Shown: positions 1-39,013 of the stretch, piece after piece
Position numbering within the stretch: the first letter of the stretch is position 1
How the letters are laid out: every line of letters begins with the position of its first letter
Origin: a virus
Virus record (IMG/VR): IMGVR_UViG_3300038422_000022
Location: 1 to 39,013 of that record
Reading direction: 5' to 3' (one strand)
DNA length: 39,013 bases
Program-made: the position numbers and the translations under genes
The notes under the pieces: model-generated
The model's database searches: none
Seen by the model: the letters and a program-made list of their open reading frames with translations, nothing else
What the model was told of the DNA's origin: nothing

Positions 1-216
1 TGGCATCGGTGACCGCCCAGGATCGGGGATCTGGCTCACGTCCCGCGGCCCGCTTGGCGCGGAGCGCAGCCAAGGCCAACCCTAGGGCGTAGATGCGTAG
101 GTCTCGCTCCACGTCGGCCATCGCTAGCACGGTCCGCTCGGTCGCGCATGCCTTGTCCTTGCCCTCCATGATCTTCCCGGAGAGCCGGACCCGGCAGACG
201 ATGGACCCAGGGGCGT
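1..216. repeat. Terminal redundancy, left copy
   Basis: These 216 bases match 38798-39013 except at positions 128 (C here, G there) and 131 (G here, C there). The leftward reading frame runs unbroken across the join, which supports a circular or terminally redundant molecule of about 38.8 kb. Both mismatches fall in third codon positions (Thr ACC/ACG, Val GTG/GTC). Confidence 0.85.
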
Positions 217-388
217 AACTGAGCGCATCGAGCGCCCGGACGCTCGCGTGCAGTCCGCGCTCACACAGCACTGGTGGTCCGTCCACCGTCAGCGTCTCGC
301 CCACCCGAACCACGCGGCCGTCGCCGTTCGGCAGACGGACCTCGCCGTCCGGGTCGCGCTTCGAGAACCACCAGCCGTCAAGTGTCAT
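1..388 (-). CDS. 5' part of tetrapeptide-repeat protein (paralogue B), spans the circle join
   Basis: ATG at 388 overlaps the upstream TGA (ATGA). This part encodes residues 1-129. The protein continues at 38797 and ends at 38403, giving about 260 residues in total. The globular head starts MTLDGWWFSKRD and contains GLHASV, LDALSYAPG, CRVRLSG and KACATERTVLA, a pattern I associate with DUF7666-like phage proteins of unknown function (from memory, unchecked). A near-identical head is encoded on the other arm at 11206. The C-terminal half, at the right end of the window, is an Ala-rich tetrapeptide array. The preceding gene ends in the shared tail ALRGEGER, whose codons supply the ribosome binding site here. 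Confidence 0.85.
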   Translation of the reverse strand, partial: MTLDGWWFSKRDPDGEVRLPNGDGRVVRVGETLTVDGPPVLCERGLHASVRALDALSYAPGSIVCRVRLSGKIMEGKDKACATERTVLAMADVERDLRIYALGLALAALRAKRAAGREPDPRSWAVTDA

Positions 389-654
389 CGCTCTCCCTCC
401 CCGCGCAGGGCGGCGCTGCCCTCGTAACCGCAGGCGACACACAGCACGTGAACGCAGACGCCCGTTCCGTGCTGGCGTTTGCGCTCTCGACACAGAACGG
501 GGCCCATTTCGCAGTCTGGGCAGGCGATGGCCAGGTAATTGCTCCTCGTCATGCGTGCCATGCCTACGATCTTCTGAGCGATCGATTCACAGGTGCGGTG
601 GCTCTCGCCGCACTCTCCGCACCAGACCACTACGCTCGTTCGCTTCGTCCTCAT
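385..654 (-). CDS. Small Cys-rich zinc-ribbon-like protein, 89 aa
   Basis: The chosen start is ATG 654, preceded by GGGAGGGGGAGCG, the strong ribosome binding site used at many starts in this genome. Upstream in-frame starts exist at 693 (MTPERKAVLGGGA) and a TTG at 744. The codons from 693 match the first codons of the gene at 11865, so they look like a cassette remnant. Three cysteine clusters (WCGECGE, CPDCEMGPVLC, CVACG) suggest one or two zinc sites, consistent with nucleic-acid or protein binding. The C-terminus is the shared tail ALRGEGER, and the stop overlaps the ATG at 388. Function unknown. Confidence 0.65.
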   Translation of the reverse strand: MRTKRTSVVVWCGECGESHRTCESIAQKIVGMARMTRSNYLAIACPDCEMGPVLCRERKRQHGTGVCVHVLCVACGYEGSAALRGEGER

Positions 655-760
655 CGCTCCCCCTCCCAGCACCGCCTTCCGTTCCGGTGTCATCGCTCCC
701 CCTTCATCGCTTCGCCTCGCGCCAGCGGGCCAGGGCAGCCTCAAGCCGCATGTGCGCCCG
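640..760 (-). repeat. Stacked gene-boundary cassettes with micro-ORFs
   Basis: Read leftward there are three start/stop junctions in about 100 bases. A 15-residue ORF starts MRLEAALARW and ends AKR at a TGA overlapping an ATG. That ATG opens the 5-residue ORF MKGER. Then ATGACACCGGAACGG at 693 opens another start, followed by ATG 654. GGGGGAGCGATGA occurs twice (652-664 and 691-703). It looks like debris left after gene-cassette loss at a recurrent boundary sequence. Confidence 0.6.
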
Positions 761-762
761 TG

Positions 763-1059
763 TCAAACTCTCGAACCCCGCCGCACTAATCGCTCAAGAC
801 GCGACAGGCTCCGGTCGAGTCGCCGGCACCTTTCGCATATTGCGAGCCCGGAACAGTCATGCCAGCTCGCCGCCCGAGCCGCGGCTGTCACCGCAAGCAG
901 GGCTTTCAGTTCCTTGGTCGCCATCCTCCACGCCGCTTCCTCGGCCTTCGCGTACTCTCTACCGATGAGAGTCTCCGATGATCCCACTGACGTTGCCATG
1001 AAGTTCCAGTCCGCCTCTGCAAATGCTTGAAGCGTCGGAGCCAATCTTTCGCGCGCCAC
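763..1059 (-). CDS. Hypothetical protein, 98 aa
   Basis: The start is taken as GTG 1059 because GGAGG lies a few bases upstream. Longer in-frame starts would run back through 1107. The protein (MARERLAPTLQAFAEADWNF...) is mainly helical and Ala/Arg-rich. It has a paired CSGLAICERC motif near the C-terminus that could bind a metal, and a basic end (LERLVRRGSRV). No family recognised. It lies in the leftward early operon between a membrane micropeptide and the Cys-rich gene at 654. Confidence 0.5.
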   Translation of the reverse strand: MARERLAPTLQAFAEADWNFMATSVGSSETLIGREYAKAEEAAWRMATKELKALLAVTAAARAASWHDCSGLAICERCRRLDRSLSRLERLVRRGSRV

Positions 1060-1069
1060 TAATCCTCCT

Positions 1070-1126
1070 TCATCGTTTCTCCAGGTACGGAGTTGGTTGC
1101 TTCTCACGCGGTAGCGGCCTCACCAT
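1070..1126 (-). CDS. Possible 18-aa leader or linker peptide
   Basis: ATG 1126 overlaps the end of the upstream micro-gene. The ORF (MVRPLPREKQ...LEKR) stops at 1070 with an ATGA overlap into a 4-codon ORF (MKED), whose stop immediately precedes GTG 1059. Chains of tiny coupled ORFs recur at cassette boundaries in this genome. There is no independent evidence of translation. Confidence 0.25.
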   Translation of the reverse strand: MVRPLPREKQPTPYLEKR

Positions 1127-1215
1127 CGCCCCCACCGGATCCGGTCCCGGACCAGGAACACGGCCACCACCGCCAGGGCCACCAGGATCCAGCCCAGGTC
1201 CGTCAGGTCTCGCAT
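1120..1215 (-). CDS. Membrane micropeptide, 31 aa
   Basis: ATG 1215 is preceded by GAGGCGAG. The peptide is an N-terminal MRDLTDLGW, a single hydrophobic span (ILVALAVVAVFLV) and a basic C-terminus (RDRIRWGRW), so it should sit once in the inner membrane with the charged tail in the cytoplasm. Similar one-span peptides of 29-34 residues occur at 10589, 12384 and 13902. It lies 8 bases after the methyltransferase gene. Role unknown. Confidence 0.5.
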   Translation of the reverse strand: MRDLTDLGWILVALAVVAVFLVRDRIRWGRW

Positions 1216-1223
1216 GGCTCGCC

Positions 1224-2417
1224 TCACGGTAGCCTCGCGACGTTCAAGAGTGGCGCATCCCCTACGATCCGCTCTCGCGCCATCGCCGCATAGACGGGAT
1301 TCAGCTCGATGCCGATGAACTCCCGGCCGTGCCGTCGCGCGACCATCCCGACCGTGCCGGAGCCGGCGAAGGGGTCTAGGACGAGTTGCGGTACAGGCCC
1401 GGCGCCGCATGAGCATGATGGCTTCCATCCTGTCGTCGTGCGCACAGCGTATCCGTGCTTCCGGTAAATCTCAGACAGCGCGGAACCGGCGACGGTGCCC
1501 GTGGGGTGGGCCGTCTTGCAATCCATGTCGTGCCCGTTTTTCCTGTGGTCGCCCCTGGGAGGCCCTCCCACACGCTCAACCTCACGCTCCCACGGGGCCC
1601 CGCACTTCGCGCACCCGCCGCGCTCGCTCGTCCCGGCAAGTATGCAGGGTTCCACCAGATCCCACGGCATCACCGCGAAGTGGGCGCCGGAGAACGGCTT
1701 GGTGGAGATCGTCCAGACGGAGCGGCGGTTGCGGAAGCTTGGACGGATCGCGTCCCTGCCTCCGGTTGCCTCATTCACAGATGGCAATCGGCCCATCGCG
1801 ATGGCGCGTTCAGGTCCGAAACCGAGGTTTCGCAGGCCTGCGGTGTTCGCCGCCTCCTTGACTGCGTCCGCATCGTAGAAGTACCGTTCCGACTTAGCGA
1901 GCAGGAACAGGTACTCATGCGCCTTCGTCGGACGGTCGGTCACGCTCTCCGGCATCGGGTTAGGCTTCGCCCACACGATGTCGGAGCGGAGCCACCACCC
2001 GTCCGCCTGGAGCGCGAAGGCCACGCGCCAGGGGATCCCGACGAGGTCTTTCGGCTTGAGGCCACCGGTTAGATCGAGTCGGCGCGGAGCGTACAAACTT
2101 CCGGCGTTTGTCCCCTGGCCAGCCCCGTTCCCGATCGTTCCATTGAGCCCATCGGAACCCTTCGTCGTCGCCGCGTAGGAATCTCCTAGGTTGAGCCACA
2201 GCGTCCCATCCGGCCGTAGCACCCGCCGCACATCGCGGAACACTTCCATCATGCGCGAGACGTACTCCTCCGGCGTCTGCTCGAGCCCGAGCTGCCCCGC
2301 GTGCCCGTAATCCCGCAGGCCCCAGTACGGCGGAGACGTGATGCACGCCTGCGCCGACTCCGCCGGCAGGGTGCGGAGGACCTCGCGGCAGTCGCCCTCC
2401 AGAATTCGCCAGGTCAC
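1224..2417 (-). CDS. Beta-class DNA methyltransferase (N4-C or N6-A)
   Basis: This 397-residue protein has the permuted order of beta-class amino-methyltransferases. The catalytic TSPPYW motif is at residues 27-32, and the S-adenosylmethionine-binding motif DPFAGSGT is at about 348-355, followed by GIELNP. SPPYW is shared by N4-cytosine and N6-adenine enzymes, so the modified base is undecided. A central Cys-rich insertion (CAKCGAPW ... SCSCGAG) looks like a zinc finger and may aid target recognition. The start is GTG 2417, overlapping the stop of the small Cys-rich gene (GTGA) with GAGGGG upstream. No cognate restriction nuclease is adjacent, so self-protection from host restriction or regulation is likelier than a full R-M system. 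Confidence 0.93.
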   Translation of the reverse strand: MTWRILEGDCREVLRTLPAESAQACITSPPYWGLRDYGHAGQLGLEQTPEEYVSRMMEVFRDVRRVLRPDGTLWLNLGDSYAATTKGSDGLNGTIGNGAGQGTNAGSLYAPRRLDLTGGLKPKDLVGIPWRVAFALQADGWWLRSDIVWAKPNPMPESVTDRPTKAHEYLFLLAKSERYFYDADAVKEAANTAGLRNLGFGPERAIAMGRLPSVNEATGGRDAIRPSFRNRRSVWTISTKPFSGAHFAVMPWDLVEPCILAGTSERGGCAKCGAPWEREVERVGGPPRGDHRKNGHDMDCKTAHPTGTVAGSALSEIYRKHGYAVRTTTGWKPSCSCGAGPVPQLVLDPFAGSGTVGMVARRHGREFIGIELNPVYAAMARERIVGDAPLLNVARLP

Positions 2418-2566
2418 CCCTCTACCTCATCGATCTCCACCTCGTCGCCACCATCCTCGGGACAATGCCGACACGCCTCCACGTCCTCGGGGAAGTTGTT
2501 GCAGCAGTCGTCGCAGTCACCGCCGCAGTAGCACTGCATTCCGCAGTCGGGGCATTCATGCGCCAT
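2414..2566 (-). CDS. Cys-rich small zinc protein, 50 aa
   Basis: ATG 2566 lies inside the end of the RusA gene (11-base overlap). Nine cysteines are packed as CPDCGMQCYCGGDCDDCC plus CRHC, followed by an acidic tail (EDGGDEVEIDEVEG). Small CPDCG/CYCGGD proteins are common in tailed phages and are presumed zinc-binding. The TGA overlaps the methyltransferase GTG, suggesting coupled translation. Confidence 0.7.
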   Translation of the reverse strand: MAHECPDCGMQCYCGGDCDDCCNNFPEDVEACRHCPEDGGDEVEIDEVEG

Positions 2567-2909
2567 CGCTGTACGCCTCCTCGATCTCCACCTCGGTCCG
2601 GGGGTTCTCCCGGTCCACCGCCTTGAGCAGCGAGAGCATCACGATCTGCCGGTCGTCCTGCCAGCAGATCCCGTTGAGCGCGTCGAGGACCAGCTTGGCG
2701 AGATTGTCGATGTCCACCGGGGCGGCGGTCGCGCGGTAGAACGAGAGCGAGACCTTGATCGGTCCTGTCGCTTTCGTTGCGGTCACGTTGCGGGCCCAGA
2801 ACCGGAGGTCCTCCTCGGCCTTGCGTGTGCGGGCGGGCGTGTAGACGCGGCGCCCGAGCCGGGGGCGTTCCTTGGGGATCGGGTTGCCCGGGGCCACGAA
2901 GCGGATCAA
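2556..2909 (-). CDS. rusA: RusA-family Holliday junction resolvase
   Basis: This 117-residue protein matches RusA length and pattern. An N-terminal PGNPIPKERPRLG strand precedes YTPARTRKAEEDLR. The acidic core is PVDIDNLAKLVLDAL with D66, D68 and D76, followed by DDRQI. RusA enzymes are dimeric, Mg-dependent nucleases that resolve branched recombination or replication intermediates before packaging. The start is taken as TTG 2909, because AGGAG lies about 8 bases upstream and the preceding gene stops at 2911; no ATG fits. With Erf and the PD-(D/E)XK nuclease on the other arm it completes a phage recombination set. Confidence 0.9.
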   Translation of the reverse strand: MIRFVAPGNPIPKERPRLGRRVYTPARTRKAEEDLRFWARNVTATKATGPIKVSLSFYRATAAPVDIDNLAKLVLDALNGICWQDDRQIVMLSLLKAVDRENPRTEVEIEEAYSDGA

Positions 2910-2910
2910 T

Positions 2911-3135
2911 TCAGTCGCTCCTAGGCGGCCAGGACCAGTGTCCCGGTTGCGGCGTGTCAGAGAAGGGCACGGCCAGCAAGAACTCGAAGGGGCGCGCGCC
3001 CAAGCCGTGTTGGGCGAAAACGCACAGATTCGCCCTGTCTCCCTCGACGTAGGTGATGAGCGCGGCGAATGTGCAGCCTGTTGCGTTCCCCGCGTTCCCG
3101 GTGAAGCGGACAATGCGTCCGATGGTTGGTTTCAC
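2911..3135 (-). CDS. Conserved small phage protein (PTIGR...HW type), 74 aa
   Basis: GTG 3135 overlaps the previous TGA (GTGA). The protein begins MKPTIGRIVRFTG and ends with FSDTPQPGHWSWPPRSD. This fits a small protein family I recall from many phages, with an IGRIVHY start, AAIVT and VNL.VF strands and a final GTWHWP. It is probably a compact beta-barrel; function unknown. The initiation region lies in a 50-bp imperfect repeat shared with the gene starting at 3454. Confidence 0.65.
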   Translation of the reverse strand: MKPTIGRIVRFTGNAGNATGCTFAALITYVEGDRANLCVFAQHGLGARPFEFLLAVPFSDTPQPGHWSWPPRSD

Positions 3136-3182
3136 GATCGCGTCCTCGCGTGCGGCGTGTAGCCGCTCCAGTACCGCACGGC
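3127..3182 (-). repeat. Second gene-boundary repeat, copy 1
   Basis: About 50 bases here match 3449-3504 with few changes. In sense orientation each copy ends one ORF with RYWSGYTPHARTR and supplies the GTGAAACC start of the next (MKPT... or MKPK...). Confidence 0.75.
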
Positions 3183-3200
3183 CCAGTTGCTCTTCTTCAT
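3132..3200 (-). CDS. Possible 22-aa coupling peptide
   Basis: ATG 3200 overlaps the upstream stop, and the ORF ends with a GTGA overlap into the gene at 3135. The product is MKKSNWAVRYWSGYTPHART plus two residues. VRYWSGYTPHARTR is also the C-terminus of the gene at 3451-3666, because both sit on the same duplicated boundary DNA. It may serve only to couple translation. Confidence 0.35.
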   Translation of the reverse strand: MKKSNWAVRYWSGYTPHARTRS

Positions 3201-3454
3201 GAGCTACCCCCTCTCCGTCTGCTCGCGCAGGGCGGCCTCGTGCGCCCGCTGCGACGCCCCCTCGCATGTTCGTCACACCCACAGTGATCCCTGCCATGGC
3301 AGATGAAGCAGTAACCGCAGGTGGCGCCCTCCTCCCCGTAGCTGCTCCCGCAACAGGGGCACGGCGGATCTAGGACGGGCCGAGCGTCGAGGCTTGGCTG
3401 CACGTTCTCCTCGAACCACTGGCGCCACGCCTCCACATCGCTCTTGGGTTTCAC
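3197..3454 (-). CDS. Zinc-ribbon protein, probably frameshifted at its C-terminus, 85 aa
   Basis: GTG 3454 overlaps the preceding stop (GTGA). The N-terminal part (MKPKSDVEAWRQWFEENVQP) is helical. A Cys-rich core follows: CPCCGSSYGEEGATCGYCFICHGRDHCGCDE. After GCDE the frame gives an Arg-rich tail (HARGRRSGRTRPP...). A neighbouring frame instead reads CEGASQRAHEAALREQTERG and then a stop, which looks far more protein-like. I infer a small indel near 3270 or a sequence error. The stop overlaps ATG 3200. Function unknown. Confidence 0.55.
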   Translation of the reverse strand: MKPKSDVEAWRQWFEENVQPSLDARPVLDPPCPCCGSSYGEEGATCGYCFICHGRDHCGCDEHARGRRSGRTRPPCASRRRGGSS

Positions 3455-3504
3455 GGTCGCGTTCTCGCGTGCGGCGTGTAGCCGCTCCAGTACCGCACCG
3501 GTGC
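3449..3504 (-). repeat. Second gene-boundary repeat, copy 2
   Basis: Partner of 3127-3182. It carries the end of the gene at 3451-3666 and the GTG start at 3454. Confidence 0.75.
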
Positions 3505-3666
3505 TCCCCTGCTCGTCAGGACCCGCAGGTGCTTCGCGCACAGAGGGCGGCCGTCCGCGTCCTCGCCCCGAGCTGGCAGGCCGCAGGTGCCGTAGCCCTC
3601 GCCGGGACGGCCGATGCGCCGGGCTACGCAGTCCACTTCGCTCAGACTCCGCACATGCCCTCGCAT
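3451..3666 (-). CDS. Hypothetical protein, about 71 aa
   Basis: The longest reading starts at ATG 3666 and overlaps the end of the PAPS-reductase-like gene by 25 bases. GTG 3654, or a later GTG (DCVARRIGRPG), is also possible because no start has a clear ribosome binding site. It contains CVARRIGRPGEGYGTCG and CAKHLRVLTSRG, a weak metal-binding pattern, and ends in VRYWSGYTPHARTRP encoded by the boundary repeat. Function unknown. Confidence 0.5.
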   Translation of the reverse strand: MRGHVRSLSEVDCVARRIGRPGEGYGTCGLPARGEDADGRPLCAKHLRVLTSRGAPVRYWSGYTPHARTRP

Positions 3667-4451
3667 TCGTTACCGAACATATCGATCTGCCGTGAGTCCG
3701 TGAACTCAACCGTATCCAGCGGACGCATGCTGCGGTGGAGCCACGGAACGCTCTTGGTGGTCTCGCATTGCGCCGCCGCCGCCGCCTGCAAGTCCCGTTC
3801 AAACTGGACCGCCTGCGCGAACCCCTCGGGCTCTGCGGTCCTGAGTCGTTGCCACTCGGCGTCTGAGTGGTACGGGCAGAAGGTACAGGCAGAACGCGGA
3901 GGCATCGGGTAGCCGTGGCGCTGCATCCAGAGGAGGCAGTCCGACCGGCGCATCTTTGCCTCGATGAGAGGCCACCGCGTTTCGAGGTACTTCTCCCGCG
4001 CGTCCTTCATGCGGTGCGCTTCGTCCAGCGAGATCCCCACCCACTGCACGACAGCCTTGGCGCCGTGCGCCCGCATCAACTCCCGAACCTTGCGGCGCAG
4101 CGGGACGAGCTTGAACTCCTGCGTACATTTCCGCCAGAGCATCCCGTCACTGCCCGAATCGAACGCGACGAACGCTGGAACCGTCGTCCTCACGTAGACG
4201 TGGCCTCGCTTCGATGTCCGCAGTCGCGTGGAGTCGGCGGCTAGGCTGCCATTCGTAACGCGGTAGACCGGGAACGGCAGTTGTCCCTCCAGCCAGTCCA
4301 GCCAGCGATACACGCTCGCGGGCTCAGCCTGCGTGTCTGCGAAGATGGCCGCGAGCGGCATCGGTTCGATCTCACCCTTGGCCGCCATGAGCGCCATGGT
4401 GGACGACTGCACCCCGGCGCCGAGGCTGATGATGTGGAGCGGCGCCGTCAC
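3642..4451 (-). CDS. Phage PAPS-reductase-like (PP-loop ATPase family) protein
   Basis: This 269-residue protein starts at GTG 4451, overlapping the previous stop (GTGA). The N-terminal PP-loop SLGAGVQSST (residues 9-18) binds the phosphates of ATP or an adenylated substrate. FADTQAEPASVY follows, then the family motif CTQEFKLVPLRRKVREL with C109. C109, C172, C189 and C192 (SACTFCPY) could ligate an iron-sulfur cluster. Phage members are usually annotated PAPS reductase/DndC-like. Their reaction is generally unproven, and sulfur or base modification of nucleic acid is a reasonable guess. It shares an operon with the DNA methyltransferase, which fits a modification role. Confidence 0.88.
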   Translation of the reverse strand: MTAPLHIISLGAGVQSSTMALMAAKGEIEPMPLAAIFADTQAEPASVYRWLDWLEGQLPFPVYRVTNGSLAADSTRLRTSKRGHVYVRTTVPAFVAFDSGSDGMLWRKCTQEFKLVPLRRKVRELMRAHGAKAVVQWVGISLDEAHRMKDAREKYLETRWPLIEAKMRRSDCLLWMQRHGYPMPPRSACTFCPYHSDAEWQRLRTAEPEGFAQAVQFERDLQAAAAAQCETTKSVPWLHRSMRPLDTVEFTDSRQIDMFGNECEGMCGV

Positions 4452-4663
4452 GCGGCCCCCCGGATCCCGAGGCGCTCGAGCAGCTTCCCCCGGGCCTGGT
4501 GCCTGCGGAGTAGCTCCTCGGCGCATGCCTGTAGAAAGGACTCCGGCATCCGGTCCGGAGGCGGTAGGGCCCCGCAGTCGGGGCAGAGTCCCGAGGGCGT
4601 GTAGGTGCGACGCCCGCAGGCGATGCACGGCCGCCCGTGCGACTTTCGGCTCGCCCGCGTCAC
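4448..4663 (-). CDS. Two-CxxC zinc-ribbon protein, 71 aa
   Basis: GTG 4663 overlaps the preceding TGA. The N-terminus holds a clean ribbon, CIACGRRTYTPSGLCPDCG, with two CxxC knuckles 11 residues apart, after a basic MTRASRKSHGR leader. A helical C-terminus follows (ESFLQACAEELLRRHQARGKLLERLG). It is probably a small zinc-dependent nucleic-acid or protein binder. Directly upstream of, and coupled to, the PAPS-reductase-like gene. Confidence 0.6.
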   Translation of the reverse strand: MTRASRKSHGRPCIACGRRTYTPSGLCPDCGALPPPDRMPESFLQACAEELLRRHQARGKLLERLGIRGAA

Positions 4664-4881
4664 TGCGTCCCCTTCGTCTCGTTTAGGAGGCGCACGAAGT
4701 GCTCGGCTCCGTTACGGAGCGCCTCAACCGCCGCCTCGCTGGTCTTGAACCCGTGAGACGCGATGGTCACGGAGGCGGACCAACCCCACTCCGGATCGAG
4801 GCATGCCACCACGTCGAAGCGGTATCCGCTGGCGTCGCCCACCGTGAACGACTCCTCGACGCGCGTCGGCTTGAGGTTCAC
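4660..4881 (-). CDS. Hypothetical protein, 73 aa
   Basis: GTG 4881 is coupled to the previous stop within the boundary sequence (GGGAAGGGGGAGCGGCCGTGA), which supplies a strong ribosome binding site. The protein (MNLKPTRVEESFTVGDASGY...) looks like a small alpha/beta fold: two strands (RFDVVACLD, SASVTIASH) followed by a helix (TSEAAVEALRNGAEHFVRLLNE). No family recognised. Confidence 0.55.
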   Translation of the reverse strand: MNLKPTRVEESFTVGDASGYRFDVVACLDPEWGWSASVTIASHGFKTSEAAVEALRNGAEHFVRLLNETKGTQ

Positions 4882-5135
4882 GGCCGCTCCCCCTTCCCGC
4901 GCAGGAGGGCGCGGGCCCTCGCCAGCGATCCGCTCAAGGGTGACGGCTCCACTTCGTTCAGCCATTCCTCGACTTCTTCCACGAGTCGCATCAGGGCGAC
5001 CTCGACCTTACAGCCAGTTCGTGCCGCACGGCGCGCATCGCTTATGGCCGCACCGAGGCCGCCTGGGCACCCGACCCGGTTAGCGAAGGCCGCCGACTCC
5101 TCCGTCAGCGTCTCAAGTTCTTTGCGCAGTATCAT
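4878..5135 (-). CDS. Hypothetical helical protein, 85 aa
   Basis: ATG 5135 overlaps the upstream TGA (TGATG) and has AGGGGGAG at good spacing. A GTG three bases earlier is the alternative. The sequence (MILRKELETLTEESAAFANRVG...) is largely helical, with an acidic segment (LVEEVEEWLNEVEPSPL). It ends in ALLRGKGERP, a variant of the shared LRGEGER tail. Function unknown. Confidence 0.55.
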   Translation of the reverse strand: MILRKELETLTEESAAFANRVGCPGGLGAAISDARRAARTGCKVEVALMRLVEEVEEWLNEVEPSPLSGSLARARALLRGKGERP

Positions 5136-5494
5136 CACTCCCCCTCTCCTGCGTAGCGCATCCTCACCTGCCCGCGCAGCTCCGCGATCTGCCTCCGCAG
5201 CAATCTCCTGCGCCGCAGCGATGCCTTCGCCCGGCGCTCCACCTCGAACAGCGCGGCCTCGAGCTCCTCCGGCTCCCGGGCGATCCAGTAGCCGAGCCGG
5301 GACAGGGACGCGATGGGCCAGCCCTGCTCGATGAGGGCCTCCACCGACTCGCCTACCCGGCGCAGGTGCAGGCTCAGCCCCGCGGCCTGCAACTCCTGCC
5401 GGAGCACCTCACCCGTGGCCGCGTGGGCGTTGCCCTGGTGGCGCTCCAGGAGGAGGGCGCCGAGCGCGTTCGTAACGGCGGGATCGTGCCTCAC
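5135..5494 (-). CDS. Winged-helix DNA-binding protein, 119 aa
   Basis: GTG 5494 overlaps the preceding TGA. Residues about 1-70 look like a winged helix: ALGALLLERHQGN, a helix pair with LRQELQAAGLSLHLRRVGESVEALIEQGWPI, then the wing SRLGYWIAREPEELEAALFEV. The GYxxAxxPEELE pattern recurs in small phage and prophage wHTH proteins. The C-terminal half is a basic coil (ERRAKASLRRRRLLRRQIAELRG). It probably binds DNA as a regulator or replication accessory; the target is unknown. Confidence 0.65.
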   Translation of the reverse strand: MRHDPAVTNALGALLLERHQGNAHAATGEVLRQELQAAGLSLHLRRVGESVEALIEQGWPIASLSRLGYWIAREPEELEAALFEVERRAKASLRRRRLLRRQIAELRGQVRMRYAGEGE

Positions 5495-6144
5495 CGGACG
5501 GCCCCCCTGAGTCCGTGCCTCGCATCGATCCACTCTGCCACGGCCCGGCGCTTCTCGGCGCGTGTCCGTGCCAGTGCTAGGCCGTCCTCCGCGGCTAGGA
5601 ATCGCTGAGCCGCTGGCCGGCACCCGTACTCCCCGGCCTCCAAAGCGGAGGCGCGGGAAGCGAGGGCGTCGAGTTGGTGGAGGATGTTGGGGGGCTTTCC
5701 ACCCCCCTCGCCGGGTTCGGCCGAGTCCGGTTGCCCCCCGCCGGCTGACGAGTGCCGACTTAGACTAGCCAGGGGCTTCCACGCACTATGGAGAGTCGCT
5801 CCGTGGCGTGTGGCCAACGAGTCGAGGGTTGCCGGGTTTCGCGCCCCACTACCCGGCAGAGTGGTCCGAATTTCTCCAGCGTCCCGACTGTGAGTATTTT
5901 GGGACGGCGCAAGAGTGCCGCCCTCTTGCACCCCTCGGGGCGGCGGCGAGTCGCTAGCCCGATCCGTTCTCAGACCTGATCGCGAGTCCTGCCTTTCCCA
6001 TCGGCGGGTGGACTCAGCTGGAGCCTGAGCATTATCGGCTTCGGTTGGCGCAAGGCTGCAAGAGAACAGGGCCAGGGCCACGAACAGAAGGAAGGCGCAC
6101 CAGGCGCACCAGATGGCGAAGGAGATCCACAGCCGCACGGACAT
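5491..6144 (-). CDS. Membrane-anchored or exported hypothetical protein, 217 aa
   Basis: ATG 6144 has GAGGAGG at ideal spacing. Residues 1-33 form a hydrophobic span (LWISFAIWCAWCAFLLFVALALFSC) ending near a Cys, compatible with an uncleaved anchor or a poor lipobox (LFSC). The middle (about 35-150) is low-complexity, Ser/Gly/Pro-rich and probably disordered. The C-terminus is helical and Ala/Arg-rich (ALASRASALEAGEYGCRPAAQRFLAAEDGLA...). No family recognised. The stop overlaps the next GTG. Confidence 0.55.
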   Translation of the reverse strand: MSVRLWISFAIWCAWCAFLLFVALALFSCSLAPTEADNAQAPAESTRRWERQDSRSGLRTDRASDSPPPRGVQEGGTLAPSQNTHSRDAGEIRTTLPGSGARNPATLDSLATRHGATLHSAWKPLASLSRHSSAGGGQPDSAEPGEGGGKPPNILHQLDALASRASALEAGEYGCRPAAQRFLAAEDGLALARTRAEKRRAVAEWIDARHGLRGAVR

Positions 6145-6155
6145 GGCATCCTCCT

Positions 6156-6638
6156 CTAGCGACTATCGCGGCGCGTCCCGGCCAGGGCGGCGCGGAGCGC
6201 GGTCCACGAGATCAGGCTCCGAACGAGCCGGGCGCACTTACGCAAGGTACGCGCTCGGACAGCATCGATGTCGGCGGTCGGCGGCGGCGGCGGCGGCGTC
6301 GGCGGCGTAGGCGGCGGCGGGACGCCCGGCTCACCGCGGGCCCATCTCTCTGCCGTCCTGATGGCCTGGAGCGGCCGATCCTCACCTGCCTTGACGTGCG
6401 GTAGAACTAGCCGGGCGCACGCGCATGCCGCTAGCACCAGATCCTGCCGCCTCACGCCGACGCGCGCCGCAAGCCACAGCATGTGGTCCCCGCGCCGGGA
6501 CGCGGCCCACCAGCGGGCCGGTGTCGGGTACCGGCGCACCAGGGCGATCCACTCGGGGCACGCGCCCATCAGGCGCAGGCATCGCAGGAAGTCCGTCATT
6601 TCGCGGTTGCGCGTCGTAACGTTCCGTTTCGGTGTCAT
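6156..6638 (-). CDS. Conserved phage protein with Pro-rich linker, 160 aa
   Basis: ATG 6638 follows GGGGAGCG. Residues 20-95 carry a pattern I recognise from many phage genomes (CPEW..LVRRYPTPARWWAASRRGDHMLWLAARVG, LVLAACACARLVLPHVKAGEDRPLQAIRTAERWARGE). Its function is unknown. A Pro/Thr linker (GVPPPPTPPTPPPPPPTAD) encoded by GGC/GGT-like repeats follows, then a basic helical end. It is the first structural cistron after the regulator in the leftward operon. Confidence 0.65.
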   Translation of the reverse strand: MTPKRNVTTRNREMTDFLRCLRLMGACPEWIALVRRYPTPARWWAASRRGDHMLWLAARVGVRRQDLVLAACACARLVLPHVKAGEDRPLQAIRTAERWARGEPGVPPPPTPPTPPPPPPTADIDAVRARTLRKCARLVRSLISWTALRAALAGTRRDSR

Positions 6639-6650
6639 CGCTCCCCATCA

Positions 6651-6851
6651 TTACAGCAGCAGGTCCCCAACCGTGACGCCCAGCGCCTTGGCGAGCGGCA
6701 AGATCGTTGACGCTTTCGCCCCCCCGGAGCGCTCGATCTGGGAGATGGCCTGCCGCGTCAAGCCGGCGCGCTTGGCAAGTACTTCCATGGTGAGGCCCCG
6801 TTCGAGCCGCAGCCGGTGGAGCCGGACGCCCAAGTGTTCCCGTTTCGCCAT
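6651..6851 (-). CDS. XRE/Cro-like helix-turn-helix regulator, 66 aa
   Basis: The 66-residue protein is almost exactly one HTH_3 domain: RLHRLRLERGLTMEVLAKRAGLTRQAISQIERSGGAKASTILPLAKALGVTVGDLLL. The recognition helix is around residues 32-41. It lacks a dimerisation or RecA-cleavage domain, so it resembles Cro or short repressors rather than full-length CI. ATG 6851 has no ribosome binding site and lies only 7 bases downstream of a -10 box, implying a leaderless mRNA. Position at the divergent promoters suggests it binds the inverted repeat at 6882-6914 and controls both arms. Without an integrase, a lysogeny role is unproven. Confidence 0.88.
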   Translation of the reverse strand: MAKREHLGVRLHRLRLERGLTMEVLAKRAGLTRQAISQIERSGGAKASTILPLAKALGVTVGDLLL

Positions 6852-6887
6852 GGCACGCACGATATGCCGCCGGGGGCGCCGTGTCAA
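6852..6887 (-). promoter_or_regulatory. Leftward promoter, apparently leaderless
   Basis: Reading leftward, TTGACA (6887-6882), a 17-base spacer and TATCGT (6864-6859) form a sigma70-type promoter. The ATG at 6851 begins 8 bases after the -10 box, about where transcription should start, so the first cistron would have little or no 5' leader. Confidence 0.75.
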
Positions 6888-6914
6888 GCAGAGTCCCCGC
6901 AACAATACTTGACA
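6882..6914. promoter_or_regulatory. Inverted repeat joining the two -35 boxes; operator candidate
   Basis: TGTCAAG (6882-6888) and CTTGACA (6908-6914) are perfect inverted arms 19 bases apart, each containing one of the two divergent -35 boxes. A dimeric HTH protein bound here could occlude both promoters. The repeat may also arise simply because both -35 hexamers are consensus. Confidence 0.5.
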
Positions 6915-6945
6915 GGGGTCGGGGGTGGCTGCTAGGGTCTCTGGC
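6909..6945 (+). promoter_or_regulatory. Rightward promoter, apparently leaderless
   Basis: TTGACA (6909-6914), an 18-base spacer and TAGGGT (6933-6938) precede ATG 6946 by 7 bases. Transcription should begin at or next to the start codon, and no ribosome binding site is seen. Confidence 0.65.
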
Positions 6946-7209
6946 ATGAACCAGACCGAATGGACGCTGGACGGGCAGCCGGTGGACCTGGCGGAGTTCC
7001 TGTCGGATAACCGGGAGACGTTCGACATAGAGACGTGCCATATCATCGGCGCGCTGCGGCCCGGTGAGTCGCTTATCGTGGGCGGCGGTGCGGGGGCGGA
7101 ATTCGTACTCCGCCGCGAGGCGGTGCCCTGCGAGTGGTGCGCGGGGAGGGCGAGGCTCTCGAACGATCATTCCTGCCCGCGCTGCGAGGGGACCGGGGTG
7201 CGGCCGTGA
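6946..7209 (+). CDS. Small protein with DnaJ-like zinc knuckle, 87 aa
   Basis: First gene of the rightward operon, starting at ATG 6946 with no visible ribosome binding site (leaderless). The N-terminal half (MNQTEWTLDGQPVDLAEFLSDN, IIGALRPGESLIVGGG) looks alpha/beta. The C-terminus has CEWCAGRARLSNDHSCPRCEGTG, two knuckles of the CxxC(x)G type. It is a candidate early regulator or host-takeover protein, by position only. Confidence 0.65.
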   Translation: MNQTEWTLDGQPVDLAEFLSDNRETFDIETCHIIGALRPGESLIVGGGAGAEFVLRREAVPCEWCAGRARLSNDHSCPRCEGTGVRP

Positions 7210-7487
7210 GGGTCGAGGTCTCCTTCACGCACCCGGAGACCGGCGAGGACCTCATCGCCATCTGTGAGGTCGCGCCGGGCATGCCCGGTTACCTCTATGG
7301 CCCGCCGGAGTGCTGCTGGCCCGAGGAGCCGCTGGAGGTGGACATCGTCCGGGTGACCGCGGACGACTTCCCTCCCCGTCCACGTCCCGACGTGCTGGCG
7401 GCCCTGCACGGAGACCCGGCGTGGAATGCGGTGGAGCGCAGGATCTACCGGTCAGCCGTCGAGGCCGCAGCCGAGAGCGAGGAGTGA
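7206..7487 (+). CDS. Hypothetical protein, 93 aa
   Basis: GTG 7206 overlaps the upstream TGA. The N-terminal strands (MRVEVSFTHPETGEDLIAICEV) precede a Pro/Cys loop (YGPPECCWPEEP) and VDIVRVTADDFPP. A C-terminal helix ends in AVEAAAESEE. No family recognised, although the fold would suit a small single-domain early protein. Confidence 0.6.
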   Translation: MRVEVSFTHPETGEDLIAICEVAPGMPGYLYGPPECCWPEEPLEVDIVRVTADDFPPRPRPDVLAALHGDPAWNAVERRIYRSAVEAAAESEE

Positions 7488-7518
7488 AGGGTTTCACACA
7501 ACCAACGGAGGCACGCAA

Positions 7519-8166
7519 ATGGCATTCGCAGCGAAGGCAAAGGTGGCGATCAGTCCCCCGAATCTTCAGACGGCCAAGTTCAAGATCATCGGGACGGCGC
7601 CGTACGTCCAGAACAAGTTCTCGCAGCGGGCCCTCGAGGGGATCGCTTCCAAGCACGCGGCCGGATCCACGGCGCAGAAGAAGTCCAAGCGCGAGGCGAA
7701 AGACTTCGACCTGTGCGTCAAGGAAGCCACGCACTTCTCGGACGAGGGATGGGAGGGAATGCCAGCGAGCGCATTTCGCGCGGGGCTGATTTCGACCTGC
7801 CGCCTGCTCGGGTTCCCGATGACCCTGGCGAAGCTGTCGATCTTCGTCCTGGCGGACGGCTACGAGCGGGACCGCTTCGGGATCACTCCGCTCATCAAGA
7901 TCACCAAGGGCAAGCCGAAGCGGACGGACTTCGCGGTGCGGAACGAGACCGGGGTGGCCGACATCCGGCCTCGGCCGATGTGGGACGAGGGGTGGGAGGC
8001 CGTCGTGCAGGTGCAGTTCGACGCCGACCAGTTCACGGTCGAGGACGTGTCGAACCTACTCATGCGCATGGGAGCCCAGGTAGGCATCGGGGCCGGGCGG
8101 CCCGACTCCAAGGACTCGACGGGCATGGGCTGGGGCACCTTCCGACTCGCGTTGGTGAAGGGCTAG
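7519..8166 (+). CDS. Conserved phage protein of recombination cluster, 215 aa
   Basis: ATG 7519 follows a good ribosome binding site (GGAGG). The sequence has KFKIIGTAPYVQNKFSQRALEG, a Lys-rich segment, then GWEGMPASAFRAGLISTCRLLGF, VRNETGVADIRPRPMWDEGWEAVVQVQFDADQFT and a glycine-rich GAQVGIGAGRPDS near the end. I recognise this pattern as a recurrent phage hypothetical protein encoded near annealing proteins and exonucleases; its biochemistry is unknown to me. It could be a single-strand DNA-binding or annealing factor, by context only. Confidence 0.7.
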   Translation: MAFAAKAKVAISPPNLQTAKFKIIGTAPYVQNKFSQRALEGIASKHAAGSTAQKKSKREAKDFDLCVKEATHFSDEGWEGMPASAFRAGLISTCRLLGFPMTLAKLSIFVLADGYERDRFGITPLIKITKGKPKRTDFAVRNETGVADIRPRPMWDEGWEAVVQVQFDADQFTVEDVSNLLMRMGAQVGIGAGRPDSKDSTGMGWGTFRLALVKG

Positions 8167-8170
8167 GCGC

Positions 8171-8623
8171 ATGGTCACGGCACCGCAGATGGTATCGACG
8201 GTCGCAGCGGAGCTCGAGGAAATTTACAGCCGCCACGGCGGGCTCCGTCCCGACGTGGTGGTCGCCTGGGCCGCGAAGCACCCGGAGAGCGCGATCCACT
8301 CGCGCCTGACCTGGGACGATACCAAGGCAGGCCAACTCTATCGACTCTGGCAGGCGCGCGAGCTGATAACGGAGGTCGAGATCATCTACCCGGACGGCAA
8401 GGAACGGCAGTTGTACGTCTCCCCGATGATCACACGGAGAAAAGAGGGATACGTGCCGCTCCCGCTGGTCCTGTCGCGCAAGTCGCTGCGCATCTCGTTT
8501 CTCGAGCAGGCGCTCTTGGAGTATGAGCGGCTAGGCATGAAGTATCGGGACCTGAGGGAGCTGGCCCGAGTGCGGCAGGCGGTGGAGCGAGCGAAGGCGA
8601 TGGCGAAACGGAGGAGAAGGTAG
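8171..8623 (+). CDS. Conserved phage protein, 150 aa
   Basis: ATG 8171, 4 bases after the previous stop. It contains VVAWAAKHPESAIHSRLTWDDTKAGQLYRLWQARELI, then VSPMITRRKEGYVPLPLVLS, a coil (FLEQALLEYERLGMKYRDLRELARV) and a very basic end (AMAKRRRR). The LHSRFxWDDxxAAxxYRxWQAR pattern is common in phages beside recombination genes, function unknown. It is followed by the NGGCN repeat tract. Confidence 0.7.
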   Translation: MVTAPQMVSTVAAELEEIYSRHGGLRPDVVVAWAAKHPESAIHSRLTWDDTKAGQLYRLWQARELITEVEIIYPDGKERQLYVSPMITRRKEGYVPLPLVLSRKSLRISFLEQALLEYERLGMKYRDLRELARVRQAVERAKAMAKRRRR

Positions 8624-8896
8624 GCAGGGCAGGCAAGGCAGCAAGGCAGGCAGGGCAAGGCTCGCCTGGGCATGGTTTGGTTAGGCACGGACAAGGCAGG
8701 CGCGGCACGGCACGGCGCAGCACGGCGTGGCCCGGGGTGGCCTGGCGCGGAGATGCGAGGACAAGGCAGGCAGGGCGAGGTCGGGCGCAGACCGGCGGGG
8801 CGGGGCAAGGCAGGCCAGGCTGAGCGCGGCTGAGCAAGGGTTGGCGGGGCACGGTGAGGCGGGGCAAGGCGAAGGATGGACAAGGCAGGCAAGGGG
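8624..8896 (+). repeat. Degenerate pentanucleotide tract, NGGCN period 5
   Basis: About 270 bases of degenerate five-base units with consensus NGGCN (for example AGGCA, GGGCA, CGGCG, TGGCC), almost C-G-A only with few T. Phase 5 is incompatible with a codon rhythm and no start with a ribosome binding site lies within, so it is probably non-coding. It separates the conserved gene at 8171 from the nuclease gene at 8904, whose ribosome binding site (GGGGGAG) forms its end. It would be transcribed as a G-rich RNA. Function unknown. Confidence 0.85.
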
Positions 8897-8903
8897 GAGC
8901 GTG

Positions 8904-9530
8904 ATGGCTGAGCGTCAGCCGTATCTAGTGGAAGGAGAGCGAGTTCCAGGTGTCACTACCATCACGGGCCAACTGGCGAAGCCGGCTCTAATCCATTGGG
9001 CTTGGCGACTCGGGCTCGAGGGCCGGGACTACCGCGATGAACGCGCCAAGGCGGCTGACGCCGGCACCCTCGGGCACGCACTCGCGGAAGCGTACATCAC
9101 GAACGGGCCCCCGCCCTCCCTCGACGGGCTGTCCCTGGACGTGGTCCGCGGCGGCAAGGAGCGGTTCCAGGAGTTCCAGACCTGGCTCCAGGGAAACGCC
9201 TTCTTCCCGCTTGAGGCGGAGGTGGCCATCGTAGACGCCGAACTCCGCTTTGGTGGCCGCATCGACGTGGTCGGCACGCTCCACGGAGAGCCGGGGCTTC
9301 TCGACCTCAAGAGCCGGACGCTCTACAAGGAACAGGTGATCCAGGTGGCCGCGTACCGCTACCTGTGGAACAAGGCACACCCGGATCTCAAGCTCCGCTC
9401 CGTCCACATCGTTGGGATGACGGACGGATTTCACCATCACCGGATCTCGGAGAAGGATCTGGATGTCGGATGGGCGTGCTTTGTGGCGCTGCTGACGCTG
9501 TACTACACGATGCGGCAACTCAAGGTGTAG
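8904..9530 (+). CDS. Cas4/RecB-like PD-(D/E)XK exonuclease
   Basis: This 208-residue protein has the single-domain RecB/Cas4-like nuclease pattern. GTLGHALAEAYI supplies H58, EAEVAIVD supplies the acidic strand, GGRIDVVG gives D121, LLDLKSR gives D134 and K136 (the D-x-K pair), and EQVIQVAAYRYLW supplies motif IV Q147. Such phage enzymes resect DNA ends and partner with annealing proteins; here the Erf gene follows directly. The start is ATG 8904 with GGGGGAG upstream. The reading frame stays open back into the repeat tract to 8727, but that extension is an artefact of the repeat. It lacks the clustered cysteines of Fe-S Cas4 proteins. Confidence 0.88.
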   Translation: MAERQPYLVEGERVPGVTTITGQLAKPALIHWAWRLGLEGRDYRDERAKAADAGTLGHALAEAYITNGPPPSLDGLSLDVVRGGKERFQEFQTWLQGNAFFPLEAEVAIVDAELRFGGRIDVVGTLHGEPGLLDLKSRTLYKEQVIQVAAYRYLWNKAHPDLKLRSVHIVGMTDGFHHHRISEKDLDVGWACFVALLTLYYTMRQLKV

Positions 9531-9538
9531 GGGGAACG

Positions 9539-10201
9539 ATGAGAACCTCAGAGCAGATCAACGAACTCGCCACGGCGCTGGCCGCGGCGCAGGCCACCTA
9601 CCCGCCCATCGGCAAGGACAAGACGGCCAAGGCGGGGAGCTACTCCTACGACTACGCCGACCTCGCCACGGTGCTAGAGGCCGTCCGGCCGGCGCTGGCG
9701 AAGCAGGGGATCGCCGTCGTGCAGTCCGCCTCCGCCGAAGCCCAGATGGTGACCGTGGTCACGCGGCTCATGCACTCGTCCGGCCAGTGGATCGAATCCT
9801 CGCTGTCCGTCGAGGCTGAGACCACGGCGCCTCAGAAGCTCGGAAGCGCCATCAGCTACGCCCGACGGTACGGGCTCCTGGCCCTTGCCGGCGTGGCCCC
9901 CGCGGATGAGGACGATGACGGCCAGGCCGCCCATCACGAACGGCGCCCAGCCAAGGCCCCGGAGAAGGTGGGCGAGACCATGCGCCGCGCCGTCCAGCGG
10001 GACCCGGTGAAGCGTAAGTGGGAGGCCCTGGAGTGGGTCACCCGGAATCACGGAGCCGAGCACCTCCGCGACGTGCTGGCGAAGGTGATCGGCCGCACCT
10101 TTCCGGTAGAGCAGGAGGTGCTTCTGACGCTGCATGAGTTGGAGTCGCTCGAGAAGCACATCATTCTGGCGGAAGCGGAGCGGCAGGAGGCCAGGGGATG
10201 A
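9539..10201 (+). CDS. erf: Erf-family single-strand annealing protein
   Basis: This 220-residue protein shows the ERF pattern: an N-terminal helix (INELATALAAAQATYPPIGKDKTAKAG), the SYSYDYADLATVLEAVRPALAKQGIAV core, strands ending in WIESSLSVEAE, and the conserved QKLGSAISYARRYGLLALAGVAPADEDDDG. Erf proteins form rings that anneal complementary single strands during phage recombination and genome circularisation. The C-terminus (about 140-220) is a helical, variable region. ATG 9539 is preceded by AGGGGGAAC. The stop overlaps the next ATG. The upstream nuclease is its likely resection partner. Confidence 0.94.
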   Translation: MRTSEQINELATALAAAQATYPPIGKDKTAKAGSYSYDYADLATVLEAVRPALAKQGIAVVQSASAEAQMVTVVTRLMHSSGQWIESSLSVEAETTAPQKLGSAISYARRYGLLALAGVAPADEDDDGQAAHHERRPAKAPEKVGETMRRAVQRDPVKRKWEALEWVTRNHGAEHLRDVLAKVIGRTFPVEQEVLLTLHELESLEKHIILAEAERQEARG

Positions 10202-10497
10202 GCGAGCTGAAGTGGACGCCGGGACCGTGGCAGCGCGGCGAGGAGCATGAATTGAAGGTGGAGATCCAGGAAGCGTCGCCGCCATATCGTCTCATCTGTA
10301 CGGCGCACGGTACCAGCGTGCTCGGGGGCCGTTCGCCCGACTGGACTTCGATGCAAGCCAACGCCGCCCTGATCTCCGCCGCGCCGGATATGTACCGGGA
10401 ATTGGAGAGGATGCTCACCGAGGATTGCCGATATGGAGAGAAATGCTCGTGGCATAGGACCGCCTGGGCCGTCCTCAGGAAGGCGAGTGGCGAATGA
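10198..10497 (+). CDS. Conserved phage protein (TPGPW ... ANAALISAAPDM), 99 aa
   Basis: ATG 10198 overlaps the Erf stop. It begins MSELKWTPGPWQRGEE and carries QANAALISAAPDMYRELERML, the two hallmarks of a very common small phage protein with unknown function (the ANARLIAAAPELLEAL pattern). It probably forms a beta-sheet domain plus an amphipathic helix. Residues after 75 (DCRYGEKCSWHRTAW) are less typical. Confidence 0.75.
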   Translation: MSELKWTPGPWQRGEEHELKVEIQEASPPYRLICTAHGTSVLGGRSPDWTSMQANAALISAAPDMYRELERMLTEDCRYGEKCSWHRTAWAVLRKASGE

Positions 10498-10592
10498 CCT
10501 CGCACAAGCTCCGCGTCTACCAGCGAAAGAGCCGCCGGATCCAGAAAGTCGAGAAGGCCCGCGCCGCCTTGCGCAGGGAGGGGAAGCGATGA
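10494..10592 (+). CDS. Basic micropeptide ending in the boundary tail, 32 aa
   Basis: ATG 10494 overlaps the previous stop. The product begins MTSHKLRVYQRKSRRIQK, is strongly basic and helical, and ends AALRREGKR, a variant of the shared ALRGEGER tail. Its stop overlaps the next ATG and the tail codons form that gene's ribosome binding site (GGGAGGGGAAGCG). Either a real small nucleic-acid binder or a coupling ORF. Confidence 0.45.
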   Translation: MTSHKLRVYQRKSRRIQKVEKARAALRREGKR

Positions 10593-10678
10593 CGCCGCGT
10601 CGAATATGGCTCGACATCGCCTGTCTAATCGCCGCGTGGCTGACTGTCGTCGCCATCAATTCCTGTCTGGGACTCTAG
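10589..10678 (+). CDS. Membrane micropeptide, 29 aa
   Basis: ATGACGCC start at 10589 within a boundary cassette. MTPRRIWLDIACLIAAWLTV then VAINSCLGL: one hydrophobic span with a positively charged N-terminus, so the C-terminus probably faces out. Function unknown. Confidence 0.5.
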   Translation: MTPRRIWLDIACLIAAWLTVVAINSCLGL

Positions 10679-10681
10679 GAC

Positions 10682-11209
10682 ATGCACTGGCGCCTGTCGC
10701 ATCGTGCGGATCCGGAGGCTCGCGCCATCGCGAACCGCCACTACAACCGGCAGAAGGTCGGCAGTCCACAGTTCGTTCCGCCGGGTCGGTGCCTCGTCTT
10801 GAAGACTGACGCTGCGCTCTGGGTAAGCAGTTGGCCGTTCGCCGCGTTTGTTCGCCATGCCTGGGCCGGAGCATGGATGTGTACTGCGTTCCGCCGGGAG
10901 GGTGGAGCCGCGCGAAGTTCCGATCTCATCCGGGACGCCGTCGCCGCCACGCGGCATGTATGGGGCGCGCCTCCGCCGCTCGGCCTAGTGACATTCATCA
11001 ACAGGGAGAAGGTGAGGCCGACCATAGTCCGGGGCAGACCCATCTACGGCTGGACGTGGATGCGCATCGGATTCAGGGAGGTTGGAGAGACGAAGGGGGG
11101 CCTGCTGACGTTTCGCTTGGCGCCGGAGGACATGCCGGAGGCAGAGGCGCCGCTAGGATCGCAGGCAGAGTTGTGGCCGTGCGCCCTGCGCGGGGAGGGG
11201 GAGCGATGA
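10682..11209 (+). CDS. Conserved phage protein, possible GNAT-like fold, 175 aa
   Basis: ATG 10682. The N-terminus MHWRLSHRADPEARAIANRHYNRQ..GSPQFVPPGRCLVLKT is strongly conserved among phage proteins I recall. It continues with ALWVSSWPFAAFVRHAWAGAWMCTAFRREGG, LIRDAVAATRHVW and LVTFINREKVRP...GWTWMRIGF. The strand order and GWxxxxxGF end recall acyltransferase (GNAT) folds, and no catalytic activity is established. It ends in CALRGEGER, the shared boundary tail, and overlaps the following ATG. The tail codons are therefore both the C-terminus here and the ribosome binding site for the repeat-protein gene. Confidence 0.75.
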   Translation: MHWRLSHRADPEARAIANRHYNRQKVGSPQFVPPGRCLVLKTDAALWVSSWPFAAFVRHAWAGAWMCTAFRREGGAARSSDLIRDAVAATRHVWGAPPPLGLVTFINREKVRPTIVRGRPIYGWTWMRIGFREVGETKGGLLTFRLAPEDMPEAEAPLGSQAELWPCALRGEGER

Positions 11210-11210
11210 C
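11181..11210 (+). repeat. Gene-boundary cassette
   Basis: The copy at this gene junction contains GCGCGGGGAGGGGGAGCG immediately before an ATGAC overlap. Closely similar copies lie at 10565-10593, 11841-11869, 12361-12389 (rightward) and 384-415, 4878-4912, 5133-5158, 38024-38053, 38404-38433 (leftward). Confidence 0.85.
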
Positions 11211-11865
11211 ACTTGACGGCTGGTGGTTCGCGAAGCGTGACGCCGATGGCGAGGTCCGACTGCCGCACGGCGACGGCCGCGTGGTCCGGGTGGGCGAGAC
11301 GCTGACGGTGGACGGACCACCAGTGCTGTGCCAGCAAGGGCTCCATGCCAGCGTCCACGCCCTCGACGCGCTCGCGTATGCGCCCGGACCGATCGTCTGC
11401 CGGGTCCGGCTCTCCGGGAAGATCATGGAGGGCAAGGACAAGGCGTGCGCGACGGAGCGGACCGTGCTGGCGATGGCCGATGTGGAGCGAGACCTGCGCA
11501 TCTACGCCCTAGGGTTGGCCTTGGCTGCGCTCCGCGCCGAGCGGGCCGCGGGACGTGAGCCCGATCCCCGGTCTTGGGCGGCCATCGAGACCACGATCGC
11601 GTGGATGGAGGGGAGGGCGAGGGCCGCCGCGAGGGACGCCGCGAGGGCCGCCGCGTGGGCCGCCGCGAGCGACGCCACGTGGGCCGCCGCGAGGGACGCC
11701 GCGTGGGCCGCCGCGTGGGCCGCCGCGAGGGACGCCGCGAGTGCCGCCGCGTGGGCCGCCGCGTGGGCCGCCGCGAGTGACGCCGCGTGGGACGCCGCGT
11801 GGGCCGCCGCGAACCGCATTCTTGAGGACCTGCTTTGTGCCGCCCTGCGCGGGGAGGGGGAGTGA
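11206..11865 (+). CDS. Tetrapeptide-repeat protein (paralogue A), 219 aa
   Basis: ATG 11206 overlaps the preceding TGA. Residues 1-137 are a globular head nearly identical to the protein of the opposite arm (start 388): DGWWFAKRD, GLHASVHALDALAYAPG, VCRVRLSGKI, KACATERTVLAMADVERDLRIYALG, LALAALRA, GREPDPRSWA. This resembles DUF7666-like proteins of unknown function. Residues about 140-203 are 16 tetrapeptides of the form (A/D)-A-A-(W/R/S/N) that should form one long Ala-rich helix with an aromatic/basic stripe. A shared C-terminus follows (NRILEDLLCAALRGEGE). No signal peptide. The 12-bp coding units make length change by slippage likely. Confidence 0.85.
   Translation: MTLDGWWFAKRDADGEVRLPHGDGRVVRVGETLTVDGPPVLCQQGLHASVHALDALAYAPGPIVCRVRLSGKIMEGKDKACATERTVLAMADVERDLRIYALGLALAALRAERAAGREPDPRSWAAIETTIAWMEGRARAAARDAARAAAWAAASDATWAAARDAAWAAAWAAARDAASAAAWAAAWAAASDAAWDAAWAAANRILEDLLCAALRGEGE
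11622..11813 (+). repeat. 12-bp minisatellite, 16 units, in frame
   Basis: Sixteen uninterrupted units of pattern G(C/A)C-GCC-(G/A)CG-NNN, where the last codon is TGG, AGG, AGC/AGT or AAC. The array encodes AAAR DAAR AAAW AAAS and so on, with no insertion breaking the 12-base phase. Confidence 0.95.
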
Positions 11866-12152
11866 TGACACCGGAACTGAAGGCGGTGCTGCTGGGCTTC
11901 GTGGAGTCCTGGAGCGCGGGCGGTGGACAACCGATCTCGGGCGTCGTAGCAGCCGAAGCCTTGCGCGAGGCCCTCGACGCCCTCGACGCCGCGGAGCGCG
12001 AGCGGGACGGCTACCGAAATGGGCAGGCGCAGATACAGAGAGGGTTCGATTTCCTTTGGCATGCCAACAACAAGACCGCGAAGGAGAACGCCGCCCTCCG
12101 CGCAGAGGTGGAGAGGCTGCGGAAGATGCTCCGGAAGGCGCGGAGGCGCTAG
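11865..12152 (+). CDS. Modular coiled-coil protein, 95 aa
   Basis: ATG 11865 overlaps the previous stop in a boundary cassette. It starts MTPELKAVLLGFVESW, carries EALDALDAAERERDGYRN and ends with NAALRAEVERLRKMLRKARRR. The central and terminal segments recur, often at the DNA level, in the proteins at 12166, 37619 and 38023, so this gene looks assembled from exchangeable coil modules. It is expected to oligomerise through the leucine heptads. Function unknown. Confidence 0.65.
   Translation: MTPELKAVLLGFVESWSAGGGQPISGVVAAEALREALDALDAAERERDGYRNGQAQIQRGFDFLWHANNKTAKENAALRAEVERLRKMLRKARRR
12094..12122 (+). repeat. Shared coil module (ALRAEVERLR), copy A
   Basis: GCCCTCCGCGCAGAGGTGGA and the following GAGGCTGCG recur at 12262-12290 on this strand and at 37676-37704 and 38146-38174 on the other strand. 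The other-strand copies are identical to each other and carry the 14-base palindrome CCTCCGCGCGGAGG. Confidence 0.85.
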
Positions 12153-12165
12153 GGGAGGAGGAACG

Positions 12166-12387
12166 ATGACACCGGAATGGAAGCGAACCAGGGTCTTCAT
12201 GTGTGCCAGTTCAAACGCCCTCGACGCCCTTGCGCGCGAGCGTGACGAGGAGATCGACCGCCTCCGCGCAGAGGTGGAGAGGCTGCGGGATGCGCTGCGC
12301 CTCCTGCGGTCGCACACGGAGGGATGCTGCAACCGCGACGTGGCTCAGCAGGTGGATGCCGTCCTGCGCGGGGAGGGGGAGCGATGA
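12166..12387 (+). CDS. Modular coiled-coil protein, 73 aa
   Basis: ATG 12166 has GGGGAGGAGGAACG upstream. The product combines MTPEWKRTRV, NALDALARERDEEIDRLRAE, VERLRDALRLLRSH, a CC pair (TEGCCNRDVAQQVD) and the tail AVLRGEGER. Each block has a close relative in another small gene of this genome. It is a helical coiled coil; function unknown. The stop overlaps the next ATG in the boundary cassette. Confidence 0.6.
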   Translation: MTPEWKRTRVFMCASSNALDALARERDEEIDRLRAEVERLRDALRLLRSHTEGCCNRDVAQQVDAVLRGEGER

Positions 12388-12488
12388 CCTGGCTAGAAAC
12401 GGTCGCGGCATTCGGAATAGCCATCGGCGCGATCGTGGGAATCACGATCATGGTCCTGTGGGTGGTGAAGGTGACGACCGACGACTAG
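12384..12488 (+). CDS. Membrane micropeptide, last rightward gene, 34 aa
   Basis: ATG 12384 in a boundary cassette. MTWLETVAAFGIAIGAIVGI then TIMVLWVVKVTTDD: a single long hydrophobic span with glycine-rich packing faces. The TAG stop shares the palindrome CTAG (12485-12488) with the stop of the convergent leftward gene. Could act as a small holin-like or inhibitor peptide; unproven. Confidence 0.55.
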   Translation: MTWLETVAAFGIAIGAIVGITIMVLWVVKVTTDD

Positions 12489-12934
12489 CGCTTCTTCCCC
12501 TTCCGGATCGCCTCCAGTAGATCGGCCTCCACTATTCCCAGCCTCCGGTCGTGCTCGTCAAGCCGGCGGAAGGCTTCGTCGGTGTGCTGCTTCATCCTGT
12601 GCTCGATCTCGTCCCGGCACCCGGTCACGGTCGGGATGATCGTCTTGACCAAGTGCTCCTGCTCGACCCGTTCATGCGTCTTGATGGCGTCCGCGACGAC
12701 AGCGGCGACCATCTCCCGGACTCCATTCTGTAGATTGTTTCGGATCATCGTTGGGAGATGTTCGCTCACCAAAGTCAGCACCCACTGCTTCGCCGAGTGG
12801 TAGGTGCTCAGCGTCTTAACGATGAGGAAGGTCATGCCGGCGGCGCCGGTCATCAGCACCACCGCCAGGGCGATGAGCGGCCCGGCATGACCGCCTGAGT
12901 CGGCTATGGCCTTCGCGGCTTCCGCAGCATCCAT
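12485..12934 (-). CDS. Membrane protein with coiled coil, last late gene, 149 aa
   Basis: ATG 12934 overlaps the preceding TGA. One hydrophobic segment at about residues 18-41 (AGPLIALAVVLMTGAAGMTFLIV) is followed by a cytoplasmic-looking helical region (TIRNN..., HERVEQEHLVKT, DEIEHRMKQHTDEAFRRLDEHDRRLG) and a basic end (RKGKKR). Its position at the end of the lysis cluster suggests a lysis accessory or holin-like protein, but no family is recognised. Confidence 0.6.
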   Translation of the reverse strand: MDAAEAAKAIADSGGHAGPLIALAVVLMTGAAGMTFLIVKTLSTYHSAKQWVLTLVSEHLPTMIRNNLQNGVREMVAAVVADAIKTHERVEQEHLVKTIIPTVTGCRDEIEHRMKQHTDEAFRRLDEHDRRLGIVEADLLEAIRKGKKR

Positions 12935-13680
12935 CACTTCCGCCGGGCGACTGCGACGACCCCTCCCGTCCAGACGCCCCCGGAGCCTAACCCGAAGGTA
13001 CCGGTAAGATCTAGCCGCAGGGGACCCATGCTCAGGGGCCGCGCCGCGACCGCCGGCCCCACCGTCCAGCCTTCCCGTGTAGCCATGACCCCGAGCCCCA
13101 CTCCTACCCCCGGGCGCTCGCGCGGCGGTTCCGCAGAGACCACTTCTGACGCCTCGGCCTTGAAGGGCCCGGCAAAAAGCCGCGTAGCGGGTGGGGGGAT
13201 CACCCGCCACGCGGAGGCCGTCCCGAGGATCACCCTCGACCCGGCTTTGCCTTCTAGCTCTACCGCCTCGACGTCGATCCGACCTTGGTCCCCCTCGGCC
13301 AGCAGGCAGGAAATGGCCTCGGCCGTCGCGGTGCCGCCTGGAGGCGGGGCCGGGCGCGCCGCTCCCGAGGCCGTGAGCTGTCCAGTTGCGAGTCGCAGGG
13401 CGCGGCGAACCTCGAGACCCTCGGCCTTGGCGCGGTCGAGCTGCCCAGCCAGATCCACATTGCCGGCTACCAGTCGGTCGATCGTGTCCTTGAGGTCGCG
13501 CTCCCGCTGGAATGAAGCCACCACGAAGCCCTGGGCCTCGAGCCGGGCGGCCTCCTCCCGCTGCTCCCACAGATGCTTCTCGCGGGCCAGCTCGTCTCGG
13601 ACACCCAGCCACAGGAACACGAACAGGGCCACCAGGACGATTGGGAGCCACCGCAGGACCGCATCCCAGATCCGGCTCAC
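12934..13680 (-). CDS. Membrane-anchored coiled-coil protein, spanin candidate, 248 aa
   Basis: GTG 13680 overlaps the previous stop. An N-terminal anchor (residues 11-27, WLPIVLVALFVFLWLGV) leads into a coil (RDELAREKHLWEQREEAARLEAQ, DTIDRLVAGNVDLAGQLDRAKAEGLEVRRAL). A Pro-rich linker and a glycine-rich beta-like C-terminus (GVGVGLGVMATREGWTVGPAVAARPL) follow. Signal anchor plus periplasmic coil resembles inner-membrane spanins, though it is longer than typical Rz and no embedded Rz1 was identified. Context: immediately after the small membrane genes and the M15 peptidase. Confidence 0.55.
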   Translation of the reverse strand: MSRIWDAVLRWLPIVLVALFVFLWLGVRDELAREKHLWEQREEAARLEAQGFVVASFQRERDLKDTIDRLVAGNVDLAGQLDRAKAEGLEVRRALRLATGQLTASGAARPAPPPGGTATAEAISCLLAEGDQGRIDVEAVELEGKAGSRVILGTASAWRVIPPPATRLFAGPFKAEASEVVSAEPPRERPGVGVGLGVMATREGWTVGPAVAARPLSMGPLRLDLTGTFGLGSGGVWTGGVVAVARRK

Positions 13681-13898
13681 TTGTCACCCCCATCAGAAGT
13701 CGGGACGAGCCGCTTCTCTGTGATGTTCCCAGCTACGTAGATCCCGGCCGCCCCGAGGATGCCTCCGATAAGGGTCGGGTAGAGCCCGCCCGCCGCTGGC
13801 ACATAGGCAGCGAACACCCCGTAGCCGGTGACGATCCAGATGCAGCCCCAGGACATCCACAGCTTCCGGGACTTGTAGTCCTCGCGTTTCGAGGCCAT
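13677..13898 (-). CDS. Two-span membrane protein, holin candidate, 73 aa
   Basis: ATG 13898. A basic N-terminus (MASKREDYKSRK) is followed by two hydrophobic segments (WGCIWIVTGYGVFAAYV and LIGGILGAAGIYVAG) and a charged tail (EKRLVPTSDGGDK). Size, topology and place beside the endolysin fit a class II-type holin; this is inference from layout. The stop overlaps the next GTG. Confidence 0.6.
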   Translation of the reverse strand: MASKREDYKSRKLWMSWGCIWIVTGYGVFAAYVPAAGGLYPTLIGGILGAAGIYVAGNITEKRLVPTSDGGDK

Positions 13899-13901
13899 AG
13901 G

Positions 13902-14003
13902 CTATCCCGCGAGGAGCCCGAACAGGACGATGACGCAAACCACCGTCGCCACGATGATCACGGTATAGCGGCCCCGATTCGTCAGCTTGTCCCAGCCAGT
14001 CAT
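13902..14003 (-). CDS. Membrane micropeptide in the lysis cluster, 33 aa
   Basis: ATG 14003 overlaps the endolysin stop (ATGA). MTGWDKLTNRGRYTVIIVAT then VVCVIVLFGLLAG: a basic N-terminus and one strong hydrophobic span. It could be a holin, pinholin or antiholin component working with the two-span protein next to it. Confidence 0.6.
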   Translation of the reverse strand: MTGWDKLTNRGRYTVIIVATVVCVIVLFGLLAG

Positions 14004-14473
14004 GCGATGCCCCTTTCATACGGATGCAGGACGCCATCCGTGCCAAGCACCCGGGCATCTCGCCTGGGCACTCCGTCGCTCAGGAACGAAACATGGATCC
14101 ACGTCCCTTCCTCGAGCAGTTGGTCATATCGGACGTTGCTCCGAGCGATGATCTCGAACGCCTTGCGAATCGAGAATCCGTGTACATGGAAGTCGCACGC
14201 CTCGCCGCGCATGTGCTGGCTGTTGATGGAGCCTCGAACCGCGGCGTTGACCTGTGGGCTTCGGTATCCCGAGTGGACCGAGATCGGACGGTGGAACAAT
14301 GAGCGGACAGATTCCATGCCGCAGGCGAAGGTGTGTACCAATCGGCGGGCCGACTCCGGATCCGGATTGTTAGCCAGTATCGCCCCGGATGCATCCCGCT
14401 GGGTCGTAACGGTGGCCTCGGCCCAGGTGAAATGCTCTGAGATGGTGCTGCGGGAGGTGGGGTCGAAATTCAT
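14000..14473 (-). CDS. M15-family peptidase endolysin, 157 aa
   Basis: This protein matches the Peptidase_M15_3 (D,D-carboxypeptidase/endolysin) pattern. ISEHFTWAEAT at residues 11-21, SGYRSPQVN at about 68-76, SQHMRGEACDFH at 85-96 giving zinc ligands H87 and D94, and TWIHVSF with H127. It should cleave peptide bonds in peptidoglycan stems. The start is ATG 14473, overlapping the tail-tip gene stop; longer in-frame starts back to 14539 lie inside that gene. There is no signal peptide, so export would need a holin, consistent with the membrane genes downstream. Confidence 0.93.
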   Translation of the reverse strand: MNFDPTSRSTISEHFTWAEATVTTQRDASGAILANNPDPESARRLVHTFACGMESVRSLFHRPISVHSGYRSPQVNAAVRGSINSQHMRGEACDFHVHGFSIRKAFEIIARSNVRYDQLLEEGTWIHVSFLSDGVPRRDARVLGTDGVLHPYERGIA

Positions 14474-17454
14474 GGTTCCGAGCCTACGTGACAGACGCCA
14501 CGCAATACCGAGACCGTGCCGGATCCGCTCCCAGCCCATTCGAGCTGGACTACCCCGGACGTACTGGCCATGGCCACGTACGCTTTGAGGTCGAGGAATA
14601 CGATCTGCGTTTCTACTCCCAACGTAAGGCTACTGGTCGCGGCCGCTAGCGTGGTGGTCCACTCCACGATTTCTCCACCGGGCAAATTCGCCTGCGTGAG
14701 TTGCCAGCGACAGATCGGAATCATGCCGGTTGGACCGTTGAGCCGGAAACAGACCGCGCTGGTGGCAGCGTTCTGGTAGGCGATAGTGCACGTGACAATG
14801 GCATGACTACTGGACTTAATCCACCACGAGGCGCCGCCCACGGCGGTCCAACTGGTAGAGTTTTTCGATGCAGAAATGACGGAGGAATAGGGAGTAATGT
14901 CCGCATCGAGCTGGTCGAAGTACCCGGTCCCCGCGGAGGCCGAGATCGTGAAGCGCACGCAGGCAGTGCCCGCCGGAACCAGGGCGTACAACTCCGATCC
15001 CGTCGCGGGGAAGATCCAGTTAGTGCTTGTGGTCGAGTAGGAGGTGACCTCGGTCCATGAGCTGGAGTCGTAGAAGGAGATCGCGATCTTGGGCGTAGCC
15101 CCGGCACCGGAAGACTTGAGAAAACCCCGGAAACGCACCAGGGAGCCGGGCGCCACGGGGTACTCGACGGACAGGCTTTCCCCGTTCGGCACGCTGCGGC
15201 CGTAGGTAGTGCCCCCGTAAGCCGCCGCGGTGGCTCGGTACTTGAACTCTGCCGAGTTGAGTACGTCATCAGTCGCTCCCGTTGGCGGCTCCGTCTCGGA
15301 GTCGCCGTTGGGCCACAGGTTCGTAGATGTCGTGGCTGTTAGGTTGGCCTGCGAGACGACCGCCGTACCGATGACGGGATTCGTCACCACCCGTCGCGCA
15401 TAAAGGGCATCGAATTCCACCGTGTCGTTAGCCCTCGCAAACCAGTAGAGGAGGGCAGCATTGGCTGTCGTCCCCGCGACCGCAGACACGATCGAAGTCT
15501 TGGTCCATGAAGATGATGTGACATTCGGTGCCTGGTGCGAAGCAAGGTACGAGCCGGTGTCTCCGAGAGTGGTATAGAAGTTGACTCCAACCGTGCCGCC
15601 GGATCCGCTTCCAGATGTACGGCGCACCATCGCCTCGACGTAAAACCTAGCTCCGGGCGAACAGGGGATCCAGATCCCGTTCCCCGTATCTGAGCCACCC
15701 GCGGCGATGCGACGCACGTATGATCCACTATACGCGCCGGCCCCCGCATAGTACCGATCGGCCCATTCCGGGGAAGACAAGTCAGCCCCGTCGGGAGGCG
15801 CGATCTCGCTAGTCGGATTGGGAAACAGGTTGTCCCGGTCGTAGAGGGAAGTCGTCAGCTTCCCGATGTCAACCGCACTCGACGTAATGGCCCCGGATCC
15901 AACGGTCGTCGCATCCCAGGTACTTCCATTGTACCGATAGAGCTTGTTCCCGTCGTTCGTGTCGTACCAGAGATCGCCCACTGCGAACCCGGTAGGCTGC
16001 GCATCCTGCCGGTAGATGCGTGGCACATGATCGATGATGGACGACTCGGCCATGACGAGGGCGGCCGTGTTGTAGCCGTCGTCCGTCTGTGGCGTCAGAT
16101 CAACCACGGCGCTCGTTCCCGTCGGCTCCTCGATCGCCTCGATATTCCGGGTGCCGTCCGGGTTGTCCTCGATGAGCGAGATCCGGGCCTGGACGGCGGA
16201 GAGCCCGAGCTTGGACTCCGTCAACGCCACCAGATCCCCGACCTCGAGCAGTGCCCAGCGCGGGCCGACCGTGAAAGAGTAGCGATTGCGGCTATATATG
16301 CTCCGCTGCGCGAGCCAGGTCGAAAGTTTGTGCGCGTGCGCCTGGGTGGAGATCCATCGGTTTTCGGTGGTGGCTGCTCGGCGGACGCCGCGCACCGCGG
16401 CATCGGCCGGCTCGATCCACTCGGTCGTGACCTCGTTATAATCGCTCTCCCGGCTCCGGAACTTCACTGGCCAGGCGTTGAACACGTCGGCATCGAGGGT
16501 GGATCGGACGCGCACCGGGTCCGTGCCCGGCTCAAAGAGCAGCTCGTCCTCGTCCAGCACGACCGGTTGCGTCGGCGTGGGCGTCACCTGATTCGGGGGC
16601 GTGTAGGTGACGGAGTTCCCGGTCCGGATCTGAGTATCCAGCGGGACCACCTTCGCCTTGCCCTCGGACCAGACCAGGGTCGAGTTGCACGCCTGTAGCA
16701 ACTCCTCGAGCAGCTCCATCGTGGGCGTGCGCTCATCAATGAGCCGCGAGACGCCCAGGCTCATGGCCTTGCAGTACCGCGCGAAGCCAGAATCCGCCGT
16801 CCCGTCCGGTCCGTAGACCACATCCACGTCCGCAGCGGCGAGCCCGAGCCCGCGGCGCGCGTGGGTCAGCATGTCCTTGACCACCTCGCTCGGATCTGCG
16901 TCTACGGTCCATGGGGTGGATCCGGTGCATAGGGACTCCACTTCGAACGACATGGCCGGGATCTTGCCGTCGCGAAGCGTCCACTTCTGACTATAGACGT
17001 GGACCGTACCTTCAAAGGTCTGCCCCTCCGCCGGCTTGCCTACGAGATATGTCCAGGCCGTCGAGGTCTCCGCGATCACGGCCACCCCATTGGCCGTTCC
17101 GAATAGTGGGTCAGTGTCCGTGCCCGTGAAATCCGAGAGTGTATCGAGCTCGAATTTCTCCCGATCGGACCAAACGCGGATGATGGAATGGGCAGGCGCT
17201 TCGCAGAGGGCGAAAATGGCTGCGGCCACGTTGCCCTGGGCTAGAACCCATGCGGCCGCGCCGACCTGACTGCGGATATGAACGGAATCCGCTGCCCGAT
17301 CCCGGTAGAGGACTACGATGCTAGGGCACCGAACCGTTCCATAGGCCAGCGGAAGCGGCCTTGAGTAGCCGGCGAGCGTCAGTCCGGCGAGCGTCGGACC
17401 GATGATCGTCGGAGCGACATTCTTCGGTCTGTCCGGAAGGGTCCACCAGCTCAT
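14470..17454 (-). CDS. Large tail-tip / host-attachment protein (GTA megatron-like), 994 aa
   Basis: The N-terminal half resembles phage tail-hub proteins of the GTA/lambda J kind. It has SRPLPLAYGTVRCP near the start and a region typical of the putative phage tail protein (Phage-tail_3) family (SGFARYCKAMSLGVSRLIDERTPTM, LLEELLQACNSTLVWSEGKAKVVPLD). The segment around residue 480 (GDLWYDTNDGNKLYRYNG) is a short motif common in phage tip proteins. The C-terminal 450 residues hold two related beta-rich modules (from NLFPNPTSEIAPPDGA and from NLWPNGDSETEPPTGA) that look like carbohydrate-binding jelly rolls. ATG 17454 overlaps the DUF2163 gene stop. Likely receptor contact at the distal tail end. 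Confidence 0.85.
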   Translation of the reverse strand: MSWWTLPDRPKNVAPTIIGPTLAGLTLAGYSRPLPLAYGTVRCPSIVVLYRDRAADSVHIRSQVGAAAWVLAQGNVAAAIFALCEAPAHSIIRVWSDREKFELDTLSDFTGTDTDPLFGTANGVAVIAETSTAWTYLVGKPAEGQTFEGTVHVYSQKWTLRDGKIPAMSFEVESLCTGSTPWTVDADPSEVVKDMLTHARRGLGLAAADVDVVYGPDGTADSGFARYCKAMSLGVSRLIDERTPTMELLEELLQACNSTLVWSEGKAKVVPLDTQIRTGNSVTYTPPNQVTPTPTQPVVLDEDELLFEPGTDPVRVRSTLDADVFNAWPVKFRSRESDYNEVTTEWIEPADAAVRGVRRAATTENRWISTQAHAHKLSTWLAQRSIYSRNRYSFTVGPRWALLEVGDLVALTESKLGLSAVQARISLIEDNPDGTRNIEAIEEPTGTSAVVDLTPQTDDGYNTAALVMAESSIIDHVPRIYRQDAQPTGFAVGDLWYDTNDGNKLYRYNGSTWDATTVGSGAITSSAVDIGKLTTSLYDRDNLFPNPTSEIAPPDGADLSSPEWADRYYAGAGAYSGSYVRRIAAGGSDTGNGIWIPCSPGARFYVEAMVRRTSGSGSGGTVGVNFYTTLGDTGSYLASHQAPNVTSSSWTKTSIVSAVAGTTANAALLYWFARANDTVEFDALYARRVVTNPVIGTAVVSQANLTATTSTNLWPNGDSETEPPTGATDDVLNSAEFKYRATAAAYGGTTYGRSVPNGESLSVEYPVAPGSLVRFRGFLKSSGAGATPKIAISFYDSSSWTEVTSYSTTSTNWIFPATGSELYALVPAGTACVRFTISASAGTGYFDQLDADITPYSSVISASKNSTSWTAVGGASWWIKSSSHAIVTCTIAYQNAATSAVCFRLNGPTGMIPICRWQLTQANLPGGEIVEWTTTLAAATSSLTLGVETQIVFLDLKAYVAMASTSGVVQLEWAGSGSGTVSVLRGVCHVGSEP

Positions 17455-18293
17455 GCGGCACTCTCGGGAGGCGGGGAATCCGGGAAGCCACCGAAGCGGG
17501 CGATGTTCGAGAAGGCGTTACAGGCGGTCCGGGTGTGATCGCAGCCCTTGACCACGTTCACCCCCACGCCCGTGACGGGAGCGCTCGGAAGCGGTACGGC
17601 GAGCGTGCAATCCACCCCGGATACGGACAGGATCGTCATCTTGGTGCCCGAGAGCGCGCCGGATGTAAATTCCAACCAGCCGCCCGCGTTGGCGTTCGTG
17701 CTACTCGACGAGAGCTTGACGAGCGTGGTCGTCGAGCCCGAGGCCACCGTGCGCGAGTGCGTCCAGGTGGCCTTCGTCACCTTGCAAGTATTTGCCTCGT
17801 AAACCTGATACGGGCACATCGGATGAACGATGCGACGTGGTAATGGTGCCTCGAGCCTCGCGGCTAGGCTCTTGAGCGTTAGCCGGATGAGCGTCGAACC
17901 GGCCTCGGCATCCTCGATCCAGCCATCGAACAGATGCACGGCCCCGGCGATGTCCCCGTCTTGCTCGTAGTAGACCCGCTGGATGAGCACGGGCACCCGG
18001 TCGAACAGGTGCCGCATGGCCATGGCCTTGTATGTCAGCCCGCCCAGCGTGGTGTCCCCGGGGGCGAAGGCAAGATCACAGGTATCGACCTCGCTCGAGC
18101 CGGTGGAGATGGTCGGCTCCTCCGCGATGATCACTTCATCACAGTCGAAGGTATGCCCGCCGTAGATCACGTCCGCGTCCGCCGTGGTCCAGTACTTCGT
18201 CCCGGCCGCGAAGGTGAAGGTATACAGGTTCGCGACGCGGTGGATGTTTTCCGCGTACAGGACGGCATCGAGCGCGGCGCTGCTCGTCTTCAT
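17451..18293 (-). CDS. DUF2163-like tail hub protein, 280 aa
   Basis: The start is ATG 18293 (MKTSSAALDAVLYAENIHRV), overlapping the previous stop. It has the DUF2163 layout: TFTFAAGTKYWTTADADVIYGGHTF, a hub core (VDTCDLAFAPGDTTLGGLTYKAMAMRHLFDRVPV..RVYY), GWIEDAEAGSTLIRLTLKSLAARLEAPLPRR, and the Cys-containing MCPYQVYEANTCKV with a later CDHTRTACNAFSNIARFGGFP. In gene transfer agents and related siphoviruses this protein forms the tail hub, and the four cysteines are typical. The NlpC/P60 peptidase gene that usually follows is absent here. Confidence 0.88.
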   Translation of the reverse strand: MKTSSAALDAVLYAENIHRVANLYTFTFAAGTKYWTTADADVIYGGHTFDCDEVIIAEEPTISTGSSEVDTCDLAFAPGDTTLGGLTYKAMAMRHLFDRVPVLIQRVYYEQDGDIAGAVHLFDGWIEDAEAGSTLIRLTLKSLAARLEAPLPRRIVHPMCPYQVYEANTCKVTKATWTHSRTVASGSTTTLVKLSSSSTNANAGGWLEFTSGALSGTKMTILSVSGVDCTLAVPLPSAPVTGVGVNVVKGCDHTRTACNAFSNIARFGGFPDSPPPESAA

Positions 18294-18880
18294 GCGGTCA
18301 CGCTCACGAATTTGGCCTCGCAGGACCACCAGCCGGTAACGACCCGTCCAAAGGTGAGCGTGTCCTCTACGAAGCGAACCCGGCGGTGCCCGCTCCAGGT
18401 GATCGTATACGCCTTGGTGGCATCGGTGCTGTTGAAGGTGAACGTCGAGCCGGAGTTGTAGTACTGCCCGGGGTCCGGAGGATTCGTGTCCAGGGTGGCC
18501 GCGACTCCGGCGATGGTGACGCCCACCGTCGAGGCGAAGGCGAGTCCGGTCGAGCTGACGGTGACCTGGTACGGGGTCCCCGGGATCGTCCCGCTCGAAA
18601 CCACGTTGATCGGGTCCACCAGCAGGAAGGAATCCCACGCGCCCTTGTGGTCATCGATCCACTTCACCAGGATGGAGTGTTCGTTGTAGGCGCCCCAGGG
18701 GCTCGGCGCGGCTGTCCCTTGCCGGACTGTCTCCGTGATCCGGTAGTGCCACACGGGATTCGTGCGCCAGGAGGTCCGCTGCTCGAGCCCCGAGACCGTC
18801 TGGTGGATAGTGGACACATAGGACGGGGAGCGCTCCACGATGATCTGGCCGGGCAGGGTGGGGAAGACGTTGCTACTCAC
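18290..18880 (-). CDS. DUF2460-like distal tail protein, 196 aa
   Basis: GTG 18880 overlaps the tape-measure stop. It opens MSSNVFPTLPGQIIVERSPS, with the early WRTNPVWHYRITET and FLLVDPINVV segments fitting DUF2460 proteins, the Dit-like distal tail component of GTA-type tails. Residues about 100-170 hold an extra beta module (VTVSSTGLAFASTVGVTIAG ... YYNSGSTFTFNSTDATKAYTI) whose G-x-YTF-x-x-x-DA pattern also appears in the tube protein at 20859. The last part is RVVTGWWSCEAKFVSVTA. It should connect tube to hub. Confidence 0.8.
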   Translation of the reverse strand: MSSNVFPTLPGQIIVERSPSYVSTIHQTVSGLEQRTSWRTNPVWHYRITETVRQGTAAPSPWGAYNEHSILVKWIDDHKGAWDSFLLVDPINVVSSGTIPGTPYQVTVSSTGLAFASTVGVTIAGVAATLDTNPPDPGQYYNSGSTFTFNSTDATKAYTITWSGHRRVRFVEDTLTFGRVVTGWWSCEAKFVSVTA

Positions 18881-20328
18881 GTGAGCCTCCGCCGCGTCGC
18901 GTCGCGCATCCCTCGCGCCAGGGTCCGGCCTCGCCTACGGAGGAAGCCCTCGAACGAGGCCGCATCTAGGGCGTAGATGTTGAACGTCGTGGAACCGAGG
19001 GCATCATTCGGGACGATGGTCCCGGTCCGGTTGGGCACCATGAGCTCCGGGCCGCGCTCGCCGACCACATAGGGTTGGTCTGGACGGACTGGGCCGCCCA
19101 TGGCTCGGGCCGGGATTCGGGCCACCAGCCCTTCCATGATCCCGGTAATGATGCTGACGGCCGCGAGCGCCGCCACCGGGTTCCAAGCATTCGTGGCAGC
19201 CGCTTGGAGTTGGGCTTGGACGATGTAGGCTTGCGCCGCAACCCGGATGCTCTGAATGATGGCCCTGAGCATGGCCACGGCCGCATTGCCTTGACCGGAT
19301 ACCATGACTGCAAACGCCTGCGTCCACGTATCCGCTATCGCGAGGGCCGCTGCCTGCCACGTCTTTTGGATGCGCTCTGCGGTTTCCTTTGCCGCATCAT
19401 CGGCGGCCTTGAGGTCGTCGAGAAACCGCTGGATGTTGATGATCTCCGGAACATTCGTGACTGCGGCGGCCTGTTTGAGTTGAGTCTCACCAAGGAATCC
19501 ACGTCGAAAGTTTCCATCTCCGGGTCGCTGGATGATCTCCAGTTCCTTATTGAGACCGATGGACTTCCCCAATTCTTTGTTGTATTCCGCGAGGCCCTCG
19601 GTCAGCTCGCGGATCTTGATCCCCAGCTCTGCGGCGACTCGAACCCGCTTCGTTTCGACGGTGGCGAGTTCGGCCGTAAGGCTCTTGATGCGGTTCTCGA
19701 GCGCTTCCTCCTTCGGAAGAACACGGATCATGTCATCCGTGCGATCCGCCAATTCTTCTTTCGCGGCGGACAGATCTTTCTCGAGCCGCGCCGCGTCTTC
19801 GTTGAGGCGATTCAACTCAGCGCGCGCCCGAATTTGCGCGGCTAGGAGCTTGTCCCCGCGCGCCTCAGCTTGAACCGCGGCCGTCTCGGCGGCTTCGGAT
19901 CGAAGGGTTCTCTCTGCCGTGACCACTGCGGCCGCAGCCGCTTTTGCCTCCTTCTCGAGCTGCTGGAAGTAATTGATCGCGAACCGGAGGCCCTCCATCG
20001 CCAGGAGCAAGCCCGACATCGCGGCCGTCGTCGCGAACAGGGCGCCACCGATTCCCGAAATCGCTGCCTGTGCTGCACTTCCGGCGGGAGCAAGGTCTCC
20101 GAGGGCGCGACCGAAGAACAGGGCGGCCTGCCGGCCCTGTCCCATCCCGCGGCGCAGATCGAGAAGCCCGCTGTTCGCTCTCTGTGCCGCCGTACCCACA
20201 CCGGTCAGCGACTGCTTGATGCTGACCCCGGCCTGGTTGGCTGCGACCTGGATGGCGCGAAGACCTTCCGTCGCCTGGTCCGCTGCGATCTCGACCACGA
20301 AACGAAGCGATGTAGCGCCAACGGCCAT
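18877..20328 (-). CDS. Tail tape measure protein, 483 aa
   Basis: ATG 20328 directly abuts the previous TAA. The N-terminus (VEIAADQATEGLRAIQVAANQAG) is followed by an amphipathic and hydrophobic stretch (about 75-120, AAISGIGGALFATTAAMSGLLLAMEG), then long coiled coils (about 125-270) and a second hydrophobic region (NPVAALAAVSIITGIMEGL). The C-terminus AMGGPVRPDQPYVVGERGPELMVPNRTGTIVPND is a hallmark of tape-measure proteins. At 483 residues it is short, predicting a short siphovirus tail. No muralytic domain is visible. It sits after the tail-assembly genes, as in most siphoviruses. Confidence 0.9.
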   Translation of the reverse strand: MAVGATSLRFVVEIAADQATEGLRAIQVAANQAGVSIKQSLTGVGTAAQRANSGLLDLRRGMGQGRQAALFFGRALGDLAPAGSAAQAAISGIGGALFATTAAMSGLLLAMEGLRFAINYFQQLEKEAKAAAAAVVTAERTLRSEAAETAAVQAEARGDKLLAAQIRARAELNRLNEDAARLEKDLSAAKEELADRTDDMIRVLPKEEALENRIKSLTAELATVETKRVRVAAELGIKIRELTEGLAEYNKELGKSIGLNKELEIIQRPGDGNFRRGFLGETQLKQAAAVTNVPEIINIQRFLDDLKAADDAAKETAERIQKTWQAAALAIADTWTQAFAVMVSGQGNAAVAMLRAIIQSIRVAAQAYIVQAQLQAAATNAWNPVAALAAVSIITGIMEGLVARIPARAMGGPVRPDQPYVVGERGPELMVPNRTGTIVPNDALGSTTFNIYALDAASFEGFLRRRGRTLARGMRDATRRRLT

Positions 20329-20526
20329 TTACGCTTTCCCCTTGAGCCCACCCCGGAACTGCGCGAAGTCCTGCGGCGTCATCTCCTCCGACCCTTCATC
20401 CTCCTTCCCTGCCTTGCGCATCTCCCACCGGTTCCTGGCGTTCATCCGACGCCAGAATTGCCGGCAGGTCATGCGTCGAACGTCATCATACGTCAGGCCC
20501 GTCCCGTCCATGAGCGCACGGATCAT
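20329..20526 (-). CDS. Tail assembly chaperone, second ORF, 65 aa
   Basis: ATG 20526 overlaps the previous TGA (TGATG); a GTG at 20529 is the alternative. It contains LTYDDVRRMTCRQFWRRMNARNRWEMRKAG and a Lys/Gly-rich end. Its position between the first chaperone ORF and the tape measure matches the distal part of the G/GT-type chaperone pair. It may be made by reinitiation or by -1 frameshifting from 20526-20855. Confidence 0.65.
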   Translation of the reverse strand: MIRALMDGTGLTYDDVRRMTCRQFWRRMNARNRWEMRKAGKEDEGSEEMTPQDFAQFRGGLKGKA

Positions 20527-20855
20527 CACTCCGAGGTCGATGCGGGAGGGCCGGCCGCTTCCCCCGGTGTGGCCGCCACCGTATCGAAGCCCAGCGCCTT
20601 GACGAGCTGCGGTACTACTGCCAGGAGCTTGGGCACGGTCCCGAGCGCCTTCTTCACGTCCTCGTCCTTGACCCCGAGCGGCGCCATGGCGCGGGCCGTG
20701 AGCACTCGGATCGCCCTCGCGTGCTTGCCGAGCGGAATGCTGTGCGGACGCTCCGGCAGCTCGAATAGGAGGTTGATTTCCTCCTCGCAGTCCTCGAGCA
20801 CGTCCGCCCCGATCTCCGCCGGGAACTCGTAGGAGACTCCCCCGATCTCGATCAT
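20526..20855 (-). CDS. Tail assembly chaperone, first ORF, 109 aa
   Basis: Begins MIEIGGVSYEFPAEIGADVLEDCEEEINLLF, then HSIPLGKHARAIRVLTARAMAPLGVKDEDVKKAL and a Pro/Ala-rich end. Size, acidic N-terminus and location directly between tube and tape measure fit a gpG-like tail-assembly chaperone. Near its end CCG GGG GAA provides a run of five G; shifting -1 there would enter the downstream frame, although the heptamer is not a canonical slippery site. Confidence 0.65.
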   Translation of the reverse strand: MIEIGGVSYEFPAEIGADVLEDCEEEINLLFELPERPHSIPLGKHARAIRVLTARAMAPLGVKDEDVKKALGTVPKLLAVVPQLVKALGFDTVAATPGEAAGPPASTSE

Positions 20856-20858
20856 CCG

Positions 20859-21605
20859 TTACTCCGGCATGTAGCTGTAAGCGAGGTTGTTGGTGGCGTC
20901 GAGGGTGGCCTTCCAGTCGATCGTTACCTCCGACCAGCCGTCGCGCTTGAAGCTTCCGCCCAGCTTGGGAATGCGCGCCGCAGGGATGTAGATGCCCCAG
21001 GATTTGCCGGCGAGCGTCTTGTAGACATGGAGCCCGTACTTGGGCGCCGCCAGGCCCGAGCCCGGCTTGATGACTGTGGCAGTGGAGCCATCGACCGCCG
21101 TGATCGTCGCGCTGTAGTTGATCATCACGGAGTCGCCGGCGTCGTCAGTGTGGAACGTGTAGGTGCCCCCGGAGAGCGAGTAGACGCCGGCCGCAGCCGC
21201 AGCCGCCTGCGTCATCGCTTTCCCCTGGGTGAGATTGATTACGCCCAAGTCACGGACGAACGTCCTGGTCGGAGTCGTCACCGGAGCCGTGATCTGGAAC
21301 GGCGTGGTCGGGATGGTGGTGCTGTAGGAGTACCCGATCGGCCGGTTCGCGGTGACGGTGACCCCGTTCGTCGCGGCCGCGAGCATGGAATTCGAGAAGT
21401 CGGAAAGCGTGATGGTCCCGGAGAGCATACGAGAACCAGGGAAGGAATCGATTACGTCGATGTCCGCCCCCACCAGATCCACGTCGGTTTCCTCCATCTG
21501 GTACGTGAAGCCGGTGACCGTCTCGCAGAGGATCGGGGATGGATACGTTCCCGAAGGGACGAGCGAGACCCAGCCGACCCCCGGGAGTGCCTTGTGATAC
21601 GCCAT
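20859..21605 (-). CDS. Major tail tube protein, 248 aa
   Basis: ATG 21605 (MAYHKALPGVGWVSLVPSGTYPSP). Beta-rich: ETVTGFTYQMEETDVDLVGADIDVIDSFPG, IPTTPFQITAPVTTPTRTFVRDLGVIN, and the C-terminal GIYIPAARIPKLGGSFKRDGWSEVTIDWKAT, the last a typical tube-protein ending with a DWKA strand. Residues about 125-190 include an inserted Ig-like module (GVYSLSGGTYTFHTDDAGDSVMINYSAT). Predicted to polymerise into the tail tube; located two genes upstream of the tape measure as expected. Confidence 0.88.
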   Translation of the reverse strand: MAYHKALPGVGWVSLVPSGTYPSPILCETVTGFTYQMEETDVDLVGADIDVIDSFPGSRMLSGTITLSDFSNSMLAAATNGVTVTANRPIGYSYSTTIPTTPFQITAPVTTPTRTFVRDLGVINLTQGKAMTQAAAAAAGVYSLSGGTYTFHTDDAGDSVMINYSATITAVDGSTATVIKPGSGLAAPKYGLHVYKTLAGKSWGIYIPAARIPKLGGSFKRDGWSEVTIDWKATLDATNNLAYSYMPE

Positions 21606-21617
21606 CGTTTCGTCCTT

Positions 21618-22070
21618 TCAGAAAACCTGCATTTCGAGATCGATTCTCGCCCACCCCTCGCCTGTGTCGCCTACCGCCTTCTCCACGCGCCCGAGGGAAA
21701 GCGAGTGGACCAGCCCGTCCAAATTCGTCCAGTGCTGATGCTGCCCATGGTACTCCCCGGTTTCGCGGTCCGTCGGGAGCCGCTCGAGGGCCTCCCGGAC
21801 GCTACGGACCAAGTCGTTGAGCTGCGTCCAAAGCGGGTTGTCATCCTTGACCCGACACCGGATGGCAAGCACGCCGGTCAGCGTCCACAGAGGGGACAGG
21901 TCGCCGTCCTGGGTCGGTTCCTCGCTGCCTTCCACGATCTCCAGGATCGGGTACTGGTCCACCGCGCCGCGGATGGCGAGCGAGCGGGAGACCGTGACGA
22001 AGCGATCCTCCGTCCGGCTCGAGAGCCGCTCGTGGAGCGCTGCCCAGATGGCCTCTACGTTGGCCGCCAT
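21618..22070 (-). CDS. Tail terminator-like protein, 150 aa
   Basis: ATG 22070 overlaps the stop of the gp10-like gene. The pattern IWAALHERLSSRTEDRFVTVSRSLA, VDQYPILEIVEGSEEP and DNPLWTQLNDLVRSVREALERLP resembles gpU-type tail terminators, which cap the tube and link it to the head. It comes immediately before the tube gene, the usual position. Confidence 0.7.
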   Translation of the reverse strand: MAANVEAIWAALHERLSSRTEDRFVTVSRSLAIRGAVDQYPILEIVEGSEEPTQDGDLSPLWTLTGVLAIRCRVKDDNPLWTQLNDLVRSVREALERLPTDRETGEYHGQHQHWTNLDGLVHSLSLGRVEKAVGDTGEGWARIDLEMQVF

Positions 22071-22576
22071 CAGGTCGTCCTCGCCAGGTCGTTGAGCGCT
22101 GCCTGTAGCCGGAGGCCCACCCCGCCGGCGCCGCCCACGCTAGCGACGGCTGGCATGAAGAAGGGGCGCGGAGGGATGGCGAGCGAGCGCGTGTAGGCCC
22201 GCTCGACCTTGGGGAACTTGCCGCCGCGGGGCCCGGGGGACTGCTGAAACGTGGCGTTGACGCCGCGCTCCACCAGGTGCGCCACTCGACCCCGGGGCCG
22301 GGCCGCGAAGAAGATGCGCGGATCCTTGGCGTATTCGACCACCTTGGCGTGCCGGTTGCCCTTGCGCCCGCGCATGAACTCGCGCCCGAAGTACCAGACG
22401 ATCTTGGAGGCCATCTTGCCGGTGCGCTTGGGCGCCGCCGCCTGGGCCCGGCTCACGATCTCATCCCCGATGATCGCAAGCTCCTCGCGGAGCGCCGTCC
22501 GAATACCGCTGTCGGCCCGCATGAAGCGGGCGGCCATCTCGCGGTCCCCCAGGGTCGTGACCTTCACGTCGATCAT
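22070..22576 (-). CDS. HK97 gp10-like head-tail joining protein, 168 aa
   Basis: Starts MIDVKVTTLGDREMAARFMRADSGIRTALREELAIIGDEIVSRAQAAAPKRTGKMASKI, the classic gp10-like opening with an APKRTG motif. A central HLVERG and GPRGGKF region and a C-terminal RPFFMPAV helix complete the family pattern. These proteins act at the head-tail interface. The start overlaps the connector stop. Confidence 0.85.
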   Translation of the reverse strand: MIDVKVTTLGDREMAARFMRADSGIRTALREELAIIGDEIVSRAQAAAPKRTGKMASKIVWYFGREFMRGRKGNRHAKVVEYAKDPRIFFAARPRGRVAHLVERGVNATFQQSPGPRGGKFPKVERAYTRSLAIPPRPFFMPAVASVGGAGGVGLRLQAALNDLARTT

Positions 22577-23163
22577 CCGACCCCCACCACTCGGTACTTC
22601 TGGAGGACACTTTCGATGTAGGCGAATGTCCCGGCGGTCCCGTAGGTGGCGCTTTCCAGCCCACCGGATACCGAGACGAGCCCGCTCCGGGCGCGGTCCA
22701 TGTATCGCAGCGCCACGTGCTCGATCGTCGCCTGCTCAATATCGGTCGGCACAGCAGCGTATCCGTGCGTGTAGACGATCACCACGTTCCGCAGGCCGCT
22801 CGTGAACGTGTAGCCCACCAGGTCGATCCCGTCCTCGGAGAAGGCGTAGCCCTCGGGATTCGTGTTCGAGCTCGAAACCGCCGCTCGAGCCGGAATGGCC
22901 GTCCCGTCCACATGGACGGACGTGATGGAGGTAGGCGGCGCGCCGGGCCGCCAGGTGTGCGAGTGCCACAGAAGCATTCGCGTCCCGCCATCTCCGTTCC
23001 GGGTCTCCGTGATGCTCGCGGAAAGCAGATTGCCGCCGATCTCGTTCTCGATCCAGGCCGAGGAAGAGGTGACGAGGTCCTCCAGGATTTCTCCGGAGCC
23101 GGGAGGTGCGTCGGTCCCGAACAGGTAGCGCTGGACATTGGCGGCGATGGTGAAATCTGCCAT
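22573..23163 (-). CDS. Head-tail connector (gp6-like), 196 aa
   Basis: ATG 23163 (MADFTIAANVQRYLFGTD). The helical N-terminus (LEDLVTSSSAWIENEIGGNLLSASITETRNGDG) and helical C-terminus (PTDIEQATIEHVALRYMDRARSGLVSVSGG) match DNA-packaging/gp6-like adaptor proteins. A beta insertion between them (LWHSHTWRPGAPPTSITSVHVDGTAIP) is longer than usual. It probably forms the ring below the portal. No separate stopper gene is recognisable. Confidence 0.8.
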   Translation of the reverse strand: MADFTIAANVQRYLFGTDAPPGSGEILEDLVTSSSAWIENEIGGNLLSASITETRNGDGGTRMLLWHSHTWRPGAPPTSITSVHVDGTAIPARAAVSSSNTNPEGYAFSEDGIDLVGYTFTSGLRNVVIVYTHGYAAVPTDIEQATIEHVALRYMDRARSGLVSVSGGLESATYGTAGTFAYIESVLQKYRVVGVG

Positions 23164-23177
23164 GTGCCCTTTCTTTC

Positions 23178-23208
23178 GGGGGTGGGGCCGTCACAAGACC
23201 CCACCCCC
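23178..23208. terminator. Strong intergenic stem-loop between head genes
   Basis: GGGGGTGGGG (23178-23187) pairs perfectly with CCCCACCCCC (23199-23208) across an 11-base loop. The leftward transcript has no U run after the stem, so this is more likely a partial terminator or RNA stabiliser protecting the capsid-gene mRNA than a complete terminator. Confidence 0.6.
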
Positions 23209-23221
23209 CTATGCGTGCTTG

Positions 23222-23671
23222 CTAGGACTTCTGCGCCGCGTCCAGCATGTGACCGGAGCAGCCGGCCAGGATGGACGTTGAGCCTCCACCGTTGCTGGTG
23301 AGCCCCAACGAGTAGTACTTGGTGAGGTCGGAAACCGCCGACATGTCGATCTCCGTCTGGTAGACGGTGTCGCCGGCCGGCGTGGCCCACTCCGTGACGG
23401 TCGAGGCGATCTCCGCCCCGCTCGTCCCGTTGGCATCGGTGGCCGAGCCGAACAGCGCGACCTTGAGCGCCGTCGGGGTCGAGGTGAGGCCAGCGGTCTG
23501 GACGACCACCAGCATCTTCCGCCCGTCCGGGATCTCGCTTCCGAGCACCCAATCCCCGGTGCCAGCCGTCACGGCCGTTCCGTAGACGCCCGCCCCATCG
23601 TCGATCGCCTGGGGCGACACGTTGAACTTCGTCGCGCTGACGAGCGCAACATCGGTCTTGTAGGTAGCCAT
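23222..23671 (-). CDS. Probable head decoration or accessory protein, 149 aa
   Basis: The start is ATG 23671 with AGGAG 8 bases upstream; an in-frame TTG at 23677 is less likely. Beta- and Gly/Ser/Thr-rich (MATYKTDVALVSATKFNVSPQ, TAGTGDWVLGSEIPDGRKMLVVVQTAG, TKYYSLGLTSNGGGSTSILAG). Position directly after the capsid gene suggests a decoration protein; no family recognised. Confidence 0.6.
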   Translation of the reverse strand: MATYKTDVALVSATKFNVSPQAIDDGAGVYGTAVTAGTGDWVLGSEIPDGRKMLVVVQTAGLTSTPTALKVALFGSATDANGTSGAEIASTVTEWATPAGDTVYQTEIDMSAVSDLTKYYSLGLTSNGGGSTSILAGCSGHMLDAAQKS

Positions 23672-23689
23672 GGTCAATTCTCCTTTCTG

Positions 23690-25045
23690 CTACCCGGTCC
23701 GGGTGGCGGTGGTAACGCAGTGGGACAGCGTGGTGTTGGTGTCCAGCTTCGGAACGACCGCGCTCGAGAGGACCGGGACCTGCCCCAGCCTGATGTACGA
23801 CCGCAGCGTGGTCAGCCCCTGGTCGAAGTAGAAGAAGATGGTCGCCTGCGAGTTCACGCCGCCCTTCACGAGCGTCATGAAGCCGGAGGGAGCCACCGCC
23901 GTCGCGTCACCGGCCGTGCCGACCGCCTGGGCTTCCATGGAGACGACCACCGGATAGCCGAGGATCGTCGGGCCCGGACCGCGGCCCAGATAGTCCCCGG
24001 TGTTCCCGCCCGCCGTGAGCAGCACGTCGTTCGCGGCGATGCGAGCAGAGGGGGACATGACGAAGAAGGCTTCTGCGTCGAAGCCCGGGACGAGCCGACC
24101 GGCCATCTTCGCCAGGTTCTGCCGGATGAGGGTATTGGCACCGTTGCCAGACGCCTCCGCCGCCACGCTGACGAGTGCCGGGGCATTCAGGATGCCCACC
24201 GGCTCCCCCATGCCCGACCCGCGGAGGAGCCAGCGCTCCACGATGCCCTGAAGCTGTCGCGCCATGATGCGCGTGACGTGCTGGATGGTCGCCGGGTTGT
24301 CGGAGACGAGCTCCTCCGTCATGTTGACGAGCGCGGTGGCCTTGTAGAGCGTGACCACGCGCTGGCCGAGGGCGATGTTCGACACGGTGGCCGCCGCGCC
24401 CTCTGCGTTCTTCGCCGCCTGGATGCCGGTCGTGCCCCACTGCGTGCTCTCGTCCACCGGAGCCTGGTAGATGTTCGAGCTCGACTGCATCGGGCGCATC
24501 CGCCCGAGCAGGGACGCCTGCCCCATCACGGCTTCGATAATCTCCTTCGAGAACTCCGGAGGCTGGGCCCACCCGCCTTCGGGGCCGGTCCCCTCGTTCG
24601 CGTACGTTGTAGCCGCGGCGTAGGCGCGGAGCCGGTGATCCACCAGGTCCGGCCGGACGGCCGAAGCCTTGATGGCGTTGAACCACGCCTGGGCGTTCTC
24701 GAACCCGCCCTTCGGTGACTTCGTGGACATCTCCGCCTGCCAGGTCACGGACGGACCGCTACCCGGGGTGGGCGGGGGAGTGCTGCTGCTCCCCGCCTTG
24801 GCCGCGGCCACCTCGCTCGAGATGGGGCTCGGCACGGGGGCGAGGATCTTCGCCTGCGCCTTGGCCGCCTTCTCGAACCGCTCGATCTCCTCGCCGAGCC
24901 GCTCCTGCGCCGCCTCGTTCTCCTTCAGCTCCTTCATCTCGTCATCGGTCAGCGGCCGGCTGGCCGCAAGGGCCGCCTGCGTGATCGTGGTCTGCTTCGC
25001 CACGAGCTCCGCGAGCCGGTCCTGAAGCTGCTTCACGGGATCCAT
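23690..25045 (-). CDS. HK97-type major capsid protein, 451 aa
   Basis: Residues 1-70 form a coiled-coil scaffold (delta) domain (VKQLQDRLAELVAKQTTITQAALAASRPLTDDEMKELKENEAAQERLGEEIERFEKAAK). A Pro/Ser-rich linker follows, where maturation cleavage is expected. The shell domain shows the classic family features: FSKEIIEAVMGQASLLGRMRPM, TALVNMTEELVSDNPATIQHVTRIMARQLQGIVERWLLRGSGMGEPVGIL, FVMSPSARIAAND, ILGYPVVVSM, and the terminal TTLRSYIRLGQVPVL. The protease gene lies immediately upstream (leftward sense), as in HK97-like phages. Confidence 0.96.
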   Translation of the reverse strand: MDPVKQLQDRLAELVAKQTTITQAALAASRPLTDDEMKELKENEAAQERLGEEIERFEKAAKAQAKILAPVPSPISSEVAAAKAGSSSTPPPTPGSGPSVTWQAEMSTKSPKGGFENAQAWFNAIKASAVRPDLVDHRLRAYAAATTYANEGTGPEGGWAQPPEFSKEIIEAVMGQASLLGRMRPMQSSSNIYQAPVDESTQWGTTGIQAAKNAEGAAATVSNIALGQRVVTLYKATALVNMTEELVSDNPATIQHVTRIMARQLQGIVERWLLRGSGMGEPVGILNAPALVSVAAEASGNGANTLIRQNLAKMAGRLVPGFDAEAFFVMSPSARIAANDVLLTAGGNTGDYLGRGPGPTILGYPVVVSMEAQAVGTAGDATAVAPSGFMTLVKGGVNSQATIFFYFDQGLTTLRSYIRLGQVPVLSSAVVPKLDTNTTLSHCVTTATRTG

Positions 25046-25048
25046 TCG

Positions 25049-25780
25049 CTACTCCTTCGACTGCTTGGGTTGCTTCTGACCAGGCTGGCCCGGTCTTGCC
25101 GCGGCGCTGGCGCCGCGGGCCTGCTCCTCGATACGCTGGCGCATCAAGGATCCCTCCATCCTCCGGAGCGCGGCTTCCGCCTTGAGGCTGCGGAGACCGG
25201 CCGGCGTATTCTTGTAAGCGTCGAGAAGGGACGAGTGGAGCGCTGCCCTCGGGTCCTTGGGCTCCTCATCGAGCACTTGATCCGCGAAGCCGAGGGCCTT
25301 GGCGTCCACCGCCGAGAGCCATGTCTCCTCCTCCATCATCTTGGAGATTGTCTCGCCATCCTGTCCCGAGGCGGAGGCGTAGATGTCCCGCATGGTGGCG
25401 GCCATCTTGTCCAGGTCGTCCGCCTTCTTCCGGGCTTCCCTGGCATTGCCGACGAACACGGCCCAGGGCGAGTGGATCATCAACATGGCCGACTTGGGCA
25501 TGACGAGCCGCGTCCCGGCCAGCGCGATGATCGAGCCGATGGAGATGGCGCGACCATCCACGTACATCGTGACATCTCGCTCCGCCGAGTAGCGCTGGAT
25601 CTGGGAGTGGATGGCGAGCCCTTCCGTAACGCTGCCACCGTCCGAGGAGAGGTAGATGGTCAGGGCCTTGGCGGCTTTGTTCGCCTCGAGATCCCTCGCC
25701 ACCGAATCGGCCGTGACGCCTTCGCCCGAGCCGGGCATGGCGCCGATCATGCCGTAGATCCTGATTGTGCCAGCCTTCAT
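25049..25780 (-). CDS. ClpP-like prohead protease, 243 aa
   Basis: The ClpP fold is recognisable. IYLSSDGGSVTEGLAIHSQI carries the oxyanion glycines, DGRAISIGSIIALAGT places the nucleophile at S80, and MLMIHSPW gives H103. ETWLSAVDAKALGFADQV is the usual third region. The C-terminal 60 residues are basic and Gln/Pro-rich (QPGQKQPKQSKE). Such proteases cleave the capsid scaffold domain during head maturation. ATG 25780 overlaps the portal stop. Confidence 0.93.
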   Translation of the reverse strand: MKAGTIRIYGMIGAMPGSGEGVTADSVARDLEANKAAKALTIYLSSDGGSVTEGLAIHSQIQRYSAERDVTMYVDGRAISIGSIIALAGTRLVMPKSAMLMIHSPWAVFVGNAREARKKADDLDKMAATMRDIYASASGQDGETISKMMEEETWLSAVDAKALGFADQVLDEEPKDPRAALHSSLLDAYKNTPAGLRSLKAEAALRRMEGSLMRQRIEEQARGASAAARPGQPGQKQPKQSKE

Positions 25781-27303
25781 TGGGACCCCAGGAGATGGTG
25801 GGCTGCCTTCATGGGCGGGATGCCCGCCTCGACGGACAGGATCGCCGCGTCGAGTCCGGCAATCTTCCGGCCGTCCACCTTGCTTCGGATATCAGACCGG
25901 GCCTTGGAGCGCAAAGAGGCCATGTGTTTGGGAGCGTCCTGGTCCTTGCCATTGGCGCGGAGATCCGCCGTCCTGGCCTTGACCCGGGCCGCGTGCCGCT
26001 CGAGCGCGGCGGCCACCTCGCCGGGCACGTCCTCCTCCTCCTCCGGTTCCTCCGGCTCCTCGATGGGGGCCGGGGCCGGGGGCGCGGGAGGATTGAGCAC
26101 CTCCTCGAGCGGCTTCCCGTTCACCAGCGTCACGTCCCCGCCGACGGTGGAGGGCAAGCCCCGCTCCTTGCGCGCCTCGTTGATGGTCAGGACGCCATTT
26201 CGGATGGCGATCTCCTCGGCGCGGGCCACCGATTCGGCATCTCCCTTGGTGAGCCGGGAGAGGTCGTACTCCATGAACCAGCGCCGGCCGCGGCGCTCGG
26301 GCATCAGCTTCTTCCGCAGTTCCTCCTCGATGCGGCGCGCCCAGGGCTGGAGCGTCTGCCGGACGAAGCCGAGACCCATCTCCGCCAGATTCTTGCCGTA
26401 GCCCTGGGACGACTCCGGGACGCCCACCAGATGACCCGGCACCCCGAAGTAGCGGGCGATCTCGCTCACCTGCCAGGTCCGGGACTGCACCATCTGCGAC
26501 TTGTCGGCATCCGTCTCGATGACCTCGAGATCCCAGCCCGGGTTCATGACCGCCACGCCGCGGGCCTTCTTCGTCCCGCCGTGCAGCACCTTGAACGCCT
26601 CGCGGATCACCTTGCGCTGCTCGTCCGTCATCGGCCCGGCGCTCACCGGAGGCTTGAGCAGCACCCCCGGGAGAGCGTTGTTCGAGTAGTAGCCAGTCGC
26701 GTAGCGCTCCTGGGCTCGAGCCAGGGCCAGCGCCGAGGCCGCCACGATGAGCGGGGAGAAGCCATAGAAGCCATTTCCCCGCGGGCCTCGGACGTGGATG
26801 ATGTCCGAGTCGGGGAGGCGTACTTCCCCGTTCACCGGGTCGTTATAGCGGTAGACGAGCCGTCCCTCCTCGTCATCCGCCAGCATTCGATACGGGTCGA
26901 GCGGCTGCATGGCCACCGCCTGGCGCAGCCCGTTCCGCTGGATGTAGGCGTACCCGTTGCCGGTCGAGAGGGTGTGCGTGAGGATCGTCTCCGTCCACCC
27001 CTGGGACGTGTACTGCGGATGAGGCTGGACGTTGAGCAGCCAGTAGAGCTGGCTCGTCACCTCCTCCTCGGTGCGCGTCCCTTCGTCGTCCTTGTAAATC
27101 TTGATCTCGCTCGCGGCGATCGGATCCACAATGGCGCGGATGCAGGCCCAGGCCACGGATACCGACAACTGCTCATCCGGTGACAGGTAGAGCTGGGTCG
27201 GGATGCTCCCGAACTCGCCCCACCACGATGGAGCGTCATAGCGCGGCGAATCCGGCGCCGGGGTCCCCCTGAGTGCCGCCCAGACCCTAGCAAAGACGCT
27301 CAT
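25777..27303 (-). CDS. Portal protein (HK97 family), 508 aa
   Basis: Typical HK97-type portal: VSVAWACIRAIVDPIAASEIKIYKDD, LLNVQPHPQYTSQGWTETILTHTLSTGNGYAYIQRNG, IIHVRGPRGNGFYGFSPL, MNPGWDLEVIETDADKSQMVQSRTWQVSEIARYFGVPGHLVG, and FMEYDLSRLTKGDAESVARAEEIAIRNGVLTINEARKERGLP. After the core, residues about 415-508 add an acidic Pro/Glu segment (APIEEPEEPEEEEDVPGEVAAALERHAAR) and a basic helical tail. A dodecameric DNA channel is expected. ATG 27303 overlaps the terminase stop. Confidence 0.96.
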   Translation of the reverse strand: MSVFARVWAALRGTPAPDSPRYDAPSWWGEFGSIPTQLYLSPDEQLSVSVAWACIRAIVDPIAASEIKIYKDDEGTRTEEEVTSQLYWLLNVQPHPQYTSQGWTETILTHTLSTGNGYAYIQRNGLRQAVAMQPLDPYRMLADDEEGRLVYRYNDPVNGEVRLPDSDIIHVRGPRGNGFYGFSPLIVAASALALARAQERYATGYYSNNALPGVLLKPPVSAGPMTDEQRKVIREAFKVLHGGTKKARGVAVMNPGWDLEVIETDADKSQMVQSRTWQVSEIARYFGVPGHLVGVPESSQGYGKNLAEMGLGFVRQTLQPWARRIEEELRKKLMPERRGRRWFMEYDLSRLTKGDAESVARAEEIAIRNGVLTINEARKERGLPSTVGGDVTLVNGKPLEEVLNPPAPPAPAPIEEPEEPEEEEDVPGEVAAALERHAARVKARTADLRANGKDQDAPKHMASLRSKARSDIRSKVDGRKIAGLDAAILSVEAGIPPMKAAHHLLGSQ

Positions 27304-29123
27304 TCGTCGTCATCCTCTCCGGTCGGCCATGTGCCAAGCCAGGGGCGGTCCTCCGGTGCCTTGGGCTGGTCGTCCTCGAGCGAAACCACCGTGAGCCCAG
27401 GTCCCCCGTAATCTACCACGGGTACAAGCATTGCCCTATACATGGCATTCAGCAAAGCGACCGCCAGGTCTATTTTTTTTCCGTCATGGTCCCGGTCCGG
27501 CACGGCGTTCCCGTTCCGGTCGATCTTCGCAATCACGTTGGCCATGCACAGGCGCATGACCGGGTTCCCGTCGTGGGTGAGCCGACCCTGGGATAGCGCC
27601 ACCTGCACTTCCGACATGGCCGGGCTATGGAATCGCCATCCCTGGCGGATCTCTACCGGCTCGATCCCCTCGGAGGGAAGCGAGGCCATGAGCTCCACCA
27701 TGCCGAACGGATCGAGGCAAATCTCCGTCCCCGGGCGCCCTTTTGCCATCTCCACCAGACTCGGCCGCAGGTAGGCGGCGTCGAGCGCGTCGCCCGGGGT
27801 CAACGTCAACCAGCCCATTTCCGCCCACTTGCGCAGCTCCGGAATGTCATTCAGGGTGGGCGAGCCCTCGGGCAGATAGGCGTGCGACCGGACCGCGTAC
27901 TGCCGCTTCCCGTCCTCGCTCAGCGAGACGCCCACCGTCACGATGCCCGTGAGATCCAGCTTCGGCGCGTAATCCACTCCAATCAGCACCGGCCGTGCCT
28001 GGAAGTCGGCATCCGTGACCTTTCCCGCCCGGCTATCCCACAGGCCCAGGTCCATCCAGGAGTTCGCGCTGCGCCACCACCAGCCCAGCCGGGTGGCGAA
28101 GAAGTGCGGCTGCGCCGTTGGGTCGAGCTTGGCCGACTCCGCCATGGTCTTGAAGTTGGGGCCGCTGATGCTCACACCGAAATTTGGGTTGGCCTGCCGC
28201 CAGGTCTCCTCCGACCACGGGTCCCGATCCCGGTCCGCCTCCGAGATGAAGGCAAAATGGGCCGCGGAGTCAGACTCGCCCAGGAGCACGGACCGCGCCT
28301 CGCAGTAGAGAAGCCAGCCCACCGCCTGGGGCGACTGGTCCGTCCCGGCCGTCGAGATCACCACTAGCCTCGAGCCATCCACCTTCGATGCGTTGTTCGC
28401 CAGCACGTCGTAAAGGTGCCGATTCGGATGCTGGTGGACCTCGTCCACGATGTAGCAATCGCCTACTGTACCGTCGGCCGACCTCCGCTCGGAGCTCACG
28501 CATTCGAAAACCCGGTTATCCCCGATGCCCTTGATCGAATGCTCGCCCACTACCAGGCCCGCCGCGTCCCGGATATCCGGCGACAACCGCACCATCTCCT
28601 GGGCTGGCTCAAACACGTTGCGCGCCTGCTTCTCGGCCACCGCCGCGCTGTACACCTTCGCCCCGATGGACCGGCCCCGCGCCAGCACGATGAGGCCGAT
28701 GAGCGCAGCCAGGGGACTCTTGCCGTTCCCCTTCGGAAGCCAGATCGACACCCGATGAAATCGGGGAAGTCCCGTAGCCGCATCCACCCAGCCGAAGATC
28801 GCCCGTATTAACCAGACCTGCCAGGGCTCGAGGACGATCGCCTGTCCCCGCTTCGGACCCTTCGGCCAGGAGAACGCCTCCGCCAACTCGCACGCCTTCG
28901 ATGCCTCGACCTCGCTCCAGGCGTACCCGGCGGGAGGCGTCTTGACCTCTCTCGCTTGCCGCTCGACCGCGAGGATCACGAACTCGCCCACGAGTATCCG
29001 CCGGGCGAGCACGTCTCGAGCCCATCGGTCCGCGATGGCGCGATACTCGCGCACCCCGTCCACCGGCTCCCGCGGGGGCCTCGTCCGTCGGCGCTTGGGC
29101 GCCCCTGAAATGTCCGGATTCAC
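27300..29123 (-). CDS. terL: Terminase large subunit (HK97/P27 type), 607 aa
   Basis: The ATPase domain has Walker A WLPKGNGKSPLAAL (K135, S136) and Walker B CYIVDEVHQHP (D227, E228), followed by SRLVVISTAGTDQS, the coupling motif. The nuclease domain begins LIGVDYAPKLDLTGIV and ends with DLAVALLNAMYRAM, supplying the acidic residues. It packages DNA with the portal and cuts it into genome units. GTG 29123 overlaps the small subunit stop. HNH-TerS-TerL-portal order is characteristic of phages with cohesive-end (cos) packaging, but no cos site was identified. Confidence 0.97.
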   Translation of the reverse strand: MNPDISGAPKRRRTRPPREPVDGVREYRAIADRWARDVLARRILVGEFVILAVERQAREVKTPPAGYAWSEVEASKACELAEAFSWPKGPKRGQAIVLEPWQVWLIRAIFGWVDAATGLPRFHRVSIWLPKGNGKSPLAALIGLIVLARGRSIGAKVYSAAVAEKQARNVFEPAQEMVRLSPDIRDAAGLVVGEHSIKGIGDNRVFECVSSERRSADGTVGDCYIVDEVHQHPNRHLYDVLANNASKVDGSRLVVISTAGTDQSPQAVGWLLYCEARSVLLGESDSAAHFAFISEADRDRDPWSEETWRQANPNFGVSISGPNFKTMAESAKLDPTAQPHFFATRLGWWWRSANSWMDLGLWDSRAGKVTDADFQARPVLIGVDYAPKLDLTGIVTVGVSLSEDGKRQYAVRSHAYLPEGSPTLNDIPELRKWAEMGWLTLTPGDALDAAYLRPSLVEMAKGRPGTEICLDPFGMVELMASLPSEGIEPVEIRQGWRFHSPAMSEVQVALSQGRLTHDGNPVMRLCMANVIAKIDRNGNAVPDRDHDGKKIDLAVALLNAMYRAMLVPVVDYGGPGLTVVSLEDDQPKAPEDRPWLGTWPTGEDDDE

Positions 29124-29488
29124 TCGACCAGCGACCTCAGGCGGCCCTTGCCATCTGCGTTCGCACCAAGCTTCGGAACTGTCCGCCGGGCGGCCGGCGT
29201 CAGCCCGAGCTGGATGAGCTGTTCCTTGTGCAGCCGCTCGAGCGCCGCCACCGTCGCCGGAGACGCCCGCGAGTCGGAGTAGACCTCCTCGAGCGTGGCC
29301 CGCACCCGGGCCGCAGCCTCCAGCATCGGGAGGTCTGTAGCGGCCAGCATCTTGGCCTCGAGCAGGAGCCGCCCGTAGCGCTCGTACACCGCCACCTGGT
29401 CGGCTCGCATCGTTCTCGGGGCCTCCGGTAGCGTGCTGATGGCGATGGACGGCGGAGGACGCGGAGCATTTGCAGGCGGCCGGCTCAT
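29120..29488 (-). CDS. terS: Terminase small subunit (P27-like), 122 aa
   Basis: ATG 29488. A Pro-rich leader (SRPPANAPRPPPS) precedes helices typical of P27-family small terminases: TMRADQVAVYERYGRLLLEAKMLAATDLPMLEAAARV and ALERLHKEQLIQLGLTPAARRTVPKL. It should bind the packaging-initiation site and load TerL, encoded immediately downstream with a GTGA overlap. Confidence 0.85.
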   Translation of the reverse strand: MSRPPANAPRPPPSIAISTLPEAPRTMRADQVAVYERYGRLLLEAKMLAATDLPMLEAAARVRATLEEVYSDSRASPATVAALERLHKEQLIQLGLTPAARRTVPKLGANADGKGRLRSLVE

Positions 29489-29973
29489 GTTAACTCCCCC
29501 TTCGGGTCAGAGGCTGTAATTTTTACAGCCTCACCTTCATCGTTCGGTCCGTAAAGGCTACCCCGCACGGTTGCTGGCTGGCACGGTATATGATGGGGCA
29601 CGGGGCTTGCTATGGTCCTGGCCCTTCCGAATCCCTGGTCCCTGCCTGTTCGCCTCGAATGGCACGGCTTGCATAGGGCGCGCAGGTTGGACCAGTGGAG
29701 CCGCAGGTGTGGAGCCTCCCGGATGGAGGTGATGTGGTCTACCTCGGTGGCTCGAGCGCCGCAGACCACGCAAGTTGGGTGACCCCCTAGGTACTGCCTG
29801 CGAACGGCGGCCCAAGCCGAGTCATAACCTCGCTGGTTGGAGGGAGGACGCGCCTCGTCTGCCCTTACCCTGGCCTGTGTCAGTGAGGCCTGCGCCTTGG
29901 CCTTGTGGGCAGCGCAGCGCCCCGCCTTGACCAGTTGGGCGCACCCTGGCTGTGCGCAGGGCCTAAGGGGCAC
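29485..29973 (-). CDS. HNH endonuclease of the packaging module, 162 aa
   Basis: GTG 29973 opens MPLRPCAQPGCAQLVKAGRCAAH, a zinc-binding start. The HNH core is YLGGHPTCVVCGARATEVDHITSIREAPHLRLHWSNLRALCKPCHSRRT, with both CxxC pairs, the VDH catalytic histidine, the N of WSNL and the final CHSRRT. In HK97-like phages an HNH enzyme next to TerS is required for terminase-dependent cleavage. The C-terminal 50 residues are less conserved. Confidence 0.93.
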   Translation of the reverse strand: MPLRPCAQPGCAQLVKAGRCAAHKAKAQASLTQARVRADEARPPSNQRGYDSAWAAVRRQYLGGHPTCVVCGARATEVDHITSIREAPHLRLHWSNLRALCKPCHSRRTGRDQGFGRARTIASPVPHHIPCQPATVRGSLYGPNDEGEAVKITASDPKGELT

Positions 29974-30139
29974 GTCGGCACTCCTGGCTCAGGTCCATGA
30001 CGTACTCCATGGTGGTCACCCAGCGATTCTGAGCGTCCTGTGCGTCCTGGTGCATCATGTAGGCGAGGTAGGCGAGGCCCGCGCAGAGGAGTCCCAGGGC
30101 CCCGTATCGCTTGAGGAGCTCGAGGACGAGGAGGGTCAC
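29963..30139 (-). CDS. Single-span membrane protein, 58 aa
   Basis: GTG 30139 overlaps the upstream stop. MTLLVLELLKRYGALGLLCAG then LAYLAYMM gives one hydrophobic span, and a soluble helix with a Cys near the end follows (TMEYVMDLSQECRRAP). It overlaps the start of the HNH gene by 11 bases. Role unknown. Confidence 0.5.
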   Translation of the reverse strand: MTLLVLELLKRYGALGLLCAGLAYLAYMMHQDAQDAQNRWVTTMEYVMDLSQECRRAP

Positions 30140-30333
30140 TCTTTTAATTCCTCTCGAATCGCCCGCGCGAGACCCTCGACGGTCCATTCAACCGCCTGGA
30201 TCCTCGAAACGTACTCGATTCCGCAAGACCTGCACTTGAGGACCAGGACCTTTTCTCCCAAGGCATTGAGTCGTTCGGCAACGTGCCCGATCTCACACCC
30301 ATGCTCTGCACAGTAGGCTTCCCCGGTAGTCAT
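30136..30333 (-). CDS. Small zinc-ribbon-like protein, 65 aa
   Basis: The start is ATG 30333 (MTTGEAYCAEHGCEIGHVAERLNALGEKVLVLKCRSCGIEYVSR). CAEHGC and CRSCG form a probable zinc site, and the C-terminus is helical (EGLARAIREELKE). It lies between tail-fibre and packaging genes; function unknown. Confidence 0.55.
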   Translation of the reverse strand: MTTGEAYCAEHGCEIGHVAERLNALGEKVLVLKCRSCGIEYVSRIQAVEWTVEGLARAIREELKE

Positions 30334-30358
30334 GGATGGTCCTGCACGAGGAGGGTCA

Positions 30359-30640
30359 CTAGTTGAGGGCGGACCGAGCGGCCACGTAGGCGTCAAGGCC
30401 CGAGGAGATGTTGCCCGCTACGTCCGTAGTCGTGAACGAGCCGGTGGTCGTCGTGATGTAGGGTTTCGTCGTTGCGTACCGTGTGCCCCACCACGTGTAC
30501 CACGGGTATCTCACCACCTCGACCTTCTCAGGGGTCAGGGCGCGCCTGGCCATCTCCTGGGCCATGGGGCCGGTAGCTATCACGTGCGTCCCGTCCGGGA
30601 GTCGGATCTCGAGCCGCGCCACTTTCTCTTTCTTCGCCAT
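30359..30640 (-). CDS. Hypothetical protein, 93 aa
   Basis: ATG 30640 has AGGAGAACAC upstream. A Lys-rich start (MAKKEKVARLEIRLPDGTHVIATGPMAQEMARRALTPEKVEVVRYPWYTWWG) is followed by a Thr-rich strand region (KPYITTTTGSFTTTD) and an Ala-rich end. Possibly a minor virion component by location. Family not recognised. Confidence 0.55.
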   Translation of the reverse strand: MAKKEKVARLEIRLPDGTHVIATGPMAQEMARRALTPEKVEVVRYPWYTWWGTRYATTKPYITTTTGSFTTTDVAGNISSGLDAYVAARSALN

Positions 30641-30654
30641 GTGTTCTCCTTTGT

Positions 30655-30975
30655 TTACGGGTGGTCCTGCACCTGGATGGTGGCCCGCTCGATCTGGGGC
30701 CAGCCATCCGTACCTGCCTTGTCCACCGTGACGGCGGCATAGACCCGGCCGGCGGAGGAGAGGCGGAAGCCCACCGAAGCCTTACCCGCGGAGCTGGGCA
30801 GGAGCACGCTCCCGGTGGCGGTCGTGACGACGGTATCCGTGGAGAGGGGCCCTGTGCGAACGATAGCCGCAACGGTTGCGCCGCTCAGGTCTACGGCCAC
30901 GCCCGTGATGCGGTCCGTCACGGTCGCCAGCAGTTCCACCCATTCGCCCTTCTCGACGGTCAAGGTCAGCATCAC
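30655..30975 (-). CDS. Small Ig-like/beta-sandwich virion protein, 106 aa
   Basis: ATG 30975 overlaps the preceding stop. Entirely beta-rich: MLTLTVEKGEWVELLATVTDRITGVAVDLSGATVAAIVRTG, GSVLLPSSAGKASVGFRLSSAGRVYAAVTVDKAG. The pattern resembles small immunoglobulin-like domains that follow fibre genes in phages. Likely a structural or fibre-associated protein, by fold impression only. Confidence 0.55.
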   Translation of the reverse strand: MMLTLTVEKGEWVELLATVTDRITGVAVDLSGATVAAIVRTGPLSTDTVVTTATGSVLLPSSAGKASVGFRLSSAGRVYAAVTVDKAGTDGWPQIERATIQVQDHP

Positions 30976-32936
30976 GTTCTCCGCGTTAGGCGGACCTGGT
31001 ATCCGGACCGCTGAAGTTGGGTATCGATCCGCTCGCTAAGGACCATCTTGTAGCCAGACCGGGAGAGCCGCATCCGCATGGACGCGGTGTATTGAATCCC
31101 GAGAGTGGCCTCGGCCCGTCCATCGGCGGATCCGATTAGGGCTTGATTCTGCGCCAGGAAAGCGACGGTCTGGCCGATACCAGTCGCGGTGCCACTGAGG
31201 ACGTATCGGTTGAGGATGGCTGTGGCATCGCCCTGTCCAGCCGCCGTGCCTATGAGCTCCGTTGGGAGCTGCGGACCGATTGCGGTCGCCCCGCCTATAC
31301 CGGCTGCGACACCTGCCAGCGGTTGAGAGATATGCAGGAGGGCGAGCGCGTTTCCTCGACCATCGGCAAGTGCCCCGAGGCCGGCCACGTCAAGGCTGGC
31401 ATCGGCGTAGCCCTCTCCGTCGGCGTCACCTACCAGGGCGGCGCCATAGGTCCCCGTGGCGGTGGCTCCTGCGTAGCCAGATGCGAGCCCGATGAGTGGA
31501 GCCTCGGGACCCCAATAGTCGGTCGCGGCGATCCCTACCGCCATGGAGCTACCATCGGCGGCCCGCACGAAGAAGGCACCGATGCCGGCGGTCAGCGTCT
31601 CCCCGGCACTCGTGATAGTGAAAAGTGTGTAGCTGCCTCGTTCGCTCTGCTGAAGGTAGCCAGAAGCTTGGCCCTGACCGGCTGCCAGGGCCTCGAGCGG
31701 GGGCTGTATCGTAAGCTGGCTCGACAGCCCGTTGCCCGTCCCCGCTGCTGATGCAACGAGTCGGGTGTCACCTGGGCTCGTAGCCGCTCCGCCGGCGGAA
31801 CCAGCGGCGATGCCGCTTAGGGCTACCGGGGGAATGACATCAAGGTAGATGACTTGGCCATCGCTCGACGAAATGACGAACGAGGTAGGTCCCGTGATGC
31901 CGGTGACGTCTACGCTCCATGTGGTAGAAGTCGGGTAAGTCACCGTCCCGATCCCGACTTCTCCTCCCCCGATGGCGAGGGCCCCTGCTTGTCCCGCGGC
32001 GATGCCTACGAGCGGCCTGACTTGGCTCAATGCGCCGGAGGCAGAACCTAGCCCGTCGGCCCTGGCTGCCATGCCGCCTATGCCGGCTTGTCCAGCAGCG
32101 ATGCCGGATGTGATCCCCGAGAGCGTGACATCCGAGATCCGTCCGGCCGTGCCCTGTCCCAGGCCGGCCGCGATGCCGGAGAGCAAAGAGCCCGCTAGAA
32201 GTCCGGCTGCGATGACCGTGGCGAATCCGCCCGCCGAGCCCACGAGATCGACGGGAACAATGGGGGCGGCCGGCAGGACGGCAAAGACGATGCCCGTCGA
32301 GCTGTCGGCCGTGCCCCCAGCCGTCAGCGTGAATGTCGCTCCGGCCGAGCCCGCAGTAGCCTGCCCCTTTTGACGCTGACCGAAGTACAGATCCGAATAG
32401 GTGGAGCTGTCGAGATCTGTCCCGATGGCACTGTAACTGCCATCATTGGTCAGTCCCGTTGCGTTGTCATCTGACTGGACGATGGTCGCCAAGCACAGGC
32501 GGTCCGCACCGAGAGTGGCAAACGCCGTCAGGTTGACGGTTGAGGAGTTGGGGGCCGAAACGGTAGTCACGGCCTCCCACGCATCGGTGAGTGTGCCCGT
32601 GTCCTTCCAGGTGCCGGCCGTGATGGAGATGGCTCGAGCCGCGTAGTGGCATGAGGTGCCCGATGCATTAGCGCTCACCAGCGGATCCGTCACCGCTGCG
32701 CTGGTGGCTCTCAAGGCATAGACGGTGGAGCGGCTCCGGGTGGTGCCGGAGTCATTGACGACCGTGCCCACCTCCGTCCAACCGCTGATGGTCTGCGTAC
32801 CGGCGGGGCTCGTGTTGCGCCCTGCGCCGCAGAACACGATGAGCAGATCCCCCGTTGCATGCGTGGGGAGTATGCAGGTCAGGTTGGTGTTGGCCTGCAC
32901 CACGCTACCGACGGCGCGGATCGTCGGGAGTGCCAT
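30972..32936 (-). CDS. Tail-fibre-like protein with AAG repeats, 654 aa
   Basis: Residues 1-225 form a beta-sandwich-like head (LPTIRAVGSVVQANTNLTCILPTHATGDLLIVFCGAGRN, ISGWTEVGTVV) that is common at the start of phage receptor-binding or fibre proteins. Residues 230-620 contain about a dozen degenerate repeats of the form L-x-G-x-AAG-x-G-x-A-x-A (for example LIGTAAGQGDATAIL, LAGVAAGIGGATAIG, LSGTATGIGQTVAFL), interrupted near 345-375 and 455-475 by short beta segments. The same motif occurs in the fibre protein at 34160. The C-terminus is basic (RMRLSRSGYKMVLSERIDTQL). ATG 32936 has only a weak ribosome binding site. Confidence 0.7.
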   Translation of the reverse strand: MALPTIRAVGSVVQANTNLTCILPTHATGDLLIVFCGAGRNTSPAGTQTISGWTEVGTVVNDSGTTRSRSTVYALRATSAAVTDPLVSANASGTSCHYAARAISITAGTWKDTGTLTDAWEAVTTVSAPNSSTVNLTAFATLGADRLCLATIVQSDDNATGLTNDGSYSAIGTDLDSSTYSDLYFGQRQKGQATAGSAGATFTLTAGGTADSSTGIVFAVLPAAPIVPVDLVGSAGGFATVIAAGLLAGSLLSGIAAGLGQGTAGRISDVTLSGITSGIAAGQAGIGGMAARADGLGSASGALSQVRPLVGIAAGQAGALAIGGGEVGIGTVTYPTSTTWSVDVTGITGPTSFVISSSDGQVIYLDVIPPVALSGIAAGSAGGAATSPGDTRLVASAAGTGNGLSSQLTIQPPLEALAAGQGQASGYLQQSERGSYTLFTITSAGETLTAGIGAFFVRAADGSSMAVGIAATDYWGPEAPLIGLASGYAGATATGTYGAALVGDADGEGYADASLDVAGLGALADGRGNALALLHISQPLAGVAAGIGGATAIGPQLPTELIGTAAGQGDATAILNRYVLSGTATGIGQTVAFLAQNQALIGSADGRAEATLGIQYTASMRMRLSRSGYKMVLSERIDTQLQRSGYQVRLTRRT

Positions 32937-32950
32937 CTAATGCACCATGG

Positions 32951-34159
32951 TCATGAACCGAGAACGGAAACGGAGACAGTGGTTCCGAGCTCCATGTGGC
33001 CGCTTAGCGTAGTGGCTCCTCCTATGACTGGAGTCGCTCCGGAGGACAGCACCGTGCTAGCCTCTAGCATCCGGTCATAGGCGGGCTTCCGATCCAGCTC
33101 GTAGTCGAGTAGGTGCCCGTTGGGCATCCACACTGGATCATCCCTGCCATCCTCTATGTCGGATAGTATCCATGGCGAGATCCTCTTGACTTCGGATCCG
33201 ACACGCATCACCGCCATCGTGAACTGGTAGAATCGTTCGCCCTGGGCGTCGAGGTTGGCTTGTGGTATCGGCGGTGATGGCGTGTTCCAGTTGTAACCGT
33301 CTCCATCCGTGTACATGGCCAGCGTCTGATCGTCCAATTCGGACACATGGATCTCTAGACCCAGCGCTGCGAATCGATCGAGGTTCGTCTTGATCGATGC
33401 AGCATCGACGGCGCTGGCCCACATATGGCCCTGGAACGCGACCCCGTCGATTGGTATGCCGCGGTCGATCATGCCATCGACCGTCAGGTACAAAACGTTC
33501 GATCGCGTGTTGACTGCCTCCGCTGAGTATTCGGCCATCAAGAGCTTGATGTCGGGACGGCCAGCATCGATCCTAGCCTGGTGGGCCACCTGGAAGGCGT
33601 AGTCCACTTCCTCATAGAGGGAATGAAACACCGCATTCGGATTACCGAGGGTGTCAAGCAACTCGTTCGTAACCTCGATCATCTTGAACAGTGGGTTCGA
33701 GGCATACCGAAGGATCGTCGCCCGTAGCAACGCCTCGCCGAATGCGAGCCGATCGGCCCTCGGCAGGACTTTCACCCAGTTCGGTGTGACGTTGATGTTG
33801 TTGTAGATCGGCGAGGCGAAGCCCACTTGCATGCCTCTACCCGTATGGAACGCAACGACATCGTCGAGCGGATCCCACACGTAGGTAGGATTGGGCCACT
33901 GGTTCGCAGGCGCTACCCTCGTGATGTTGAGCAGATCCCAGCCGGTAGTCCCAGGGGCTGGTGTCAGGAAGATCGGCCAGGCTGGCAACGACGGCGCGAT
34001 GCTCCCCTCCGCCAGCTGGGCTGCTTCGATCGCGCTACGTTCCTGGGCCGTCGTTCGGGACCACCACCAGTTATTGGTCCCGATCGACATCGGCAGACCG
34101 ATGTACGATCCGAAGACGATCCCGTGAGAGGCAAGGGCGGTTTTCAGCTCACCGGCCAC
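32951..34159 (-). CDS. GH10-like glycoside hydrolase in the tail-fibre module, 402 aa
   Basis: The protein shows the GH10 (endo-beta-1,4-xylanase) barrel pattern. VWDPLDDVVAFHTGRGMQV is at about 94-112, and MIEVTNELLD supplies the acid/base E166 in its NE dipeptide. PIDGVAFQGHMW has H245, and LGLEIHVSELDD has the nucleophile E274. ISPWILSDIEDG has W330, and DRKPAYDRML ends the barrel. The usual GH-LVWH-x-QxPxW loop is replaced (FASPIYNNINVTPNWV), so the substrate may not be xylan. Residues 368-402 form a short beta tail (VIGGATTLSGHMELGTTVSV), perhaps for virion attachment. GTG 34159 has GGAG upstream. A role in degrading host surface or environmental polysaccharide is inferred from position. 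Confidence 0.85.
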   Translation of the reverse strand: MAGELKTALASHGIVFGSYIGLPMSIGTNNWWWSRTTAQERSAIEAAQLAEGSIAPSLPAWPIFLTPAPGTTGWDLLNITRVAPANQWPNPTYVWDPLDDVVAFHTGRGMQVGFASPIYNNINVTPNWVKVLPRADRLAFGEALLRATILRYASNPLFKMIEVTNELLDTLGNPNAVFHSLYEEVDYAFQVAHQARIDAGRPDIKLLMAEYSAEAVNTRSNVLYLTVDGMIDRGIPIDGVAFQGHMWASAVDAASIKTNLDRFAALGLEIHVSELDDQTLAMYTDGDGYNWNTPSPPIPQANLDAQGERFYQFTMAVMRVGSEVKRISPWILSDIEDGRDDPVWMPNGHLLDYELDRKPAYDRMLEASTVLSSGATPVIGGATTLSGHMELGTTVSVSVLGS

Positions 34160-35161
34160 CTAAAGGTCTCCGCCTCGCCAAGTATCGACGTAGTCGCTCG
34201 CGTTTCCAGCCATCCAGAATCCTGGCTTACCGCCCGAGATGTTCGAATCGGTGGTCGAGACGCGCGTGGTCCAGGCCGAGCCGTCCGTGCTAGTCCGTGC
34301 CCGGATCGTCGTACCGTCCGCCTCTACACGTAGCCATGCCGGCACGGTGGCACCGCAATCATAGCTGGAACCGATTTGAGTCGGGACGCCGGATGAGTTC
34401 GTCCGCTCCAGAATCAGGAAGTAAGTAAAGTACTCAACGTCATCGTAATAGATTCGCGCCCGATAGCATTGCTTCTCGTCCGTCTGGATGCGACATGCGA
34501 CAGCACGCTCCCCCGGATCCGTCGGTCCGTAGGTATCCGCGTACTGATTCGAGGCAGGCGATCCGGTGATGTACCGCACGAAGGCTGGATAACCACTGAC
34601 CGCGACCACCTTGTTTCCGCTGATGGTCGGCAGGAACGTCGTGCGGTCGATGTCCCAATCCGATCCCAGGGAGCCGTCCGCTCGATTGAAGGTGTCTTCG
34701 GCAGAGAAGGCAGAGCTCGAACCAAGGACACTCGTCCCGGCTGCGGCGCCGGCCGCCGTGCCGATGATCTTCGTCCGGAAGCCATCTCCAGCCCCGGTGA
34801 CGGTCGCCACGCCGGCCGCCGTACCGATGAACACCGCAGGTACGAGCCCGTTGCCCAACGCGGTCGCCAGGCCAGCCGCTGTTCCGACCATCGGTTGATT
34901 CTGGGCCAAGAGTGCAGCCGCATTACCCGTGCCTGCCGCTATGCCACTCTGTGCACCGGGCACCAGTACACCGACACCCTGTCCGGCTCCGGGTCCGATT
35001 CCTCCCAGGATGATCCCGTAGGCAATCGGAAGCGACCACTGCCCCAAGGCATCTGCCGTACCCGAGCCAAGCAGAAGCCCGGAGGCAAGATCCCGATACT
35101 CGACCGCCTGGTTCGGGCTCGCGATCCCTTCTGCCAGGATCCGAGTGACGATCACCGGCAT
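34160..35161 (-). CDS. Fibre protein with AAG repeats and lectin-like C-terminus, 333 aa
   Basis: ATG 35161 (MPVIVTRILAEGIASPNQAV). Residues 45-150 carry about five AAG-type repeats (SGIAAGTGNAAALLAQ, MVGTAAGLATALG, FIGTAAGVATVTG, IIGTAAGAAAG) related to those in the 654-residue protein. Residues 155-333 start DTFNRADGSLGSDWDID and end GKPGFWMAGNASDYVDTW, a pattern typical of concanavalin/LamG-like sugar-binding domains in phages. The stop directly abuts the GH10 gene, and the pair may act together: binding and then cleaving a glycan. Confidence 0.7.
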   Translation of the reverse strand: MPVIVTRILAEGIASPNQAVEYRDLASGLLLGSGTADALGQWSLPIAYGIILGGIGPGAGQGVGVLVPGAQSGIAAGTGNAAALLAQNQPMVGTAAGLATALGNGLVPAVFIGTAAGVATVTGAGDGFRTKIIGTAAGAAAGTSVLGSSSAFSAEDTFNRADGSLGSDWDIDRTTFLPTISGNKVVAVSGYPAFVRYITGSPASNQYADTYGPTDPGERAVACRIQTDEKQCYRARIYYDDVEYFTYFLILERTNSSGVPTQIGSSYDCGATVPAWLRVEADGTTIRARTSTDGSAWTTRVSTTDSNISGGKPGFWMAGNASDYVDTWRGGDL

Positions 35162-35170
35162 GCGACCCCC

Positions 35171-35311
35171 TTACTTGACGGTGGCTACTCCGAATGCCAC
35201 GCCGCGAAGGAGGACCACGGGCGGAGTAGCCGTCAGCTGGGAGGGGACCTCCGCGCCAGCCTTGCCCACCGCCCGAGCGGTCCCCGACAACTGGACGACG
35301 ACCTCGGGCAT
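35171..35311 (-). CDS. Small protein related to the AAG-repeat motif, 46 aa
   Basis: ATG 35311 to TAA 35171. It begins MPEVVVQLSGTARAVGKAGA and ends LLRGVAFGVATVK. The LSGTARAVGKAG stretch resembles one AAG unit of the neighbouring fibre proteins, so this may be a fibre adaptor or a detached repeat. It lies between two fibre genes with 2-9 base gaps. Confidence 0.5.
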   Translation of the reverse strand: MPEVVVQLSGTARAVGKAGAEVPSQLTATPPVVLLRGVAFGVATVK

Positions 35312-35313
35312 GG

Positions 35314-35739
35314 TCAGTTCTCGGTGATGGTGAGCTGGTCGATCGCGAACGACGCAGTAGCGCCCACCGAGACCGTCACCGGAGCACCGGTCACGGATCC
35401 CCAGTAGAGCAGGTTCCCGGCGGTGCTGGCATCCCAGATGCCGAAGCCGTTCACCGTCCAGGCCACCGAGGTCACCGCCGCGAATGTGATCGCGGCTGCA
35501 TTCTTGACGGTGCTGGCTGCGATGAACGTCGCCGCCGTGTAGTTCCAGTCGGCGTCCGCCGTGCCGACCCCGACGCGGGCGTAGCCGTACTGGCCGATGG
35601 TCAGCTCTGTGCCGAGGTTGCCCGTTGTGGGCACCGTCGAGAACAGGCCGACATAGAGCGTTCCGGGCTGGGTGTAGGCCGTGGTGCGGAAGATGTGGTT
35701 GAGGAGACTGTTCGAGAGCGTGTACGCCTTGCCGCCCAT
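35314..35739 (-). CDS. Phage tail fibre protein (small, beta-rich), 141 aa
   Basis: ATG 35739 with GGGAGG upstream. It matches a common small phage fibre family: LSNSLLNHIFRTTAYTQPGTLYVGLFSTVPT, TELTIGQYGYARVGV, AAAITFAAVTSVAWTVNGFGIWDASTAGNLLYWGSVTGA, ending in ASFAIDQLTITEN. The YVGLF...YAR...I.F...W..V..FGI.D signature is well known for these proteins. First gene of the fibre block. Confidence 0.85.
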   Translation of the reverse strand: MGGKAYTLSNSLLNHIFRTTAYTQPGTLYVGLFSTVPTTGNLGTELTIGQYGYARVGVGTADADWNYTAATFIAASTVKNAAAITFAAVTSVAWTVNGFGIWDASTAGNLLYWGSVTGAPVTVSVGATASFAIDQLTITEN

Positions 35740-35949
35740 AGGTACTTCCTCCCGACCCTTAAGGTACAGATCCGCTCAAGGCGGGTCGGGCCGGAGCGGT
35801 AGTGGTTGGAGCTGGGACCAGAAAGACACTCGCCCCCGGGTAATTGGGGAGCCCTGGAAACCCCGAGGAAGCCAGGGCATCCCCTTGCGGCACGCCGCGA
35901 GCCGGGTAGGCCCGCTAGAACGTGACGCTACCCTACCCTACGTGGAGGG
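35740..35949 (-). promoter_or_regulatory. 210-base non-coding leader with two hairpins
   Basis: No plausible gene. CCCGACCC (35751-35758) can pair with GGGTCGGG (35783-35790); in the leftward RNA the 3' arm runs straight into the GGGAGG ribosome binding site of the fibre gene, so the hairpin could modulate its translation. GCCCTGG (35851-35857) and CCAGGGC (35872-35878) form a second stem. No convincing -35/-10 pair was found. Confidence 0.5.
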
Positions 35950-36138
35950 TCAAGGCGGCGAGGATTCCTTGGCCTTCCGCCTGGCGGCCCGCTCGGCTAT
36001 CCGCCGCTTCGCTTCCCGGTTCCGACGACGCTCGTGCTCCACGAACCGCTCGAGCCACTCGGACCGCTGCTTGTCCTCATCGGCGAGGTGCTCATGGATC
36101 CGCGACCACATGGCCCCTCGGCTGCCCTCGTTCCACAT
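35950..36138 (-). CDS. Small highly charged helical protein, 62 aa
   Basis: ATG 36138 (MWNEGSRGAMWSRIHEHLADEDKQRSEWLERFVEHERRRNREAKRRIAERAARRKAKESSPP) has GGGGAG five bases upstream. A GTG at 36144 overlapping the previous stop is the alternative. It is an acidic-basic amphipathic helix rich in Arg/Glu, expected to be a single long helix or coiled coil. Function unknown; it follows the replication gene. Confidence 0.55.
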   Translation of the reverse strand: MWNEGSRGAMWSRIHEHLADEDKQRSEWLERFVEHERRRNREAKRRIAERAARRKAKESSPP

Positions 36139-36140
36139 GC

Positions 36141-37100
36141 TCACTCCCCAGCGTAGCGCGAGATCAGGGCCCGGACCTCGGGGATGTGATCGACCCCGGT
36201 TGACTGGAACGGGGCATCACCCGTCAGCTCCGGATCGATGGCTACCCTCTCCGCCAGGAACCTCTCCCGGACATCTGCGGGGGCGCGCTCCCACCAGCGT
36301 CCAGGATCGGCTGCGCCATTCACACGCTTGGGCGCCTTGTAGGCTCGGTAGAGCTCTTTGGTGTACCAGCCTAGGGAGGGGTTCGGGTCCGCGGCGTGCG
36401 CCTCCCGGACGACTTCCGCCGCCCTATCCGTCCCAAGCCCGGCCACCGCCATCTCAAGCTGGTCCCTGGTGGTGAGAGAATTCGGCATCGAGAGGGGAAG
36501 CCCTCCAGTCCGAAGCGCCCCAAGCAGCAGAGCCAGCGAGGGATGCTCCTGGGGCAAGGGCACGTTTCGGTCTAGTGCCCCCTGCTCCCGCGGGGTCAGC
36601 TTTTGCGGCTCGAGCGCTTCGCTTCTGCGCTGTGCTGTTCTGGTCTGTTCTGATCTGTTCTGATCGCTATCGTTTGCCATTGCGGTCGCATCACGGTCGC
36701 ATGCGGTCGCATTACTATCGGATGGCATTCGCATGCGAGTGCCATGGCCGCGTTTTGTCTTGTGCCAACGGGATGTTGCGCCAGCCTTCCCGGCTGCACT
36801 CTTTTGCTCTACCATTCTTTCCGATGCTTCGCGCTCCATTTCGAGCCTCGGGGACGTGAGCCGCCCGGGGTGGTCCGGATGCTCCACGAAGCGGTCGCCT
36901 ATGGCAGACCATAGCGACCGCATGGCATTCGCATCCGTATGTAATAGCCTTGCCAGGGACACCATATCTTGTGGTATCGATCCCTCGCGCCACGCCACGC
37001 AGACGAGGGTGAACCAGGCGCCACGCTCTTCTACACTCCAGCCCTGGAAGCGTTCATCCGACAGGAGCTCGGCCGCATAAATCTTGAACCATGGAAGCAT
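36141..37100 (-). CDS. DUF1376-like replication initiation protein, 319 aa
   Basis: The start is ATG 37100 with AGGA upstream. A longer reading to 37163 runs through a hairpin and is rejected. Residues 1-110 (MLPWFKIYAAELLSDERFQGWSVEERGAWFTLVCVAWREGSIPQD ... GRLTSPRLEMEREASERMVEQKSAAGKAGATSRWHK) fit the DUF1376/replisome-organiser winged-helix pattern. Residues 115-170 are a low-complexity linker, encoded by tandem DNA repeats. The C-terminal domain (ALLLGALRTGGLPLSMP, EVVREAHAADPNPSLGWYTKELYRAYK) is helical. It probably binds the origin and recruits a host helicase. No phage helicase, primase or polymerase is visible. Confidence 0.75.
   Translation of the reverse strand: MLPWFKIYAAELLSDERFQGWSVEERGAWFTLVCVAWREGSIPQDMVSLARLLHTDANAMRSLWSAIGDRFVEHPDHPGRLTSPRLEMEREASERMVEQKSAAGKAGATSRWHKTKRGHGTRMRMPSDSNATACDRDATAMANDSDQNRSEQTRTAQRRSEALEPQKLTPREQGALDRNVPLPQEHPSLALLLGALRTGGLPLSMPNSLTTRDQLEMAVAGLGTDRAAEVVREAHAADPNPSLGWYTKELYRAYKAPKRVNGAADPGRWWERAPADVRERFLAERVAIDPELTGDAPFQSTGVDHIPEVRALISRYAGE
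36635..36744. other. Iteron-like repeats inside the replication gene; origin candidate
   Basis: Three tandem 10-mers CTGTTCTG(G/A)T occupy 36635-36664. Three copies of CGGTCGCAT occupy 36683-36691, 36694-36702 and 36704-36712, at helical spacing. A near-perfect 22-base palindrome (TGGCATTCGC/ATGCGAGTGCCA) occupies 36723-36744, and ATGGCATTCGCAT recurs at 36922-36934. Direct repeats within an initiator gene resemble lambdoid origins in gene O. Confidence 0.6.
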
Positions 37101-37109
37101 GATGGTCCT

Positions 37110-37161
37110 AAAACGGGAGCGCCCGGGGCGGGAGGTCGCAGTCTCCACACCCCGGGCGCTC
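37110..37161 (-). terminator. Intrinsic terminator-like hairpin before the replication gene
   Basis: GAGCGCCCGGGG (37117-37128) and CCCCGGGCGCTC (37150-37161) are perfect 12-base arms with a 21-base loop. In the leftward RNA the stem is followed by CCGUUUUAGG, a short U run. It lies between the small-gene block and the replication gene, whose ribosome binding site comes just after, so it may act as an attenuator separating early from later genes. Confidence 0.7.
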
Positions 37162-37489
37162 ACCGGTCCCGTTGCCTTGGGACGATCTTGATTCGGCGGA
37201 TCGCTGCGACACGATCATTCGGGCATGCTACCCCGACTCCGCGCCTAGAGTCCACCCGTCGCGCCGTCGCGCACGTCTTGCCACAAACGACCCGGGGCCT
37301 GCCCGTGCGAGGATGTCGGAGACGCTTCCCGCACACGGCGCAGGCAACCGCGTGCTCGAGGTCGACCCACCTGTACCAGCGGTGAGCGCAGACGGGGCAC
37401 CGCTTCCTCGGCCGACCCTTGCCCTCGTAGTACCACCAGGCATGAGCTGGACACGGCCTCCCGTAGCCCGGGCACTCAACGCGACGCAC
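37160..37489 (-). CDS. Double zinc-finger protein, 109 aa
   Basis: GTG 37489 has GGAGG 7 bases upstream (GTG 37492 is the alternative). Two Cys-rich units appear: CPGYGRPCPAHAWWYYEGKGRPRKRCPVCAHRWYRWVD and CAVCGKRLRHPRTGRPRVVCGKTCATARRV. Each has paired cysteines flanking a GRPR loop, as in small DNA-binding zinc ribbons or recombinase-type fingers. The C-terminus is basic. Last gene before the hairpin at 37161. Likely nucleic-acid binding; target unknown. Confidence 0.65.
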   Translation of the reverse strand: MRRVECPGYGRPCPAHAWWYYEGKGRPRKRCPVCAHRWYRWVDLEHAVACAVCGKRLRHPRTGRPRVVCGKTCATARRVDSRRGVGVACPNDRVAAIRRIKIVPRQRDR

Positions 37490-37622
37490 CACGCAGCCTC
37501 CAGCACGTCGGACACAGCCATCGCTTCCCCAGGAGACGCCATCTCCTCGGGGGCTCCCCGTAGGTGCCCCAAGTACGAGAACACCCGTAGCAGCGCCAGA
37601 CGATGATGCAACGCGGCATCAT
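37476..37622 (-). CDS. Small CxxC protein, 48 aa
   Basis: ATG 37622 overlaps the upstream TGA (ATGATG). MMPRCIIVWRCYGCSRTWGT ... RWLCPTCWRLRGASR: two CxxC-type pairs (CYGC, CPTC) with a basic body, a minimal zinc ribbon. It overlaps the next gene start by 14 bases. Function unknown. Confidence 0.55.
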   Translation of the reverse strand: MMPRCIIVWRCYGCSRTWGTYGEPPRRWRLLGKRWLCPTCWRLRGASR

Positions 37623-38026
37623 GGGGGCTCCTCCTCCCAGTGCAGGGTGGCGCGGGCCGTGCGCAGCGCATCCCGCAGCCTCTCCACCTCCGCGCGGAGG
37701 GCCGCGTTCTCCGCCTCCGCCTTCTCCGCCCGCTCCCGCTCGCGCGCCAGGTCGGCTTGCCTTTCACGGGCCCATCGCGCCCGCTCCATGGCGTCGAGAG
37801 CAGCAAGCTCCCGCATCTTCTCTGCCTCTGCGAGGAGCGCGTCCCGGTCGGCGTATGCCTCGCGGGCCCATCGCGCCTTGAGTTTCGCTTCATTCTTCGC
37901 CTCGTCCCGTTCGCGCTCCGCGGCGTCGAGGGCGTCGAGGGCGGCATAGGCTTCGGTCTCGAACAGGCAGGTCACCAGGCCACGCATGAATCGATCTCGT
38001 ATCCCATCCCGTTCTTGTCGCGTCAT
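37619..38026 (-). CDS. Modular coiled-coil protein, 135 aa
   Basis: ATG 38026 lies in a boundary cassette, overlapping the previous stop. Blocks in order: MTRQERDGIRDRFMRGLVTC, AYAALDALDAAERERDEAKNEAKLKARWAREAY (related to the proteins at 11865 and 12166), repeated RARWARERQAD-like segments, and ENAALRAEVERLRDALRTAR (near-identical DNA to 38146-38174). A long charged coiled coil is predicted. Function unknown; modular relatives on the opposite arm suggest exchange between arms. Confidence 0.65.
   Translation of the reverse strand: MTRQERDGIRDRFMRGLVTCLFETEAYAALDALDAAERERDEAKNEAKLKARWAREAYADRDALLAEAEKMRELAALDAMERARWARERQADLARERERAEKAEAENAALRAEVERLRDALRTARATLHWEEEPP
37676..37704 (-). repeat. 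Shared coil module, copy C
   Basis: Identical over about 29 bases to 38146-38174; encodes (A)ALRAEVERLR and contains the palindrome CCTCCGCGCGGAGG. Confidence 0.85.
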
Positions 38027-38406
38027 CGCTCCCCCTCCCTGCGCAGGGTGGCTAGCTTCTCTCGAAAGGCAAGCTCCGACGCACGATGCCCGCCGGCGAC
38101 TGCCAGCACGATCCCGGAATCGAGCACCGAATCCAGCCGGGCCCGCAGCCTCTCCACCTCCGCGCGGAGGGCGTCACGCTCGGCGTCGGCGGCCTCGCGC
38201 TGGGCTTCGGCCTGCACGTGTAGCTCCCTCGCCTCGTCCCGCTCGCGCTCCGCTTTGTTCCGGGCGAGCTTCGCACGCTTGACTTCAGCATCCCTGAGCT
38301 CCGCCCATTCCTCCAGAGCGCCCATCTCCTCGTTGGTGAGGATAGCCGCCCACTCTCCGAGGCCGAGGCTCTCGCACCACTCCACCCGGTCGTCATAGTC
38401 GCTCAT
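38023..38406 (-). CDS. Modular coiled-coil protein, 127 aa
   Basis: ATG 38406 overlaps the stop of the repeat-protein gene (ATGA). The N-terminal MSDYDDRVEWCESLGLGEWAAILTNEEMGALEEWAEL is acidic. A charged coil follows (KRAKLARNKAERERDEARELHVQAEAQREAADAERDALRAEVERLRARLDSVLDSG), then a small Gly/Ala segment and the tail ATLRREGER. It shares the RAEVERLR module and the boundary tail with neighbours. Function unknown. Confidence 0.65.
   Translation of the reverse strand: MSDYDDRVEWCESLGLGEWAAILTNEEMGALEEWAELRDAEVKRAKLARNKAERERDEARELHVQAEAQREAADAERDALRAEVERLRARLDSVLDSGIVLAVAGGHRASELAFREKLATLRREGER
38146..38174 (-). repeat. Shared coil module, copy D
   Basis: Same 29-base sequence as 37676-37704; encodes the (D)ALRAEVERLR segment of the gene at 38023. 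Confidence 0.85.
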
Positions 38407-39013
38407 CGTTCCCCCTCCCCGCGCAGGGCGGCACAAAGCAGGTCCTCAAGAATGCGGTTCGCGGCGGCCCACGCGGCGTCCCACGCGGCGTCACTCGCGG
38501 CGTCCCTCGCGGCGGCCCACGCGGCGTCCCACGCGGCGTCACTCGCGGCGGCCCACGCGGCGGCACTCGCGGCGGCCCACGCGGCGTCACTCGCGGCGGC
38601 CCTCGCGGTGGCCCTCGCGGCGTCCCACGCGGCGTCACTCGCGGCGTCCCTCGCGGCGGCACTCGCGGCGGCACTCGCGGCGGCACTCGCAGCGGCACTC
38701 GCAACATTCTCCGCGGCGTCACTCGCGGCGGCCCACGCGGCGTCCCTCGCAGCGGCCCACGTGGCGTCGCTCATCCTCCCCTCCATCCACTCGATCGTGG
38801 CATCGGTGACCGCCCAGGATCGGGGATCTGGCTCACGTCCCGCGGCCCGCTTGGCGCGGAGCGCAGCCAAGGCCAACCCTAGGGCGTAGATGCGTAGGTC
38901 TCGCTCCACGTCGGCCATCGCTAGGACCGTCCGCTCGGTCGCGCATGCCTTGTCCTTGCCCTCCATGATCTTCCCGGAGAGCCGGACCCGGCAGACGATG
39001 GACCCAGGGGCGT
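38403..39013 (-). CDS. 3' part of tetrapeptide-repeat protein (paralogue B)
   Basis: The reading frame is open to the window end and continues at position 216 and below on the left copy, starting at ATG 388. An internal ATG at 38966 (MEGKDKACATERT) would give a shorter form but has no ribosome binding site. After the conserved head, 26 tetrapeptides follow (AAAR, DAAW, AAAS, DAAE, NVAS and others) and then the C-terminus NRILEDLLCAALRGEGER. The array is 10 units longer than in paralogue A at 11206. One unit (DAAE/NVAS) departs from the W/R/S rule, suggesting an older, more diverged array. Confidence 0.85.
   Translation of the reverse strand, partial: APGSIVCRVRLSGKIMEGKDKACATERTVLAMADVERDLRIYALGLALAALRAKRAAGREPDPRSWAVTDATIEWMEGRMSDATWAAARDAAWAAASDAAENVASAAASAAASAAASAAARDAASDAAWDAARATARAAASDAAWAAASAAAWAAASDAAWDAAWAAARDAASDAAWDAAWAAANRILEDLLCAALRGEGER
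38457..38768 (-). repeat. 12-bp minisatellite, 26 units, in frame
   Basis: Exactly 312 bases in 12-base phase on the leftward strand: G(C/A)C-GCC-GCG-NNN with the variable codon mostly TGG, AGG or AGT/AGC. The final three units (DAAW DAAW AAAN) match the end of the array at 11622-11813. Confidence 0.95.
38798..39013. repeat. Terminal redundancy, right copy
   Basis: Matches bases 1-216 except at 38925 and 38928. See the left copy. Confidence 0.85.

Follow-up and report, generated by a model that had tools for sequence, protein, structure and literature searches.

A divergent GH10-like protein in a phage fibre module, a predicted glycanase whose probable target is the sugar coat of the host

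Within the 39,013-base record of an uncultivated bacterial virus, a single metagenomic record analysed here at its full length (the window), a divergent GH10-like protein is encoded between two fibre-like genes. Plant xylan is probably not the target of this predicted glycanase, which is more likely to trim sugars coating the host cell, because the residues used for cutting are kept and several of those that grip xylose are lost. As such, it is a new recruit to an already known type of phage tool.

Sequence family and predicted fold

The open reading frame lies exactly where the initial annotation had placed it.

32951..34159, minus strand: GH10-like protein, 402 residues, GTG start, no signal peptide

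The initial annotation had assigned this protein to GH10 and proposed a profile search, which bears the assignment out. Pfam GH10 (PF00331) matches with 94.1 bits (E 1.2e-26; cut-off 22.1 bits) over profile positions 56-310 of 311, far above chance level, and by its sequence the product is a real but divergent GH10 protein. Solved GH10 xylanases and a GH10-type design are likewise matched by sequence alone (best E 2.3e-18), and NCBIfam returns a sub-threshold match to a xylanase/esterase model. A PHROGs search gave zero matches, and a peptide-pattern search of viral contigs and genome contigs found no close relatives.

Structure prediction, also proposed initially, was run with AlphaFold2 on an alignment containing five GH10 rows, which bias the model toward a GH10 fold. 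The resulting model (pTM 0.68, mean pLDDT 59) has eight strands in barrel order, pointing at moderate confidence to a (beta/alpha)8 barrel. Glu166 follows strand four, His245 lies on strand six and Glu274 on strand seven, so that the predicted catalytic glutamate pair sits at the ends of beta4 and beta7. The best 50 Foldseek matches of the model in the PDB are all GH10 xylanases or GH10-type designs; in the predicted viral proteins of BFVD, the top named matches are for the most part phage proteins of family GH5, and the GH10 label does not occur among them. A control model from the single sequence, without an alignment, failed (pLDDT 34). The sequence evidence for GH10 holds independently of the model.

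Catalytic residues are kept while the glycone side is changed

The residues discussed below are encoded at the following positions.

33662..33664, minus strand: codon of Glu166, predicted acid/base, end of beta4 (alignments; predicted strand 158-165)
33425..33427, minus strand: codon of His245 (QGH), on beta6 (alignment and model)
33338..33340, minus strand: codon of Glu274 (SELD), predicted nucleophile, on beta7 (alignment and model)
33776..33829, minus strand: altered beta3 loop, residues 111-128, QVGFASPIYNNINVTPNW replacing RGHTLVWHxQxPxW (alignment)
33908..33964, minus strand: residues 66-84 at the site of the canonical ENxMKW; motif lost, alignment uncertain

We compared the protein with 11 GH10 proteins of phage, bacterial and archaeal origin. 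The motifs listed in the initial annotation, N165-E166, Q243-G244-H245, E274 (SELD), W330-xx-S333-D334 and K358-P359-A360-Y361, are at the positions given there and align with canonical GH10s; Asn165, Glu166, Gln243, His245, Glu274 and Trp330 are all kept in this comparison. The reported loss of the usual GHxLVWHxQxPxW loop on beta3 is equally evident: the loop reads VGFASPIYNNINVTPNW here, with His replaced by Ala and Trp by Tyr, leaving P-x-W alone. The beta5 asparagine has become alanine. The beta3 His, the beta3 Trp and the beta5 Asn are present in all 11 compared GH10s. The beta2 N..K pair is gone as well, in columns that are aligned with uncertainty because an insertion affects residues 20-85; the pair is also missing from two other GH10 proteins described below (the L101 domain and a Tsukamurella protein), both of which have their beta3-loop residues intact.

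The glycone-side contacts of GH10, which we take to be Asn44, Lys47, His80, Trp84 and Asn169 (Cex numbering), are usual in the family, not strictly defining of it; all five are changed here, the Asn44 and Lys47 columns being the uncertain ones. GH10 endo-beta-1,4-xylanases (PDB 1xyz, 1vbr, 2exo/Cex) thus share with this protein the profile, the barrel fold, the NE on beta4, the QxH on beta6 and the ELD on beta7, whereas the phage protein lacks the beta3-loop His and Trp, the beta2 N..K pair, the beta5 Asn and a signal peptide, and sits in a phage fibre block. This pattern suggests that the catalytic machinery is intact and that the glycone pocket has been rebuilt. Catalysis is plausible on these residues and xylan as the substrate less plausible. 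The initial annotation had suggested that the enzyme may degrade a xylan- or glycan-containing host capsule; few of the expected xylose-binding residues remain on the glycone side, which points to a glycan other than xylan.

The same changes could also be read as those of a GH10-derived glycan-binding module, a receptor-binding fibre component that has lost the ability to cut. Glycan binding is common among fibre proteins, conserved sugar contacts have disappeared at several positions, and the protein forms the longest branch in our tree. However, retention of the full catalytic set, from Asn165 to Trp330, makes a binding-only role unlikely.

The gene lies in a fibre block

The genes around the GH10 gene are arranged on the minus strand in the order Gp80-like, fibre A, GH10, fibre B, small genes, HNH, small terminase and large terminase (TerL), followed by portal, ClpP-type protease, capsid and then the tail module.

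35314..35739, minus strand: Gp80-like 'fiber I' protein (Pfam PF23140, E 1.5e-29; PHROG 240)
34160..35161, minus strand: fibre A, 333 residues, GxAAGxAxA-type repeats followed by a C-terminal domain that is lectin-like by eye
34168..34171, minus strand: GGAG, ribosome-binding-like, 8 bases 5' of the GH10 GTG (sequence)
30972..32936, minus strand: fibre B, 654 residues, N-terminal domain common to the relative L012, then fibre A-type repeats
27300..29123, minus strand: large terminase subunit, 3' of the fibre block (Pfam)

The setting among fibre genes claimed initially is supported, with fibre A 5' and fibre B 3' of the GH10 gene. Fibres A and B are fibre-like by architecture (Gly/Ala repeats), and profile searches matched neither to a named fibre family. 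The lectin-like end attributed to the neighbouring fibre is plausible by eye, without a match in profile searches or among PDB sequences. The GH10 gene is located in the structural operon, coupled to fibre A through TAG|GTG, as expected of a virion-associated depolymerase. No virion-anchoring domain was recognised in its product: GH10 fills the whole frame, separate after the TAG of fibre A, and the GxAAGxAxA-type repeat common to fibres A and B is absent from it. Its maximum N-terminal 15-residue hydropathy is 1.34, as against 2.3-3.5 in the five secreted-type GH10 proteins checked, and its sequence is predicted to lack the signal peptide or membrane anchor of a secreted auxiliary-metabolism xylanase.

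The third-position GC content (GC3) of fibre A, GH10 and fibre B is 0.70-0.73, against a mean of 0.84 (SD 0.06) in the core genes, and this lower value fits a block with a separate history. Among the terminase relatives, L012, a close one in which the region is covered, has retained a homologue of fibre B ahead of HNH-TerS-TerL, and the end of the gene preceding that homologue is unlike GH10; L003 (TerL about 70%) carries an integrase and no GH10 at the corresponding place. GH10 was seen in none of the 48 records with related terminases, many of which are fragments, and so looks like a lineage-specific addition. No terminase relatives were found in bacterial genomes, and the tail and portal relatives point to mixed hosts.

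Elsewhere in the window, the tail module (14000-18880) is of gene-transfer-agent type, with DUF2460, a phiJL001 Gp84-type hub, Phage-tail_3 and an M15 peptidase. An open reading frame at 38403-38966 codes for a protein rich in AASDAAWAAARDAA-type repeats; it lies within a repetitive, alanine-rich region with which the record ends.

GH10 proteins in other phages

GH10 is rare in phages yet not unique to this record. Its unusual character, noted at the outset, is reflected in the lack of a PHROG match, the predominance of GH5 among named BFVD matches and the lack of any genuine phage with a GH10 match among 50,697 records. Two INPHARED matches (MT839786.1 and MT835631.1; L004-L007), filed as 'Bacteriophage sp.', were rejected as phages; they carry canonical GH10 beside a sugar symporter or GH43-like gene and resemble Bacteroidales xylan-utilisation loci. 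Scans of 2.9 million viral contigs for canonical motifs returned few GH10 loci; they detect only the motifs used, so that divergent GH10s such as the present one would be missed. A further locus, L103, was left out of consideration because it is of the bacterial xylan type.

Four further IMG/VR phage or prophage contigs contain GH10. In L009, a prophage of Firmicutes type, the GH10 gene has a tail spike on one side and an amidase-like gene on the other; the phage contig L100 has it near tail-like genes, and in the phage contig L102 it stands between the genes of two large proteins, a short distance ahead of terminase and portal. These three enzymes have strongly hydrophobic, signal-like N-terminal segments, which the protein described here lacks. 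In the fourth contig (L101, IMGVR_UViG_3300045282_000084), a GH10 domain (244 bits) lies within a fibre-like repeat protein of 3,179 residues, encoded directly 5' of the major head protein gene. Both L101 and the present record thus have GH10 and repeats in a phage structural block and a changed N..K pair, at 28% identity; they differ in that the L101 domain is fused in its large protein and retains the beta3-loop His and Trp. The tree places the two side by side with a support of only 0.53 and long branches. The presence of GH10 within the fibre-like protein of L101 suggests that the entry of GH10 into the fibre modules of phages was probably not a single event. Repeats of DTISVTDxL type are numerous in the L101 protein (L101:3-9542), which also contains lectin-like stretches; a second region (RPFCEMNG) looks GH26-like by eye, without a Pfam or PDB sequence match.

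The signal-bearing enzymes of L009, L100 and L102, and the listing of a GH10 xylanase among viral auxiliary CAZymes in a mangrove soil virome (PMC6460857), are what one would expect if the protein were a carbon-scavenging auxiliary metabolic enzyme outside the virion, breaking down polymers from plants or the environment either to the benefit of the host or once it has lysed. We regard this as improbable for the present protein, given its lack of a signal peptide, its position in the fibre block and its altered xylose-contact residues.

Least probable is readthrough of the TAG by some of the ribosomes, which would make fibre A and GH10 one protein and hold the enzyme on the fibre, a sub-mechanism that could co-occur with action from the virion: the fibre A stop abuts the GH10 GTG in one frame, with only TAG between them and a domain boundary at the stop, and L101 offers a fused counterpart, but GGAG precedes the GTG, other genes including that for the capsid end in TAG, and the protease-TAG-capsid arrangement, likewise in frame, indicates that the layout is not special. 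In that arrangement the ClpP-type protease and capsid genes are split by TAG CGA at 25045-25052. Amber recoding was rejected, as TAG terminates the capsid gene and others.

Outside phages, a GH10-like protein of Tsukamurella tyrosinosolvens (WP_231857331.1) also lacks ENxMK and is 31% identical over 202 residues; it differs in its lipoprotein-like signal, its retained beta3-loop His and Trp and its location on a bacterial plasmid.

Discussion

On balance, we lean towards a virion-associated glycanase that acts on a host surface glycan, and we infer its virion location, activity, substrate and timing. A retaining GH10-fold glycanase would be made without a secretion signal, within the fibre module, and would assemble with or beside the repeat-bearing fibre proteins. 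During adsorption it would cut a glycan on the surface of the host, be it capsule, exopolysaccharide or wall polymer, with Glu166 as the acid/base and Glu274 as the nucleophile. Since the glycone pocket appears remodelled, the substrate is probably something other than plain beta-1,4-xylan. Virion association is favoured by the placement of the gene, by its GC3, close to that of both fibre genes, by the missing secretion signal and by the parallel with L101, catalysis by the retained glutamates, whereas plain xylan is disfavoured by the altered pocket. Against this reading count that the enzyme is not fused to a fibre and has no recognised virion-anchoring domain, that it comes from a single metagenomic record with no close homologue found, and that the model is of moderate confidence and biased by its GH10 rows.

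The best functional parallel, by analogy, is the GH5 cellulase gp095 of Erwinia phage S6, which degrades a cellulose substrate in vitro (PMC9544554). It too is a phage clan GH-A glycoside hydrolase, tied to a host surface polysaccharide receptor (PMC9544554), but it is a two-domain GH5 enzyme with activity shown in vitro. In a review of depolymerases, Caulobacter phage Cr30 is cited for a xylanase (PMC5380687). The Cr30 protein gp072 (L104:34691-35875), annotated 'beta-1,4 xylanase', has GH39 as its best Pfam match, with GH10 marginally over the cut-off, and bears no real similarity to the GH10-like protein. Our literature search, of incomplete coverage, found no paper on GH10 in a phage fibre module.

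More broadly, and tentatively, phage fibre modules may have taken up GH10 barrels on more than one occasion and adapted them, retaining the catalytic pair while remodelling the xylose pocket, into a class of non-xylan depolymerases directed against bacterial surface glycans. Depolymerases contribute to the host range of phages and are of interest as agents against capsules and biofilms; most of those known are beta-helix spikes, and some are GH5-type barrels. If GH10 barrels do serve in fibre modules, a well-studied enzyme scaffold would join this set, and a comparison of the L101 type, with a partly changed pocket, with the strongly changed type described here could address the way in which the pocket of a xylanase is remodelled to suit bacterial glycans.
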